Of a stretch of 64,000 bases of DNA, positions 1-64,000 are shown piece by piece. The notes under the pieces were generated by a model. It saw only the letters and a program-made list of their open reading frames with translations, had not been told where the DNA came from and did not search any database. The first letter of the stretch is position 1. Each line of letters opens with the position of its first letter. A program made the translations under genes and the position numbers. Source of the DNA: an uncultured Verrucomicrobiota bacterium (GTDB taxonomy: Bacteria; Verrucomicrobiota; Verrucomicrobiia; Limisphaerales; UBA9464); the NCBI GenBank assembly GCA_903907995.1, contig CAIVQH010000057.1:1-64000 (forward strand), in the 5' to 3' direction.

Positions 1-36
1 AAGACACTCTTTCCCTACACGACGCTCTTCCGATCT
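1..36. other. Illumina TruSeq adapter remnant
   Basis: Bases 4-36 read as the 33-base Illumina TruSeq read-1 adapter, ending in CTTCCGATCT. Library adapter was left on the contig end. It is not genomic sequence and should be trimmed. Confidence 0.97.
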
Positions 37-74
37 GGGTTCACGCCGGGTCGGAGACCGGCGCTCCGTTCGCC

Positions 75-965
75 TCACCCGCAGTCGGACCGGTTGGAGA
101 ACCAGCTCCGCAGATCAGTTCGCCTGCCCAGCACACGCTCAAACTCAGCTTCACCCAATACCAGCAGCGCTGTGGAAAGCGCGTCAGACGCGGTCGCCGA
201 GAGCGTGGCCACGGCGGCCATGCGTTCACCGGTGGCGGGTTCGCCAGAACGCGGGTCGATGACGTGGCCGTAGGTTCGCCCACCTTCGCGAAATGATTTT
301 CCCCAGGTCGCCGAGACGGACAGCGACTCATCCCGCAGGGAAACCGATTCGCCGTTGGGCAGCGCGACTTTCCATTCGGCGGCGTCAGGGGGAGCGCCTA
401 TGGCCATGACTGTGCTGGTCCCGCCGTGCAGCAGCGCACTGGCAATCCCCGCCTCGCGCACCAGTTCGGCCGCCCGGTCCAACGCGTAGCCTTTGCCCAG
501 GCTACCCAGGTCCAGCATCACGCCGGGCCTTGCGAAACGGACGGAAAAGGCCGCCGCATCGAGAATGACCAGTTCCGGGCCAACGCAGGCCCGGGCTTCT
601 GCCAGCGTGGCGGCATCCGGTCGCGCACCGCTGCCGCCGACAAAACCCCACGCCTTGATCAGCGGCGCGGCGGTGATGTCGAACGCACCTCCGGTCGCGG
701 CAGTGAGATCAAAAGCCCGCTGGAGCAGGCGGAACACCTCGGGCGCGACGCGCACCGCCTCGTGGGCGGCTTGCGCGTTCACGCGGGCGATGTCGGTGTG
801 TGACCGGTAGAGGCTGAGCTGGTTTTCGATCCGCTCCACCTCGTCCAGTGCCTCCTCGCCAGCGGCGCGCAACGCGGCCGGATCGTTACCGTGCAGCACC
901 AACTCGAAGCGCGTCGCCATGGCGTGACGGGCGAGACGCACGGCTAGGAAGCATTGCTGGCGCAC
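75..965 (-). CDS. apbE: FAD:protein FMN transferase (ApbE family)
   Basis: ApbE enzymes attach FMN to threonine in flavoproteins, such as NQR/RNF subunits, outside the cytoplasm, using Mg2+ and FAD. The 296-residue product has the family landmarks: an N-terminal AMATRFELVLHG, GGAFDITAAPL, LDLGSLGKGYALDRA, LLHGGTSTVMAIG, HVIDPRSGEPA and a late SDALSTALLVLG. The first codon used here is GTG at 965. An ATG at 920 would begin directly at the conserved MATRFE, so the true start is uncertain. No clear signal peptide or lipobox is visible from either start. The gene ends only 39 bases from the adapter, so any partner flavoprotein gene downstream is outside the contig. Confidence 0.9.
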   Translation of the reverse strand: MRQQCFLAVRLARHAMATRFELVLHGNDPAALRAAGEEALDEVERIENQLSLYRSHTDIARVNAQAAHEAVRVAPEVFRLLQRAFDLTAATGGAFDITAAPLIKAWGFVGGSGARPDAATLAEARACVGPELVILDAAAFSVRFARPGVMLDLGSLGKGYALDRAAELVREAGIASALLHGGTSTVMAIGAPPDAAEWKVALPNGESVSLRDESLSVSATWGKSFREGGRTYGHVIDPRSGEPATGERMAAVATLSATASDALSTALLVLGEAEFERVLGRRTDLRSWFSNRSDCG

Positions 966-1176
966 ACCTCATAGAATGAGCCAAACCACCATCCACGTCG
1001 ACGCGATTACGCCTGCTTGTGGTTGCTTTGAAATGAACATGAGGGCAAGCATTCACCACCGTCTGAAAATAGGCCGGTGCTATTAAGCCCTTGCTTTGCC
1101 AGAACATGTGGAGAGGAGAGGAGAGGGCAATTTCAACAACCGCAAACCGCTGACTCCGGCACGCTTATCCCAAGTC

Positions 1177-2478
1177 ATGAAAAGAACACTGACACTGATG
1201 TGGCTGATGCTCCTCGCGATGCCCTCGATGGCGCAGGAGGCCGGACTTAGGCTGCTGTTCACCAACAGCGCGGCAATCATCACGAACTACGTCGGCTCCG
1301 GAACCGTGCTGACGATTCCGGACCGGATCACGAACTATGTCGGGCCGGGAGGCGTCATGCAAACCTTCCCCAACGGCATTCCCATCACGGGCATAGCGGA
1401 TTACGCCTTCCAGTATAAGCAGAGCCTGACCAAGGTGGTTATCGGTGACACCATGGGAAGCATCGGAGCCCAGGCTTTTTACCGCTGTGACAGCTTGGGC
1501 GAAGCGTCGCTTGGGCGGAATGTCACGAACATTGATGACAGCGCATTTCTGTATTGCACGAAATTGACCGGCATCACCGTGGATGCAGCCAACCCCAGCT
1601 TCAGCACCCCGGGCGGCGTCCTGTATGACAAGACTCAGGAGAAGCTCGTCACCTTTCCCGCAGGACTGGGCGGCGCCTATGCCGTTCCGACCAGTGTGAA
1701 AACTTTCGGCGACTCCGCATTCGCGTATTCCGCCGTAAACCAAGTGACGGTCGGAGACGGCATCACCAACCTAGGCGGGATGGTGTTTTACTCCTGCGCT
1801 TCCCTGACCAACCTGGTGCTGGGCAAAAATCTCGTCGGGATCGAGATCAATCCGTTGCAGGGTTGCTACCGCCTCGAAAGTATCACCGTGGACGAGGGCA
1901 ATCCCGCATACAGCACAGTGGACGGGGTTCTTTTCGACAAGCTTCGGACCAAGCTGATCAAATTTCCCGCGGGCAGGGGTGGAACCTATAAAATCCCCGA
2001 CAGCGTCACCCAAATCGCGTTCCAAGGATTTTACGGAAGTCCCAACATTACCAGCGTGACCATTCCCGCCAGCGTCACCAACATCGGATACAATGCGTTT
2101 GCCCTGAGTCAGAATCTGGCCACCGTTTACTTCGGCGGTGACGCACCGCCCGATGATGGCTTTGGTTTCTATCTGAATGCCAAAACCACGGTTTACTACC
2201 TTCCCGGAACCACGGGCTGGGGCCCGAGGTTTGGCAGTGCCCCGACGGCGGTATGGAATCTCCACATCCAGTCGGCTCGTTTTTTGGGCGGCGAATATGA
2301 ATTTACCATTGCTGGTGACGCTTACTTGACGGCGGTGGTGGAAGCCAGCCCGACGCTGGCGCCGGGCGTGTGGTCTCCGGTGTCTACCAACACGCTGGCT
2401 TTCGTCGGCCTCTCCTCGTTCAGTGATCAAGGAGCGGAGGGCCTCCCCATTCGTTTCTACCGTCTCGCCTTTCCCTGA
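1177..2478 (+). CDS. secreted BspA-type leucine-rich repeat protein
   Basis: A 433-residue secreted protein. The ATG at 1177 is chosen because it opens a signal peptide (MKRTLTLMWLMLLAMPSMAQ); the open frame continues upstream without one. The body has repeats of the BspA/LRR_5 kind, in which short segments such as ITGIADYAF, MGSIGAQAFYRC and VTNIDDSAFLYC alternate with AANPSFST-GGVLYDK inserts. These usually fold as a surface-exposed solenoid. The C-terminus (VVEASPTLAPGVWSPVSTNTL then FYRLAFP) is the small tail common on secreted Verrucomicrobia proteins and probably forms a beta-sandwich. A GGAGA triplet run lies about 55 bases upstream, but no close ribosome site is evident. Function is unknown; adhesion or surface display is plausible. 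Confidence 0.8.
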   Translation: MKRTLTLMWLMLLAMPSMAQEAGLRLLFTNSAAIITNYVGSGTVLTIPDRITNYVGPGGVMQTFPNGIPITGIADYAFQYKQSLTKVVIGDTMGSIGAQAFYRCDSLGEASLGRNVTNIDDSAFLYCTKLTGITVDAANPSFSTPGGVLYDKTQEKLVTFPAGLGGAYAVPTSVKTFGDSAFAYSAVNQVTVGDGITNLGGMVFYSCASLTNLVLGKNLVGIEINPLQGCYRLESITVDEGNPAYSTVDGVLFDKLRTKLIKFPAGRGGTYKIPDSVTQIAFQGFYGSPNITSVTIPASVTNIGYNAFALSQNLATVYFGGDAPPDDGFGFYLNAKTTVYYLPGTTGWGPRFGSAPTAVWNLHIQSARFLGGEYEFTIAGDAYLTAVVEASPTLAPGVWSPVSTNTLAFVGLSSFSDQGAEGLPIRFYRLAFP

Positions 2479-2527
2479 CGCCTCTGACGGGGCGCGGAAC
2501 TGGCTCCGCCCAGAACCAAAAGGAAAA

Positions 2528-2553
2528 CGCCGGCCTCCTTGCGGAAGCCGGCG
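2528..2553 (-). terminator. intrinsic terminator for the oxidoreductase gene
   Basis: Eleven-base arms around a TTGC loop pair with a single mismatch. On the minus strand the hairpin is followed by TTTTCCTTTT, so it should stop transcription of the minus-strand oxidoreductase. It lies between two convergent genes. Confidence 0.75.
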
Positions 2554-2571
2554 TGGCGAAAATGAGGCGGT

Positions 2572-4002
2572 TCAGGAGCGCTCCAGCGTGCCGTAGGTGA
2601 TCGCCGTGATCGGGCGGCCGGAGCCGTCGCTGACCTTGCGGGTGGCGGGGTCGAAGTAGCACATCATGCCGAGGCGCTCGCTCATTTCGGCGAGCGAGAT
2701 GACGGTCTGCACCTTGATGGCGAGGTCGATGCCACAGTTCTGCTTCTCGGTGCCACGGATGGCCCGGAAGAAGTTCCGGTGGTGGTTCGCCACGCTTTCG
2801 GCGTTCTCGCCCGTGAAGGGCTCGCTGGTCACGGGGTCGATCTCCTCGGCAAACGGGCGCTCAGGCTTCAGCTCGACCTTGTTGCCGGCCATCGTGAGCG
2901 TCGCCTTGTGGCCGCGGATCATCTCCTGCGTGCCCTGCTCGTTCACGGTGCTGGAGGTGATGTGCATGACCATGCCGCTGGGGAACTCGGCGATAAGCTG
3001 CACGATTTCGGGCACGTCCCGGGTGTAGATCGTCTTGGAATCGCCCTCGGACTTGGAATCGGTGTTCACCTTGCGGTTGCCGACGCTGGCGACGCGCAGC
3101 GGGAACTCGGGGTTGCCGGTGGCAAGCATGTAGGGATGCAGCTTGTGCGGGAACAGGTCGCCGAGCAGGCCGGAGCAGTACGGCTGGTACTTGCGCCAGC
3201 GGAAGTAGTGGTCGGCGTTGAAGGGAACCTTGGCCTTGATCTGGTTGCCCATCCAGTAGGCCCAGTCCAGATCCTCGGGAGTACACCACTTCTGGATGGT
3301 GTAGTTCCACTCGCCCTTCGGGTTGTTCCGCATGTAGCTGCCCTGGCTCATGACGACCGGGCCGATCTTGCCGGCCTGGATCCACTCGGCCGCCTTGTGC
3401 CACTTCTTGTCGGAGCAGCCCTGGGAACCGACCTGCACCAGCCGGCCGGTGCTCTTGCAGGTGTCGTAAATCTGGAAGGCCTCGCCGAGGTAGCGCGTCA
3501 TCGGCTTCTCGACATAGACGTGTTTGCCGGCCTGGAGGGAGTCGCAGGTCACCTTGGTGTGCCAGTGGTCCACCGTGGCGCAGAAGACGACGTCGATGTC
3601 CTTCCGCTCGATCAGCTTCCGGTAATCGCTGTAGCCCTGGGCCTGGGGGCCGGCCTTGGCCTTGCCGACTTCGACGCGGTGCTTGGACACGTCGCAGATG
3701 GCGGCCAGCGCGATGTTGTTGGCCCCTTCATCCACGTCCTTGCAGGTGCTGACGTGGGCGCCGAAGCCCTGTCCGCCCACTCCGACGAAACCGCAGACAA
3801 TCTTGTCATTGGCCCCGATCACGCGGCCGGCATACGGGGCGACTCCCGAGGAGACGCTCGAAGCGACGCCGCCCTGACTGGTGGCACAGCCGACGAGACT
3901 GGAGGCGGCCCCGGCGACCGTGGCGGCAGCCGTGGCGCGCTTGAGGAAGTCGCGGCGGGAAGAACCGCCGGCGGGAGCGGGAGATGGTTTGGAAGAAGAC
4001 AT
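2572..4002 (-). CDS. Gfo/Idh/MocA family oxidoreductase, Tat-exported
   Basis: A 476-residue NAD(P)-dependent sugar or polyol dehydrogenase of the Gfo/Idh/MocA family. The ATG at 4002 gives a twin-arginine signal, SSRRDFLKRA at 14-23, followed by LVGC at 36-39 that could act as a lipobox. Export of the folded enzyme with its cofactor, perhaps as a lipoprotein, is therefore likely. The Rossmann motif GFVGVGGQGFGAHV lies near residue 71, and the catalytic-region signature EKPMTRYLGEAF follows later. Proteins of this form are numerous in Verrucomicrobia and Planctomycetes and are linked to polysaccharide breakdown, but the substrate cannot be read from sequence. It has no clear operon partner. 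Confidence 0.88.
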   Translation of the reverse strand: MSSSKPSPAPAGGSSRRDFLKRATAAATVAGAASSLVGCATSQGGVASSVSSGVAPYAGRVIGANDKIVCGFVGVGGQGFGAHVSTCKDVDEGANNIALAAICDVSKHRVEVGKAKAGPQAQGYSDYRKLIERKDIDVVFCATVDHWHTKVTCDSLQAGKHVYVEKPMTRYLGEAFQIYDTCKSTGRLVQVGSQGCSDKKWHKAAEWIQAGKIGPVVMSQGSYMRNNPKGEWNYTIQKWCTPEDLDWAYWMGNQIKAKVPFNADHYFRWRKYQPYCSGLLGDLFPHKLHPYMLATGNPEFPLRVASVGNRKVNTDSKSEGDSKTIYTRDVPEIVQLIAEFPSGMVMHITSSTVNEQGTQEMIRGHKATLTMAGNKVELKPERPFAEEIDPVTSEPFTGENAESVANHHRNFFRAIRGTEKQNCGIDLAIKVQTVISLAEMSERLGMMCYFDPATRKVSDGSGRPITAITYGTLERS

Positions 4003-4143
4003 AGGAGATGCGTGGATGTGGTAGATGCGGCTTTCAAGACGCAGCCTATCGCCAATGCATTCGAGGTCAATCGGGAAGGGTGGCCAATGGCCGCCGGCGG
4101 GCCATTTTCTTTGGCGCACTTGGCCCGGAAGACCGATCGGCGT

Positions 4144-5304
4144 TCAGGTAGCGGCCGCGACCGGACGGTAAAGGCTAGCGACCGTGTCCGTATCGCCCGC
4201 CTGCGGGACAGGCAGGCAGAAGCGAAACACCGAGCCTGCCTGCGGACGGCTCTCGACCGTGATCGTGCCGCCATGTTCCTTCACGATGCGCTCGCAGATC
4301 GCCAGCCCCAGGCCGGTTCCGTGCGTCTTGCCGAAGGTGAAGAACGGCTCGAACAGACGCGCCTGATACTCGAGGGGAATGCCGCAACCGTTGTCGGAAA
4401 GTTCCGTGGTCACCCACTGGGAATCCGCCGAGAATCGCAGCGTCAGTCGGGCATCCTCGCGGCCGGACATCGCGTCAAAGGCATTGGCGTACAGGTTGGT
4501 GAACACCCGCGTCAGGCGGGGCGGGTCAAGGCGTAGGCGGACCTCGGGCAGATCCCCTTCGATGACGAGTTCCACGCCGCGCCGGGCGGCCTCGGGACGA
4601 AGTTCAAAGAGGATGTCCCGCAGGAACTCGGCGTAGTTCACCTTGGGCAGCACCGCGTTGGTCGGCACGCTGCGGGCGAAATCCAGCAGCTCCTGCATCA
4701 TCCGGTTCAGCACCTCCACCTGCTTGCGAATGCGGTCGCGGGCGGACCGCCGTCCGTCGGGCGAGACGTTGTCGCCGGCGGCCAGGTCGGCGGCGATGCC
4801 GATGACGTTCAGCGGATTGCGGAAGTCGTGGACAATCGTGCGGGCAAGGCGCTCCACGAGCTGGAGGCGTTCGGCTTTGAGTGATTCGCGGAGGAAGCGC
4901 CGGTTGAAATCGCGCATGCGCAGGCTGGCGTCGCGCACGAGCGAGGCGGCCAGCAGCGGCGAATGCTCGAGCAGTTCCATGACGGCCTCGGTCGGCACGA
5001 AGGAGAGTTCCGAGTGCTCCAGGGCGCTGGCCGTGGCCGAGCGCGTGCCGCCGTCAAAGACGGACATCTCGCCGAAATACTCGCCGGCCTCCATCCGCGA
5101 CAGCACGTGCAGATGCTCTGGGGCGGAGCGGGCGGCGATCTGGATCAGGCCGCGATGGATGACGTAAAGGCCGTCCCCATCGTCCCCTTCATGAAAGATC
5201 ACCTCGCCGGCCGCAACGCTGCGGGCGACGGTATGTTTGCGGACCACCTGCTGTTCCGCGGGCGAGAGATGACGGCAGAAGCGGGAGTCCTCCAGAGAGA
5301 CCAT
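4144..5304 (-). CDS. soluble sensor histidine kinase with cyclic-nucleotide-binding domain
   Basis: A 386-residue protein with an N-terminal cNMP-binding domain (about 10-125; phosphate-cassette-like GEYFGEMSVFDGGTRSATA at 74-92) joined to a histidine kinase. The phospho-acceptor is H159 in ARTIVHDFRNPLNVI. N274 marks the N box, DNGCGIP at 304-310 the G1 box and GTGLGLAI at 329-336 the G2 box. There is no signal peptide or membrane segment, so it should sense a cytoplasmic ligand. No receiver domain or response regulator gene is adjacent. The last 20 codons contain inverted and direct copies of CCTGCCTG-type sequence. Known for the family: ATP-dependent autophosphorylation. Inferred: control by cAMP, c-di-AMP-like or other small ligands. 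Confidence 0.85.
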   Translation of the reverse strand: MVSLEDSRFCRHLSPAEQQVVRKHTVARSVAAGEVIFHEGDDGDGLYVIHRGLIQIAARSAPEHLHVLSRMEAGEYFGEMSVFDGGTRSATASALEHSELSFVPTEAVMELLEHSPLLAASLVRDASLRMRDFNRRFLRESLKAERLQLVERLARTIVHDFRNPLNVIGIAADLAAGDNVSPDGRRSARDRIRKQVEVLNRMMQELLDFARSVPTNAVLPKVNYAEFLRDILFELRPEAARRGVELVIEGDLPEVRLRLDPPRLTRVFTNLYANAFDAMSGREDARLTLRFSADSQWVTTELSDNGCGIPLEYQARLFEPFFTFGKTHGTGLGLAICERIVKEHGGTITVESRPQAGSVFRFCLPVPQAGDTDTVASLYRPVAAAT

Positions 5305-5427
5305 TCTTAAGACATGGCCGAAAGCGGGCCATTTGGCGAATCATTTGGCAGCCTGGGGCTCTGGGACCACCGTGGGCCTTCGAAGAAACCCTGTTACTTT
5401 TCCCGTTCGGCTTAAATGTATTGGTAG

Positions 5428-6594
5428 ATGATGACCACTGACATGGCACTGGTCCGGGAATATGCGGACCGGGGATCCGAGGAGGCTTTTGCCCGCCTCG
5501 TTTCGCAGCACGTCAATCTGGTCCATTCCGTTGCCCTGCGTCAGGTCCGCGACGTGCATCTGGCCGAGGAGGTCACGCAGGCGGTTTTCGTGATCCTGGC
5601 CCGCAAAGCCGGATCGCTCCCCAGCCAGACGGTCCTCTCCGGCTGGCTCTATCACACCACCCGCAATGCCTCGGCCAATGCCCTGACCGTCCAACGTCAC
5701 CGGCAGGAGCGCGAACAACAGGCCTACATGCAAGCCCAAGACAACGAAACCGACCTGGAGGTCTGGACGCGGATCGAACCCCTGCTCGACACCGCCATGG
5801 CCCAGCTCGGCGAGCGGGATCACAACGCCCTCGTGCTGCGCTTTTTTGAAGGCCGGAGCTTCAGGGAGGTGAGCGCGGAACTGGGCACGAGCGAGGCCGG
5901 CGCCAAGATGCGGGTGGCCCGCGCGCTCGAAAAGTTGCGGAGGTTCTTCGCGAAAAAGGGGCTCAAATGCTCCGCCGCCGCGCTCGCCGGGGCGGTCTCG
6001 GCCCACTCCGTACAGGCGGCACCACTCGGGCTTGCGACCACCGTCACGGTCGCGGCCGTTCAGGGAACTCCAGTGACGGCCTCAACCTTAACCATCATCC
6101 AAAACACACTGAAACATATGGCCTTGGCCAAAATCAAAACCCTCGCCGGCGTCGGCGTTCTCACCCTCCTTCTGGCCGGCTCGACGACGGTCGCCGTCCG
6201 ACAGGTTCTGGCGGCGCCGGAGTCGCCCGCCTTTGCGTTCGCCGGTTACGCCAAACCGGAGGCCGCGTTCCAATCGTTCCTGTGGGCACTGGGCACCGGG
6301 AAGATTGAAAAGGTGCTGGACTGCTGCACGCCGGAACAGGCGGCCCGATTCAAGGCGAAAGAGAAGGACAAGCCGGCCGACGAGGTGAGCCGTGAGATCA
6401 TTCACTGGGCCGGTTCGATGAAGGGCTACCAGCTCACGGAAAAAGAGGAGATATCCGATGACGAGGTCCGTCTGCATCTCCTCGTCCAGCCGTATCCCGG
6501 CCACCCGAATGTCGGCAATGACGTCCAGGTGATGCAGCGCACCGGAAAAGAATGGAAGTACGCCGGAAAATTCGGCGTGGACATCAAGCAGTAG
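5428..6594 (+). CDS. RNA polymerase sigma-70 (ECF-like) factor with membrane-anchored C-terminal extension
   Basis: A 388-residue protein whose first half is an ECF sigma factor. Region 2 is about 15-85 ([15 protein letters not shown]) and region 4 about 112-175, with helix-turn-helix [28 protein letters not shown]. After an Ala/Thr-rich linker there is one membrane helix near 237-258 ([20 protein letters not shown]). About 125 residues follow that resemble a small SnoaL/NTF2-like sensor domain. Such tailed sigma factors recur in Verrucomicrobia; the tail may tether the factor or replace an anti-sigma partner. A second in-frame ATG at 5431 could be the start. The gene is followed by a hairpin and then a prepilin-like gene. 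Confidence 0.82.
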
Positions 6595-6609
6595 GCCGGC
6601 ACGAAGCCA

Positions 6610-6635
6610 CGGCGGTGCGGGAAACCACACCGCCG
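6610..6635 (+). terminator. GC-rich hairpin, possible terminator
   Basis: Eight-base perfect arms (CGGCGGTG / CACCGCCG) lie 15 bases after the sigma-factor stop. No U-tract follows, so it may be a weak terminator or an mRNA-stabilising hairpin. Confidence 0.35.
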
Positions 6636-6660
6636 ACTTCGCCCGAAAAATCGAAACCGC

Positions 6661-7314
6661 ATGAACCGTAAGCAGGCCTTCACCCTCATCGAGCTGCTGG
6701 TGGTCATCGCCCTCATTGCGATCCTCGCCGGGCTGCTGCTGCCGGCCATCAGTCGCGCGAAAGGGAGCGCCGGGCGCACCGCCTGTGCCAACAACCTCAA
6801 ACAGGTTGGCCTGGCCATCCGCCTCTATGCGGATGATTACGCCGACTCGTTGCCCGTGTTGCCGGAATCGAACCCCTATCCCAACGGAGTGGGCGCTTAC
6901 TACAAGCAGCTGGTGAAAGGGTATCTTGGCCTGGCCGGGCCCGCGACCTCCAACGAAGCGGTGTTCATCTGCCCGGTGGATAGGATTTATTCCCGGCAGC
7001 TCGCGCATGCCTTCACGAGCTACACCTTCAACGGGTACGAGGTGGGCCCGGGCTCGATTCCCCGGATCACCGGCCAGAAAATGACAGCCATCAGGAACTC
7101 CACCAAAGCTGTCCTCATTGGTGAGTTTCCCGCCTTTTGGGGTGGCTCGTGGCATCCGTTGGTCAAACAGAGCTACCCCGATGCCCGGGCGCTGCTGGGG
7201 TTCGTGGATGGACACGTGGGCTTCACGAGGATCTTTTGGAACAGCGCGTCCGCTTCCAAACCGGGCGACTACGAGCCGCCCGCCCGTTACGATTATTCGT
7301 GGGATGGTGAGTGA
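6661..7314 (+). CDS. prepilin-type N-terminal cleavage/methylation domain protein
   Basis: A 217-residue type II/IV pseudopilin-like protein. The start [29 protein letters not shown] is the class III signal: cleavage is expected between A6 and F7, with E11 as the conserved Glu (F7 +1, E11 +5). Next come the typical [23 protein letters not shown]-like segment and, near the end, [12 protein letters not shown], the H-X9-DG-like ending found in the large Planctomycetes/Verrucomicrobia pseudopilin expansion. The protein is inserted in the inner membrane, cleaved by prepilin peptidase and displayed outside. No other secretion or pilus genes are nearby, as is usual for these orphan pseudopilins. Their function is not known. 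Confidence 0.88.
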
Positions 7315-7335
7315 AGGTTGCCGGCCAAGCCTGCT

Positions 7336-7358
7336 GCCCTTTCCGTTCAGCAAAGGGC
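7336..7358 (+). terminator. hairpin between the prepilin-like gene and aroG
   Basis: GCCCTTT pairs with AAAGGGC around a nine-base loop, 22 bases after the prepilin-like stop. Only TT follows, so termination strength is doubtful. It also sits in the aroG leader. Confidence 0.3.
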
Positions 7359-7398
7359 TTCCGTGTTGGCGGTCCGTCCGCTAGGATGTCCCGACGTT

Positions 7399-8469
<1,071 letters not shown>

Positions 8470-8480
8470 GCCTTCTCCCC

Positions 8481-8729
8481 ATGGCATCGGACCCCCAGAC
8501 CCAGAGCTACCTGGTCGCCGTCGGGTTGGTGGTCGTGGGGATTTTCGGTCTGGTGGTGGTGTGGAAGATCACCAAGTCGCTCTTCAAGCTGGCCTTCTGG
8601 CTCGCGGCCCTGTGCGCGGTCGCCACGCTTGGATGGTGGCTGCTGGCGAAGGAGGGGCTTCTGCCGCCACCGCCGTTTCTGAACGAGCCGCATCGCCCCT
8701 CTCCGGTGTCCGATCCGATGACGGCCTGA
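8481..8729 (+). CDS. small two-helix membrane protein
   Basis: An 82-residue hypothetical protein starting at the ATG at 8481, 11 bases after the DAHP synthase stop. Two hydrophobic helices are visible, about 10-28 (YLVAVGLVVVGIFGLVVVW) and 35-55 (LAFWLAALCAVATLGWWLL), followed by a Pro-rich tail. I do not recognise a family. Spacing suggests translation from the aroG transcript. Confidence 0.6.
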   Translation: MASDPQTQSYLVAVGLVVVGIFGLVVVWKITKSLFKLAFWLAALCAVATLGWWLLAKEGLLPPPPFLNEPHRPSPVSDPMTA

Positions 8730-8747
8730 GCAGGGTCGGTGGCCTCG

Positions 8748-11700
8748 TCACGGATGAATCAGCCGATAGAACGCCGCCGACGAATCCGGGCGGATCGTCA
8801 TCTGGTTGATGGAATCGGAACCGGCGACCGGGGCCCAGGTGCCGAAGCCCGCCCCCGACGATTCAAGCTGCCAGCCAAGATAGTCCGCCGGCCAACTCAG
8901 CTGCAGCCCCGCGCCCAACGGCGCTGCGGTCAGCCTTGCACCGGCGGGCGACGGCAGCCGATCGGTGGTCAGCGCCATGATCTCGGTGCCGGTCAGCGCG
9001 TAGTTGAACAGCATCACCTCGTCCAGCCGCCCGTTGAACAACGGGTCCGGGAACTGGCTCTTGCCGAGATAATTGGCCTGGGGATTGAGGTCGGCCGGCG
9101 TGATCGTGAGCCCCAGGTTCATGGCGGTCTGGAGGCCGTTCACGTAAAGTCGCGCGGCGCGGCCGTGCAGGGTTACCGCGACGTGACACCATTGGTTGGA
9201 CGGAAACGCCGCCGATTCCACGAACTGTTCCGGTCCGGTGTTCTTGAGGGAAAAGCGCAACCTGCCGCTGCCTGAGCCGGGGGTCAGGCACAGATACTGG
9301 GACGTGTCGTTGCCGAGATCGAAGATGCGCTGCCACGGCGCTCCGCCGCGCCAATTCACCCAGGCGGCGAAGGTGAAGTTGCTGACGCCTGAAAGGAGCG
9401 TCGCTGGCAGCTTCAGGAAGCCATTGGTGCCGTCGAGACTGACGGCGGATCCAAATTTTCCGGCGACGTAAGCGGATGACCCGACTGTGGTGGCGTGAAA
9501 GGCGTTGCCCGACGAATCGTTCGCGGTGCCGTTGAAGGGATAGCGGGCCAGCAGCGCCGGCGTGCCATCGAGCGGGCTGTTCACGACCAGTGGCAGAACC
9601 GTGAAGGTGCTCAGGCCGGCCGGATCGCTGGCACGGAGGGTCACGTAGTTGGTGCCGAGGGAATCAGCGTCCGGCGTGCCCGAGAGGGCGCCGGCCGCCG
9701 AGATGCTGAGCCACGCCGGGCCGGTGGCTTTGGCGTAGGTGATCGCATCCCCCTCCGGATCGGTGGCGGTCCCGGCGACGCTCGCGGCATAAGCGTGGCC
9801 CGGGGTCCCCTCCGGCACGAGGAGTGGCGGACCGGCGAACTGGGGTGCCGTGTCGTTCAGCAAGGCGGCGATCTGGGCGGCGGTCATGGCCGTGTCGCTG
9901 ATCACCACGTCGTCCATCAGGCCGCCGAACAGCGGGTCGGCCACAAACTGGCTCCGGCCCAGAAAATTGACGCGCGGATGGAAGGCGGAAGGGGTGCCGG
10001 TGACCGCCGTCTTCGAGGCGGCGAGCACGCCGTTGACATAGAGGCGCGCGGTTCCGCCGCCGAGAGTGACCGCCACGTGCCGCCACTGGTTGGCCGGCAG
10101 CGCGGCGGCTTCCACGAACTGTTCGCCGCCCCCCGCGTTGATGGCAAAGCGCAGGGTGCCGCTGCCGGAGCTGGGCGTGAGAAACAGGTATTCGTCCGTG
10201 CTGTTGCCGAAGTCGAAGATGCGCTGCCAGTTGCCGCCGCCCTTCCAGCGCACCCACGCGGCGAAGGTGAAGGCGTTCCCCTGCGCCACGTTGGGCGGCA
10301 GCGTGACCGCCGTGTTCGTGCCATCAAACGAGAGGGCGGACCCCTTCCGGCCGGCAACGTAGGCCGGGCTGCCCGTGGTCACGCCGTTGTTGCCAAAGCC
10401 CGAGGAGTCCAGCGCATCCCCGTCGAACGGCAGGCAGGCGAGGCCCCGGGTGCCGTTGTCGGGAAAGGCCTGCCGATAGGCGAGCGCTGAGACCCGGTCG
10501 CGATAGGCCATGCCCGCGCCGGTCAGCGAGCCGTCGTCCCACTCGAGCCGTCGCACGTCCTCCACCCAGTTGTACAGCGCGTAGCGTTCGACAAATGGCG
10601 TCGTCTCCAGCATGTCCACCATCGCCGAAACGCAGGCCTCCTGCTGGGCGGGCGTCGGGTCGGCGCAACCGGTCCAGTTGGCGCCGTTGTTCCACTCCGT
10701 AATCCACAGCGGCCGCTTCACCGCATCGTAGGCGGCCTTGAGGAAGCCATAGAACTGGTTGGCGGCACCGGCGGGGTCGGTCGGGTCATGGCACCAGTAA
10801 TAATGCAGCGGCACGAAATCCACCCGCAGGCCGGCTGAGTCGGCCTGCTGGATGAACGGGTAAAGCCAGCTGTCCCGCCCGCCGTCGGAAACCGCCGGCG
10901 CCCCGACCCGCAGGCCGGTCGCCAGCAGGTCGCCCCAGGATGAAATTGCGTCCGCCACCGCGAGGTTCGCCTGGTCCGGCCGGTCCGGCTCGTTGTAGCC
11001 CAGCAGATGGCTGGCGCTCCGCGTCTGCCAGTTCTGCCCGGCCAGGTCCGGCCAGTACCGGGACTGTCGGATGGGCACGTATTCCAGATCGGCCGTGGAA
11101 TTCTGGCTGATATTCCAGTTGTACTTCCATTGGACCTTCAGTGGGGCCTCAATGTCGCCGGCGATCCCCTTCTTGGCCGACCAGCGCCACGGCGCGACGA
11201 AGACGAAGCGCACGGCCCCGGACAAGTCTGCGGGCAGCAGACTCACGTCCAGATCGCCATCCTGGGCCACGTAGTTGCGGCTCGGGCCGGTGCCGTCGGC
11301 ATTCGCAGCCAGGGTCGCCGTGTAGCCGCGCTTCAGCCTGAACGAGCCGATGTGGCGGTCGAGGCCACCGAGCGCCTGGCCCCGGTAATAAACATAGGGC
11401 GTACAGGCCAGCGAACCGCCGGCAAATTGCGGCCCCTCGAACAGCTCCAGCGGCTGGAAGCCGGCCGGATGCGGCACGATGACGGAACCTGCGCCGTATT
11501 GCGTGACGCGACAGTTCACCCCTGAAATCGCCGCCGCGCCGTTCACACGCACCTGCGGCAGATAAGCCCGCGCCAGGCTGGGCGGCAGACCCGGCAAGAC
11601 GAGGAAGGCATCTTCCGAGTTGAGCTGGATGACGCAGCCGGAGAGCGGACTGGCCGCCGCCGTGACTCGCAGTTCGCAGCGGTTGCTCAACGTCACGGTG

Positions 11701-11840
11701 GCGTTCGTCAGTGCGGTTACAATCCGGACGCCGCTGGTGATGACCAGCGTCTGGGCCCGCAAACCGGACGCCAACAGAACACCCGCGAGCACGCTACCGA
11801 CCAAAGCGATGCGCCGCGCCAAGCTGATTTTCCAGGACAT
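8748..11840 (-). CDS. secreted glycosidase-like protein with Asl1-type catalytic region and two LamG domains
   Basis: A 1030-residue secreted protein; the ATG at 11840 is chosen because it gives a signal peptide (about 1-29, ending LRAQ). An N-terminal beta region (30-230) precedes an Asl1-like glycoside-hydrolase barrel (about 235-460). There LLGYNEPDRPDQAN (E284, candidate acid/base) and PLWITEWNNGANW (E382, candidate nucleophile) are the two expected acidic sites. A first LamG/concanavalin-like domain spans about 465-660 and an Ig/cadherin-like domain 665-755 (TDPEGDAITY...LSGTPDA). A second LamG spans 763-955, and a short tail ends in FYRLIHP. The two LamG copies are clearly homologous (FAAWV-W-GG-WQRIFD-GN). 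Substrate is probably a beta-glucan or similar polysaccharide; that is inference. Confidence 0.82.
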   Translation of the reverse strand: MSWKISLARRIALVGSVLAGVLLASGLRAQTLVITSGVRIVTALTNATVTLSNRCELRVTAAASPLSGCVIQLNSEDAFLVLPGLPPSLARAYLPQVRVNGAAAISGVNCRVTQYGAGSVIVPHPAGFQPLELFEGPQFAGGSLACTPYVYYRGQALGGLDRHIGSFRLKRGYTATLAANADGTGPSRNYVAQDGDLDVSLLPADLSGAVRFVFVAPWRWSAKKGIAGDIEAPLKVQWKYNWNISQNSTADLEYVPIRQSRYWPDLAGQNWQTRSASHLLGYNEPDRPDQANLAVADAISSWGDLLATGLRVGAPAVSDGGRDSWLYPFIQQADSAGLRVDFVPLHYYWCHDPTDPAGAANQFYGFLKAAYDAVKRPLWITEWNNGANWTGCADPTPAQQEACVSAMVDMLETTPFVERYALYNWVEDVRRLEWDDGSLTGAGMAYRDRVSALAYRQAFPDNGTRGLACLPFDGDALDSSGFGNNGVTTGSPAYVAGRKGSALSFDGTNTAVTLPPNVAQGNAFTFAAWVRWKGGGNWQRIFDFGNSTDEYLFLTPSSGSGTLRFAINAGGGEQFVEAAALPANQWRHVAVTLGGGTARLYVNGVLAASKTAVTGTPSAFHPRVNFLGRSQFVADPLFGGLMDDVVISDTAMTAAQIAALLNDTAPQFAGPPLLVPEGTPGHAYAASVAGTATDPEGDAITYAKATGPAWLSISAAGALSGTPDADSLGTNYVTLRASDPAGLSTFTVLPLVVNSPLDGTPALLARYPFNGTANDSSGNAFHATTVGSSAYVAGKFGSAVSLDGTNGFLKLPATLLSGVSNFTFAAWVNWRGGAPWQRIFDLGNDTSQYLCLTPGSGSGRLRFSLKNTGPEQFVESAAFPSNQWCHVAVTLHGRAARLYVNGLQTAMNLGLTITPADLNPQANYLGKSQFPDPLFNGRLDEVMLFNYALTGTEIMALTTDRLPSPAGARLTAAPLGAGLQLSWPADYLGWQLESSGAGFGTWAPVAGSDSINQMTIRPDSSAAFYRLIHP

Positions 11841-12021
11841 TCCGAACTGCCAACAAAGCAGGTCCAATGCCGGGACGCGAGATTCGAAACGGGCCGCCGC
11901 AGGGGCTGCACCTACGCAGGAAAGGGTGAAAATGGCTGACCTGGGGACAGGCAATGACCGCAGTGGTGAAGGTAAACAGTCATCCGCCGCCGGCCGCAAG
12001 GAAGGGGGACTGGGCCGCCGC

Positions 12022-12765
12022 TCACCAGGTGGAGTAGAGGCCGAAATACCAGAGCGTCTGCGCGCTCCCGGCCACGGTGTGGCCCGCACTGAAGAGCAGG
12101 CTGAAATGTTCGCTGAGCTTGTAGGAGCCGCCCAGATTGATCGCCGCAAACGCCCGGTCGCCATTGGCGGCGGCACCCTGCGCAAAGAGTTCGCCCCCGA
12201 GTGTCAGATGTTCGCCGAGCTCGCGCTGCAACAGCCAGCCGCCGAAGGGGTGGTCGCGTTGGCCGGGGGCGGAGTTCAGGGCCATGCCGCCACCGCCGTA
12301 GGTCGTCCACGGGCCGAAGCTTTTTTGCAGCCACAGAGGGAGGCGAAACCAGGCGCGTCCGTTGCCCAGGCCGCGCCCCGCGTCGCCCGTCGGCAGCTCG
12401 ACCATCGGGAAGATGCCGATTTGCGGCCAGCCGTTCGTCTCGTGAACGAAGCGGTATTTGATCCCGAATCCCGTGTCACCCAAGCCGGACGCGCTGGGCG
12501 CCCCGCCGCCGCCCACCGTGTTCATGGGCACGACCAGATGCAGTTGCGTATCGGGCAGCGCGCCGTAATTCAGCTCCGCCGCCGGGCCGTTGATATTGTA
12601 GCCGTCCCCCGTGTGGACGCCGTTGGCGAAGAGGTAGGCTTCCCAGTACTGAAATTCCACCGGTTCCGGGTCGTCGGTCAGATACGGAGGGCCGGCGAAC
12701 GTGCGCGTCGCCAGCAGCAGGCTCAGGCCGACCGCCAGCATGATGTATTTGGAGAGCTGCTTCAT
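12022..12765 (-). CDS. outer-membrane beta-barrel-like protein
   Basis: A 247-residue protein starting at the ATG at 12765, which opens a signal peptide (KQLSKYIMLAVGLSLLLATRTFAG). The mature part begins PPYLTDDPEPVEFQYWEAYLF and has repeated amphipathic, aromatic-rich strands such as TQLHLVVPMNTV, GFGIKYRFVHE and QIGIFPMVELPTG. It ends in FSLLFSAGHTV...LWYFGLYSTW. It looks like the MetA-pathway/transporter class of small outer-membrane barrels. The terminal aromatic residue supports outer-membrane assembly. The glycosidase-like gene lies 181 bases downstream on the same strand, but a functional link is not shown. Confidence 0.65.
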   Translation of the reverse strand: MKQLSKYIMLAVGLSLLLATRTFAGPPYLTDDPEPVEFQYWEAYLFANGVHTGDGYNINGPAAELNYGALPDTQLHLVVPMNTVGGGGAPSASGLGDTGFGIKYRFVHETNGWPQIGIFPMVELPTGDAGRGLGNGRAWFRLPLWLQKSFGPWTTYGGGGMALNSAPGQRDHPFGGWLLQRELGEHLTLGGELFAQGAAANGDRAFAAINLGGSYKLSEHFSLLFSAGHTVAGSAQTLWYFGLYSTW

Positions 12766-12966
12766 GAGGTTCGCCGTCAGATGTTTTCGTCCGTCCGTGT
12801 ATCGGCGACGGTCCAGCAAACCGCGGTGTCCTGCAAACGAAGGCAAAACGCGGTGGCGAGGATGGGAGCAACGTTCGAGCGAGCCCATGTTCGCGCCGGT
12901 GCGTTGAGCCGGAGGAATCTGTGGGACATAAAAACGCCCAAAGGAAGGAAGTCGGAACGTTGTGGT

Positions 12967-13389
12967 TCACTCACCGAGCACATGCACCACCAGCTTTCGG
13001 CAGTGCGAGTGGGTGCGGTGTTCCCACAGGTAGATTCCCTGCCAGGTCCCGAGGGTGAGCGCGCCGTCGGCCACCGGGATGCTGAGGTTCACAGTGGTCA
13101 GGGCGGTGCGGATGTGGGCGGACATGTCGTCCTCGCCCTCCGCGGTGTGGATGAAATGCGGGTCGCCGTCGGGCACGAGCCGGGCGAAGAAATTCTCCAG
13201 ATCGACCCGCACATCCGGATCGGCGTTTTCCTGGATGAGCAACGACGCCGAGGTGTGCCGCAGATGGAGCGTACACAGCCCGGTCGTCACGCCGCTGGCA
13301 CGCACCAGCCGCGCAATCTCGTTGGTGACCTCGTGGAAGCCCCGTCCCCGCGTGACGATGGTGAGTTCGGTGACGGACTGGCAGAACAT
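12967..13389 (-). CDS. yjbQ: YjbQ/UPF0047 family protein
   Basis: A 140-residue protein of the normal length for the YjbQ family. Conserved blocks are LHLRHTSASLLIQENADPDVRVDLE, DMSAHIRTALT and LGTWQGIYLWEHR, which contain the His and acidic residues that bind a metal in solved structures. Some members have weak thiamine-phosphate-synthase activity, but the true role is unsettled. It is a short cytoplasmic enzyme-like protein 77 bases upstream of nothing obvious on its own strand; kup lies upstream of it in the same direction, separated by a spacer with small tandem words. Confidence 0.9.
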   Translation of the reverse strand: MFCQSVTELTIVTRGRGFHEVTNEIARLVRASGVTTGLCTLHLRHTSASLLIQENADPDVRVDLENFFARLVPDGDPHFIHTAEGEDDMSAHIRTALTTVNLSIPVADGALTLGTWQGIYLWEHRTHSHCRKLVVHVLGE

Positions 13390-13396
13390 CGGGGGG

Positions 13397-13447
13397 ATTT
13401 ACGATTTACGAATGCCGGAACAGAGCGAGAGCGGTGTCCAGTGTCCA
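13397..13447. repeat. short tandem words between kup and yjbQ
   Basis: Two adjacent copies of ATTTACG (13397-13410) and two of GTGTCCA (13434-13447) lie in the 77-base kup-yjbQ spacer. Seven-base periodicity resembles the larger word repeats elsewhere in the window, but there is no clear inverted partner. Confidence 0.4.
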
Positions 13448-13466
13448 AGGTGCCGAGCCACCGCGC

Positions 13467-15350
13467 TCAGATTTCCACCTGCATGCCCAGCTCGACGACG
13501 CGGTTGGCGGGCAGGCGGAAGAAGGCGGTCGCACTCTGTGAGTTGCGGGCCATCACCGCGAACAGATGCCGGCGCCATCCCGGTATCCCCCGGGCCCGGG
13601 TGAGGATGGTCTCCCGGCTCAGGATGAAGGCGGTTTCCAGTTCCTTGAAGGGCAGGCCCTGCTCGCCACACCGCCGCAGCACGGCGGGCACGTCCGGTTC
13701 CTCCATGAAACCGTAGTGGGCCTTCACGCGCCAAAAGCCGTGGCGCAGTTCCTCCACGGTGAGGCGGTCCTCTTCGGCCACGCGGGGGCTTTCCTCGACG
13801 ATCATCGTGAGAAAGACGACGCGCTCGTGCAGCACATGGTTCAGTTTGAGATTGTGGAGGAGGGCGATGGGTGTGCCATCGGAATTGCCGGCCAGATAGA
13901 CGGCGGTGCCCTTCACCCGGGGCGGCTCGCGGCGATCCAGGCTGCTCAGGAACTGATCCGCCGGCAGCGTGCTTTCACGGACGCGCTTCCACAGCAGCTG
14001 CCGGCCGGACTTCCAGGTGGACATCAGGGTGAAGAGGACGGCGCCCACGGCCAGCGGGAACCAGCCGCCATGGAGAATCTTCAAGGCATTCGCTCCGAAA
14101 AATGCCATTTCGATCAGAAACGCGATGCCGCTGACCACCGAGGCCTGCCAGAAGCTCCAGGCCCACAGACGCCGCGCCACGAAGTGGAAGAGCAGGGTCG
14201 TCACCAGCATGGTCAGCGTGACCGCGATGCCGTAGGCGGCGGCGAGGGCCGACGAGGTCTGGAAACCGATCACCAGGGCCACGCAGGCGACCATCAGCGC
14301 CCAGTTCACCTTGGGGATGTAGATCTGGCCGCGCTCATGCTCGCTGGTGTGCTCGATGGCGATGCGAGGCAGGTAACCGAGCTGGACCGCCTGCATCGTG
14401 AGCGAAAACGCGCCGCTGATGAGCGCCTGGGAGGCGATGACGGCCGCCGCCGTGGCCAGGCCGACGAGCGGGTAGAGCGCCCAGGTGGGGGCGAGTTTGT
14501 AGAAAGGGTTTACGGCGGCTTCGGGGCGTTCGATCAGCAGCGCCCCCTGGCCGAGGTAGTTCAGCACCAGGGAGGGCAGCACGAGCGCGAACCACGCAAT
14601 GCGGATGGGCGTTTTGCCGAAGTGGCCCATGTCGGCATAGAGCGCCTCGCCGCCGGTGACGACGAGGAACACCGAGCCGAGCACGACAAAGCCGACCCAG
14701 CCGTTCTCCGCGAAAAAGCGCACGGCGTGCATGGGGTTTAGCGCCCCCAGCACCCGGGGTTCCTGGATGATGCCGCCGACTCCCAGCACGGCGATCTCGA
14801 GGAACCAGACCACCATGATCGGCCCGAAGATTTTCCCGACCGCCCCGGTGCCGGCCCGTTGGCAGGCAAAGAGCCCGATCAGGATCACGGCGGAAATGGG
14901 CACGATGTAGCGCGCCAGCTTGGGCGTGGCGACATCCAGACCCTCGACGGCGCCCAGAACGCTGACGGCCGGCGTGATCATGCCATCGCCGTAGAGCAGG
15001 GCCGCGCCGAAAATGCCCAGCCCGAGCATCACCGCGACCAGTCGGGTGCGGTTGGCTCCCGGCCGCCGTTCGGGAAAGGCCAGCGCCATGAGGGCCAGAA
15101 TGCCGCCTTCGCCCTTGTTGTCCGCCCGGAGGACGAACACCAGGTACATCACCGTCACGATCAGGATCAGCGACCAGAGCAGGAGTGACAGCACGCCGAG
15201 GACGTTTCCCGGCGTAGGATGCACGCCATGTTCGCTGTCGAAACATTCACGCAGGGCGTAGAGCGGGCTGGTGCCGATGTCGCCATAGACCACGCCAAGC
15301 GCCGCCAGAGTCAGCCCGGCCAGGCGGGTACGGCTCAGATCAGTTTTCAT
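13467..15350 (-). CDS. kup: KUP-family potassium uptake transporter
   Basis: A 627-residue proton-coupled K+ importer of normal family length. The ATG at 15350 yields MKTDLSRTRLAGLTLAALGVVYGDIGTSPLYALRECF, the invariant N-terminal signature of Kup. About twelve membrane helices follow, including RADNKGEGGILALMALA, LYGDGMITPAVSVLGAVEG and GGEALYADMGHFGKTPIRIAW. The cytoplasmic C-terminal domain covers roughly the last 170 residues. The 540-base leader on the same strand carries a c-di-AMP riboswitch, which normally turns off potassium import genes when c-di-AMP is high. This gives a coherent picture of K+ control by c-di-AMP. Confidence 0.95.
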   Translation of the reverse strand: MKTDLSRTRLAGLTLAALGVVYGDIGTSPLYALRECFDSEHGVHPTPGNVLGVLSLLLWSLILIVTVMYLVFVLRADNKGEGGILALMALAFPERRPGANRTRLVAVMLGLGIFGAALLYGDGMITPAVSVLGAVEGLDVATPKLARYIVPISAVILIGLFACQRAGTGAVGKIFGPIMVVWFLEIAVLGVGGIIQEPRVLGALNPMHAVRFFAENGWVGFVVLGSVFLVVTGGEALYADMGHFGKTPIRIAWFALVLPSLVLNYLGQGALLIERPEAAVNPFYKLAPTWALYPLVGLATAAAVIASQALISGAFSLTMQAVQLGYLPRIAIEHTSEHERGQIYIPKVNWALMVACVALVIGFQTSSALAAAYGIAVTLTMLVTTLLFHFVARRLWAWSFWQASVVSGIAFLIEMAFFGANALKILHGGWFPLAVGAVLFTLMSTWKSGRQLLWKRVRESTLPADQFLSSLDRREPPRVKGTAVYLAGNSDGTPIALLHNLKLNHVLHERVVFLTMIVEESPRVAEEDRLTVEELRHGFWRVKAHYGFMEEPDVPAVLRRCGEQGLPFKELETAFILSRETILTRARGIPGWRRHLFAVMARNSQSATAFFRLPANRVVELGMQVEI

Positions 15351-15504
15351 GGCAGGGGAGGGAAGAGGCTGGACGGGCAGGAACGCACGGGAGCAGGCGC
15401 GCCCGAAGGCGCGTGGCAAACGCACATGAAGTATTCATCAACACGGTCGGACGCACCGTCGTGAAACAGGCGTCGTCCGTCCGCGTCCGGCGGGTGGGAC
15501 TGCC

Positions 15505-15662
15505 CTTCCAAAGGCCTGCGAGGTTAGCTGTCGGGCTTGGGCTGGAAGTGCCCTTGGCCCGGTTGCCCGGTGCCTTGCGCCCCATCCACCCCGGGTAAGC
15601 GAGGCGGAGAAAGTGGTTTCCCCGTGCCCGGCCTTTGGACTGGCCGGACTTCGGCTGCGGGA
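15505..15662 (-). ncRNA. c-di-AMP riboswitch (ydaO-yuaA type) upstream of kup
   Basis: On the minus strand the leader contains the near-invariant block GACAGCTAACCTCGCAGGC (complement of 15514-15532). It is preceded by CCCAAGCCC and followed by GGAAGGGCAG, as in ydaO RNAs. Upstream conserved pieces GCACGGGGAAACCAC and GGGGTGGATGGGG occur in the expected order. This class binds c-di-AMP and usually controls K+ transporters or cell-wall hydrolases, fitting the kup gene 155 bases downstream. A GCGCC-TTCG-GGCGC hairpin at 15399-15416 lies between aptamer and gene but lacks a U-tract, so the expression platform is unclear. A TTGACA-like -35 (complement of 15689-15694) has no good -10. The remaining 15663-15890 is AT-rich, with no gene seen. 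Confidence 0.88.
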
Positions 15663-15890
15663 CGGAGTCAGTCAAAACTATGGCGTCTTGTCAAATCGCG
15701 CACATTTTTAGAAACAGTGAGTTATGTCGTAAATAATTCATGGTGAACAATTTAAGATGCCATCTTCGGTGGTGATGGCACCGGGCGGATACAGCCGATT
15801 GAAGCCAGAATCCACCGGTACCACCTGTGTCCGTGACAAGTTGGCAAATTCCGCTGGCCTTGCGCGGGTGCGCCCCCATCCTTTCGTTCT

Positions 15891-18482
15891 GTGCCGAGCG
15901 ACCTGGCCGAACCCAAAGCGTCCCCTGCCGTTTCCCCATCGGAAGCACGGCCGGAGCCTTCCCGACTGGCTCCTGAGGAGGTCGGTCCCGGTGACTTTTC
16001 CGAGGTCAGTCTGGCGGGCTTGGACGCAACCGCCACCTACGCCCGCCTCAAGAAGGAATTGCAGACCCCCGGCCCCGGGCATCTGGGACGCATGGCGATT
16101 CATTCGCGTAGGCTCATGCGCGAGCTGGGCGTCACCTTCAACCTCTACCGCGACGAACCGGCCCGGGAAAACATCCTGCCCTTCGACCCGTTCCCCCGCG
16201 TCATCGATGGCGGCACGTGGGATCTGCTTTGCCGGGGATTGGAGCAGCGGGTGCGGATCTGGAACGACTTTTTCCGCGACATCTACGATTCGCAGGAGGT
16301 GCTGAAGAACGGAATCGTGCCGTTTGAGCTGGTTTACGACGACCCGCACTACCAGCGCAACGCGGTGGGGCTGAAGGTGCCCGACGACACCTACGTGCAT
16401 GTCGCGGCCTTCGATCTCGCCCGCGATGTCGAGGGACGGTGGATCGTGCTGGAGGACTACGTCGGCAACACCACCGGGGTGACCTACGCGCTCAGCGCCC
16501 GCAACGTCCTCAGCCAAGCCGCGCCGGACCTGCTGGAAACGGCGGACCTGGAGCCGGTGCACTCCTATCCCACGGAACTGCTGGAGCATCTGCGCGGCTT
16601 CGCGCATGGCTCGATCGAGCCGCGCGTGGTCCTGCTGTCACCGGGCATTTTCAATTCCGCCTATTACGAGCACAGCTCTCTGGCCCGCCAGATGGGAATC
16701 CCGCTGGTCCGGGGCAGCGACCTGATCGTGCTGAACTCGCGCTGCTTCCTGAAGACGATCGGCGGTCTGGAGCCCATCGACGTCATCTACCGCCGGCTGG
16801 ACGAGTCGTTCATCGATCCGGTGGCCTTCCGGGGGGACAGCCAGCTGGGCGTGCCCGGTCTGATGACGTGCGTGCGCAAGGGCACCGTGACGATTGCCAA
16901 CGCCGTCGGCAGCGGTCTGGGCGACAACCGCGCCATCGCCTCATGCCTTTCCCGGCTCGCCCGCTTCTACCGTCACGAAGCGCTGCTGCTGCCCACCGTG
17001 GACCGCCGTCTCTGTTTCGACCCCGACCAGTGCGAGCTGGTGCTGGGCGACCTGCCCAATTACGTGGTGCAGCACATCTCGGAGCGTTCCACCGGCACGG
17101 TCTGGGACACGGCCCGGATGACGGAACCCGAGGTCGCGGCACTCCGCAGCCGGCTCGAGAAGCAGCCTTCGCAGTTCGTGGCCGAGCCGCGCCTGCCCCG
17201 CACCGTGCTGCCGACGATCGTGAACGACGATCGTCGGGCCCCGCGTCACGCCGGCCTCCGCTGCTTCGTCTTTGGCGGGCGCAACCCCCGGGTGTTCCCC
17301 ATCGGCCTGACCCGTTACGCGCCCGAAGCGGGGTCGCGGACCATCTCCAGCGGCCTCGGGGGCGGCATCAAGGACACATGGATCCTCCGGGGTGAGGGCA
17401 AGTCCGAGCCGGTCGCCGCGCCAATCATTGTCGCCTCACCGCAGCGACGCCTGCGGCTGGGCAGCCGCATCGCCGACTCGCTGTTCTGGATGGGGCGCTA
17501 CAAGGCGCGGGCCGAGAACACCACGCGCATCCTCCGCGTGCTCCAGCAGGTGCAGCTGGAAAGCCCGTCGCTCCAGCGCGCACAGGCATGGGCCCCGCTC
17601 TGGGAGGCGCTGGCGCGGGCCACCGGCCACGACACGCATTTCTTCAAGTCCACCCCACTGCTGCGGCAGCACAGCGTCTCGCACTACCTCCTGCTGGACC
17701 GCGCGAATCCGGCGAGCGTGCTGAACTGCGTCGCGTGGCTGCGGGAAAACGCGCGCACCACCCGCGAGTCGGTGCCGCCCGAGGTCTGGGCCGTGATCAA
17801 CCGCCTTTGGCAGGTGCTCGAGGTCAACGCCATTTCCAAGCCGCTCAACGATGATCAGGGGCTGCCCCAGGTGCAGGAGCTGGAACAGCGCATCCTCGAC
17901 GAGATTGACGCCCTCTCCGGCTGCGCCGCGAAGAACATGCTGCGCGACGACGCGTGGCACTTCTGGACGCTGGGCCGGCACGTCGAGCGGGCGCTGACGG
18001 CCACGCTGGTCACGCGCCAGGTGCTGCTCAAGCGCGCCGACGAGGCCTCCGCCGCCGGGGCGGCCGACACGAACCTTGACGCGCTGCTGCGGATGCTCTC
18101 CTGCCAGTACGCCTACCGCTCGCTCTTCCAGGCCCGGCCCACCGCCCAGAATGTGGTGGCACTGGTCCTGCAGGATCCCGCGCTGCCGCGCAGCGTGCTG
18201 CACTGCCTCGAGGCGATCCGGGAGAGCCTCGAGCGGGTGAGCGGGGGCGAAACCCGGCGGCGCGACGGCGCCAGCCCGCTCCGTACCTGCGCGCAGCTCA
18301 GCGGTGAGGTCGAATTTGCCGATCTCAACTCGCTGTTCTCGCCCACCGGCAACAAGGCCGAGGCCGCCAAGCCGCTGTTCCTCGACGCCTGGCTGGAAGA
18401 TCTCGCCTCGCGCCTGCTGCGCCTGGCCCTGGAGATCAGCGACCATCACCTGTACCACCAGGCCTTCAACATCCTCAGATGA
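15891..18482 (+). CDS. circularly permuted ATP-grasp and alpha-E domain fusion protein
   Basis: An 863-residue protein beginning with GTG at 15891. Residues about 65-500 form a circularly permuted ATP-grasp type 2 domain (NLYRDEPARENILPFDPFPR, GRWIVLEDYVGNTTGVTYAL, NSAYYEHSSLARQMGIPLV, GTVTIANAVGSGLGDNRAI). Residues about 520-860 form an alpha-E domain (LGSRIADSLFWMGRYKARAENTTRILRV, then helices ending DHHLYHQAFNIL). In many bacteria these are two separate genes followed by a transglutaminase-like protease; here they are fused, and the transglutaminase follows at 19155. The set is thought to make or process a peptide or amide, but its product is unknown. The stop overlaps an ATG (ATGA) leading into the inserted IVP-type frame. 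Confidence 0.9.
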   Translation: MPSDLAEPKASPAVSPSEARPEPSRLAPEEVGPGDFSEVSLAGLDATATYARLKKELQTPGPGHLGRMAIHSRRLMRELGVTFNLYRDEPARENILPFDPFPRVIDGGTWDLLCRGLEQRVRIWNDFFRDIYDSQEVLKNGIVPFELVYDDPHYQRNAVGLKVPDDTYVHVAAFDLARDVEGRWIVLEDYVGNTTGVTYALSARNVLSQAAPDLLETADLEPVHSYPTELLEHLRGFAHGSIEPRVVLLSPGIFNSAYYEHSSLARQMGIPLVRGSDLIVLNSRCFLKTIGGLEPIDVIYRRLDESFIDPVAFRGDSQLGVPGLMTCVRKGTVTIANAVGSGLGDNRAIASCLSRLARFYRHEALLLPTVDRRLCFDPDQCELVLGDLPNYVVQHISERSTGTVWDTARMTEPEVAALRSRLEKQPSQFVAEPRLPRTVLPTIVNDDRRAPRHAGLRCFVFGGRNPRVFPIGLTRYAPEAGSRTISSGLGGGIKDTWILRGEGKSEPVAAPIIVASPQRRLRLGSRIADSLFWMGRYKARAENTTRILRVLQQVQLESPSLQRAQAWAPLWEALARATGHDTHFFKSTPLLRQHSVSHYLLLDRANPASVLNCVAWLRENARTTRESVPPEVWAVINRLWQVLEVNAISKPLNDDQGLPQVQELEQRILDEIDALSGCAAKNMLRDDAWHFWTLGRHVERALTATLVTRQVLLKRADEASAAGAADTNLDALLRMLSCQYAYRSLFQARPTAQNVVALVLQDPALPRSVLHCLEAIRESLERVSGGETRRRDGASPLRTCAQLSGEVEFADLNSLFSPTGNKAEAAKPLFLDAWLEDLASRLLRLALEISDHHLYHQAFNILR

Positions 18483-18491
18483 GCGGGGCAC

Positions 18492-19138
<647 letters not shown>

Positions 19139-19154
19139 TCTCCCCCCGAAGAAG

Positions 19155-20075
19155 ATGTTCTTCCATATCGAGCATACGACCGAGTACCGCTACTCGGAGC
19201 CGGCCACCGAATCCTTTTCGGAGCTCCGCCTCCGTCCGCGCGACTCGCTGCGGCAGAAGGTTTCCCGCCATTACACGCGGGTTGAACCGGCCGTCCTCGT
19301 CGAATCGCACACCGACTACTTCGGGAACTTTGTCGAGACCGTCTCGATCCCGTTCCGGCACCCGAGCCTGCTCGTCACCAGCGTCTGCGATGTGGAGACC
19401 AAGCCCTTCAATGACGCGCTGGCCGCTGTGCAGCTCAGCGTGGCCGAGGCGCGCCAGCTCTACACCCCGCACCGGCGTGAGCTGCACGATTTTCTGCGCC
19501 CGTCGCAGTTCATCCAGTTTACCGAGGGCGTATGCGAACTGGCCGAGGAGTTTCTCCAGCCGGCGGCCCCGTTTTCCCATTCCCTGCGCGAGTTGAACAA
19601 TCACCTGTTCCGCACGCTGAAATACCGGCCCGGGGCGACCGATGCCGGGACGACCGTGGCGCAGTTCCTCAAGGACCGTGAAGGTGTCTGCCAGGACTTT
19701 GCGCATCTCATGATTTCCGTCTGCCGTGTCGCGGGCATTCCCGCGCGCTACGTCAGCGGCTACATCGAGACCGATCCCGTGCTGGGGGCGGATGGCGAGC
19801 CGCTCGACACCGCGCTGATCGGCGCGACCGCCAGCCATGCGTGGCTGGAAATTTACTCACCCAACGGCTTCTGGGTCGGCCTGGACCCGACCAACAACTG
19901 CCTCGACAGCGAGCGCCATGTCCAGATCGGCATCGGCCGCGACTATGCCGACGTGCCGCCGATGAAGGGCATCTTCCAGGGCAGCAACGCCCAGTCGCTT
20001 TCCGTGCAGGTGCGCGTGACCCGCAACACGGAAAGCGTCGTCAGCCGTGCGCCGGAGGTTGGCCCGGCTTCCTGA
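19155..20075 (+). CDS. transglutaminase-like cysteine protease family protein
   Basis: A 306-residue cytoplasmic protein with the bacterial transglutaminase-like N-terminal beta domain (FHIEHTTEYRYSEPATESFSELRLRPR, about 1-80) and a transglutaminase core. The catalytic triad is visible as C179 (REGVCQDFAHL), H228 (ASHAWLEIY) and D244 (GLDPTNN). Genes of this type usually sit next to ATP-grasp and alpha-E genes, which here form the fused gene upstream. The three domains probably act on one peptide or amide substrate. The start codon comes 16 bases after the heptamer array and has only a weak purine stretch (GAAGAAG) as ribosome site. Translation may depend on the repeat-containing leader. Confidence 0.92.
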   Translation: MFFHIEHTTEYRYSEPATESFSELRLRPRDSLRQKVSRHYTRVEPAVLVESHTDYFGNFVETVSIPFRHPSLLVTSVCDVETKPFNDALAAVQLSVAEARQLYTPHRRELHDFLRPSQFIQFTEGVCELAEEFLQPAAPFSHSLRELNNHLFRTLKYRPGATDAGTTVAQFLKDREGVCQDFAHLMISVCRVAGIPARYVSGYIETDPVLGADGEPLDTALIGATASHAWLEIYSPNGFWVGLDPTNNCLDSERHVQIGIGRDYADVPPMKGIFQGSNAQSLSVQVRVTRNTESVVSRAPEVGPAS

Positions 20076-20128
20076 AGCGGGACTTTCGTGGCCTTGAACC
20101 CGGCGTGCTCCCGTGAGCATTCTGCGCC

Positions 20129-21094
20129 GTGAACTTCCTTGTGACCGGCGGTGCCGGATTCATTGGCTCGCATGTCTGCGAGCGCCTACTGCGCGACGGG
20201 CATGATGTGACGGTGTTCGATGACCTGAACCCCTTCTACGCTCCCGCGCTCAAGCGGCGGAACCTGGCCGACATCAAGGCGACCGCCGCCGCCGCCGGCC
20301 GGCACTTCCATTTTTTCGAGGGCGATCTGGCCGATCGGGCCACACTCGACCGGGCGTTGCAGGAGGTGGGCTGTGATCAGGTAATCCATCTGGCGGCGCG
20401 GGCCGGGGTCCGGCCCAGTCTGCTCGAACCCGCCCTGTACCAGCGGGTGAATGTCGAGGGCACGGTGAACGTGCTGGAAGCCGCCCGCGCGACCGGCTGC
20501 CGCAAGTTCGTGCTCGCCAGCTCGTCATCAGTGTACGGCGTGAATGCCAAGGTTCCGTTCGCCGAAACCGATCCGATTTTCTCCGCCATCTCGCCTTACG
20601 CGGCCAGCAAGCTCGCCTGCGAAGCCCTCGGCCATGTATATCACCACGTGTACGGGCTGGAAGTGACAATGCTGCGCTTCTTCACCGTGTACGGCCCGCG
20701 CCAGCGGCCCGACCTGGCCATCCACAAGTTCGCCTCGCTCATCACCGCCGGCCGGCCCATCCCCGTCTTCGGCGACGGCTCGACCCGGCGCGATTACACG
20801 TATGTGGACGACATCGTGGACGGCGTGATGGCCGCCACCACGTGTGATTTTGGTTATGAGGTCTTCAACCTCGGTGAATCGCAGACGGTTCGTCTCGATG
20901 AGCTGATCGAGCTGCTGGAGCACTCGCTCGGGATTCGGGCGGTCATTGACCGTCTGCCCCAACAGCCCGGCGATGTGCCGGTGACCTTCGCCGACATTTC
21001 GAAAGCCCGCGCGAAGCTCGGTTACAATCCCCAGACCAAGATCGCCGTCGGCATTCCGAAGTTCGTGGAGTGGTTCCGGGCGAGTGGCGGCTGA
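20129..21094 (+). CDS. NAD-dependent epimerase/dehydratase (UDP-glucuronate 4-epimerase-like)
   Basis: A 321-residue extended SDR enzyme starting at GTG 20129. The cofactor motif TGGAGFIG is at 6-13, the catalytic Ser region is SSSSVYG (131-137) and the YxxxK motif is Y157/K161 (YAASK). DDLNPFYAPALKRRNL and YTYVDDIVDGV resemble UDP-glucuronate/UDP-galactose 4-epimerases of cell-surface polysaccharide pathways. Substrate is inferred from overall similarity only. It is 53 bases after the transglutaminase gene, and the two may be co-transcribed. A word-repeat palindrome follows its stop. Confidence 0.88.
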   Translation: MNFLVTGGAGFIGSHVCERLLRDGHDVTVFDDLNPFYAPALKRRNLADIKATAAAAGRHFHFFEGDLADRATLDRALQEVGCDQVIHLAARAGVRPSLLEPALYQRVNVEGTVNVLEAARATGCRKFVLASSSSVYGVNAKVPFAETDPIFSAISPYAASKLACEALGHVYHHVYGLEVTMLRFFTVYGPRQRPDLAIHKFASLITAGRPIPVFGDGSTRRDYTYVDDIVDGVMAATTCDFGYEVFNLGESQTVRLDELIELLEHSLGIRAVIDRLPQQPGDVPVTFADISKARAKLGYNPQTKIAVGIPKFVEWFRASGG

Positions 21095-21104
21095 ACGCGG
21101 GAAA

Positions 21105-21189
21105 GTTTGAATCTGGAAAGCTGCAAAACAGGAAGGTCGGAAAGGCGCCTCTTCCCCGTTTCCTGTTTTCCCGCTTTCCAAATTCAATC
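21105..21189. repeat. octamer-word inverted repeat
   Basis: Arms of about 40 bases (21105-21147 and 21148-21189) form an imperfect hairpin. For example, TTGAATCTGGAAAGC pairs with GCTTTCCAAATTCAA, and AAAACAGGAA with TTCCTGTTTT. Read on the minus strand, the right arm is four successive octamers of form GGAARNNN. The repeat occupies the whole epimerase-iscX gap apart from about 45 bases. Confidence 0.75.
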
Positions 21190-21236
21190 CGTCCCCGTCT
21201 TGACGTTCCATCTTCGGTGCGCGACGACTGGGGCCA

Positions 21237-21437
21237 ATGAAACTGACCTGGAAGGACCACGAGGAAATTGCCTGGGCGCTGATGGACAAGCTGCCGGACC
21301 AGGATCCGCTCAAGCTCTCGTTTCCCAAGCTGCACAAGCTCGTCACCGAGCTGGAGGAGTTCGGCGACAAGCCCGACGCCTCGAATGAGAAGATTTTGGA
21401 GAACATCCAGATGGCCTGGTACGAGGAGCGTCAGTAA
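21237..21437 (+). CDS. iscX: IscX-family Fe-S assembly accessory protein
   Basis: A 66-residue acidic protein with full-length agreement to IscX: MKLTWKDHEEIAWALMDKLPDQDPLKLSFPKLHKLVTELEEFGDKPDASNEKILENIQMAWYEE. The DP-Q/ASNEKILE segment is diagnostic. IscX binds IscS and iron and tunes the rate of cluster assembly. In proteobacteria it lies at the end of the isc operon; here no isc gene is nearby, so it is an orphan. ridA follows 34 bases downstream. Confidence 0.92.
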   Translation: MKLTWKDHEEIAWALMDKLPDQDPLKLSFPKLHKLVTELEEFGDKPDASNEKILENIQMAWYEERQ

Positions 21438-21471
21438 CCCGGTTTCTGCGTAAGACCCTGCCTTTCCCACC

Positions 21472-21864
21472 ATGCCCAAAGAAGCCATTGCCCCCGCCGG
21501 AGCACCTCCCGCGCTCGGTCCGTACAGCCATGCGATCCGCATGGGCGACCTGCTGTTTTGCTCCGGCCAGGTGCCGATTGACCCGGTCTCACCGGGTGGC
21601 CCGGTGGTGGGCGACATCCGCGCGCAGACGCGCCGGGTGCTGGAGAACGTCCGGATCATCCTCTCCAGCCAGGGGCTGGACTTTCGCCATGTGGTGAAGA
21701 GCACGGTGTTCATGACGAACCTGGCCGAGTTTCAGGGCATGAACGAGGTGTACGCCGAATTTTTCCCCGCCCCGCATCCTGCGCGTTCCACGGTGCAGGT
21801 GTCGGCGCTGCCCCGCGCCTCCTCCGTGGAGATCGAAGTGATCGCCGCATTTGCCGCTGTCTGA
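21472..21864 (+). CDS. ridA: RidA family enamine/imine deaminase
   Basis: A 130-residue Rid protein of standard size. RidA hydrolyses reactive 2-aminoacrylate-type enamines formed by PLP enzymes, protecting those enzymes from damage. Conserved blocks are APPALGPYSHAIRMGDLLFCSGQVPIDP, LENVRIILSSQGLDFRHVVKSTVFMTN and HPARSTVQVSALPRASSVEIEVIA, with the substrate-binding arginine in PARST. It probably shares a transcript with iscX. Confidence 0.94.
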   Translation: MPKEAIAPAGAPPALGPYSHAIRMGDLLFCSGQVPIDPVSPGGPVVGDIRAQTRRVLENVRIILSSQGLDFRHVVKSTVFMTNLAEFQGMNEVYAEFFPAPHPARSTVQVSALPRASSVEIEVIAAFAAV

Positions 21865-21971
21865 GCCGCCGTCGGAGAAAGCCCGAAAGCTGCGGAAACG
21901 AGGATGGTTTCCAACGCCGGACCGGATTGACCGGATGCGGAGATTTTAACCTGCCGGATAAAACTCGCGGG

Positions 21972-22000
21972 TTGACGTAGGGTGTCCGGGCTGGATTAGA
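21972..22000 (+). promoter_or_regulatory. candidate sigma-70 promoter for the RRM gene
   Basis: TTGACG (21972-21977) and ATTAGA (21995-22000) are separated by 17 bases. A start near 22007 would leave a leader of about 120 bases before the RRM start codon, as often seen for cold-inducible RNA-binding protein genes. Confidence 0.45.
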
Positions 22001-22128
22001 GTTCCGCGTCCGTTAAAAACAGCGGTGTCGGTGTCACAAAGACGGTTTGAGTGGCAGTTGATTTCCCACGCAACCAGCAACCTGCAAGTGCGGGTTCCCT
22101 CCACGGCGTTTGGCGCGGTCAGCGAGTT

Positions 22129-22530
22129 ATGGATACAAATTCAAGGCTCTTCGTGGGCAATCTGTCCTTCCAGACCATGGAGCGCGACCTGCAGGACCAT
22201 TTCAGCGCCGCTGGCGTGGTCACCAACGTCAACCTCATGCTGGACAAGTTCACGGGCAAGTCCCGTGGCTTTGCCTTCGTTGAGTTCAGCACGCCCGAAG
22301 AGGCGCAGAAGGCTGTGGAAATGTTCCACGGCAAGGACCTCGGCGGTCGCACGCTGACGGTGAACATCGCCCGTCCCCGTGAAGAGCGCGCCCCCGGTGG
22401 CGGTGGTGGTGGCTTTCGCGGCGGTGGCGGCGGTGGTGGCGGCTGGCGCGGTGATCGCGGCGGCGGCGACCGTGGTGGTGGCGGCGGCGGCTGGCGCGGC
22501 GACCGTGGTGGTGGCGGCGATCGCTACTGA
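22129..22530 (+). CDS. RRM RNA-binding protein with glycine-rich tail
   Basis: A 133-residue protein starting at the ATG at 22129. One RNA-recognition motif spans about 4-82, with RNP2 RLFVGNL and RNP1 KSRGFAFVEF. A tail of Gly runs broken by FRGG, WRGDRGG and DRGG follows, like RGG-box tails of eukaryotic and cyanobacterial RNA-binding proteins. Single-RRM proteins of this design bind single-stranded RNA and are often cold-induced; that role here is inference from architecture and the long leader. An upstream in-frame ATG exists, but its extra 26 residues do not resemble the family. Confidence 0.9.
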   Translation: MDTNSRLFVGNLSFQTMERDLQDHFSAAGVVTNVNLMLDKFTGKSRGFAFVEFSTPEEAQKAVEMFHGKDLGGRTLTVNIARPREERAPGGGGGGFRGGGGGGGGWRGDRGGGDRGGGGGGWRGDRGGGGDRY

Positions 22531-22549
22531 GCCCGGCAATCATTTTCAG

Positions 22550-22592
22550 GGCCGACGGCAGATGCGCGGATGCACCTGTCGCCGGCCTTTTT
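22550..22592 (+). terminator. intrinsic terminator after the RRM gene
   Basis: GGCCGACGGCAGATGC pairs, with a wobble and two mismatches, to GCACCTGTCGCCGGCC and is followed directly by TTTTT. It lies 19 bases after the RRM stop, between convergent genes. Confidence 0.75.
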
Positions 22593-22600
22593 CGTTTCCA

Positions 22601-23536
22601 TCACTTCCGGTCCGGCCGTTCGCAGCGCCAGAGCGTGGGCCGGCGGTCCTTGGAATCGGCCACCCGGGGAAACCCGTTGTTGTCCACGATGAGCCAGATG
22701 TTTTTTGCATCGACGGCCAGACCTTCGACGAAGCCGTAGGGGTACGGGTGCGAATAGGCGTTCTCCGGCGAGGTCTCGAGGTCCAGATAGTCATACTGCG
22801 CGAGCACCTTTTTACTGGCCGGGTCCACCCGCAGCACACAGCGGCTCTCCCGGCAGAGCACCCAGAGTTCGCCGTCGAACCAGCTCAGGTCGGAGTAATG
22901 CACGTCCCGGGCGGGCAGGCCGATCGGCGTGACCTGGAAGCTGCCGGTGACCTTCAGGGTGTTGAGATCCACGGTGATGAGGCGGCCAATTTCGCGCTCG
23001 TTGGCGACATAGAGCGTGTCGCCGCCGACGGCGACCCCCTCGAAGCTGGCGTTACGATCCGAACTGAACCACTTCTGGACCGGCTTCCAGTCGATGGCCA
23101 GCGGCTCCACCGTCTTGGTCGCGGGGTCGAACCGCAGAATCCAGCGCTCCGATTCCTCGCTGACGTAAATGCGGCCGCGATCGTCGCGGGCCAGTCCTTC
23201 ACAGTCGTACGGCCCTGATTTCCGGTTGGCGAGGGGGGCAAGTTGCGCCGCAGTGAACGCCTCCGGCAGGGCCACCAAGGCGGCGGTGCCGTTCGTGGCG
23301 AACTCGATGCGGAAGAGGCCCGGGGCCTTGTCGTTGACCGTGAGCAGCGAACCATCCGACTGGAGCAGCAGGGCCGAGGCGTCGAAGCGGCCACGCCCGG
23401 GCGGATTGGGATGCCAAGTCTGGGCCGCTGTGAGGGTGTAACGCGCCGTTTTGGTGCGGGGCGCGGCGCTGACGGGTCTGGCGCACAGGAATCCTGCCAG
23501 TACGGAAAGGAGCAAAGGTTTGAAAACGGCGCGCAC
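22601..23536 (-). CDS. secreted beta-propeller protein (phytase-esterase-like/SdiA-regulated-like)
   Basis: A 311-residue protein starting at GTG 23536, with a signal peptide (FKPLLLSVLAGFLCARPVSAA). Repeated blades are visible, each with a conserved turn: DASALLLQSDGSLLTVND, YDCEGLARDDRGRIYVSEES, SFEGVAVGGDTLYVANE and YGFVEGLAVDAKNIWLIVDNNG. The CEGLA/FEGVA/VEGLA repeats are typical of the esterase-like phytase and SdiA-regulated propeller families. Catalysis is not certain; it may be a secreted or periplasmic phosphoesterase or a binding propeller. It converges on the RRM gene. Confidence 0.68.
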   Translation of the reverse strand: MRAVFKPLLLSVLAGFLCARPVSAAPRTKTARYTLTAAQTWHPNPPGRGRFDASALLLQSDGSLLTVNDKAPGLFRIEFATNGTAALVALPEAFTAAQLAPLANRKSGPYDCEGLARDDRGRIYVSEESERWILRFDPATKTVEPLAIDWKPVQKWFSSDRNASFEGVAVGGDTLYVANEREIGRLITVDLNTLKVTGSFQVTPIGLPARDVHYSDLSWFDGELWVLCRESRCVLRVDPASKKVLAQYDYLDLETSPENAYSHPYPYGFVEGLAVDAKNIWLIVDNNGFPRVADSKDRRPTLWRCERPDRK

Positions 23537-23652
23537 GCGTGTTTCTAGTCGCGTTCCCTAGACTGGAACAAGGGCTCTGGTGGAAAAAACCCGTTTACTC
23601 CCACGGCCCGATTGTTACGTTGCCGACACACACAGACCTCGCGGTTTGTCCT

Positions 23653-23871
23653 ATGGGAAATGAATCCGATCAGAAGCGCGAGGCGCGCGCGCTCTTGTTG
23701 AACACGACACTCTATCGGGAGTTCCAGGCGGAGAAGGAAGAGATCCTGAAGCACAAATGGATCGAATCCGAGAAGGCCGGTTTTGACATCGGCTTTGAAC
23801 GCGCCCTGGTTGACTGGATAACCCACCACCGGGCCGGCTGGCGCCGGGCCCGTCAGCAGGCGACAGCATGA
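23653..23871 (+). CDS. small conserved hypothetical protein
   Basis: A 72-residue charged, probably helical cytoplasmic protein: [21 protein letters not shown]..., ending [36 protein letters not shown]. The [27 protein letters not shown] segment looks like a widely conserved short bacterial family, but I cannot name a function. The ATG at 23653 is chosen over upstream in-frame codons because conservation begins there. No signal peptide or metal motif is present. It is followed by the pyr attenuator. Confidence 0.65.
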
Positions 23872-23901
23872 ACTGATCGCCACCTACGGCACCTTTAAGC
23901 T

Positions 23902-23989
23902 GCCGGCCTGCGAGCCGGCCAAGGCGCATGAATCAACTGCATATTCCAACTCAGTGGCCGGCTCCCTCTGTGGGGCCGGCTTTTCTTTT
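23902..23989 (+). promoter_or_regulatory. PyrR-type transcription attenuator
   Basis: Three alternative pairings are visible. The anti-antiterminator is GCCGGC (23902-23907) with GCCGGC (23914-23919) around a CTGCGA loop; it continues into CCAAGG, resembling the PyrR-binding loop. The antiterminator is GAGCCGGCC (23912-23920), an exact 9-base complement of GGCCGGCTC (23956-23964). The terminator is GCCGGC (23957-23962) with GCCGGC (23975-23980), followed by TTTTCTTTT. PyrR plus UMP should favour termination before pyrR. Confidence 0.75.
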
Positions 23990-23995
23990 CCCCGC

Positions 23996-24526
23996 ATGAG
24001 CGCCGTCATTCTCGACGCCTCCACCCTGGCCCGCACCCTGACGCGCATCGCCCACGAAATTGCGGAGCGCAACGTGCCCGGCACCGACGTCGTGCTGGTG
24101 GGCATCCAGCGCGGCGGGGCCAGCCTCGCCCGGCGGCTGGGGCCGCTGCTGGACCGCATTGTCGGCCATCCGGTGCCCGTCGGGGTACTGGATGTCACGA
24201 TGCACCGGGATGACCTGGACTGGCGTTCGCTGCCGGAACTGCGGCTCACGGAGATTCCCGGCGACATTTCCGGCAAGACCGTCGTGCTGGTGGACGATGT
24301 GATCTTCAAGGGCCGCACCATCCGCGCCGCCCTGGATGCCCTGCACCATCTGGGACGCCCCCGCCGCGTGCAGCTGGCCGTGCTGGTGGACCGCGGCCAT
24401 CGCGAACTGCCCATCCGCCCCGATTTTGTCGGCAAAAACGTGCCCACCTCGCTGGCCCAGCGCATCAAGCTGCGGCTGACGGAGGACGGGGGCGACGACA
24501 CCGTGATTTTGGAGGAGGCGAAATGA
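23996..24526 (+). CDS. pyrR: bifunctional pyr operon regulator / uracil phosphoribosyltransferase PyrR
   Basis: A 176-residue protein of normal PyrR length, with ATG at 23996 six bases after the attenuator U-tract. The PRPP-binding motif is [14 protein letters not shown] at 96-109. [25 protein letters not shown] and [22 protein letters not shown] are also diagnostic. PyrR senses UMP and binds the leader RNA to cause termination; most also have weak uracil phosphoribosyltransferase activity. It precedes pyrB by 160 bases, a gap filled by a hexamer-word repeat. Confidence 0.95.
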
Positions 24527-24535
24527 AGCGCGAGT

Positions 24536-24623
24536 GTCGCATTCTTAATCATAATCGTAATCTTAATCTTCACCGCGAAGCACGGGTGATTATGAGTAAG
24601 ATTTCGATTAAGATTAAGACACC
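24536..24623. repeat. hexamer-word inverted repeat between pyrR and pyrB
   Basis: The left arm (24541-24571) is pyrimidine-rich TTAATC/ATAATC/GTAATC words. The right arm (24587-24620) is GATTAT, GAGTAA, GATTTC, GATTAA and GATTAAG words. The arms pair at word level. AT content is far above the flanking genes. Confidence 0.75.
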
Positions 24624-24642
24624 ATCCTCTTGGATCTACCCG

Positions 24643-24686
24643 CTCCGGAGTGCGCCATTCGCCGCTCACCGTTCCCCGTTTTCCCC
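24643..24686. repeat. heptamer-word single arm before pyrB
   Basis: Read on the minus strand, this stretch is successive heptamers such as CGGGGAA, CGGTGAG, CGGCGAA and TGGCGCA. They are closely related to the right arm at 26738-26783. It ends at the pyrB start codon; no inverted partner is seen here. Confidence 0.55.
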
Positions 24687-25622
24687 ATGACCTGGAATCG
24701 CAGCCATCTGCTCGACCTGCAGTCGCTCTCCGTCGCGGAGCTGACCGCCATCCTCGACACCGCCCGGGCGTTCAAGGCCATCAACGAGCGCTCGATCAAG
24801 CGCGTGCCACCACTGCGCGGCAAGACCGTGGTCAACCTGTTCGTCGAACCGAGCACGCGCACGCGCATCAGCTTTGAACTGGCGGCGCTGCGGCTCAGTG
24901 CCGACGTGATCAATTTTTCCGCCGAGGCCAGCTCGCTCAAGAAGGGTGAGACCCTGCGCGACACGGTCCGGAACCTTGAATCGCTGAACGCCGACATCAT
25001 CATCCTTCGCCACGGCGCCAGCGGCGCGCCGCACTATCTCGCGCGGTTTGCGCGGGCGCATATCATCAACGCGGGCGACGGCGCGCACGAGCATCCCACC
25101 CAGGGCCTGCTCGACACCTTCACCATCCGTGAGCGCAAGGGGCGCGTGGCCGGGCTGAACGTCACGATCCTCGGTGACATCCTCTACAGCCGCGTCGCGC
25201 GGTCGAACATCTGGGCCCTGCTCAAGCTGGGGGCCAACGTCACCCTCTGCGGTCCCCCCACGCTCGTGCCGAAGGTGTTCGAGCGGTTTGGCTGCCGCGT
25301 CATCTGGGACCTGCAGGAGGCGTTGAAGGACGCCGACGTGGTGAACCTGCTCCGCATCCAGCACGAGCGCCAGCGGGTGACGATGTTCCCCAGCCTGGGC
25401 GAATACACCGCGCTCTTCGGCCTCAATCAGGCGCGCATGAAATGGGTCAAGCCCGACGCGCTCATCATGCACCCGGGCCCGATCAACCGGGGCGTGGAAC
25501 TGGAGGGCGACATCGCGGACGGGGCCCAGTCGGTGATCCTGGAGCAGGTCACCAACGGTCTCGCCGTGCGCATGGCCGTGCTCTTCCTGGTCAACGGCGG
25601 CAAGGCGGCGGAGTTGAACTGA
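24687..25622 (+). CDS. pyrB: aspartate carbamoyltransferase catalytic subunit
   Basis: A 311-residue enzyme joining carbamoyl phosphate and aspartate in pyrimidine synthesis. The carbamoyl-phosphate site FVEPSTRTRISFE (STRTR at 56-60), SLKKGETLRDT, RHGASGAPHYLA, NAGDGAHEHPTQGLLDTFTI and MHPGPINRGVEL are all present. The ATG at 24687 matches the family N-terminus (LLDLQSLSVAELTAILDTA). It belongs with pyrR in a PyrR-controlled unit. No pyrC or pyrI follows; the gene ends at a bidirectional terminator facing trxA. Confidence 0.96.
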   Translation: MTWNRSHLLDLQSLSVAELTAILDTARAFKAINERSIKRVPPLRGKTVVNLFVEPSTRTRISFELAALRLSADVINFSAEASSLKKGETLRDTVRNLESLNADIIILRHGASGAPHYLARFARAHIINAGDGAHEHPTQGLLDTFTIRERKGRVAGLNVTILGDILYSRVARSNIWALLKLGANVTLCGPPTLVPKVFERFGCRVIWDLQEALKDADVVNLLRIQHERQRVTMFPSLGEYTALFGLNQARMKWVKPDALIMHPGPINRGVELEGDIADGAQSVILEQVTNGLAVRMAVLFLVNGGKAAELN

Positions 25623-25675
25623 GCTTGAACGAAAAAAGTGCGCCGGAAGCGGACGTGCAATGAAACCGGCGGTCG

Positions 25676-25725
25676 GTGGGGCGAGCGTCCGCGCGAGCCG
25701 GGCTACCCCAAGCCTGGGCTACCAC
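25676..25725. repeat. possible REP-like sequence after pyrB
   Basis: A GC-rich stretch, GGTGGGGCGAGCGTCCGCGC followed by GAGCCGGGCTACCCC, in which GGGGCGAGC-type and GCTACCCC ends partly pair. It resembles REP-like sequences common in high-GC PVC genomes. No other copy is present in this window. Confidence 0.35.
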
Positions 25726-25785
25726 AGTTCACACAGACTTTCGAACTTACCGTGCGACTCGTAGTTAGTTCGCCCTGAAAACAAA

Positions 25786-25811
25786 ACCGCCCGAGGATGG
25801 CCTCGGGCGGT
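25786..25811. terminator. bidirectional intrinsic terminator
   Basis: A perfect 11-base stem (ACCGCCCGAGG / CCTCGGGCGGT) around ATGG lies between convergent pyrB and trxA. It is followed by TCTCG then A-runs on the plus side; AAAACAAA on the left gives TTTGTTTT for the minus strand. It should serve both genes, best for trxA. Confidence 0.85.
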
Positions 25812-25836
25812 CTCGAAAAAATGCTGGGGGCCGGTG

Positions 25837-26172
25837 TCAGCCGGTGATCGCCTTGTCGAGCGCAGCCTTCAGGTCCTTCTTGGAGCGCAGGCCCACCATC
25901 TGCCCGACCACTTCGCCGTTCTTCAGGAATAGGATGGCGGGGATGCCGGAGATGCCATATTTGACGGCGAGATTCTGCTCGTTATCCACGTTGACCTTGC
26001 CGATTGCGGCCTTGCCGGCGTACTCGGTCGCGAGTTCGTCCAGCACCGGGGCGATGGCCCGGCAGGGGCCACACCATTCGGCCCAGAAATCGAGCAGCAC
26101 CGGCACGGGCGATTTCGACACCGTGTCAGCGAAGTTCTGTTCGGTGACGGTCAGGATGTTCGCGGCGGCCAT
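25837..26172 (-). CDS. trxA: thioredoxin
   Basis: A 111-residue cytoplasmic thioredoxin of classical length. The active site WCGPC is at 33-37 in LDFWAEWCGPCRAIAPVLDELA, and the cis-proline loop is YGISGIPAILFLKNGE. It reduces disulfides in proteins such as ribonucleotide reductase. It begins one base after the stop of the upstream Pro/Ala-rich membrane-protein gene, so the two are surely co-transcribed. Confidence 0.97.
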   Translation of the reverse strand: MAAANILTVTEQNFADTVSKSPVPVLLDFWAEWCGPCRAIAPVLDELATEYAGKAAIGKVNVDNEQNLAVKYGISGIPAILFLKNGEVVGQMVGLRSKKDLKAALDKAITG

Positions 26173-26173
26173 G

Positions 26174-26587
26174 TCAGGAAACTTTGGGAGCCTCGATGAA
26201 GATCACGACGGCGACGGCGATGACGATGGCGACGACGGCAAAGGCCAGACCCAGGTCGAGACCGCTGATGGTGGCCGGGCGGGGGGCGGCGGGAGCGGGA
26301 CGGGGCGCGGGAGCGGCCACGGGGGCAGGGGCGGCCGGCTTGGCCGCCACGGGGCCGGCGCTGGGCGCGGCCGGGGGGGCAGCAGCCGCGGCCGGAGCGG
26401 CAGGGGCGGCCGTCTGGGCCGAACCTACGGGCGCGCTGGGAGAGGGGATCTTGATCGAAGGACCGCCCGTGGGCTTCGGCGGCAGGCTGATGCGCACGGT
26501 CTGCTTTTTCTGCGTTGCATCGGCGGCCTTGGGCGGCTCGGGAGCGGGCGTCGGCGCGGGCGGAACTGGAGGCGTAGGCTCAGACAT
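26174..26587 (-). CDS. Pro/Ala-rich protein with one C-terminal membrane helix
   Basis: A 137-residue protein starting at the ATG at 26587. The first 100 residues are low-complexity Pro/Ala/Lys (SEPTPPVPPAPTPAPEPPK, then QTVRISLPPKPTG and long PA runs). A single hydrophobic helix (DLGLAFAVVAIVIAVAVVIFIEA) is near the end. It has no recognisable domain. The tail-anchor arrangement and extended Pro/Ala stretch suggest a membrane-tethered spacer. It is the first gene of a two-gene unit with trxA. Confidence 0.65.
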   Translation of the reverse strand: MSEPTPPVPPAPTPAPEPPKAADATQKKQTVRISLPPKPTGGPSIKIPSPSAPVGSAQTAAPAAPAAAAAPPAAPSAGPVAAKPAAPAPVAAPAPRPAPAAPRPATISGLDLGLAFAVVAIVIAVAVVIFIEAPKVS

Positions 26588-26670
26588 AGGATTATTGTTC
26601 GGCAGGACGCTAAAGACGCCCACGGGGCGAGTCAAACGGTTTACAGGCGAGAACAGAGGGGACTTTCGTC

Positions 26671-26783
26671 CAGCCAAACTACGGACGGCGAACCGCAAAC
26701 AGCGCACGATGGGGTGAAAGGCTGCGAATGTCGTTCGGTGCGCTGTTCGTAGTTCACCGTTCGCCGTTTTCCGGCTAGGCTGG
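26671..26783. repeat. heptamer-word inverted repeat upstream of fabD
   Basis: The left arm 26671-26708 and right arm 26738-26783 share CCAGCC, ACGGCGAAC and AACAGCGCAC in inverted order. On the minus strand the right arm reads as heptamers (CGGAAAA, CGGCGAA, CGGTGAA, CTACGAA, CAGCGCA). It fills the gap between divergent genes, so any fabD promoter lies in or beside it. Confidence 0.7.
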
Positions 26784-26792
26784 CTGCTTTGT

Positions 26793-27719
26793 ATGGGCAA
26801 AACCGCACTACTTTTCGCCGGACAGGGCGCTCAGGCCGTCGGCATGGGCAAGGATCTCGCCGCCGCTTTTCCAACCGCCAAGGCACTGTTCGACCGCGCC
26901 AACACTACCCTGGGCTATGACCTCGCCGCCATCTGCTTTGACGGTCCCGAGGCCGAACTGACCAAAACCGAGCACGCGCAGCCGGGCATCTACCTCGTGA
27001 GCTGGGTCGCGCTGACGCTGCTGCGTGAACGGGTGCCCGGATTGGAATTCCAGGCCACTGCTGGCCTTTCACTGGGCGAGTTCACCGCGCTGGCGGCGGC
27101 GGGCGTGATGAGTTTTGAGGATGGCCTGCGGGTGGTGCGGCAGCGTGGCCGCTTCATGCAGGAAGCCTGCGAAGTCACCCAGGGAGGCATGGCCGCGATC
27201 ATCGGGCTGGACGAGGAACCGACCCGCGAGGTCTGTGCGGCCACCGGCGTGACGCTGGCGAACCTGAACTGCCCCGGCCAGATCGTGATTTCGGGCGCTT
27301 CCGACCGGATTCCGGCCGCCATCGAGGCCGCGAAGGCGAAGGGGGCCAAGCGGGCCATCCCACTGCCCGTGGCGGGCGCCTACCATTCGCCGCTGATGGC
27401 GAGCGCGCAGCCCAAACTGGCGGCCGAGCTCGTCCGGCTCACTTTGGCCCCGGCCGTCGTGCCGGTGATCGCCAATGTGACCGGCCAACCCCACGGCGCG
27501 ACGGAAACGATTGCGCCGCTGCTGGTCGAGCAGGTCACCTCTTCCGTGCGCTGGGAAGCCTCCATGCGCTACCTGCTGGCGCAGGGCTTCACCCGTTTCA
27601 TCGAGCTCGGGCCGGGCACTGCGCTGGCCGGCTTTCTGCGCCGCATCAACAAGTCGGTGCCGGTGCTGAATGTCGCGGATGCCGCCAGCCTCGAGGCGAC
27701 CGTGGCCGCGTTGGCCTGA
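26793..27719 (+). CDS. fabD: malonyl-CoA:ACP transacylase
   Basis: A 308-residue enzyme that moves malonyl groups from CoA to acyl carrier protein for fatty-acid synthesis. The nucleophile is S93 in GLSLGEFTALAAAGVMSFEDGL and the catalytic histidine is H198 in VAGAYHSPLM. The N-terminal LLFAGQGAQAVGMGKDL and the conserved Arg in VRQRGRFMQEA complete the set. Other fab genes are not adjacent, so fabD is detached from the usual fab cluster here. Confidence 0.96.
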   Translation: MGKTALLFAGQGAQAVGMGKDLAAAFPTAKALFDRANTTLGYDLAAICFDGPEAELTKTEHAQPGIYLVSWVALTLLRERVPGLEFQATAGLSLGEFTALAAAGVMSFEDGLRVVRQRGRFMQEACEVTQGGMAAIIGLDEEPTREVCAATGVTLANLNCPGQIVISGASDRIPAAIEAAKAKGAKRAIPLPVAGAYHSPLMASAQPKLAAELVRLTLAPAVVPVIANVTGQPHGATETIAPLLVEQVTSSVRWEASMRYLLAQGFTRFIELGPGTALAGFLRRINKSVPVLNVADAASLEATVAALA

Positions 27720-27727
27720 AGCAAGCA

Positions 27728-27813
27728 TCTTGCTCCTGCTCCTGCTCCTGCTCGCAATCGTGGAAAACGCGGAGATTACGATTACGAGTAAGAGTAGGAT
27801 TAAGAGCAGAAGA
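27728..27813. repeat. hexamer-word repeat after fabD
   Basis: The left arm has three CTCCTG copies (27733-27750). The right arm has GATTAC twice, then GAGTAA, GAGTAG, GATTAA and GAGCAG (27774-27809). The arms are partly complementary, TCTTGCTC against GAGCAGAAGA. The words GAGCAG and GATTAN recur at 54.6 kb. Confidence 0.7.
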
Positions 27814-27874
27814 CGGCAGGCCTGAAAAGCCACCTTGCCTCGCGGCGATCCCGCGGCAAGCGTGCGGCTTGCCA

Positions 27875-28393
27875 ATGAAATCCGTCCTGCTTCCCCGCCT
27901 GCCTTGGTGGCTTTGGGCCGGTTGGGTGGTGCATCTGGTGGCCTATGCCTTGCCAAGCTACCAGATGACCGGCCAGGAGACCGCTTCCGGGCTGAAGTGC
28001 GCCGATATCGCCTGGCAGATGTGGTTTTCCGAGGACGGCTTATGGCGAGAGCTGAAGGCGGGCAATTCGGATGCCATCCGGGGCATGGCCATGATCGGCT
28101 GGTTCAACGTCACCAACCTGATGGCCATCCTCGCTCCCTGGCTGGTGGGGCGCTCCCGCCGGCCGGCCTTGGCCTGGTGGACGGCCCTGCTCTGCGCGAC
28201 GGGAGCATTGCAGGCCGTTGCCTTCGGGTTCGGGATGTTTACCGGGGAGCGCCAATTCGAGTCGCTGCGGCTCGGCTATTACGTGTGGCTGGCGAGCTAC
28301 GTCTGGTTGGCCGTCGGAGCCGCCGTCGTATGGCGGCGAGTTCGGGTGACGCCAGTCTTGCCAAAGGCCGAGAGCGCACTTGCTTTGCCTTGA
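27875..28393 (+). CDS. four-helix integral membrane protein of unknown function
   Basis: A 172-residue protein with about four membrane helices: WWLWAGWVVHLVAYALPSY, FNVTNLMAILAPWLVG, LAWWTALLCATGALQAVAFGFG and YYVWLASYVWLAVGAAVVW. A soluble loop lies between helices 1 and 2. No family is recognised. The ATG at 27875 is preferred to a TTG two codons upstream. It follows fabD and a word repeat and converges on the RCC1-like gene. Confidence 0.6.
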   Translation: MKSVLLPRLPWWLWAGWVVHLVAYALPSYQMTGQETASGLKCADIAWQMWFSEDGLWRELKAGNSDAIRGMAMIGWFNVTNLMAILAPWLVGRSRRPALAWWTALLCATGALQAVAFGFGMFTGERQFESLRLGYYVWLASYVWLAVGAAVVWRRVRVTPVLPKAESALALP

Positions 28394-28395
28394 AC

Positions 28396-29811
28396 TCACT
28401 GCACCGGCCGTACACGGAAGTAGCGACCGGAATCCGCCAGCACGAATTCCTGCGTGATGAACTCGGCGTTTGCCACGAAAGGCGCTCCCACCGGCAGCCA
28501 GACGGAAAGATCCTGTGAAGCTTCAACCTGATAGGTGAACCCCCGGGTCAGCTTCATGATGACATTCGCCGGGCTGACTGTGATGGAAAGCCTTGGATCC
28601 GGCGGCAGGTAAGGGGGTGCGATCTGGATGGTGGGGATTCCGGTGTACCCGCTGCCGGCGCTGATCATCTGGATGGCGCTGACGTACCCGTCGTTGATGA
28701 CGGACTGCGCCAATGCACCGGAGCCGCCGCCGCCGAGGATGTGGACTGCCGGCGCATTCGTATAACCGGATCCGCCGTACGTGAGATTGATGGAGACCAC
28801 AGACCCATTGGTTACCTGGGCAATGCCGGTGGCCGATTTGGTGGCGCTGGCCGGATCCAGCAGGACCATTGTATGTTCTCCGCCGGCCGCGATGGCGGTC
28901 ACGATACCCAGATTGGCGGGCGTGTTCAACTGACCATACCCATTGAAGCCCCACGCCGCAACCGTGCCATCGCTTTTCAGGGCTATGGTATGGTTCAGGC
29001 CGGCCGAAATGGCGACCACATTGCTCAGGCCGGCGGGGATGTTGATCTCACCGTTCACGTTGTAGCCCCAGGCGACCAACGTGCCATCCCTTTTCAAGGC
29101 CACCGAATGGCCGTCGCCGGCGGTGACCGCCACGACCCCGGTCAGGTCGGAGGGGACATTGAGCTGGCCCCACAGATTAGAGCCCCAGGCGACTACCGTG
29201 CCATCGCCCTTCAGGGCCAAGGTCTGATATGTACTGGCTGAAATTGCCACCACATCGGACAACCCGGCGGGCACATTGAGCACTTGGTAAGTATTATCGT
29301 CGCCCCAAGCCACCACCGTGCCGTCGGCTTTCAGGGCCACCGCGAAGCCGCCGCCTGTTGAGATAGCCACCACGCCGGTCAAGCCGTGCGGCACGTTCGC
29401 GCTAAACTTGTTGGGAAGCGCCAAGGAAGTCACGGTGCCGTCGCTTCGCAGGGCTAATAATCGACCGACGGCCACCGCCACCGCATTGGTCAGATCGGCC
29501 GGTATCTTGATCCTTCCGAACGGGTCATAGCCCCAAACCACCACCGTGCCGTCGCCTTTCAAGGCTGCGCTATCACTGTAGCTACCCGAAATGGCCGCCA
29601 CGGCGTTCGCACTGGCGGGTATGTCGGTCTGCCCGACTTCGTTATCGCCCCAAGCCAATGGCACGCCGATGGGTGGCGGCGAACTCAGTGGAAAGCTGGT
29701 TGGTCGCGTGGGGATCGGTAGGGGGAACTGGGCGGCGCACACCTCGAGCGCAAAGTCGGCCAGTGCCAGCCGGAAGGCGACGGTTTTGAGTCGGGATAAC
29801 CTGAAGCTCAT
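28396..29811 (-). CDS. secreted RCC1-like beta-propeller protein
   Basis: A 471-residue secreted protein with an N-terminal signal-like segment ending VCAAQ. At least six repeats of about 40-44 residues follow, of the pattern VVAISAG-HTLALKSDGTVVAWGxNxxGQLNVPAGLTN, typical of RCC1/BLIP-II propellers. A low-complexity region with YGGSGYTNAPAV and SAGSGYTGIPTI pairs comes next, then a C-terminal tail (QVEASQDLSVWLPVGAP...GRYFRVRPVQ). Such propellers are common in Verrucomicrobia exoproteomes and usually bind proteins. No catalytic residues are apparent. Confidence 0.82.
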   Translation of the reverse strand: MSFRLSRLKTVAFRLALADFALEVCAAQFPLPIPTRPTSFPLSSPPPIGVPLAWGDNEVGQTDIPASANAVAAISGSYSDSAALKGDGTVVVWGYDPFGRIKIPADLTNAVAVAVGRLLALRSDGTVTSLALPNKFSANVPHGLTGVVAISTGGGFAVALKADGTVVAWGDDNTYQVLNVPAGLSDVVAISASTYQTLALKGDGTVVAWGSNLWGQLNVPSDLTGVVAVTAGDGHSVALKRDGTLVAWGYNVNGEINIPAGLSNVVAISAGLNHTIALKSDGTVAAWGFNGYGQLNTPANLGIVTAIAAGGEHTMVLLDPASATKSATGIAQVTNGSVVSINLTYGGSGYTNAPAVHILGGGGSGALAQSVINDGYVSAIQMISAGSGYTGIPTIQIAPPYLPPDPRLSITVSPANVIMKLTRGFTYQVEASQDLSVWLPVGAPFVANAEFITQEFVLADSGRYFRVRPVQ

Positions 29812-29972
29812 CCTTTGCCAGACTTTGGCTGTGATCGGGGTTCGTCACGCCAAAAATAATGACCGGTAGGGAGTTTTAGGCGGGATCGTCGTAACCCTGC
29901 ACCGCACACGGGGTCATCACTTTCCACACAGGACCGCTTGAGAAACTGCGAAACAGCGCGCAACAGTAGCCA

Positions 29973-32657
29973 GTGACTACCGCCAACGAATTCCGTGCCG
30001 GGGGCAGAATCGGGCTGACGCCTGGGTGGTCACGTCGGGCTTTGGGCTGGCTGCTTGGGTTGCTCGGTGCTCTCTCCCTCACGGTCCGCGCCGCCGACGT
30101 GGCGGACGTGCGCAACCTCCTGCGCACGGGCGAATACGACAAGGCCATCACGCAGGCGGCGCAGGGCCTGAAGGAGGAACCGCGCAATGAAGAGTGGCCG
30201 CTGCTGCTGACCCGGGGGCTGTTGACGGTCGGCCGTTATCCCGACGCCACGGCCGCAGTGACCAACGCGCTTGCCAAGGATTCCCGGAGCATCCGGCTCC
30301 GCTGGCTGGCCCGTGAGGTGTTTCTCGGCAACGGGGAGACCAACCGGGCCGCAGAGGTTCTGGAGGAAATCAAACTCTACGTGTCCAACCGTACCGGCTC
30401 CTACCGCGATGCGGCAAGCATGGTGGTCTTTGCCGAGGCGGCACTCGCGCTCGGGGCCGATCCCAAGGTGGTGCTCGATAAAATTCTCGGTCCCGCCCAA
30501 AAGCTGGACCCCAATCTGCGCGACACCTACCTGGCGCGGGGTGACATCGCCCTGTCCAAGCATGATTTCGCGCTCGCGGCGAAGGCCTTTGACGAGGGGC
30601 TGAAGCTGCATCCCGACGATCCCGACCTGCTCTACGGCCTCGCGAAATCGCATGCCGAAGGCGAGCGCGAGGTGATGGGTGATGCGGTGGAAGCTGCGCT
30701 GAAGAACAATCCACGCCACATCCCCACCCTGCTGCTGGTGGCCGACAACCGGATCGACGCGGAGGACTACGAGGGGGCCGCGAAGGTGCTGGACGAGATT
30801 GTGGCGGTGAACCCGTGGCAGCCCGATGCCTGGGCCTATCGCTCCGTCCTTGCCCACCTCCGGAACGACCCGGCGGCGGAGACGGCCGCGCGCGACTCGG
30901 CGCTGCATTTCTGGAAGACGAATCCGCGGGTGTATCACCTCATCGGCCTGAAGCTCTCGCAGAAGTACCGCTTCTCCGAGGGGGCAGCCCGGCAGCGGCA
31001 GGCACTGTCGTACGATCCGGATTACCTGCCGGCGCAGGCGCAGTTGGCGAATGACCTCCTGCGGCTGGGCGAGGAGGCCGAAGGCTGGCGGCTCGCCCAG
31101 CAGGTGCATGATCGCGACGGCTACGACGTGGCGGCCTACAATCTCGTCACCCTGCACGACACGATGGCCAAGTACGCCACGCTGACCAACGCGCATTTCA
31201 TCCTCCGCATCAGCGACCACGAGGCGGGCATCTATGGCCCCCGGGTGCTGGCCCTGCTGGAGAGGGCGCGGACGACGCTGTGCGAAAAGTACGGCATGGA
31301 CCTCAAGCTGCCGACGCTCGTGGAGGTCTTTGCCGAGCAGAAGGATTTTGGCGTACGGACATTCGGGATGCCGGACAACCCGGGCTACCTTGGCGTCTGC
31401 TTCGGGCGTGTGGTCACGGCGAACGGCCCGGCGGCCAACAAGGGCGGCCCGGTCAATTGGGAGGCCGTGCTCTGGCACGAGTTCTGCCACGTGGTCACGC
31501 TCCAGCTCACCGCGAACAAGATGCCGCGCTGGCTGAGCGAGGGCATTTCGGTTTACGAGGAGCTGCAGGCCGATTCGTCCTGGGGCCAGCGCATGACCCC
31601 GCGCTATCGCGCCATGATCCTCGGTGGCGAGCTCAAGCCAATCTCCGAACTGAGCGGCGCGTTTCTCGCGCCGAAGACGCCGTTCCACCTCCAGTTTGCC
31701 TATTACGAGTCGGCGCTGGTGGTGGAGTTCATCATCAACCGGTTCGGTCTGGAGAACCTCAAGGCCATGCTGCACGACTTGCACGACGGGTTGGGCATCA
31801 ACGAGGCCATTGCCAAACACACGGAACCCATGCCGGCCTTGGAGAAGGAATTCGCCGCCTTCGCCACCGATCGGGCCAAGCAGCTTGCTCCGGGGCTGGA
31901 CTGGGAGCGTCCGGGCGTGGCCGGCAAAACCAACAGCGCCGCCAGCCTGTTGTCGCAGCTTTTCCCCGAGAAACCGGCCCGTGGTCATGCCGTCGAACCC
32001 GCGCTGTCCGATGAGGAGCTGGACCGCTGGGCGGCGGCTCACCCGACGAATTTCTGGGCGCTCAACCAGATCGCGCGTCGCTTGGTGGCGGAAAAGAAGT
32101 GGGCGGAAGCCAAGGAGCCGTTGCAGCAACTGATCAAGCTGTTTCCCAACCAGCCGGGTGCCGACAGCCCGTACCCGGCACTCGCCGCCGTGCATCGCGC
32201 GCTCGGTGAGACCAATGAGGAGCGGCAGGTGCTGCAACAGTATGTTTCAAGGGATGACGAAGCCACCGCCGCCTACCTGCGCCTGATGGAGCTGGCCACC
32301 GCCGCCAAGGACTGGCCCGAAGTCACGCGTAACGCGCAGCGCTTCCTCGCGGTCAATCCCCTTGTGGCGCCGCCGTACCGTTATCTGGCCCAGGCCAGTG
32401 AAGCCGGTGGCGACACCCCGTCGGCCATCGCGGCCTACGGCACGATGCTGCGGCTCGACCCGCCGAATCCCGCCGACCTCCATTACCAGCTCGCGCGCCT
32501 GTTGCAGCCGACCGATGCCGCCACGGCGCGTCTGCACACGCTGCAGGCGCTGGAGGATGCCCCGCGCCATCGGGCCGCCCTGCGGCTGCTGCTGAAATTG
32601 CAGACCAACGCGCCCCCGGAAAATCCCAAGCCGGTCTCCGGCGACCCAGGCAAATGA
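29973..32657 (+). CDS. TPR-repeat protein with peptidase-MA-like metalloprotease domain
   Basis: An 894-residue exported protein, first gene of the long one-direction cluster. It starts at GTG 29973 with a signal segment (GWLLGLLGALSLTVRAA). TPR helices run about 40-400. A gluzincin-like protease domain follows, with H502-E-F-C-H506 (LWHEFCHVV) and E523 (WLSEGISVYEE) as zinc ligands and base. Further TPRs run to the end (DEELDRWAAAHPTNFWALNQIARRL onward). Zinc hydrolysis is inferred from these residues. The stop overlaps the next ATG (ATGA), so it is translationally coupled to the DUF4159 gene. Confidence 0.83.
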   Translation: MTTANEFRAGGRIGLTPGWSRRALGWLLGLLGALSLTVRAADVADVRNLLRTGEYDKAITQAAQGLKEEPRNEEWPLLLTRGLLTVGRYPDATAAVTNALAKDSRSIRLRWLAREVFLGNGETNRAAEVLEEIKLYVSNRTGSYRDAASMVVFAEAALALGADPKVVLDKILGPAQKLDPNLRDTYLARGDIALSKHDFALAAKAFDEGLKLHPDDPDLLYGLAKSHAEGEREVMGDAVEAALKNNPRHIPTLLLVADNRIDAEDYEGAAKVLDEIVAVNPWQPDAWAYRSVLAHLRNDPAAETAARDSALHFWKTNPRVYHLIGLKLSQKYRFSEGAARQRQALSYDPDYLPAQAQLANDLLRLGEEAEGWRLAQQVHDRDGYDVAAYNLVTLHDTMAKYATLTNAHFILRISDHEAGIYGPRVLALLERARTTLCEKYGMDLKLPTLVEVFAEQKDFGVRTFGMPDNPGYLGVCFGRVVTANGPAANKGGPVNWEAVLWHEFCHVVTLQLTANKMPRWLSEGISVYEELQADSSWGQRMTPRYRAMILGGELKPISELSGAFLAPKTPFHLQFAYYESALVVEFIINRFGLENLKAMLHDLHDGLGINEAIAKHTEPMPALEKEFAAFATDRAKQLAPGLDWERPGVAGKTNSAASLLSQLFPEKPARGHAVEPALSDEELDRWAAAHPTNFWALNQIARRLVAEKKWAEAKEPLQQLIKLFPNQPGADSPYPALAAVHRALGETNEERQVLQQYVSRDDEATAAYLRLMELATAAKDWPEVTRNAQRFLAVNPLVAPPYRYLAQASEAGGDTPSAIAAYGTMLRLDPPNPADLHYQLARLLQPTDAATARLHTLQALEDAPRHRAALRLLLKLQTNAPPENPKPVSGDPGK

Positions 32658-33544
32658 TGAAACGGACCGGCCTCATCACCCTCCTGTTCCTCCTGGCGAC
32701 GGCGCTGGTCGTGGCCCAGCGCGGCGGCGGTGGCGGGCGCTTCATCGGTGGCGGCGAGATTTTCGTCGGTGAGGATGTCCACACGGCCCGGGAGATCGGC
32801 ACGCGCAGCGTGGGTACCCCCGTCTGGACCAACGCGCCGCCCTTCGGCAAAGACGTGTTCACCTATGCGCGCATCCGTTACGACAAGAACCCGGATGGAC
32901 CGAAGGGGCGCGGTCTCGGCGGCTGGACCACGGATCTGCCCGACAGCGACCTCAATCTCTCCTACCGCCTCCAGCAGATGACCTCCTTGAAGGTGGACCC
33001 GGATGGCAGGTTGCTGCACCTGACGGACCCCGAGCTGGTCAATTACCCGTTTCTGTTCCTCTCCGCCCCGGGCGTGATGGGTTTTTCCGCCGCCGAAGCC
33101 GCCGCGCTGCGGAAGCATCTGCTGAACGGCGGGTTTCTGCTGATGGATGACTTCTGGGGCGATGCGGAGTGGGCGAACTGCGAGCAGATGATGAAGATGG
33201 TGTTTCCGGAACGGGATTTCTTTGAACTGCCGCTGGACCATCCGCTCTACCACGGGGTGTTCGAGATCAAGGCCAAGATGCAGTGCGCCAATTCCGTGCT
33301 CGGCGTCCACAGCGAATTCACCGGCGTCACCTGGGAAAACAACCATCCCGGCGACGTGCGGACGGTCCATCACCGGGCCATCGCGGATGCCAAGGGCCGG
33401 CTGATGGTGCTGGCCCTGCACAACACCGACACCGGCGACGGCTGGGAGCGCGAGGGCGAGAGCGACTACTACTTCCACAACTTTTCCGAAAAGATCGCGT
33501 ATCCTCTCGGCGTGAACATCATCTATTACGTGATGACACACTAG
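32654..33544 (+). CDS. DUF4159-domain protein, first copy
   Basis: A 296-residue exported protein with a signal peptide (TGLITLLFLLATALVVAQ), a Gly-rich linker (RGGGGGRF), then a DUF4159 domain. That domain resembles the glutamine-amidotransferase-like fold (LSYRLQQMTSLKV, LLNGGFLLMDDFWGDAEW, HPLYHGVFEIK, GDGWEREGESDYYFHNFSEK). Genes of this type accompany MoxR/BatA clusters in Planctomycetes and Verrucomicrobia. Its start overlaps the upstream stop. A closely related paralogue follows after 14 bases. The biochemical role is unknown. Confidence 0.83.
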   Translation: MMKRTGLITLLFLLATALVVAQRGGGGGRFIGGGEIFVGEDVHTAREIGTRSVGTPVWTNAPPFGKDVFTYARIRYDKNPDGPKGRGLGGWTTDLPDSDLNLSYRLQQMTSLKVDPDGRLLHLTDPELVNYPFLFLSAPGVMGFSAAEAAALRKHLLNGGFLLMDDFWGDAEWANCEQMMKMVFPERDFFELPLDHPLYHGVFEIKAKMQCANSVLGVHSEFTGVTWENNHPGDVRTVHHRAIADAKGRLMVLALHNTDTGDGWEREGESDYYFHNFSEKIAYPLGVNIIYYVMTH

Positions 33545-33558
33545 CCCCGCCTCCGCCG

Positions 33559-34472
33559 ATGAACACCCCGCCCCCCCATCTGCCGGACCGCCTGCGCCGG
33601 GCGCTGCGCCTCGGTCTGTTGCTGGTGTGCGTGTCGTGCGGCTTCCTGGTCCTGGGCCAGCGGCGGTTCCGGGGCGGCGGCGGTGGCGGCTGGGGCGAGA
33701 GTTACATCGGTGAGACCGAGCGCACCCCCCGCGAAGTCGCCTCCCACAGCACCGGCACCCCGATGTGGACCAACGCGCCTGGTTTCGAGAAGGACGTGTT
33801 CACCTTCGTGCGGGTGCGTCGGGACAGCCGCGGCTGGGGACGCGGCGGCCCGTGGTCCACCGACGCGCCGGACAGCGACCTAAACTTCTCCTACCGCCTG
33901 CAGCAGATGACCTCGATCAAGACCAATCCCGAGGGGCGTTTTCTGCGGCTTACCGACCCGGACCTGACGCAGTTTCCGTTCATCTACATGGTGGAGCCGG
34001 GCAGCCTTTACCTCTCGGACGAGGAAATTGCCGCGTTGCGGAAGTATCTGCACAACGGCGGGTTCCTCATGCTGGACGACTTCTGGGGTGACAGCGAATG
34101 GGACAACGCCGAGGAGGTGCTTAAGCGCGTTCTGCCGGAAAGGAGCTTCGTTGAACTGTCGCTGGATCATCCGGTCTATCACGGTGTGTTCGAGATCAAA
34201 TCGAAGGGACAGGTGCCCAACATCCGGACCGGGATCGAGAGCGAATACACCGGCGTCACCTGGGAGGAAAACCACGATGGCGACACGCGCACGGTGCATC
34301 ACCGCGCCATCTTCGACGACAAGGGCCGCATGATGGTCATCGCCACCCACAACACCGACAACGGCGACGGCTGGGAGCGCGAGGGCGAGAGCGACTACTT
34401 TTTTCACAACTTCTCCGAGAAGATCTCCTATCCGCTCGGCATCAACATCATCTACTACACGATGACCCACTA

Positions 34473-34473
<1 letters not shown>
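33559..34473 (+). CDS. DUF4159-domain protein, second copy
   Basis: A 304-residue paralogue of the preceding gene. It shares the Gly-rich linker, FSYRLQQMTSIKTN, YLHNGGFLMLDDFWGDSEW, HPVYHGVFEIKSK and GDGWEREGESDYFFHNFSEKISYPLGINIIYYTMTH. The N-terminal hydrophobic stretch (LGLLLVCVSCGFLVLGQ) could be a signal peptide or, through VSCG, a lipobox. The stop codon shares a base with the MoxR start (TAATG). The tandem arrangement points to duplication followed by divergence, perhaps forming a heteromer. Confidence 0.83.
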
Positions 34474-35543
<1,070 letters not shown>

Positions 35544-35572
35544 GGTAATTCACGAGCAGATTTTTCAAACTC

Positions 35573-36187
35573 ATGAAACCGGTGCTCACGACTCTAGTTT
35601 GCTTTTTTCTTTCTGGCTGGTTGCAGGCCGCCGTTCCAACTCCGGAAATGTCGATGGCTTTGGAGTTTATTAAGAAGGATGCCCGCAAGTGGACGGTGGC
35701 TTATCAGCACGGAAGCGAATTGGGTGTCGTCATGGAATTGGTTCCCCAAGGGGACAACATCAACGAATGGAAGGAAATGGTGGCTCATCAGATTGCGTTC
35801 ACCGATGTCTCGGTTCGTGCCTTCGTCGACGTGTGGAAAGCCGGATTGGAGAAGTCGGCACCGGGAAGCAAAGTGAGCGAAGAGCCTGCGAAGGACGGCT
35901 CGATAATGGTCACCTACACGGCTCGGCAGGCCGACGAAGCTGGCATGCGCAGATTTATCAAGGCGCATGATGGCATATACATGCTGGCTTATCACGTCCG
36001 ACCCAAGCTGAAGGACGAAAAAATCTTCAAACTCTGGCAGGGGATTCTGCGAGAAGCCTATTTGGTTCCGAATCCGGTGAAAGGGAAGAAGTTGCGTTCT
36101 GGAGAGAGAACACAGGCAAATAACCGGAACATATCACCGGCTAGCCCGGGGCGTGGCTTGATTAATATCTTGGCCAGCTCCTCTTGA
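35573..36187 (+). CDS. secreted hypothetical protein with lower GC
   Basis: A 204-residue protein with a clear signal peptide (KPVLTTLVCFFLSGWLQAA). The mature part is lysine-rich and mixed alpha/beta (MALEFIKKDARKWTVAYQHGSELGVVMELVPQGDNINEWKEMV). It is not recognised. Composition is close to even GC with codons such as AAA, TTT and GAA, unlike the GC-rich genes either side. It separates MoxR from DUF58, normally neighbours. Recent insertion is inferred. The last 30 codons (SGERTQANNRNISPASPGRGLINIL) look like read-through of non-coding sequence. Confidence 0.65.
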   Translation: MKPVLTTLVCFFLSGWLQAAVPTPEMSMALEFIKKDARKWTVAYQHGSELGVVMELVPQGDNINEWKEMVAHQIAFTDVSVRAFVDVWKAGLEKSAPGSKVSEEPAKDGSIMVTYTARQADEAGMRRFIKAHDGIYMLAYHVRPKLKDEKIFKLWQGILREAYLVPNPVKGKKLRSGERTQANNRNISPASPGRGLINILASSS

Positions 36188-36191
36188 TCTC

Positions 36192-37166
36192 GTGGCTGCC
36201 AATTTCCCCAATCCTTCGTTCCCGTCCGCCTCGCTTATCAGCCCGAAGGCGCTGATGAGCATTCGCAACCTGGAGTTGCGCGCGCGGGCGGTGGTCGAGG
36301 GTTTTTGGAGCGGCCTGCATCGCAGCCCGTATCACGGCTTCTCCGTCGAGTTCACCGAGTATCGCCAGTACACGCCCGGTGATGATCCTCGTCATCTCGA
36401 CTGGCGCGTGTTCGCCCGCAGCGACCGCTACTTCATCAAGAAGTTCGAGGACGAGACCAACCTCCGCTGCCATCTGCTCACTGATCAGAGCCGCTCGATG
36501 GCCTTCGGCTCGGTCGGGCACACCAAGGCCGAATACGCCTCGACGCTCGCCGCGACGCTCGCCTACTTCCTCCACCTTCAGGGCGATGCCGTCGGTCTGC
36601 TCACCTTTGACGAGCGCATCCGTGACTATCTGCCCGCGCGGCACCGTACCAGCCATCTGCGCCAGCTCATGCTCGCACTCGAGAAGCCGGCGGGCGGGAC
36701 GGCCACCGACCTCGTCGCGCCGCTTCAGCGCATCACCGAGCTCGTCCGAAAGCGCGGCCTGGTCACACTCATCTCCGACTTCCTCGCGCCGCTCGACCGC
36801 CTCGAAAGCAGTCTTACGAATCTCGCCGCCTGCCGCCACGAAGTCGTGGTGTTTCAGGTGCTCGATCCGGCGGAGCTCGGCTTCGCATTCGAGCAGGCCG
36901 CTGTTTTCCGGGACGCCGAGACGGGCCGAACGCTCTACGTGGACCCGGCGGCCGCCCGCAAAAGCTACGTGCAGAAGCTGGAAGCGCACTGCACGGCCCT
37001 GCGCCGCATCTGTGAAAAACTCGGCATCGGCTACCATCGCCTCGCTACCGACCAACCGCTGGAGCTTGCCCTCTTCGACTTCCTGCAGGCGCGCATGCAG
37101 CGTGGTAAACTGGTGAAACCCGTCACCGGCCAACGGGGTTCCATTTCAGGAACTGCGAATACCTGA
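36192..37166 (+). CDS. DUF58 domain protein (MoxR partner)
   Basis: A 324-residue cytoplasmic protein starting at GTG 36192. The DUF58 signature YTPGDDPRHLDWRVFARSDRYFIKKFEDETN is at about 60-90, followed by a VWA-like fold whose metal site is degenerate-looking DQSRSM (98-103), with SDFLAPLDRL later. DUF58 proteins pair with MoxR ATPases. No membrane helix is present, unlike many relatives, so it may recruit MoxR to the membrane proteins encoded downstream. Confidence 0.9.
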   Translation: MAANFPNPSFPSASLISPKALMSIRNLELRARAVVEGFWSGLHRSPYHGFSVEFTEYRQYTPGDDPRHLDWRVFARSDRYFIKKFEDETNLRCHLLTDQSRSMAFGSVGHTKAEYASTLAATLAYFLHLQGDAVGLLTFDERIRDYLPARHRTSHLRQLMLALEKPAGGTATDLVAPLQRITELVRKRGLVTLISDFLAPLDRLESSLTNLAACRHEVVVFQVLDPAELGFAFEQAAVFRDAETGRTLYVDPAAARKSYVQKLEAHCTALRRICEKLGIGYHRLATDQPLELALFDFLQARMQRGKLVKPVTGQRGSISGTANT

Positions 37167-37217
37167 GCATGAACGCTGGCAATACAACGAAGGGTCCCGG
37201 TGTGCGGAGGTTGCCTT

Positions 37218-37251
37218 CCCCCTCACCCCGGCCTTCTCCCTCAGGGAGAGA
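37218..37251. repeat. CCCTCACCCCGGCC-type dispersed repeat, copy 1
   Basis: Begins CCCCCTCACCCCGGCC and contains the hairpin TCTCCCTCAGGGAGA. A near-identical copy lies at 44165-44202 in the other gap of the same cluster. This sequence type is widely dispersed in environmental bacteria. Confidence 0.75.
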
Positions 37252-37330
37252 TTCCGCGCCCCTAGAGGCGCGAACTGAGCCCCTTGACCCTCGTTGGTCA
37301 ACGGCTCCGGCCAGCCTTCTTGGGGATCGA

Positions 37331-37516
37331 TTCCGGCACCCCTCCGGGGTGCAAGACCAGAAGGGGGCATGGCCACCCCGGGCGTTGCCCAGGGCTAAGT
37401 TCCGTTGGCCCTCCGGGCCGGAAAAAATCCGCGCCGGAGGCGCACCGGAACTTAGACGGGGGCAACGCCCCCGGAACCGGACCGTCGCATTCTCGCACCC
37501 CGGAGGGGTGCCGGAA
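37331..37516. repeat. nested palindrome of three-base-loop hairpins (REP/BIME-like)
   Basis: The outer arms 37331-37352 and 37495-37516 are exact inverted copies. Each is itself a hairpin (GCACCCC-tcc-GGGGTGC and GCACCCC-gga-GGGGTGC). Inner arms CTAAGTTCCG (37395-37404) and CGGAACTTAG (37446-37455) pair, as do the surrounding GGGCGTTGCCC-like segments. Two central hairpins, GGCCC-tcc-GGGCC (37407-37419) and GCGCC-gga-GGCGC (37431-37443), complete it. Confidence 0.88.
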
Positions 37517-37610
37517 GGCGCACCCGGTTCACGGAAAGGGACAATCATCGCCCGTCTCTTTGCGAAGGACCGATCTGGAGGCCAGAAGCAACTCGGCGCA
37601 GGCGCTGAGC

Positions 37611-37746
37611 GCGCGAGCGCTTTGGAGTGCGCCGGTGCTACGGCGCTTTGCACGGACGGACCTGTGCTTGCCGGTGAACACTCCGGTTCCATTCGTTGCC
37701 ACCGACCAAAGCGGCGCAGCAGCGCCGCACTCCAAAACGCTCGCGC
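37611..37746. repeat. long inverted repeat upstream of the BatA-like gene
   Basis: The arms 37611-37631 and 37726-37746 match in 20 of 21 positions (core GAGCG / TTTGGAGTGCG). Further pairing runs inwards (CGGCGCTTTG with AAAGCGGCG). The 625-base gap 37167-37791 holds this, the nested palindrome and the dispersed repeat; no gene is seen in it. Confidence 0.85.
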
Positions 37747-37791
37747 TTTGGCTGTGCCCACTTCGCCTCGACGCTATCCCGCCACCACCGC

Positions 37792-39897
37792 ATGAGCTTC
37801 CTCGCGCCATTGTTCCTGTTGGGTGGGCTGGCCGTGGCGCTGCCGGTCGTGTTCCACCTGATCCGGCGCACGACTCGCGAGCAGACGCTCTTCAGTTCGC
37901 TGATGTTCCTGCAGCCATCGCCGCCGCGCCTCACCCGCAAGAGCCGGCTCGAACATCTGCTGCTGCTCCTGCTCCGCTGCCTCGCGCTCGCCCTGCTGGC
38001 CTTTGGTTTTGCGCGCCCCTTCCTCAAGCAGACCGCCGCGAACGACCACGACGCCGCCGCCGCGAAGCGCATTGTCGTGCTGCTGGACAGCAGTGCGAGC
38101 ATGCGGCGCGAGGGGCTGTGGGCGGCCGCGCGTCAGCAGGCCGAAGCGGTGTTGCGCAGGGTTACCCCGGCGGATCAGGTCGCCGTGTTCACCTTCGACC
38201 GGCAGGTCACGCCGCTGGTCAACTTCGACCAGTGGAAGGCCATGCCCGCCGGTGATCGCGTGGGCCAGGCCCTGAACCGCATCGGGGAAGCTTCGCCCGG
38301 TTGGTCCGCCACCCTGCTCGGCAACGCGCTCGTCCGGGCGGCGGAGGAATTGGCCGATGACGACACGACGAAAGCAGGCGGCCCGCGCCAGATCGTGCTC
38401 ATCAGCGACATCCAGGAAGGCAGCCGGCTGGATCAGTTGCAGGCCTATGAATGGCCCAAGGGCATCCAGGTGCTCGTGGAACCGGTCAAGGCCCGTGCGG
38501 CCAGCAACGCCTCGGTGCAGCTCGTCACCGAGTCCGCCGATGCCGACCGCAACGCCGATCCGGTGGTGCGGGTCCGCGTGAGCAATGCCGCCGATGCGAA
38601 GCGTGAGAAGTTCCAGGTCGGCTGGACCCGGCGTGAAGCGCCAGGCTTTGTCGGCGCGGCGGTGGATGTGTATGTGCCGCCGGGCCAGAGCCGCGTCGTG
38701 CCCGTGCCGGTACCGACCAATGCGCCCGGCCTGAACCAGATCATCCTGCGCGGCGACGATGAGCCGTTCGACAACTCCGTCTTCGTGCTTCCGCCCGAAG
38801 CCGCTCACATCAATGTACTTTATCTCGGCGCAGAGGCGGCGGAGGACACGCATCAGCCGCTGTTTTTCCTGCGGCGCGCGCTGCCCGAAACTCGCCGGCA
38901 GGCGATTCAGGTGATGGCACGGCCGCCCGCTGCGGCGTTGGCCGCCAGCGAAGCCGAGGCAGCGGCCCTGTTTGTCGTTACCGACGCGCTACCTGACGAC
39001 CGGGCCGCCCTGCTGCGAGAACAGATGCTTGCCGGCAAGATCGTGATTTTCGCGCCGAAAAGCGCCGCGTCCGCACCAACCCTGGCCCGGTTGCTGGGCC
39101 GGGAATCGGTCGCGATGGAAGAGGCTAAGCCCGACAAGTATGCGATGCTGGCGGACATTGATTTCCGGCACCCGCTCTTTGCGCCGTTTGCCGATCCGCG
39201 CTTCAGCGACTTCACCAAGATTCATTTTTGGAAATACCGCAAAGTCGATGCCGCCGGCATTCCCGACGGCCGGGTGGTCGCCAAGTTCGATTCGGGAGCG
39301 CCGGCCCTGCTGGATGCTCCCGTCGGCAAGGGCCGCCTGCTGGTGCTCACCTCCGGCTGGCAGCCCGAGGACAGCCAGCTCGCCCTGTCGTCCAAGTTCG
39401 TGCCGCTGCTCTATTCGCTGCTTGAGCTTACCGGCGGCCTGACCACGGCTCCGTCGCAATATCTGGTCGGTGATTCGGTGGCGCTGACCGGTCTGTCGGG
39501 CAATGCAACGACATTGCGTATTCCTGATGGCACGACGGTACCGCTCGCCGTCGGTTCGACCAATTTTTCGCAAACCCTTCAGCCGGGCATTTACACCATC
39601 ACCTCCGCGCCCGTACCCAAACAGTTCGCCGTGAATCTGGACCCGGCCGAAACGCGCACGATGCCTCTCTCGGTGGATGAGCTGGAGCACCGGGGCGCAC
39701 CGGTGACGGCGACCGTGCTGGTGGACACCGCCACGGACGCTAAGCACCAAGCCATCCTGCAAAGTTCCGAGGCGGAGAGCCGGCAGAAGCTTTGGCGCTG
39801 GCTCATCGCCGCTGCGCTGGCGGTGCTGCTGGGCGAATCCGCACTGGCGGGATGGACGGCACGCAGGTCTATTGCTCTGGAAGGAACACCCGCATGA
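37792..39897 (+). CDS. BatA-like membrane protein with VWA domain
   Basis: A 701-residue protein starting at the ATG at 37792. The N-terminal BatA segment (MSFLAPLFLLGGLAVALPVVFHLIRR) is followed by a second helix (LLLLLLRCLALALLAFGFARPF). A VWA domain with the MIDAS start VVLLDSSASM (95-104) comes next, then a long extracytoplasmic beta-rich part and a C-terminal helix (WLIAAALAVLLGESALAGW). BatA-type proteins work with MoxR/DUF58 and in Bacteroides affect aerotolerance. The stop overlaps the next start (ATGA), so production with the coiled-coil protein is coupled. Confidence 0.87.
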   Translation: MSFLAPLFLLGGLAVALPVVFHLIRRTTREQTLFSSLMFLQPSPPRLTRKSRLEHLLLLLLRCLALALLAFGFARPFLKQTAANDHDAAAAKRIVVLLDSSASMRREGLWAAARQQAEAVLRRVTPADQVAVFTFDRQVTPLVNFDQWKAMPAGDRVGQALNRIGEASPGWSATLLGNALVRAAEELADDDTTKAGGPRQIVLISDIQEGSRLDQLQAYEWPKGIQVLVEPVKARAASNASVQLVTESADADRNADPVVRVRVSNAADAKREKFQVGWTRREAPGFVGAAVDVYVPPGQSRVVPVPVPTNAPGLNQIILRGDDEPFDNSVFVLPPEAAHINVLYLGAEAAEDTHQPLFFLRRALPETRRQAIQVMARPPAAALAASEAEAAALFVVTDALPDDRAALLREQMLAGKIVIFAPKSAASAPTLARLLGRESVAMEEAKPDKYAMLADIDFRHPLFAPFADPRFSDFTKIHFWKYRKVDAAGIPDGRVVAKFDSGAPALLDAPVGKGRLLVLTSGWQPEDSQLALSSKFVPLLYSLLELTGGLTTAPSQYLVGDSVALTGLSGNATTLRIPDGTTVPLAVGSTNFSQTLQPGIYTITSAPVPKQFAVNLDPAETRTMPLSVDELEHRGAPVTATVLVDTATDAKHQAILQSSEAESRQKLWRWLIAAALAVLLGESALAGWTARRSIALEGTPA

Positions 39898-42800
39898 CCA
39901 ACAGCCTTCTTAAAGCCCGGCTCGGGCCGGTGGTACGCCGCCAGCGCCGTCTCCAACTGCTGGTCCGCCTGGCCGCATGCTGGGGTGCCGCCGCCCTGGC
40001 CGGACTAGCACTGCTGCTTTTGCAGCGGCTGGGCGGCTTTGGCTCACCACTGGTTTTCCCGGTTCTGGCGTTGGCGGGGCTGGTGGCTTCGCTGCTGGTC
40101 GCCATCCGGCATTGGCGCACGCCGCCAGATTTGCGGGCCGTGGCGCGGAGCATCGAGCGGAGCCATCCGGAACTGCACGGGCTGCTCCTGACCGTGGTGC
40201 AACAGGAGCCGGATGCCGCCGGACAATTTAACTTTCTTCAGCAGCGCGTGTTGCAAGAGGCGGTCGAGCACAGTCTCGGCCATCGCTGGACGCGGGCCGT
40301 TTCTGGCTGGCAGCTCGGCGGTGCGCATCTGCTGCATCTGGCTTTGCTCGTGGCTTTCGTGGCTGTGCTGGCCGGCTTGCGCGTGCCGCACAATGCGAAA
40401 GCGCCGTCGCGATTGAAACTGGCCTTCACCGGCATTGAGGTGACGCCTGGCGAAGTGAGCATCGAGAAGGGGAGCAGTCTGGTAGTGCTGGCGCGCTTCG
40501 GCACGCCGCCGAAGGAGGCCGAACTGGTCATCACGGAAACCCCGGGAACCGCGCGGCGGATGCCGCTGACGCGCAGTCTCGCGGATCCCGTGTTCGGCGG
40601 CAGCGTGCCGGATGTCAGCAGCAACTTCCTGTATCACGTCGAATACGGTAGCGAGCGCACGCGCGATTTTGCGGTGAAGGTTTTCGAATACCCGAGGCTG
40701 GAGCGCGCCGATGTCGATCTCACGTATCCCGCCTACACCGGCCTGCCGGTAAAACACATCGAGGACACCCGCCGCGTCAGCGCTGTCGAAGGCACGCACC
40801 TCGACCTGGCGTTGCAGCTCAACCATCCGGTCGTCTCCGCGGTCCTGATGCCGCGCGGCACCAGCGCAGAGCCGGTTCCGCTGCTGTTCAGCACCAACCA
40901 GCCGTCGGCTTCGCTGACCAATTTCGCGCTCACCGCCAGCGCCACTTATGATCTGCGGCTGGTGGATGGCGAGGGCCGCACGAACAAGCTGCTCACGCAG
41001 TTTGTCTTCGACGCCCTGCCCAACCGCACGCCGGAACTGAAGCTGGCTTCACCACGCGGCGACCAGCGTCCGTCCGCTCTGGAGGAGATTTCGTTCACGG
41101 GCACGGTCTGGGATGACTTTGGCATTCCGGCCTACGGGATCGCCTTCACGCAGGTGGGGCAGGAGACCAAGTTTGTCGAACTGGGCCACGATGTTACCGG
41201 GAAGGAACGGCGCTCCTTCCAGCACCTGCTCAAGCTGGAGGATCTCGGGGCGCAGCCGGATCAGGTCATCGCGTGGTTTGTCTGGGCGGACGATATCGGT
41301 CCGGATGGGCAGGTGCGCCGGACCACGGGCGACCTGTACTTCGGGGAAGTACGGCCCTTTGATGAAGTTTTCCGCGAAGCCGAAGGCGGCGGCAACCAGG
41401 AGGGCGGCGGCGGCCAGGATGGCCAGCGCAACCCGACCACCAAGCTTGCGGAGCTGCAAAAGCAGATCATCAACGCCACGTGGCGGCTGCAACGCGACCA
41501 CAGCTCGAAAGCCGGCAAGAAGGAGCCGCAGGCCAAACCGGCACCGGCCGTCAAGGGCAGCGCTGCGAGCGAGGCGACCGACGCACAATCTCCTATCGCT
41601 GCCAGCCACAGGTTGCTGCCCGTGAGCGCCCAGTTCATGGGCCAGAGTGCCGGTTCATCCGCCGGCGATTCTGCCACCCCGAATCCGGCCCGCGCCCGGC
41701 GTCGGACCGGTGCGTCCGGCCAGCCGAACAAGTCGGCCGCGCCCGGTCGCTACGAAGACGATCTTGCCGTCATCCGCGAATCGGCGGAGCAGGCCATCGA
41801 GCAGGCCAAGGGAACGATGGAAGGCCAGCAGGCACCCCGTGCCAAGACGCTCTGGTCCGCCGCCATCGCGCAGATGGAGCGGTCGCTGGAAGAGCTCGAC
41901 AAGGCCAAGGGCTCGCCCGCCGCGCTGTCCGATGCGCTGGTGGCCGAGGAGGCCGCCTACCAGGCGCTGCTGAAGCTGCAGGCCCGCGAAACTTCCGTGA
42001 CCCGTGCCCGTAATCGGAGCCAGGGACAGGGACAGAATGATCAGCGCAACCAGCGACAGATCGACGAGCTGGAGCTGACCCAGTCGGAGAACCATTACGA
42101 AACCCAGCGGCAGGCGCAGGCGCCCCAGAACCAGGAACGCCGCGAGCAGTTGCAGGTGATGAACCGCCTGCAGGAGCTGGCCCGCCGCCAGCAGGACGTG
42201 AACGAGCGGCTCAAGGAGCTGCAGACCGCCTTGCAGGAGGCGAAGTCGGAGAAGGAACGCGGCGAAATCCGCCGGCAGCTGAAGCGCCTGCAGGAAGAGC
42301 AGAAGCAGCAGCTCGCGGATGTGGACGAGCTGCAGCAGCGGATGAACCGGCCCGAGAACCAGTCCCGCATGGACGAGCAGCGCAAGCAGCTCGACCAGAC
42401 CCGCGACGAGCTGCAGCAGGCGGCCGAAGCCACGGGCGACGGACAGGTTTCGCAGGCGCTGGCAGCCGGTACGCGGGCGCAGCGGCAGCTGCAGGACATG
42501 CGCGACAACCTGCGCAAACAGAATTCCAGCGAGTTTGCCGAGGACATGCGCGACATGCGCGCCGAGGCCCGCGAACTGGCGCGCCAGCAGGAGGAGCTGG
42601 AGAAAAAACTGGCCGCACCCGACGATTCCAAGCGCAAGACGCTCAGCGATCCCGATGCGGGCGGACACAAGGACGTGCTCGATCAGCTGGCCAAGCAGAA
42701 GGAGCGCATGACGAACCTGGTCGCCCGCGCGACGCAGATGTCACAGCAGGCCGAAAGCTCCGAGCCGCTGCTGTCGCGCCAGCTTTACGACACCGTCCGC

Positions 42801-44036
42801 AAGTTCAGCCAGGACGATGCGAACAGCGTGAAACAGCTTCAGGAAGAGCTCATCCGCAAAAACATGATGACGCGGAGCATGTATGACCGGCTCCAGGAAA
42901 TGTCGTCCTCATCGGACGGCGCGAAGTCACTGGAACTCACCGCTGAGATGCTGCGGCAGGGCCAGGAGGGGGCGGCTGGCGCGGCCGAGCGGCGCGCGCG
43001 CGCGAGCATTGATACGCTGAAGCAGGGCGTGGAACGCGCCGCGGAGAAAGTGCTCGGTGACGACACGGAAGCGTTGCGGCTTGCCCAGCAGGAGCTGGAG
43101 TCGCTCACCCAACAGTTGGAACGCGAGCTGGCCAAGGCGACGGGCGGGGCGATGGGTTCCACCAATGCCACCGCACAGGCGCAGGGGCAGGGTGGCCAGC
43201 GTCAGCCGGGAGGTAATCCGGGCGAACAATCGGGAGCCGACGGGGAACGACCCCAGCTCGCCGGCGGCGGACAACCCGGTACGACCCCACAACCGTCACC
43301 CGAAGGGCAGGGGCCGGGGCAAGGCCGCCAGCCGGGGCAATCCCAATCGGCCAACGCGCCGAATGGTCAGGGCCAGAAAGCCGGCGAAAGCCAGCAGCCG
43401 GGGCAGGGCCAGCAACCCGGAAAAGGACAGGGTCAGGGGCAAGGCCAAGGGGAGGGGCAGCAGGCGCAGTCCTCGTCGCCTTCGCAACCGGCGGGTCAGA
43501 GTGGTCAAGGGCAGGGCGGTGGAGGTGGACAGCAACCCGGTTCGCCGCAACGTCAGCAGGCGAATCAGGGACAGCGCGGTCAGCGTGGCCAGAATGCGGG
43601 CGAAAGTCAGGGCGGTCAGGGGGGGCTTGATCTGGAGCGTATCATGTCCGGCCAGCGGGCTGGAAACGGCGGCGGCGGTGGTGGCGGTGATGCCGCCGGC
43701 CCCATCACCGGCGAAGATTTTGCCACCTGGGCCGACCGCCTGCGTGATGTGGAGGAGATGGTGGATGCGCCCGATCTGCGCAGCAGCGTGGCCAACGCGC
43801 GGGAACAGGCGCGCCTGATGCGCCTCGAATTCCGACGCGATCTCAAGAAGCCCGACTGGGCCAACGTGCAGCTCAAGGTCGTGAAACCGCTGGTCGAGGT
43901 GCGCAGCCGCATCCGCGAGGAACTGGCCCGGCGCACGACCGAGGATTCCCTGGTGCCCATCGACCGCGACCCGGTGCCGAACCGCTACTCGGAGCTGGTG
44001 CGCCGCTACTACGAGGATCTGGGGAAGGACAAATGA
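39894..44036 (+). CDS. very large coiled-coil membrane protein (DUF4175-like)
   Basis: A 1380-residue protein with three N-terminal membrane helices (about 25-45, 51-71, 142-161). A beta-rich extracytoplasmic region (170-520) includes YPAYTGLPVK and SPRGDQRPSALEEISFTGTVWDDFGI. A Gln/Glu/Arg coiled coil runs about 720-920, more helices to 1090, and a Gln/Gly/Pro low-complexity stretch about 1095-1265 (GQGQQPGKGQGQGQGQGEG). A short conserved end follows (DFATWADRLRDVEEMVD...YSELVRRYYEDLGK). The order matches large proteins in PVC MoxR/BatA clusters; DUF4175 is the nearest name I can give. It may span the periplasm as a flexible scaffold. Confidence 0.8.
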   Translation: MTNSLLKARLGPVVRRQRRLQLLVRLAACWGAAALAGLALLLLQRLGGFGSPLVFPVLALAGLVASLLVAIRHWRTPPDLRAVARSIERSHPELHGLLLTVVQQEPDAAGQFNFLQQRVLQEAVEHSLGHRWTRAVSGWQLGGAHLLHLALLVAFVAVLAGLRVPHNAKAPSRLKLAFTGIEVTPGEVSIEKGSSLVVLARFGTPPKEAELVITETPGTARRMPLTRSLADPVFGGSVPDVSSNFLYHVEYGSERTRDFAVKVFEYPRLERADVDLTYPAYTGLPVKHIEDTRRVSAVEGTHLDLALQLNHPVVSAVLMPRGTSAEPVPLLFSTNQPSASLTNFALTASATYDLRLVDGEGRTNKLLTQFVFDALPNRTPELKLASPRGDQRPSALEEISFTGTVWDDFGIPAYGIAFTQVGQETKFVELGHDVTGKERRSFQHLLKLEDLGAQPDQVIAWFVWADDIGPDGQVRRTTGDLYFGEVRPFDEVFREAEGGGNQEGGGGQDGQRNPTTKLAELQKQIINATWRLQRDHSSKAGKKEPQAKPAPAVKGSAASEATDAQSPIAASHRLLPVSAQFMGQSAGSSAGDSATPNPARARRRTGASGQPNKSAAPGRYEDDLAVIRESAEQAIEQAKGTMEGQQAPRAKTLWSAAIAQMERSLEELDKAKGSPAALSDALVAEEAAYQALLKLQARETSVTRARNRSQGQGQNDQRNQRQIDELELTQSENHYETQRQAQAPQNQERREQLQVMNRLQELARRQQDVNERLKELQTALQEAKSEKERGEIRRQLKRLQEEQKQQLADVDELQQRMNRPENQSRMDEQRKQLDQTRDELQQAAEATGDGQVSQALAAGTRAQRQLQDMRDNLRKQNSSEFAEDMRDMRAEARELARQQEELEKKLAAPDDSKRKTLSDPDAGGHKDVLDQLAKQKERMTNLVARATQMSQQAESSEPLLSRQLYDTVRKFSQDDANSVKQLQEELIRKNMMTRSMYDRLQEMSSSSDGAKSLELTAEMLRQGQEGAAGAAERRARASIDTLKQGVERAAEKVLGDDTEALRLAQQELESLTQQLERELAKATGGAMGSTNATAQAQGQGGQRQPGGNPGEQSGADGERPQLAGGGQPGTTPQPSPEGQGPGQGRQPGQSQSANAPNGQGQKAGESQQPGQGQQPGKGQGQGQGQGEGQQAQSSSPSQPAGQSGQGQGGGGGQQPGSPQRQQANQGQRGQRGQNAGESQGGQGGLDLERIMSGQRAGNGGGGGGGDAAGPITGEDFATWADRLRDVEEMVDAPDLRSSVANAREQARLMRLEFRRDLKKPDWANVQLKVVKPLVEVRSRIREELARRTTEDSLVPIDRDPVPNRYSELVRRYYEDLGKDK

Positions 44037-44061
44037 CCGCGCCCATCGCCCAATCCGTAGC

Positions 44062-44101
44062 GCAGAGTTCCACTCTGCTGTGTGGCAGGTATTCAACCTG
44101 C
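44062..44101. repeat. GTAGCGCAG-type REP, two hairpins
   Basis: GCAGAGT-tcc-ACTCTGC (44062-44078) and GCAGGT-attca-ACCTGC (44085-44101) are preceded by GTAGC. This is the same family as the four-hairpin element at 56190-56326. Confidence 0.8.
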
Positions 44102-44164
44102 GCGGCGCACATCTGCGTTGAGATGAAGGGCAACGCCGTTGGCGTCCGTTCCTACGGGGCGTTC

Positions 44165-44202
44165 CCCCTCACCCCGGCCCTCTCCCTCCAGGAGAGGGGG
44201 AA
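44165..44202. repeat. CCCTCACCCCGGCC-type dispersed repeat, copy 2
   Basis: Nearly identical to 37218-37251 over its first 26 bases, then the hairpin CCCTCTCC / GGAGAGGG. Together with the REP at 44062 it fills the 235-base gap before the next gene. Confidence 0.75.
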
Positions 44203-44271
44203 TTGTCGCCCGCCTTATGGCGAGGGTATGCGCAACCTTTCATCCCGAATTCAATGGATGCCGGAGTGAGC

Positions 44272-46656
44272 ATGGGAATGTTTTTTGCCTCGCTCACGCT
44301 TTCCGGGTCGAACTGGCTGCTGCCGGCGGCCGGCCTGCTGGTGGCCGCGCTGGTCATCCTCGTGTGGAGCTATCGTGTGGCCGTGACCGGGCCACTGCGC
44401 TGGGTCTGCCTGGGATTGAAGCTCCTCGGCGTTGCGGCGCTGGCGTTCTGCCTGCTGGAACCGCTCTGGACCGGACAGCGCGCGCGACCGGGGGCGAACC
44501 TGTTCGCCGTCGTGGCGGACAACAGCCAGGGCATGCAGATCCGCGATGCGGGTGCGGCGCAGAGCCGCAGTGAAGGCCTGCGTGAACTGCTCGATCCGGG
44601 CCGGGCGACCTGGCCGAGCCAGCTCGCCGGCGACTTCGAGGTGCGCCGCTACCTGTTCGACACCCGGCTCCAGAACGTCCGCGACTTTGCCGAACTGAAT
44701 TTCGACGGCCGGGCCTCGGCCATCGGCTCCGCTATGCGCACGCTGGCGGAGCGCTACAAGGGGCGTCCGCTCGCCGGCGTGCTGCTGTTCACCGACGGAA
44801 ACGCCACCGACATCCATGGCGCCTTGCCGGATCTCACGGGTCTGCCGCCGGTCTATCCGGTGGTCATCGGCAAGCGCGACGCGGTGAAAGATGTTTCGCT
44901 CCAGCAGGTCGCGGTGAGCCAGACGGTGTTCGAAGATGCGCCAGTCTCGGTGCAGGCCGAGGTTGCGACGGCGGGTTTCGCCGGCGAAAAGGTCGTGGCT
45001 CAGTTGCGCGACCGGGCCGGCAAAACCGTCAATGAACAGGCCGTGCGTGGCCGGGCCGATGGCGGTGCCGCCGCGCTGCGGTTCCAGGTGAAACCGGAGA
45101 AGCCGGGCGTGTCCTTCTACCAGTTGCGCGTCGGCCTCGAGGGCGAAATTGCGCGTAATGCGACTGCGACGAACACCGCCGAGGCGACTCTGGCGAACAA
45201 CTCGCGAGTAATCGTCGCGGATCGCGGACAGGGCCCCTTCCGCATCCTGTACGTCGCGGGGCGGCCCAACTGGGAGTTCAAGTTCCTCAACCGCGCGATT
45301 GCGGATGACGACCAGCTCCAGCTCGTCGGGCTCATCCGCATCGCGAAGCGCGAGCCGAAGTTTGAGTTCCGCGGCCGCGCCGGCGAGACCGGCAACCCGC
45401 TGTTCCGTGGCTTTGGCGACCAGACCCGCGAGGCGGCGGAGCGGTACGACCAGCCTGTGCTCACGCGCTTGAACACGCGCGACGAGGTGGAGCTTCGCAG
45501 CGGCTTCCCACGCACGGCGGAGGAGCTGTACGGCTACCAGGCGGTCATCGTGGATGATCTCGAGGCGGAGTTCTTTTCGCCCGAGCAGGCGCTGCTGCTG
45601 CAGAAGTTCGTGTCCGAACGCGGCGGCGGATTTCTGATGCTGGGCGGCATGGAGTCGTTCCAGCAGGGGCAGTATCAGCGCACGCCCATTGGCGACATGC
45701 TGCCGGTCTATCTCGACCGTCCCGATGAAGCCGCGCCGGCGGGGCCGTTGAAGTTCAATCTCGCCCGCGAAGGCTGGCTCCAGTCGTGGGCGCGCGTCCG
45801 CGACAACGAGGCCGACGAGCGGACGCGCCTCCACGAGATGCCCAAGTTCGAGGTGATGAACCGCGTGCGTGAGGCGAAGCCCGGCGCCAGCGTCATTGCG
45901 ACGGCGGCGGATGAATCCGGCAAGGAGCACCCGGCGCTCGTGGTGCAGCGCTTCGGGCGCGGGCGGACGGCGGCCCTGACCGTGGGCGACGTGTGGCGCT
46001 GGGGCATGAAAGATGAGGCCGCCCACGCCGACATGGATAAGTCATGGCGGCAGCTGCTGCGTTGGCTCATCGCGGATGTGCCGAACCGCGTGGACCTCAC
46101 CACCGAGCCGCAGCCCGATGACCCGAACGGTGCGGTCCGCCTGCAGGTACGCGTGCGGGACGCGAAATTCCAGCCGCTCGACAATGCCTCGGTCAGTGTC
46201 GCGGTGGAACCGGTACTTTTCGACATCGCACCCGGAGCGGCTGCCACCGGCATCTTGCGGCTGCCGGCCGAGCCTTCGCTGAATGAGCCGGGACTGTACG
46301 AGGCGACTTACGTGCCACGGCTGACCGGCGGCTTCAAGGCCACGGCGAGTGTGACGAATTCCACCGGTGGCGAAGTTGGCCGGGCGGAGGCCGGCTGGAG
46401 CTCGGACCTCGCGGCGGAAGAATTTCGTTCATTGGTGCCCAACGAGGCGTTGCTGGAAAGCATCGCGCGGAAAACGGGCGGCGAAGTCATCGCGGCGGGC
46501 CGGCTGGATGAGTTTGTGCGCAGCCTGCCGACGCGCCACGCACCGGTGATGGAAGCCTGGTCGTATCCCCTCTGGCATACGCCCGCGATGTTTGCGCTGG
46601 CGCTGGCGTGCCTGCTCGCGGAATGGGGCCTGCGCCGCTGGAAAGGGATGCCATGA
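44272..46656 (+). CDS. membrane protein with VWA-like and glutamine-amidotransferase-like regions
   Basis: A 794-residue protein. The ATG at 44272 is chosen because GGAG lies five bases upstream; an in-frame ATG at 44254 is possible. Two N-terminal helices (NWLLPAAGLLVAALVILVWSY and LRWVCLGLKLLGVAALAFCLL) precede a VWA-like domain (LFAVVADNSQGMQI, GVLLFTDGNATDI). A class-I glutamine-amidotransferase-like fold follows (RILYVAGRPNWEFKFLNRAI, QAVIVDDLEAEFFS, GGGFLMLGGMESF) without an obvious catalytic Cys. The C-terminal helix is MFALALACLLAEWGL. Such proteins close MoxR/BatA clusters in PVC bacteria. The stop overlaps the next start (ATGA). Confidence 0.83.
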   Translation: MGMFFASLTLSGSNWLLPAAGLLVAALVILVWSYRVAVTGPLRWVCLGLKLLGVAALAFCLLEPLWTGQRARPGANLFAVVADNSQGMQIRDAGAAQSRSEGLRELLDPGRATWPSQLAGDFEVRRYLFDTRLQNVRDFAELNFDGRASAIGSAMRTLAERYKGRPLAGVLLFTDGNATDIHGALPDLTGLPPVYPVVIGKRDAVKDVSLQQVAVSQTVFEDAPVSVQAEVATAGFAGEKVVAQLRDRAGKTVNEQAVRGRADGGAAALRFQVKPEKPGVSFYQLRVGLEGEIARNATATNTAEATLANNSRVIVADRGQGPFRILYVAGRPNWEFKFLNRAIADDDQLQLVGLIRIAKREPKFEFRGRAGETGNPLFRGFGDQTREAAERYDQPVLTRLNTRDEVELRSGFPRTAEELYGYQAVIVDDLEAEFFSPEQALLLQKFVSERGGGFLMLGGMESFQQGQYQRTPIGDMLPVYLDRPDEAAPAGPLKFNLAREGWLQSWARVRDNEADERTRLHEMPKFEVMNRVREAKPGASVIATAADESGKEHPALVVQRFGRGRTAALTVGDVWRWGMKDEAAHADMDKSWRQLLRWLIADVPNRVDLTTEPQPDDPNGAVRLQVRVRDAKFQPLDNASVSVAVEPVLFDIAPGAAATGILRLPAEPSLNEPGLYEATYVPRLTGGFKATASVTNSTGGEVGRAEAGWSSDLAAEEFRSLVPNEALLESIARKTGGEVIAAGRLDEFVRSLPTRHAPVMEAWSYPLWHTPAMFALALACLLAEWGLRRWKGMP

Positions 46657-47654
46657 TCACGCGAACCGCACTCTGGCTCGGACTGCTTGCACTGGTGCTG
46701 ACCTTTTCCAGTACGGCCCAGCCGGCTGTCGTGACCAACGATGCGCCTACCGTGCTGCTGGTGGTGGGGGCTCCTGGCGAGGCGGAGTTCGCGACCAATT
46801 TCGTCCGTCAGGCGAGCCTGTGGGAGGCTGTCTGCACCCGGGCCGGGGCGAAGCGGATCACAATCGGCCTGGACGAAGGTGCCTCCACCAACGACCTCGA
46901 ACGCCTCCGACAGGCCTTTGAGGCCGAGCCCAAAGACGGCCCTTCCGAACTTTGGCTGGTGCTCATCGGGCACGGCACGTTCGACGGGCAGGAGGCGAAA
47001 TTCAACCTGCGCGGCCCGGATCTCTCCGTCACGAATCTGGCGCTCTGGCTGAAGCCGTTCCACCGGCCCGTGGCAGTAATCAACACCGCCTCGGCCAGTG
47101 CGCCGTTCATCAAGCCGCTGTCCGGCACGAACCGCGTCATCGTCACCGCCACCCGCAGCGGGAACGAACAGAACTTTACCCGCTTTGGCCAGATGCTGGC
47201 CGAGGCGATCACCGATCCGCAGGGGGATCTGGATCAGGACGGTCAGACGTCGCTGCTGGAGGCGTTCCTCAGTGCCGCCGCGCGCGTGGCGGAGTTTTAC
47301 AAGACCGAGGGCCGTCTCGCGACGGAGCATGCGCTCATCGACGACAATGGCGACGGACTGGGCACGCCGGTGGACTGGTTCCGGGGCACGCGCGCCACGA
47401 AGAAGGCCAAGGACGGACTTTCCCTCGATGGCCTGCGGGCAAACCAGTTTCACCTCGTGCGGAGTGTGGAAGAGCAGGCGCTCTCGGCCGCCGACCGGGC
47501 GAAACGCGATGAGCTGGAGCTGGCGGTTGCCCATCTCCGCGAGAATCGTCCGCCGATGCCGGGTGACGATTACTACCGGCAGTTGGAGTCGCTGCTGGTC
47601 GAACTGGGCCGGCTATACGAGCGGACTTCGCCCTTGCCGGCGGCTCAGCGTTGA
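46653..47654 (+). CDS. caspase/C13-like fold protein lacking the catalytic cysteine
   Basis: A 333-residue exported protein with a signal peptide (ITRTALWLGLLALVLTFSSTAQ). The core resembles caspase/legumain-type domains: VLLVVGAPG, LWLVLIGHGTFDGQEAKFNLRG with the catalytic-type His at 107, then VAVINTASASAPFI where an SCxS motif is expected. The cysteine position is Ala/Ser, so peptidase activity is doubtful. NRVIVTATRSGNEQNFTRFG matches the later part of the fold. Two EF-hand-like loops follow (DLDQDGQTSLLEAF and DDNGDG). It is the last gene of the cluster, coupled to the one before, and faces the kinase gene. Confidence 0.72.
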   Translation: MITRTALWLGLLALVLTFSSTAQPAVVTNDAPTVLLVVGAPGEAEFATNFVRQASLWEAVCTRAGAKRITIGLDEGASTNDLERLRQAFEAEPKDGPSELWLVLIGHGTFDGQEAKFNLRGPDLSVTNLALWLKPFHRPVAVINTASASAPFIKPLSGTNRVIVTATRSGNEQNFTRFGQMLAEAITDPQGDLDQDGQTSLLEAFLSAAARVAEFYKTEGRLATEHALIDDNGDGLGTPVDWFRGTRATKKAKDGLSLDGLRANQFHLVRSVEEQALSAADRAKRDELELAVAHLRENRPPMPGDDYYRQLESLLVELGRLYERTSPLPAAQR

Positions 47655-47665
47655 CGCCCGCCGGC

Positions 47666-50119
47666 TCACCAGCCGAAACCCAGCGTTTCCAGCCGTTCCT
47701 TCAGGCGTGGCAAATTCCATTCCTGCACGCTGCCATCGGCCAGGTGGACGTGGACCCAGGCGGCATTCTTTGAGCGGGCGACGCCTTTGATTTCGCCAGC
47801 GGCGGGCAGTTGTACCGGCCCGTTGGTGCCCGTATCCGCCCAGACCCCATGCACATCGAGCCGAAGGCCGTCCGCCGTGTTGGTGGAGAGGGGCAGGGCC
47901 TTGTCCTTCGGCGGCAGGAAGTGAACGACATCGCGCGGACTCGCGAATTCCCAGAGCGTGGCGTGGGTCTGGCTGGCGGAGTACGCGGCCAGTTGCCGAC
48001 CCGTCGGTGACAGATCGACCCGCTCCGCCGGCAGGCTGATGTCGATGAGCTGGCGTTTCGTGGGCAGATCCCACAAGCGCACGTGACCGTCGGCGCCGGT
48101 CGTGGCGAGCAGATGTCCGCTGTCATCCACACTCATGCCGGAAACGCCGCCGAAGCCGGGAGCCAGGGAGTCCAGGTCGCCGGTGGCGGTGTCGATCACC
48201 AGGATTTCCCGGCGGGTGCTGCAGATCAGATGGCGGGCGTCGATCTGCCAGGTGAATGCCAGCGGCAGGTCGCTCAGCGGGTACGTCTCGACCACGCTGC
48301 CGAGCGCGAAATCCACCAGGGCCACGGCCGGCGGCTGGGTGATCAGCGCCGCGATGCGCCGGTCACTGGGCGACCACGCAAACCGGCTGTACGGGCCGGG
48401 CAGCGTGATGGAGCGCTTCTGGCCCATGTCCGACGTGGGTGAAAGCGTCAGCGTGGTTTCCGGCATGTCGGGCAGATGGAAGGTGTAGGCCACCATCTTG
48501 CCCTCGGAATTGTACGCCGCGTGGTTGGGCGCGTTGATGCGTCCCCTCCAGGACCAGGCTCCCGTGCCCGGATCGCAGCGGCGGAACCGGAAGGTGTTGT
48601 CATTGGCGAGGAGGACCAGCCAGTTGCCGTTCGCGGAGAATTCGATGAACCGCTCGACGGGCCAGATCTCCCGGTCGTGGTGGAACAGCTCCACGTGATC
48701 GCGCAGGGACCGGAAGGAAACCGTGCCATCCGGCAGGGCGGTCACGTAGCGGTCACGCTGGAAATCCACGAGCAACGGGGCGGCGGGTCCGGGCGGCTTC
48801 CAGGTCAGCGGACGCAGATCGGCCGCCGCCAGGGCGAACACCGCCTCCTGCCGGAGTTCTGGCAGGGGGTAGATGGCCTGCGCCTTGGCGAGCAGGTCGA
48901 GTGCCGTCGTGCGCCAGCCGGGCTGGGCTTCACCGCGCAGTCGCCTGACCTGCGCGAGCAGTTCTGCCGCCGTCTGCTTCGGCGTGGCGGTCGGGGACGG
49001 GGCGGAGGTGCCAGTCCGTTGGGCGCGAGGCCAGGCGGTCGCGGCAAAAATGACGAGACCCAGGACGGCCAGGGCGGGCAGGACCACGCGCAGGCCCAGC
49101 GCACGGCGGCGGGCCTGCCGGCGCGAGGCCTTCACCGACTTGCCGGCCTGCAGCAGGGCGAGATCGGCGACGAGATCTTCCGCCGAAGCGTAGCGCTGGT
49201 GCGGGTTGGCGGCGCAGGCCTTCACGATGATCGCGTTCAGCTCCAATAGGCCCGAATTCGCTGAGAGATCGAGATCATCGAGCGGCAGGGCGGGGAATTC
49301 CTTCCGGTCGCGGCCGGTGGCGGCCTCGTAAAGCACCTTGCCCAGACTGTAGATGTCGGCGGTCGGCGTGCCGGAACCTTCCGGCGGGATGAAACCTTCC
49401 GTGCCGACGAAAGAACCGGTGTCATCCGCCGCCGTGACCAGCCCGATGTCGGCGAATTTCACCGTGCCGCCGACGAAGATGATGTTCGAGGGCTTGATGT
49501 CGCGGTGGACCAGCCCGGCTTCGTGCAGGTGGGCCAGAGCCAGGGCCAACGAGTGGAAGATTTCCACGCATTGGGTGGCCGGCAGCCGTTTCCCCGCGGC
49601 CAATTCGGCGGCGAGAGTGCGGGGAGAATAGTCCGCCGGGTCAAAGGTGGCGGGCACCGGGGGGTCGGAGGGACGGCCCTTGGCCCTCAGATTCTGGGTC
49701 TTCGCCTTGGGGTTCGACTGCTTGGGCTTCGGTTCGGCGCCTTCCTTGGGCACGGGGTCCGCCAGCTCCATCACGTAGTAGAAGTAGCCGTCGGTGTCGT
49801 TACGGCCCACCTGGAGGATATCCACCAGACCCTCGTGCGAACGGGAGACCGGCTCAAAGCGTTGGATGCCATGGAATTCCCGCTCGAACGGGCGCGGTGA
49901 ATCGAAGTCCGCGCGGAAGACCACTTTCGCGGCGCGCATCGTTCCGAGAACGCTCCGGGCGAGCCAAACTTCGCCGTAACTAACGCGGCCAATGAGCCGC
50001 AACAGTTCGTGATCAGGGATGACGGGGGTGACGTTCAAATGGTGCGACGGCTTCCGGGGAACCCGTTGCGCCGGAGAGACAACACATTCGCCGCCCCGAT
50101 TTGAATGCGGAAGTTGCAC
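47666..50119 (-). CDS. membrane Ser/Thr protein kinase with C-terminal WD-like propeller
   Basis: An 817-residue protein read from GTG 50119; homology begins near PVIPDHELLRLIG (33-44). The kinase domain has a glycine loop IGRVSYGEVWLA (43-54), K65 (AAKVV), a Lys/Pro-rich insert (123-160), the catalytic loop HRDIKPSN (205-212) and ADIG at 223-226 in place of DFG. D224 can still bind metal. A membrane helix at about 342-363 separates it from an extracytoplasmic WD40-like propeller (about 420-817, e.g. LLATTGADGHVRLWDL). It lies 21 bases after the ECF sigma gene. Kinase control of that sigma factor is inferred. Confidence 0.88.
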   Translation of the reverse strand: MQLPHSNRGGECVVSPAQRVPRKPSHHLNVTPVIPDHELLRLIGRVSYGEVWLARSVLGTMRAAKVVFRADFDSPRPFEREFHGIQRFEPVSRSHEGLVDILQVGRNDTDGYFYYVMELADPVPKEGAEPKPKQSNPKAKTQNLRAKGRPSDPPVPATFDPADYSPRTLAAELAAGKRLPATQCVEIFHSLALALAHLHEAGLVHRDIKPSNIIFVGGTVKFADIGLVTAADDTGSFVGTEGFIPPEGSGTPTADIYSLGKVLYEAATGRDRKEFPALPLDDLDLSANSGLLELNAIIVKACAANPHQRYASAEDLVADLALLQAGKSVKASRRQARRRALGLRVVLPALAVLGLVIFAATAWPRAQRTGTSAPSPTATPKQTAAELLAQVRRLRGEAQPGWRTTALDLLAKAQAIYPLPELRQEAVFALAAADLRPLTWKPPGPAAPLLVDFQRDRYVTALPDGTVSFRSLRDHVELFHHDREIWPVERFIEFSANGNWLVLLANDNTFRFRRCDPGTGAWSWRGRINAPNHAAYNSEGKMVAYTFHLPDMPETTLTLSPTSDMGQKRSITLPGPYSRFAWSPSDRRIAALITQPPAVALVDFALGSVVETYPLSDLPLAFTWQIDARHLICSTRREILVIDTATGDLDSLAPGFGGVSGMSVDDSGHLLATTGADGHVRLWDLPTKRQLIDISLPAERVDLSPTGRQLAAYSASQTHATLWEFASPRDVVHFLPPKDKALPLSTNTADGLRLDVHGVWADTGTNGPVQLPAAGEIKGVARSKNAAWVHVHLADGSVQEWNLPRLKERLETLGFGW

Positions 50120-50140
50120 CTTATTCCGCTTGCTTCCGGG

Positions 50141-50776
50141 CTAGGCCAGCCGCTCCTCGATCTGGGCCAGTTCCCGGCGCAGCAGGCTGCCGATCCGATG
50201 ACGGGCCAGATACACCTGCATGCGGCTGACTCCAAGGGCCTCGGCCACCTTCGCGACGGGCCAGCCGCGCAGCACATAGAGGTCGAACATCTGGAACTGT
50301 TCCGGCTTCACCCGCCGTTTCACGCGCTCGATCGCGGCCCCGTGGAGGTGGGATTTCCATTCGGCCTCCCAGATCGCGTCGAGTTCGCGGCTCTGGGCGT
50401 CGGGCAGCTCGGCAACTTCCTCGGCCACACCGGGATCATCGAGGCTGGCCCGGCGGGCTTCGCCGGTGCGGTAGCGTCGGCGCAGGGCGTCGGCGATGCG
50501 GCGCTTGGTGATCTGCAGCAGCCAGCCCTTGAAGGTTCCCTGGGCGCGGTCGTACCGGAATCCGGGCATCTGCTTGGCGACGGAAATGATCGTCTCCTGC
50601 ACCACATCCTGCGCCGCCGCATCGTCCAGGCCGGCTTTGAGCGCGGTGTCGAAGATCAGCCGCCAGTACGTCTCAAAAAATTCGCGCCAGCTGTCCTGGG
50701 CCTCCCACGATTTCAGTCGGGAGAGCAGGCTTTGGCGGGTGGGCAAAAAAACATCCGGCGAACCATCACTGCGCAT
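50141..50776 (-). CDS. ECF RNA polymerase sigma factor paired with the kinase
   Basis: A 211-residue sigma factor from the ATG at 50776; a TTG 13 codons upstream is an alternative. Region 2 is WREFFETYWRLIFDTALKAGLDDAAAQDVVQETIISVAKQM (about 31-72), with GTFKGWLLQITKRRIADALRRR. Region 4 is VKPEQFQMFDLYVLRGWPVAKVAEALGVSRMQVYLARHRI. No anti-sigma gene is adjacent. The downstream membrane kinase on the same strand is the likely regulator, as for STK-linked ECF groups of Planctomycetes and Verrucomicrobia. Confidence 0.9.
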   Translation of the reverse strand: MRSDGSPDVFLPTRQSLLSRLKSWEAQDSWREFFETYWRLIFDTALKAGLDDAAAQDVVQETIISVAKQMPGFRYDRAQGTFKGWLLQITKRRIADALRRRYRTGEARRASLDDPGVAEEVAELPDAQSRELDAIWEAEWKSHLHGAAIERVKRRVKPEQFQMFDLYVLRGWPVAKVAEALGVSRMQVYLARHRIGSLLRRELAQIEERLA

Positions 50777-50837
50777 CTCGGGGTGGATTCGTCCCGGCTG
50801 GGAGGCTTTTTTCAACGAAGTTGCATGTTGTTGCTGA

Positions 50838-50932
50838 AGGAGCAGGGGAGAAAGGGAGAAAGGGAGCAGGGGTGATGAAGTACTCGCTCCCTGCTCCCTC
50901 GCACCCCTGCCCCTTTCTCCCCCGCCTCCTCC
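50838..50932. repeat. octamer-word inverted repeat before the ABC transporter
   Basis: The left arm is octamers GGAGCAGG, GGAGAAAG, GGAGAAAG, GGAGCAGG (50839-50870). The right arm 50884-50932 is the pyrimidine counterpart (CTCCCTGCTCCC, CACCCCTGCCCCTTTCTCCC). It sits between the sigma gene and the ABC ATPase gene, which point away from each other. Confidence 0.75.
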
Positions 50933-51005
50933 TCATGGGCGTTGGATTTCCCGGGCCAACTTCCACTCGCTTCCTTTCTCCGCGCAGGGATAGCGTTGCC
51001 GCCGA

Positions 51006-51953
51006 ATGAGCGACCTGCTCCTGGACGCCCAACAGCTGGTCAAGCGGTTCGGGCCGCGCACGGCGGTGGATGGCGTGTCTTTCACGCTGCGACGGGGCGA
51101 GGCCGTCGGCCTGTTGGGGCCGAACGGTGCCGGCAAAACCACGACCATCTCCATGCTGTCCGGCCTGTTGTTGCCTGATGGCGGTGAGGTCCGGCTGGGC
51201 GGTCAGCCCATTACCGGCGATACCGATCCGCGCAAGCGCCTGCTCGGTTTGGTGCCGCAGGAGCTGGCGCTCTACGAGGAGCTGACGGCCCGGGACAACC
51301 TTGAATTCTTCGGGGCGCTCTACGATCTCGCCGGGGCGGCGCTGGCCACGGCGGCGGAGTCGGCCCTGAAGTTCGTCGGCCTGGCGGAACGCCGGGGCGA
51401 CAAGGTGAAGACCTTTTCCGGTGGCATGAAGCGGCGGCTGAACCTGGCGGTCGCGCTTCTGCACGATCCCCAACTGCTGCTGCTCGACGAGCCGACCGTC
51501 GGGGTGGACCCGCAGAGCCGCAACGCCATCTTCGACAATGTCGAGGAACTGCGCCGGCGCGGTAAGACGATCCTCTACACGACGCACTACATGGAAGAGG
51601 TGGAGCGCCTTTGCGATCGGGTCATCATCATGGATCACGGACGGATCGTCGCGGATGACACACTCAGCGGGCTGAAGCAGCGCCGCACCAGCGCGGACCG
51701 TGTTTTCTGCGAGCTCGTGGAAGTCCGCGACGGCAGTTGGCTGGCCGGGTTGGAGGGAATCGCCGGGATCTCGCGGGCCGAACTCGCCGGCACGCGGTTG
51801 ACGCTCCATGTCACCGACCTGCATGGCGGCCTGGGCCGGGCGCTGGAACACCTGCGCCGCGTGGACGTCGTGGTCGCCTCCGTCGAGTCCCAAAGCCCCA
51901 GCCTCGAAGACATCTTTCTGGAACTTACCGGCCGCTCGCTCCGCGATGGTTGA
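51006..51953 (+). CDS. ABC transporter ATP-binding protein
   Basis: A 315-residue ATPase subunit of an ABC-2 exporter. Walker [10 protein letters not shown] (38-46), Q-loop [21 protein letters not shown], signature FSGGMKRR (137-144), Walker B LLLLDEP (157-163) and switch His in [12 protein letters not shown] are intact. The C-terminal 80 residues are the regulatory extension found in drug or linearmycin-type exporters. The permease is encoded 152 bases downstream, with a word repeat between them. Confidence 0.93.
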
Positions 51954-51956
51954 ACG

Positions 51957-52100
51957 GGTTGGGAGATAGGAGATGGGAGCTGGCAGCTAGGTGATATGGA
52001 TGAACACAAACAAAACCGCTTCATCGGGAAGTTCGCGCGCCAAAACTCCACGACGACCGGTGGGCAAACCCAACTTCCATCTCCCAACTCCGATCTCCTT
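51957..52100. repeat. heptamer-word inverted repeat inside the ABC operon
   Basis: The left arm 51957-51979 (GTTGGGAGATAGGAGATGGG) and right arm 52072-52100 (complementary GGAGATC, GGAGTTG, GGAGATG words) enclose about 92 bases with no gene. The unit is a GGAGNTN heptamer. The whole lies between two genes that must work together. Confidence 0.75.
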
Positions 52101-52105
52101 TTAAA

Positions 52106-53431
52106 ATGCGCCAACTGCTCGCCCTCATCCGGCTCGACCTCAAGCTGTTCCTCTGCGACCGCCGGGCGCTGATCATGCTGTTCATCGTGCCCATCGGCCT
52201 GGCGTCGTTCATGGGCTCGGTGTTCAGCAACTCGGGCGGCAAGTCTTCCGTGGGGGGCGGCATGGGCATCCTGCTCGTGGATCAGGACGTCTCCGCCGTA
52301 TCCCGGGGCGTGGTGGACGCGTTTGCGAACGACCCGACGTTCCGCGTGACGGTCACCAACGAGGCCGCCGCGCGCGACATGGTCCTGAATGGCAAACGTC
52401 CGCTCGCCGTGGTGCTGCCGGCCGGCTTCGGGGCCGACGCGTTGCCCGGCCTGTTCGACACGAATCGCAAGCCGGTCATCACGCTGCTTCACGACCCGTC
52501 GCGGAGCATGGAACGCTCCATGGTCGAGGGGATGCTGGTGCCGAAGGTGATCCAGGCCGTCGCCCAAAACGGCCTGAGTGCCGATCTGGGACGGGATTTC
52601 ATCCGGCGCGGACTGACGAACCTGGACCGGGCCACCCAGGTCGGCGCCCGTGACCAGCAACTCTACCGCAGCATGATGGAGCGGGCGGACGAGTTTCTCG
52701 CGACGCGGACGAACCGGTCGCTTTTCGGCTCGGCCAAAGGGCCAACCACCGGCTCTCCGGCAAAGGAGTTCAACCTGCCGCTGCCGTTCGTCACCAAGGC
52801 CGAGGCGCTGGTTAAGAACACGAAGTCGGAATACAACGGCTACGCGCACGCCTTTGCCGGGATGAGTCTGCAGTTTGTGCTCATGTCGTTGTTGGAGAGC
52901 TCGGTAGGACTCCTGCGTGAGCGTGAATCGGGGATGTTCCGCCGGCTACGGGCGGCCCCGCTGTCGCGCGGCACACTGCTATTGGCGAAGGGATTGAGCT
53001 ACGCCATCATCGGGCTGCTGTCGCTGGGCGGCTGCTTTGCGTTTGCCATGGTGGTGTTTGGCGTGCGGATCAACGGCAGCTGGCCAGGTTTCATACTCTG
53101 CCTCGTGCTGACGTCGCTGATGTCGGCCGCCCTCGGCCTGGCCCTGGCGGCACTGGGGCGCACGCCGGCCGGCACGCGCGGCATCGGCATCGCCGTGGTG
53201 CTGCTGCTCCTGATGGTCGGCGGGGCGTGGGTGCCCACCTTCATCCTCCCGCGCTGGCTGCAATCGGCGGCGCTGGTGACCCCCACGCGCTGGGCGCTGG
53301 ACAGTCTCGACGCGATGACCTGGCGTGGGCTTGGGTTTGATGCGGCGCTGGCCCCAGCGGGGGTCATGCTCGGCTTCATCGCGCTGTTCGCGACGATCAC
53401 GTGGCTGCGCTTCCGCTGGACGGCGGAATGA
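52106..53431 (+). CDS. ABC-2 type transporter permease
   Basis: A 441-residue permease. Helix 1 (ALIMLFIVPIGLASFMGSVF) is followed by a large extracytoplasmic domain (about 45-245; GMGILLVDQDVSAVSRGVVDAF...). Five to six C-terminal helices start with GMSLQFVLMSLLESSVGLLRERESGMFRRLRAAPLSRGTLLLAKG, the ABC-2 signature. It pairs with the upstream ATPase. The exported substrate could be a lipid, antibiotic or polymer. There is no clear ribosome site; the right arm of the word repeat ends five bases before the start codon. Confidence 0.92.
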   Translation: MRQLLALIRLDLKLFLCDRRALIMLFIVPIGLASFMGSVFSNSGGKSSVGGGMGILLVDQDVSAVSRGVVDAFANDPTFRVTVTNEAAARDMVLNGKRPLAVVLPAGFGADALPGLFDTNRKPVITLLHDPSRSMERSMVEGMLVPKVIQAVAQNGLSADLGRDFIRRGLTNLDRATQVGARDQQLYRSMMERADEFLATRTNRSLFGSAKGPTTGSPAKEFNLPLPFVTKAEALVKNTKSEYNGYAHAFAGMSLQFVLMSLLESSVGLLRERESGMFRRLRAAPLSRGTLLLAKGLSYAIIGLLSLGGCFAFAMVVFGVRINGSWPGFILCLVLTSLMSAALGLALAALGRTPAGTRGIGIAVVLLLLMVGGAWVPTFILPRWLQSAALVTPTRWALDSLDAMTWRGLGFDAALAPAGVMLGFIALFATITWLRFRWTAE

Positions 53432-53434
53432 AGT

Positions 53435-54157
53435 TCAGCCGAGAGCCCGCAGTTCGGAGCGCAGCTCGCTGGTGAGGCTCAAGCCTGATTCCAGTGTGAC
53501 GACGCCGGGTAACAGGGGCAGGGCTCGCATCGCCCGGGTGAAGTCGAGATCAGGGCAGAGCGCCGCCAGCTCGTCATAGCTCACCCGCCCCGTCCGTTCG
53601 GCGAGCACGGCCAAAATCTGGGCGAGCCCGGCTGTGTCCGCCATGCGCAACCGGGCACTTTCGCGGAGCAAACCCCAGCCACCGAACAGCAACCGCGGCC
53701 CGGTGAAAAGGATGTCGGTGATCATCCGCGAGGACGCCTGCGGAAAGAGCAGCAGCATGAACGGGGAACCACCATGAATCCCGGCGGCTCCGGCAATTCC
53801 CCGCGCCTGGGCATAGGTCGCGAGCTGGCCTTGGAACGGGGAGCTGGCGTCGGATTCGGCGGGCTCGGCGAAGTGGAACGGCTCGGTCCGCAGGTAACCG
53901 ATCACCAGGACCAGGAGGAACCCGCCGGCCAGCCAGAGCCGCGTGAAATGGCGGAGTTTGAAGTGGCCGCCGGTGAAAATGGACACCACCGCATCCACGG
54001 TCTCCTGCGCCAGATAGACCACGGCGTAGGCGAACCAGAACGTGAGGAAGAGCACCAGCAGTCCGCCGAGGATGGCGAGCGGACTGATGACCACGCAGAC
54101 ATTGGCATCACGCCGGAAGCGTCGTTGCAGCCATTGGTCGATGGCAGAAGCAACCAT
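53435..54157 (-). CDS. hypothetical membrane protein
   Basis: A 240-residue protein with two N-terminal helices (VVISPLAILGGLLVLFLTFWFAYAVVYLAQ and LWLAGGFLLVLVIGYL), a further hydrophobic patch (SPFMLLLFPQASSRMITDIL) and a C-terminal helical, winged-helix-like part (AGLAQILAVLAERTGRVSYDELAALCPDLD). I do not recognise it. It converges on the permease with only three bases between stops. Confidence 0.65.
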   Translation of the reverse strand: MVASAIDQWLQRRFRRDANVCVVISPLAILGGLLVLFLTFWFAYAVVYLAQETVDAVVSIFTGGHFKLRHFTRLWLAGGFLLVLVIGYLRTEPFHFAEPAESDASSPFQGQLATYAQARGIAGAAGIHGGSPFMLLLFPQASSRMITDILFTGPRLLFGGWGLLRESARLRMADTAGLAQILAVLAERTGRVSYDELAALCPDLDFTRAMRALPLLPGVVTLESGLSLTSELRSELRALG

Positions 54158-54208
54158 GCGCGGAGATTTCCGAGGGATGGACGGGGCGTCGAGGCCGAAA
54201 CGAACGGA

Positions 54209-54421
54209 CTACTTCGCCATGAACCAGTGGATGTAGCCGCAATGATCGCAGACGAGGACGCTGACCTGGCGATCGGCCCACTCCGGGTTCATGGTCGTGC
54301 TGAGGGAGATGTCCACATGCGAACGCCGCTTGTGGAAGGACTCGCACTGGCACATGAGGCATTTCAGCCGGTGGCCATCGACTTCCGCGTGGGTGGGTTC
54401 CGTTTTCAGCGCTATCGTCAT
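54209..54421 (-). CDS. small zinc-ribbon-like protein
   Basis: A 70-residue protein from the ATG at 54421. It has two Cys pairs, CLMCQC near residue 21 and CDHCGYIHWF near the end, separated by about 37 residues (SFHKRRSHVDISLSTTMNPEWADRQVSVLV). This is the layout of a zinc ribbon, possibly nucleic-acid binding. The function is not known. It lies 51 bases upstream of the hypothetical membrane-protein gene on the same strand. Confidence 0.65.
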   Translation of the reverse strand: MTIALKTEPTHAEVDGHRLKCLMCQCESFHKRRSHVDISLSTTMNPEWADRQVSVLVCDHCGYIHWFMAK

Positions 54422-54929
54422 GACGGCAGGGGGTTGTGGCCGAGGGTACAGCGATCTGGGCACACTTCCTCCGCAGAGAAGGGGGCTCGCCGTATCCGGG
54501 CTGAGTTCATGGGGACGGGGAAGTGATACACGGTCCGGGCGGGATGGGAAGCGCGGAGAATGGTTATCCGGCAGGGTCGTCGCATTTCCGCGCGAGAGTT
54601 CGTTCCCATCCTGCTCTTGATCATGAGCAGGAGCAGGAGCAGGACCGAGATGGGCGATTAGGATTATGATTAAGATTACGATTAGGACAGAGTCCGGTAG
54701 CCGCAGGCTTGACTTCGGCCCCGGAAACCCAGACCACTACCGCCCGTAATGAACCGCGCGTTGTTCGCCCTATCTGCAGCAGCTCTGGCCGCCCTGGCCC
54801 GAGCCGCCGCCGCCGCGCCGGTTGGCCGTCTCCCTCGCCTCTAAACTGAACTGAGTGCGAACGCAGACGGCCCGTGGGAATCCGCTTCCCGCGCGCCCTC
54901 CCGTTCGCTTTCCTCCCCCGAACCATCAC
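54422..54929. other. intergenic region with word repeat and possible mini-ORF
   Basis: The 508-base gap holds the hexamer repeat at 54611-54690. It also has a 31-codon frame at 54749-54844 whose product (MNRALFALSAAALAALARAA...) resembles a bare signal peptide. The mini-ORF has no ribosome site or conserved partner, so I do not call it a gene. Nothing else is apparent. Confidence 0.5.
54611..54690. repeat. hexamer-word repeat related to the one after fabD
   Basis: A near-perfect hairpin CCTGCTCTTGATCATGAGCAGG-like (54610-54631) runs into three GAGCAG copies (54625-54642). Five GATTAN hexamers follow (54656-54685: GATTAG, GATTAT, GATTAA, GATTAC, GATTAG). It uses the same word set as 27728-27813 and 24536-24623. 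Confidence 0.75.
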
Positions 54930-56105
54930 ATGTCCTCATCACGCAGCTACATCGCCGACCATGTCGCGGGCATCCCGCGCTCGGGCATCCGCGATTTCTT
55001 TGAACTCGTGCAGAACACGACGGGCGTCATCTCGCTCGGCGTGGGCGAGCCCGACTTCGCCACCCCGTGGCACATCCGTGAGGCCGCCATCTACGCCCTG
55101 GAGCGCGGGCGCACGCAGTACACCTCGAACCTCGGCCTGCTGAAGCTGCGGGAGTCCATTTCGCGCAATGTCGCGAAGAACTTCGGCGTCAGCTACGACC
55201 CGAAGACGCAGATCCTCGTCGCGGTCGGTGTCAGTGAGGCACTGGATCTGGCGCTTCGGGCCGTGCTCAACCCCGGCGACGAGGTCATCTACCACGAGCC
55301 ATGCTACGTGAGCTACTCGCCCAGCGTCGTGCTCGCGCACGGTGTGCCGGTGGCGGTGTCGTGCAAGGCGGAGGACGGTTTTGCGGTGACGGCCAAGGCG
55401 ATCGAGGCCGTCATCACACCGCGCAGCAAGGTGCTGATGCTGAACTTCCCCACCAACCCCACCGGCGGCACGATGACGCGGCCGCAGCTCGAGGAGATCG
55501 CGGCGGTGGCCCGCCGGCATAACCTGCTGGTGCTCACCGACGAGATTTACAGTGAGCTGACCTTCGAGGGCGAACACGTGTCCATCGCCAGCCTGCCGGG
55601 AATGGCCGAGCGCACGATCTTCCTGCACGGCTTCTCCAAGGCGTATGCGATGACGGGCTTCCGCATCGGCTACGCGTGCGGCCCGACGGAACTCATCGAG
55701 GCGATGATGAAGATCCACCAGTACTCGATGCTCTGCGCGAGCATCATCGCCCAGGAGGCGGCCATCGAGGCGCTGGAGCACGGCGAGCCGGCGACGGCGG
55801 AGATGCGTGAGCAGTACAAGCTGCGCCGGAATTTCATCGTGAAGGCGCTGAATGACATGGGGCTGAAGTGTCACCTGCCGCGCGGCTCATTCTACGCGTT
55901 TCCCTGCATCGAGAGCCTGGGGATCCCGGCGAAGGAGTTCGCTCTCGGCCTGCTGCGCGAGGAAAAGGTCGCGTGCGTGCCCGGTGGCGCGTTCGGGGCC
56001 AGCGGCGAGAAGTTCGTGCGCTGCTGCTTCGCGACCGCATTTGACCAGATCCAGATCGCCATGGAGCGGATGGCGCGCCACGTCGCCCGGGTGAAGCGGG
56101 GCTGA
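54930..56105 (+). CDS. PLP-dependent class I/II aminotransferase
   Basis: A 391-residue fold-type I aminotransferase. The ATG at 54930 fits the family start (IADHVAGIPRSGIRDFFEL). Conserved features are GVGEPDFATP, YTSNLGLLKLRESI, NFPTNPTGG (172-180), LTDEIYSEL (D204) and the PLP-binding lysine K237 in HGFSKAYAMTGFRIGYA. These place it near aspartate/aromatic aminotransferases of the AatA/PatA group. Substrate specificity cannot be fixed. It is a single-gene unit as far as the sequence shows. Confidence 0.93.
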   Translation: MSSSRSYIADHVAGIPRSGIRDFFELVQNTTGVISLGVGEPDFATPWHIREAAIYALERGRTQYTSNLGLLKLRESISRNVAKNFGVSYDPKTQILVAVGVSEALDLALRAVLNPGDEVIYHEPCYVSYSPSVVLAHGVPVAVSCKAEDGFAVTAKAIEAVITPRSKVLMLNFPTNPTGGTMTRPQLEEIAAVARRHNLLVLTDEIYSELTFEGEHVSIASLPGMAERTIFLHGFSKAYAMTGFRIGYACGPTELIEAMMKIHQYSMLCASIIAQEAAIEALEHGEPATAEMREQYKLRRNFIVKALNDMGLKCHLPRGSFYAFPCIESLGIPAKEFALGLLREEKVACVPGGAFGASGEKFVRCCFATAFDQIQIAMERMARHVARVKRG

Positions 56106-56189
56106 TCGCCGGGCCCGAGTGGATGGCACTGCTTTGATCACTTTCATCGTGGCTCGTGGCAGCCTAATCCGAGAGAGAGGCGGCGCGAG

Positions 56190-56326
56190 TGTAGCGCAGA
56201 TTTGCAATCTGCCGTATCGCAGGTTTGGAACCTGCACCGGCCACAGGATTGCCCCGGCGCGACCGAGCATTCCACCCCTTGCCGATTGAAAATCGGCGAT
56301 ACAGCAGGTTGCAAACCTGCGCTACA
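56190..56326. repeat. four-hairpin GTAGCGCAG-type REP element
   Basis: The outer inverted ends TGTAGCGCAG (56190-56199) and CTGCGCTACA (56317-56326) are exact. Inside are four 17-base hairpins, each with 7-bp stem and 3-base loop: 56196-56212, 56219-56235, 56281-56297, 56304-56320. GTATCG and CGATAC pair between the halves. Most of the 374-base gap 56106-56479 is this element; no gene is seen. Confidence 0.9.
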
Positions 56327-56479
56327 TCCGCAGCCGCACTGCCGTCCCGCCATCAGCCCGGGCAACCACGGTGTCAAGATGCGCACCCAATCAGCGGTTC
56401 GCCGCGTTTTGGTTTGATATCGACCGCCTGCTTTGGGTACGGATGGCGCGATCCCAGATTCTCATATTCCCCAGTCACC

Positions 56480-57160
56480 ATGAGCGCACCCATCACTTAC
56501 ACGGTTCTGGCCGCAGACGGTCAGCAATACGGACCCTACCCTGCTGACAACGTTCAGGCGTGGATCAACGAAGGCCGGATCAAGGCCGACCAGCAGATGA
56601 CCCGAAGCGACCTGAAGGAGTGGTTCCGGGCGGGCGACTTTTCCGAGTTCGTCTGGACCAGCGCGCCGGTTCCGCCGCCAGTCGCCCCCGCCCCGCCGGT
56701 TTCAGTGCCGATGGGTACCGCCGCCTCCGTTGCGCCGGCGGGGAGCAGCCTGGGCCGGAGGGATCTCGAACCCACGAGCGGCATGCGGTCCGCGGCCAGC
56801 TGGTTCTACTGGATTGCCGGTCTCTCGGCCGTAAACTTCATTCTCGCCCTGTCGGGGGCGTCCTTCAGTTTCGCGGTGGGCAGTGCCGCGGTGGATTTTT
56901 GTGCGGTCCTGGCCCGTGACTCCGGGGGATTCAACCCGGTGTATGCGCTGGTGGGCGTTTTGGTGATCGCGCTTTGGGTGCTGCTGGGCGTTCTGGGTGG
57001 TCGTGGTTCCCTGGCCGCCTTCATCGTTGGCCTGATCCTGTTCGCTCTCGACACCCTGCTGGTGATCAAATCGGGATACGTCATCGGCATTGCAATCCAC
57101 GCCTACATTCTCTTCCGACTGGGGATCGGCCTGAAGGAGGCCTGGATGCTGAGAAAATGA
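56480..57160 (+). CDS. GYF-domain membrane protein, first of two
   Basis: A 226-residue protein from the ATG at 56480. A GYF_2 domain occupies about 1-60 (YTVLAADGQQYGPYPADNVQAWINEGRIKADQQMTR...W), followed by a Pro/Ala linker (PPPVAPAPPVSV) and about four membrane helices (WFYWIAGLSAVNFILALSG, YALVGVLVIALWVLLGVLGG, AAFIVGLILFALDTLLVI, AIHAYILFRLGIGL). GYF domains bind proline-rich peptides; here the domain is probably cytoplasmic. A second GYF protein follows after 66 bases. Confidence 0.8.
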   Translation: MSAPITYTVLAADGQQYGPYPADNVQAWINEGRIKADQQMTRSDLKEWFRAGDFSEFVWTSAPVPPPVAPAPPVSVPMGTAASVAPAGSSLGRRDLEPTSGMRSAASWFYWIAGLSAVNFILALSGASFSFAVGSAAVDFCAVLARDSGGFNPVYALVGVLVIALWVLLGVLGGRGSLAAFIVGLILFALDTLLVIKSGYVIGIAIHAYILFRLGIGLKEAWMLRK

Positions 57161-57226
57161 CGCGGGGATAAGACCGCGAAAACGTTTGCGAAGGGAGCTT
57201 TGCGGACCTATCCCCCCGTGCTCTCT

Positions 57227-57925
57227 ATGTCGGTGGAATACAAAATCATCGGTGGCGACGGCCACGAATACGGCCCGGTCACGCTCGAGGAAATCCGCCA
57301 GTGGTGCGAGGATGGCCGGGTGGCCCCCGGCACGCTCGTATGGCTCAATGAGGACCGGCGCTGGGTGCCGGCCGGTGCGCGGGATGAGCTGAAGTGGGAT
57401 CTGCAAAGCCCGGCCGCTCCCCCGGTGTTGCCGCCCTCACCCGCGGCCGAGGAACTCCAGTCGGCGGGATTCTGGGTACGTTCCGCCGCCTACGTGGTGG
57501 ATGCGATGATGATGGTTTTTCTCGTCTCCATCGTCACGTATCCCTGGCAGGCCGAATTTTCCGAGATCGGGAATGCGGCGCTTGCCCAGCTGAAATCGGC
57601 CAACCCGGACATGGCGGTCATTTTCCGTTTCTGGAAGGCGTCGCTGCTGGTCGATCTGCCGGTCAGCTTCGTGTATTTTGTCGGGTTCAACACGCTGCGC
57701 GGGGCCACCCCGGGCAAGCAGATGCTGGGTCTCCGCATCCTGAATGCCGACGGTTCGCGGCTGACCTTCGGGCGGGCGTTCCTGCGCCACTGCGGCGAAT
57801 GGATCAGCCGCCTCACGCTGGGAGCCGGCTTCCTGCTGGTGCTGATCACCCCGCAAAAGCAGGCGCTGCATGACCTGCTCGCGCAGACCCGGGTGGTCTT
57901 CCGGCCGCACCGGTTCGGGCCTTAG
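57227..57925 (+). CDS. GYF-domain and RDD-domain membrane protein
   Basis: A 232-residue protein from the ATG at 57227. The GYF_2 domain is YKIIGGDGHEYGPVTLEEIRQWCEDGRVAPGTLVW...W (4-60). A Pro-rich linker leads to an RDD domain: GFWVRSAAYVVDAMMMVFLVSIV, FVYFVGFNTLRGATPGKQMLGLRILNADGSRLTFGRAFLRH and QALHDLLAQTRVV. RDD proteins are small membrane proteins, some acting as Na+/H+ exchangers, but most are of unknown role. The last codons overlap the convergent next gene by four bases. Confidence 0.86.
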   Translation: MSVEYKIIGGDGHEYGPVTLEEIRQWCEDGRVAPGTLVWLNEDRRWVPAGARDELKWDLQSPAAPPVLPPSPAAEELQSAGFWVRSAAYVVDAMMMVFLVSIVTYPWQAEFSEIGNAALAQLKSANPDMAVIFRFWKASLLVDLPVSFVYFVGFNTLRGATPGKQMLGLRILNADGSRLTFGRAFLRHCGEWISRLTLGAGFLLVLITPQKQALHDLLAQTRVVFRPHRFGP

Positions 57926-58332
57926 TCGTCCGTTTCCTCGGAATCATCGGGACCGGTTTCCGGCACCTCGCCGCGTGACTGGGCGACCGCCTCGCGGAGC
58001 TGCCGGCGGAATTCGTAGCGGTGCTTGGGCGTGATCACAAACTTGCGCCACCACCCTGAACGCCGGTGGACGACGAGCAGCCGCCGGGAATCGTCGAAGG
58101 TGTTCCGCCAGTTTTCCGTGTCCGTCCAGCGCAGCTCCCGGCGCGGCTTGTCGATGCGCTCGATGTCGTTGAAATCGATCCGGCGGACAGTCAGGGATCC
58201 CAGCGTGACCCGCAGGGAGGAGCGGCCGATCTGGTAGCGGAGGCTGCGCCGGAACGACGCCCAGAAAAACACCCCCAGGGCGAGGGTGACGAACGCAATG
58301 ATTGCCCAGCTGATAACACCAAGCGCGGCCAT
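57922..58332 (-). CDS. hypothetical protein with N-terminal membrane helix and PH-like domain
   Basis: A 136-residue protein. One helix (GVISWAIIAFVTLALGVFFWASF) precedes a strand-rich segment (YQIGRSSLRVTLGSLTVRRIDFNDIERID...RLLVVHRRSGWWRKFVITPKHRYEF) resembling bacterial PH-like domains, and an acidic tail (DDSEETDD). The function is unknown. It overlaps the GYF/RDD gene tail to tail. Confidence 0.6.
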   Translation of the reverse strand: MAALGVISWAIIAFVTLALGVFFWASFRRSLRYQIGRSSLRVTLGSLTVRRIDFNDIERIDKPRRELRWTDTENWRNTFDDSRRLLVVHRRSGWWRKFVITPKHRYEFRRQLREAVAQSRGEVPETGPDDSEETDD

Positions 58333-58386
58333 GTCGGGCAGCTTAAATCAAAGCGCCGGGCGGCACGCACATAGAAATTTGCGAAC

Positions 58387-58767
58387 TTACATCCGCTGGC
58401 CGACCCACAGGATCAGCAGGGGCACCAGCAGCCCCAGACCCAGCGAGGCCACCACCGGCCACAGGGAGCGGGAGAATTTGAAGGCCAGTACCAGTCCCAG
58501 CACCGTCGTGACGATCAGCGCAACCGACATCACCACCACGAGCGCGCGGAACAGCTTGGGTGAGCCTTTCTGCCGGATCACCCCGGTTTCCGGGTAGATC
58601 TGGTCGGTGTGCACGACCCGGAGCTTCTGCACGATGGATTCGGCCTCGCTGGGGGACTTCAGGCGGTCGGGGGTGACGGTCTGGTACCAGCCCGTGCCGA
58701 TGAAGAAGATCAGCAGCGGAGCAAAGAAGACCCCAAGGTAAAGGTGGAGCTGGCGGAGACGTTTCAC
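58387..58767 (-). CDS. PepSY-associated membrane-helix protein
   Basis: A 126-residue protein. The N-terminal KRLRQLHLYLGVFFAPLLIFFIGTGWYQTV is characteristic of PepSY-associated TM proteins (first helix with conserved HLYLG). Two more helices near the end are LFRALVVVMSVALIVTTVLGLVLAF and LWPVVASLGLGLLVPLLILWV. Relatives accompany iron uptake or reductase systems; no such gene is adjacent. The LysM gene lies 30 bases upstream on the same strand. Confidence 0.7.
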   Translation of the reverse strand: MKRLRQLHLYLGVFFAPLLIFFIGTGWYQTVTPDRLKSPSEAESIVQKLRVVHTDQIYPETGVIRQKGSPKLFRALVVVMSVALIVTTVLGLVLAFKFSRSLWPVVASLGLGLLVPLLILWVGQRM

Positions 58768-58797
58768 GATGATTCAAGGGTCGGAACCGGACTGGCC

Positions 58798-59445
58798 TCA
58801 CTTCACCATCGGTATTTTCAGCTTCATCCCCACGTACAGCTTCTTGGGGTCCTTCAGCTTCGGATTCGCCTTGAGCACGTGCGCCTGCTTCACCTTGAGG
58901 TTATGCTCCTTGTTGTAGGCGGCGATGATGATGCCGAGCGTTTCGCCCTCGGCCACGGTGTGCTCGTAATATTCTGCGGGAAGTTCGGGACCGTCATCCG
59001 CCGTTTTGTCGGCCGTGGCCTCGGGAGCCGGCCGCTTGGTGGAGGCCTTGGGCGGTTTCGGGTCTTCCACCGACGGCAGCACGACCGGTTTGCTGGCGAG
59101 CTTGGCGATCGATTCCAACTGGTCATGGACGCACTTGCCGTCGGCCACGCGGTGTTTGTCCACCTCCTGGACCTGCTCGACGACCTTCTTCAGCTCGTCG
59201 CGCGAGACGTTGTCCTTGCCGGCGAGCGCGATGTCCGACCGGAGCTTCGCGTTTTCCGCGCGCAGGGCGGAGATCTCGTCATGCAGTTTCTGGAGGTCGG
59301 CCTTCATCAGGTCGCGGCTCTCGGTCAGCGCGAGCAGATCCGATTCGACCCGTTTGAAATCCTCCGCGGTGACCTGCCCCAGGGTGCGGTGAACCGGGGC
59401 GACCAGCGCGAGCGACAGCAGAAATGGCGCGACAAGACGTTTCAT
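58798..59445 (-). CDS. secreted LysM-domain protein with coiled coil
   Basis: A 215-residue protein with a signal peptide (KRLVAPFLLSLALVAPVHRTLGQ). A coiled coil spans about 28-110 (DFKRVESDLLALTESRDLMKADLQKLHDEISALRAENAKLR), then a Lys/Pro-rich linker and a LysM domain at about 158-212 (YEHTVAEGETLGIIIAAYNKEHNLKV...VLKANPKLKDPKKLYVGMKLKIP). LysM binds peptidoglycan, so it is probably a periplasmic, wall-associated protein. It likely forms a small unit with the PepSY-like gene. Confidence 0.85.
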   Translation of the reverse strand: MKRLVAPFLLSLALVAPVHRTLGQVTAEDFKRVESDLLALTESRDLMKADLQKLHDEISALRAENAKLRSDIALAGKDNVSRDELKKVVEQVQEVDKHRVADGKCVHDQLESIAKLASKPVVLPSVEDPKPPKASTKRPAPEATADKTADDGPELPAEYYEHTVAEGETLGIIIAAYNKEHNLKVKQAHVLKANPKLKDPKKLYVGMKLKIPMVK

Positions 59446-59628
59446 GGCGGGCGCAAACTAGGAAGTGCCCGCGTAACCGGCAAGACCCGCTTGTCGTGGG
59501 TTGTTCACCAAAAGAGGATTCCTGTGGAAAACAACATCCGTCCGAGGCGACGCGCCAATTGACCCAAAGATCATGTCAGCCGGAGGTCCGGCGACGCTTG
59601 CAAGCATCCTTGGAAAGAGCTGCCCCGC

Positions 59629-60117
59629 TTACCAGTCGAGCGCGAGGCTGTCGGCCGCGGCCGCGCGTTCCAGTCGCAGATCGGCTTCGGATTGGGGGTC
59701 GAACCAGGTATCGCAGACGGCCACGCCGGCACCGAGGGCGAGCACCTTGGCCAGAGCTTCCCGCACCAGCATCCAGTGGCGGCGGCGCAATTGCCGTAAC
59801 GTGACTGCGTCAGGGAAATTGTTCGCGCAGAGGTAGCGCAGATCGGGCTGCGAAATCGCGCGCTGTTCGAGTTCCTCGGAGCCGTAGATGCCGCGGGCCA
59901 GCGCATAGACCAGCGTGGTCAGCAATCCGGCAAAACTGAACATGCGGTCTTCCGGGGAAGCCTTGAAATGTGCCGCCGGCAGGGCAACGGACTGGACCGC
60001 TTCCAGCGCAAAATGCGTTAACCGCACAGCCCCATGCCATTCTGCAAGATCGGCCGGCAGGGCGGGGTTTTTGGAAGCAACCGTCACCGAAGGATTTGGT
60101 GTTCCGTTCATGCCCAT
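59629..60117 (-). CDS. protein related to the N-terminal (DUF772) part of IS5/IS1182-type transposases
   Basis: A 162-residue protein. Residues about 60-128 (SFAGLLTTLVYALARGIYGSEELEQRAISQPDLRYLCANNFPDAVTLRQLRRRHWMLVREALAKVL) follow the DUF772 pattern of transposases (Y-G-SE-LE...DL-YL...PD-TLR-FRR-H). No DDE catalytic domain follows; instead a short acidic tail (DTWFDPQSEADLRLERAAAADSLALDW) ends the frame. It may be a domesticated DNA-binding protein or a clean remnant. No terminal inverted repeats are seen. The start ATG (60117) is followed by a second at 60111. Confidence 0.6.
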   Translation of the reverse strand: MGMNGTPNPSVTVASKNPALPADLAEWHGAVRLTHFALEAVQSVALPAAHFKASPEDRMFSFAGLLTTLVYALARGIYGSEELEQRAISQPDLRYLCANNFPDAVTLRQLRRRHWMLVREALAKVLALGAGVAVCDTWFDPQSEADLRLERAAAADSLALDW

Positions 60118-60269
60118 AGCAGACGCCCCAATTGTTACAGAATGATGGCGGCCGGGTAACGTCTTGGCCGGGATTGGAGCGCCAAATTTAATGACTCATA
60201 TCAACAAATCAGGATGGATTGATTTGAGACTTGTTCCGACCGGTCAAACGGCTAGCCTTTGGGCGCAAA

Positions 60270-64000
<3,731 letters not shown>

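Follow-up and report, generated by a model that had tools for sequence, protein, structure and literature searches.

A probable PyrR-controlled, ribosome-coupled attenuator upstream of pyrR and pyrB in an uncultured Verrucomicrobiota bacterium

PyrR is the textbook protein that switches an RNA leader between a terminator and an antiterminator. In the trp and his leader-peptide attenuators, it is a ribosome on a short leader open reading frame (ORF) that decides the fate of the terminator. A leader in Thermus strain ZO5, described by Van de Casteele et al. in 1997, reportedly has pyrR as its first gene and attenuates without an antiterminator; a translating ribosome is said to have been proposed there as the agent that prevents the terminator. 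In mycobacteria, Fields and Switzer reportedly described in 2007 a translational repression by PyrR, in which the AAGG of the binding loop is the ribosome site of pyrR itself.

The review PMC7430163 describes three PyrR attenuators in one operon of Bacillus subtilis. A comparison based on the Rfam family RF00515 (PMC3766115) covered 255 genomes in 24 lineages, and the term 'Verrucomicrobia' does not occur in its main text. The authors of PMC2965389 state that, an atypical ermC leader aside, leader-peptide systems were known to them only in Proteobacteria and Actinobacteria. That paper adds one such system in Firmicutes, and its main text is without the string 'Verrucomicrobi'. A search of open-licence papers returned, in the titles and abstract openings among the matches listed, no PyrR control in Verrucomicrobiota and no PyrR leader ORF, and no paper in that literature was found to combine 'PyrR' with 'Verrucomicrobiota'.

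The window analysed here is a stretch of 64,000 nucleotides from the 5.1-Mb genome of an uncultured member of the phylum Verrucomicrobiota. Its pyrR gene is preceded by a loop of the PyrR-binding kind, by a leader ORF whose position is conserved in relatives, and by a predicted terminator. Taken together, these sequence features make it probable that pyrR and pyrB stand behind a PyrR-controlled, ribosome-coupled attenuator. The features are as follows.

23889 to 23927, + strand: putative PyrR binding loop, identified by its sequence, its predicted fold, a strict search pattern and covariation in relatives.
23912 to 23921, + strand: possible 5' strand of an antiterminator, an exact 10-bp complement of 23955 to 23964.
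23921 to 23924, + strand: AAGG, the 3' arm of the lower stem of the loop and a Shine-Dalgarno-like site of the leader ORF, as the start codons of relatives suggest.
23928 to 23999, + strand: leader ORF of 23 codons, identified by translation and by a placement kept in relatives.
23955 to 23964, + strand: possible 3' strand of the antiterminator, overlapping the 5' arm of the terminator, identified by complementarity and folding.
23956 to 23989, + strand: predicted intrinsic terminator (hairpin 23956 to 23981) with its U-run, inside the leader ORF, identified by sequence, scan and folding.
23996 to 24526, + strand: pyrR, 176 amino acids, the PyrR bifunctional regulator/uracil phosphoribosyltransferase, identified by NF003549 and PyrR chains of the PDB.
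24687 to 25622, + strand: pyrB, aspartate carbamoyltransferase, identified by NF002032 (400.9 bits).

The first-pass annotation had placed an attenuator at 23902 to 23989, directly before pyrR. The position is upheld, as the gene that starts at 23996 matches NCBIfam NF003549 with 225.3 bits, over the curated equivalog cut-off of 138. Four sister PyrR models also match the protein, each under its own cut-off, and PyrR chains of the PDB align with it at a best E value of 3.3e-55. The nearest named record, a protein with 98% identity, is found in the metagenome-assembled genome CAIXUG01 (uncultured Verrucomicrobia bacterium). The residues of B. subtilis PyrR that we take to be implicated in RNA binding are T18, R19, H22, H140, R141, R146 and K152. 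The protein of the window contains TRIAH, and its T16, R17, H20, H135, R136 and K147 are invariant across six aligned PyrR sequences; the equivalent of R146 is K in one of the six (locus L029). These equivalent residues may alternatively be kept for catalysis. The pyrB gene is presumably the second gene of the pyrR operon. Between the two genes, at 24534 to 24622, lies an imperfect 35-nucleotide inverted repeat of TAATC units. The sequence CTTAATCNTAATCNTAATC is matched 16 times in the genome, several times as facing pairs, and never in a reversed control; it is a dispersed hairpin repeat family.

The putative binding loop has an upper stem GCCGGC/GCCGGC that carries a hexaloop, CUGCGA, which fits CNGNGA and is closed by a C-G pair. 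The lower stem comprises CCUU/AAGG plus GC/GC, with an internal UAA, so that the 5' half includes CCUUUAA. The predicted fold has an energy of -15.7 kcal/mol. A strict pattern built on the loop matches the 5.1-Mb genome once, at pyrR, and nowhere in a reversed-pattern control; no second strict loop was found elsewhere in the genome. A looser pattern gives one genome match against 1+1 in controls. The resemblance to a PyrR-binding loop noted in the first-pass annotation thus holds, although the span given there took in the terminator and the AAGG half of the loop and overlooked both the CCUUUAA half, upstream of 23902, and the leader ORF. In comparison with the printed core ARUCCAGAGAGGYU, the CNGNGAG part of the loop alone matches, and the stem letters differ.

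The upper stem covaries in relatives. The evidence comes from 85 distinct 36-base windows around loops of 29 bases, the size seen in 91 of 108 loop-bearing loci; the 31-base loop of the window, found among those loci in L003 and L004 only, was left out. Pair 2 is formed in 84 of the 85 loops (shuffle mean 70.7, maximum 76), pair 3 in 82 (69.0, 76), pair 4 in 74 (46.3, 56) and pair 5 in all 85 (80.2, 82). No evidence of covariation comes from pairs 1 and 6 or from the invariant lower stem of these loops. TTTA, CNGNGA and AAGG were demanded by the search and are invariant in the 85 loops by construction, but the CC before TTTAA and the last A of TTTAA were free in the search and are likewise invariant (85 of 85). 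Across the order, the strict pattern is present in 127 of 255 genomes, spread over 51 of 117 genera; a few extra matches (for example, G356, G387 C43 and G515 C489) resemble chance. A loose pattern tried for this count gave many control matches and was dropped in favor of the stricter one.

The Rfam PyrR family RF00515, a search against which had been suggested as a check in the first-pass annotation, has no match in the window or at the locus at its gathering cut-off of 54 bits. Whole-genome search with this model returned two matches elsewhere (E about 3.9), under the cut-off, and the sRNA and miRNA families of Rfam that matched at the locus (best Hrs13 and Xoo2) were all under their cut-offs. 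The cut-off of RF00515 is reached by four of five Firmicutes loci versus one of 15 Verrucomicrobiota loci (L029). The model therefore misses most of the Verrucomicrobiota sites tried (14 of 15). Elsewhere in the window, a c-di-AMP riboswitch (RF00379, 52.6 bits) is located at 15498 to 15666 on the minus strand. It is followed by an ORF at 13467 to 15425 (minus strand) with likeness to KUP-type potassium transporters, named from a reading of the sequence alone.

A small gene at 23653 to 23871, with a weak likeness to DUF4032 (22.6 bits, under the cut-off of 23.8), ends 17 nucleotides before the loop. The hairpin before pyrR could be the terminator of this gene, with PyrR merely a phosphoribosyltransferase, and the short distance and the lack of a promoter-like site in 23300 to 24100 are consistent with that. 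This explanation is very improbable, given that the binding loop is complete and its upper stem covaries among relatives, that the genome's one strict match is at pyrR, and that the protein keeps motifs common to the PyrR proteins of loop-bearing Firmicutes and Actinobacteria. In several relatives the leader is preceded, as judged by eye, by apparently the same gene end, and the attenuator may therefore be located within an operon.

The leader ORF starts three nucleotides after the AAGG of the loop, reads through the terminator and its U-run, and stops at a TGA (23997 to 23999) within ATGA, giving a four-nucleotide overlap with the ATG of pyrR. We infer that AAGG is the ribosome site of this ORF; the genome contains a 16S rRNA 3' end with CCTCC. 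The three-nucleotide gap between AAGG and ATG is short and was counted against a role of the ribosome, and the lack of a promoter-like site was weighed against the ribosome-coupled reading as well. Furthermore, the presence of AAGG is in itself no sign of a ribosome site, because the search motif demands it and Firmicutes loops also have it. The loop ends 71 nucleotides upstream of the pyrR start, leaving the ribosome site of pyrR uncovered, in contrast to the mycobacterial type.

The placement of the leader ORF was compared across the order, in which 220 of 255 genomes have a PyrR match (the listed genomes G348, G379, G412, G476 and G499 were left out). The set comprises 151 stretches upstream of pyrR, each locus being given an L-number. 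It is not a random sample, as it combines 30 loci, 21 loci, and 100 chosen among the matches listed. A strict loop is present in 108 stretches. Of these, 104 were retained, all different from one another and with 40 or more nucleotides between loop and pyrR; L004 (identical to L003), L272 and L273 (loop seven nucleotides from pyrR) and L156 (pyrR 352 nucleotides off) were dropped. The 43 stretches that have no strict loop include two with short upstream DNA (L209, 59 nucleotides; L259, 304 nucleotides) and four (L006, L014, L201 and L247) in which a relaxed scan reveals a degenerate loop accompanied by a leader ORF. The leader of L005 was noticed by eye and then checked.

All 104 leaders have a start codon 2 to 9 nucleotides after AAGG (ATG in 97, GTG in 7); shuffled stretches show this placement in a mean of 14.2 and a maximum of 24 cases over 200 trials. 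In 89 of the 104 leaders the end of the ORF falls from -7 to +26 relative to the pyrR start, with 53 leaders at +8 and 10 at +4. Fully shuffled stretches reach this end placement in a mean of 3.8 and a maximum of 9 cases, and the other two reading frames reach the zone in 5 and 20. When the start is kept and the rest is shuffled, the mean rises to 58.5 and the maximum to 68, because GC-rich DNA has few stops, and the placement of the stop is therefore only a moderate signal when taken alone. The shuffles leave shared descent in the counts, and the pyrR start codons are computed ones. The 89 leaders range from 19 to 99 codons, and the junction with pyrR is kept. By families, with labels assigned by hand, the loop occurs in 28 of 38 and the leader is in place in 25 of these 28. 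Within the genus of the window, the four-nucleotide overlap is present in seven of eight genomes (L003 to L009).

The rule on leader ends is broken by 15 of the 104 leaders. L010, L159, L207 and L234 are fused in frame to pyrR or have no stop in the fetched stretch. Early stops occur in L015, L150, L153, L208, L217, L244, L249, L276 and L280, and late stops in L238 and L256; L153 also contains another start, which fits. In L010, which belongs to the genus of the window, and in L159, the leader start opens ORFs of 196 and 214 codons that end about 530 nucleotides into pyrR. These might encode an N-terminally extended PyrR; alternately, the separate leader has been lost. In L208 and L217 the leader has six codons and ends far short of the U-run, and the loop pairs strongly with the terminator; these two loci may have reverted to an antiterminator.

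Stops that overlap pyrR at +8 are commoner in loci with the loop (68 of 108) than in those lacking it (15 of 43), kinship still being included in these counts. The overlap at +4 is not commoner with the loop (15 of 108 versus 12 of 43). A ribosome site of its own precedes pyrR in 2 of 55 leaders with loop and terminator, in 10 of 49 with loop and no terminator, and in 5 of 43 without loop. Since leaders without the loop also rarely have such a site, its scarcity in terminator leaders proves little.

The predicted terminator, also described in the first-pass annotation, is borne out. Its hairpin has 10 pairs and a predicted energy of -19.9 kcal/mol, and is followed by the U-run TTTTCTTTT, with 8 T per 9 bases, which ends at 23989, six bases from the start of pyrR. 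A consensus scan of 23300 to 24100 yields three terminator-like sites, compared with a shuffle mean of 0.8. Among the 104 leaders, 55 have a predicted terminator, and in 51 of these 55 the leader ORF reads past the start of the U-run (in two of the 51, L207 and L234, no stop occurs in the fetched stretch). The genus of the window has detected terminators in L003 and L004 only, and none in its six other genomes. Perhaps control is translational only, with PyrR blocking the leader ORF and the coupled translation of pyrR, and with a hairpin and U-run that are not a working terminator. This would suit the 42 of 104 leaders that have the ORF in place and no detected terminator, as well as the seven Verrucomicrobiota loci, listed below, with the loop at the pyrR start. 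The strong hairpin and T-rich tract of the window argue against it, as do the terminators predicted in so many non-identical leaders, and we regard translation-only control as quite improbable.

A second alternative is a switch of the Bacillus type, in which the strands at 23912 to 23921 and 23955 to 23964 form an antiterminator that competes with the terminator. PyrR with UMP would stabilize the loop, and hence the terminator, and the leader ORF would be incidental. As a prediction from this window's letters, such a switch is a good one. The exact antiterminator of the first-pass annotation is present and energetically feasible, but its length is 10 bp rather than nine. The antiterminator form (-40.2 kcal/mol) and the form with loop and terminator (-38.3 kcal/mol) have near-equal energies, the former being better by 1.9, and predicted folds of the nascent RNA up to 23966 favor the antiterminator. 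The pairing itself (-23.0 kcal/mol, percentile 0.01) is the strongest among the 55 leaders with terminators. The six-codon leaders L208 and L217 also rank high (percentiles 0.04 and 0.05 in a narrow window, 0.15 and 0.03 in a wide one), so that each of the two devices may take the other's place.

Over the set of relatives, however, the pairing signal is absent. In the 55 leaders, the loop and terminator arms of the same leader pair with -11.8 kcal/mol versus -11.5 for mismatched arms (median percentile 0.44), and a wider window (n = 57) gives -13.2 versus -12.9 kcal/mol (median percentile 0.46). In contrast, 13 Firmicutes leaders analyzed with the wide window give -21.7 for cognate and -18.2 kcal/mol for mismatched arms (percentile 0.21); these are what remains of 18 after removal of three without a strict loop and two without a detected terminator. 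Lack of covariation between the competing stems, which the first-pass annotation had itself named as evidence against its proposal, is what the 55 leaders present, and it goes against the antiterminator. Selection among relatives to keep an antiterminator is therefore not apparent in these predicted pairings. Such pairing also arises easily, because the self-complementary hexamer GCCGGC is found at four places in the leader; by chance, about one in two sets of 55 leaders is expected to hold a 1% case. The six genomes of the genus other than L003 and L004 are a further point against the Bacillus type, as no terminator was detected in them. We consider this alternative unlikely, but the antiterminator of this genome may be a real local gain. 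Thus, what stands of the attenuator originally proposed is a PyrR leader with its loop in Verrucomicrobiota, and it is doubtful that the Bacillus pair of terminator and antiterminator is its working switch.

For the ribosome-coupled attenuator, which we prefer, we infer a course of events that runs from PyrR binding and ribosome entry to coupling, handover and a nucleotide response. When pyrimidine nucleotides are plentiful, PyrR with UMP or UTP would hold the binding loop closed. The closed loop would bury AAGG and keep ribosomes from the leader ORF, and without a ribosome on this ORF the terminator would fold and transcription would end before pyrR and pyrB. Any transcript that escaped would be translated poorly, since pyrR lacks an evident ribosome site of its own and would depend on a ribosome delivered to the ATGA. 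When pyrimidines are scarce, PyrR would leave and a ribosome could start at 23928. By running through the terminator it would block folding of the hairpin, and it would then end at the TGA and restart at the overlapping ATG of pyrR. The antiterminator of this genome may keep the terminator from forming while the ribosome is still on its way. By bridging this wait it would make the ribosome-coupled and Bacillus-type readings overlap, and the probabilities that we attach to the two overlap as well, since leader ORF and antiterminator may both be at work here.

Loci outside the order reveal other placements of the loop. The TTTA..CNGNGA..AAGG motif precedes pyrR in 15 of 18 loci from Firmicutes, in 9 of 11 from Actinobacteria and in 9 of 11 from other phyla. 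Under the same rule, none of the 15 Firmicutes loops has a leader ORF; a start codon in the leader position occurs in 8 of the 15, and L066 fits if an alternative pyrR start is taken. In all nine Actinobacteria the loop is located at the pyrR start itself, with AAGG 9 to 24 nucleotides from it. Three of the nine other-phylum loops have a leader ORF, namely both loop-bearing Omnitrophota loci and one Nitrospina locus (L072, L102 and L107). Within Verrucomicrobiota, seven loci (L105, L114 to L117, L272 and L273) have the loop at the pyrR start, an apparent Actinobacteria-like translational repression when judged by analogy. In a sample of the phylum, 117 of 288 genomes encode a PyrR-like protein (threshold 1e-30), and among 29 further loci the loop is found in four, always at the pyrR start.

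From these distributions we lean toward a broader reading. PyrR of Verrucomicrobiota, and perhaps that of Omnitrophota and Nitrospina (three loci), would be the gatekeeper of a sequence-free leader ORF of 19 to 99 codons that carries a ribosome through a terminator to pyrR, so that one protein-RNA contact controls both transcription and translation. All that is conserved in this leader would be where it starts, next to the PyrR loop, and where it stops, on the start codon of pyrR. Lineages would shift between the leader form, a bare translational form and possibly an antiterminator form, and the loop would stay constant.

The locus resembles the attenuators of B. subtilis, as described in PMC7430163, in its PyrR, in a loop with a CNGNGAG core and in a terminator before pyrR, and an antiterminator is possible in the window as well. 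It differs in having one strict site in the genome, a leader ORF, and an antiterminator that is not conserved. In mycobacteria and in the nine Actinobacteria loops the ribosome site within the loop belongs to pyrR, whereas in the window it would belong to the leader ORF, and a terminator is added. Unlike in trp and his leaders, the sequence and length of the leader vary widely, so no regulatory codons are apparent, and the signal here would be a permission for the ribosome to start, decided by a protein. The likeness to Thermus ZO5, as that system is reported, is a ribosome-read leader that keeps the terminator open, compared here by description. The Thermus type reportedly consists of a leader ORF that begins at the loop and is read through the terminator, and this is the arrangement found here. 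The conservation in 25 families, the variable leader length and the overlap of stop and start are observations on the present order alone. We therefore view the locus not as a new system but as a ribosome-coupled form of PyrR regulation, here supported by comparison, and it suggests comparative support, in an unrelated phylum, for the proposal reportedly made for Thermus in 1997. The leaders suggest that the same PyrR and the same loop are wired to three outputs across phyla: an antiterminator, ribosome entry at a leader ORF, and ribosome entry at pyrR.
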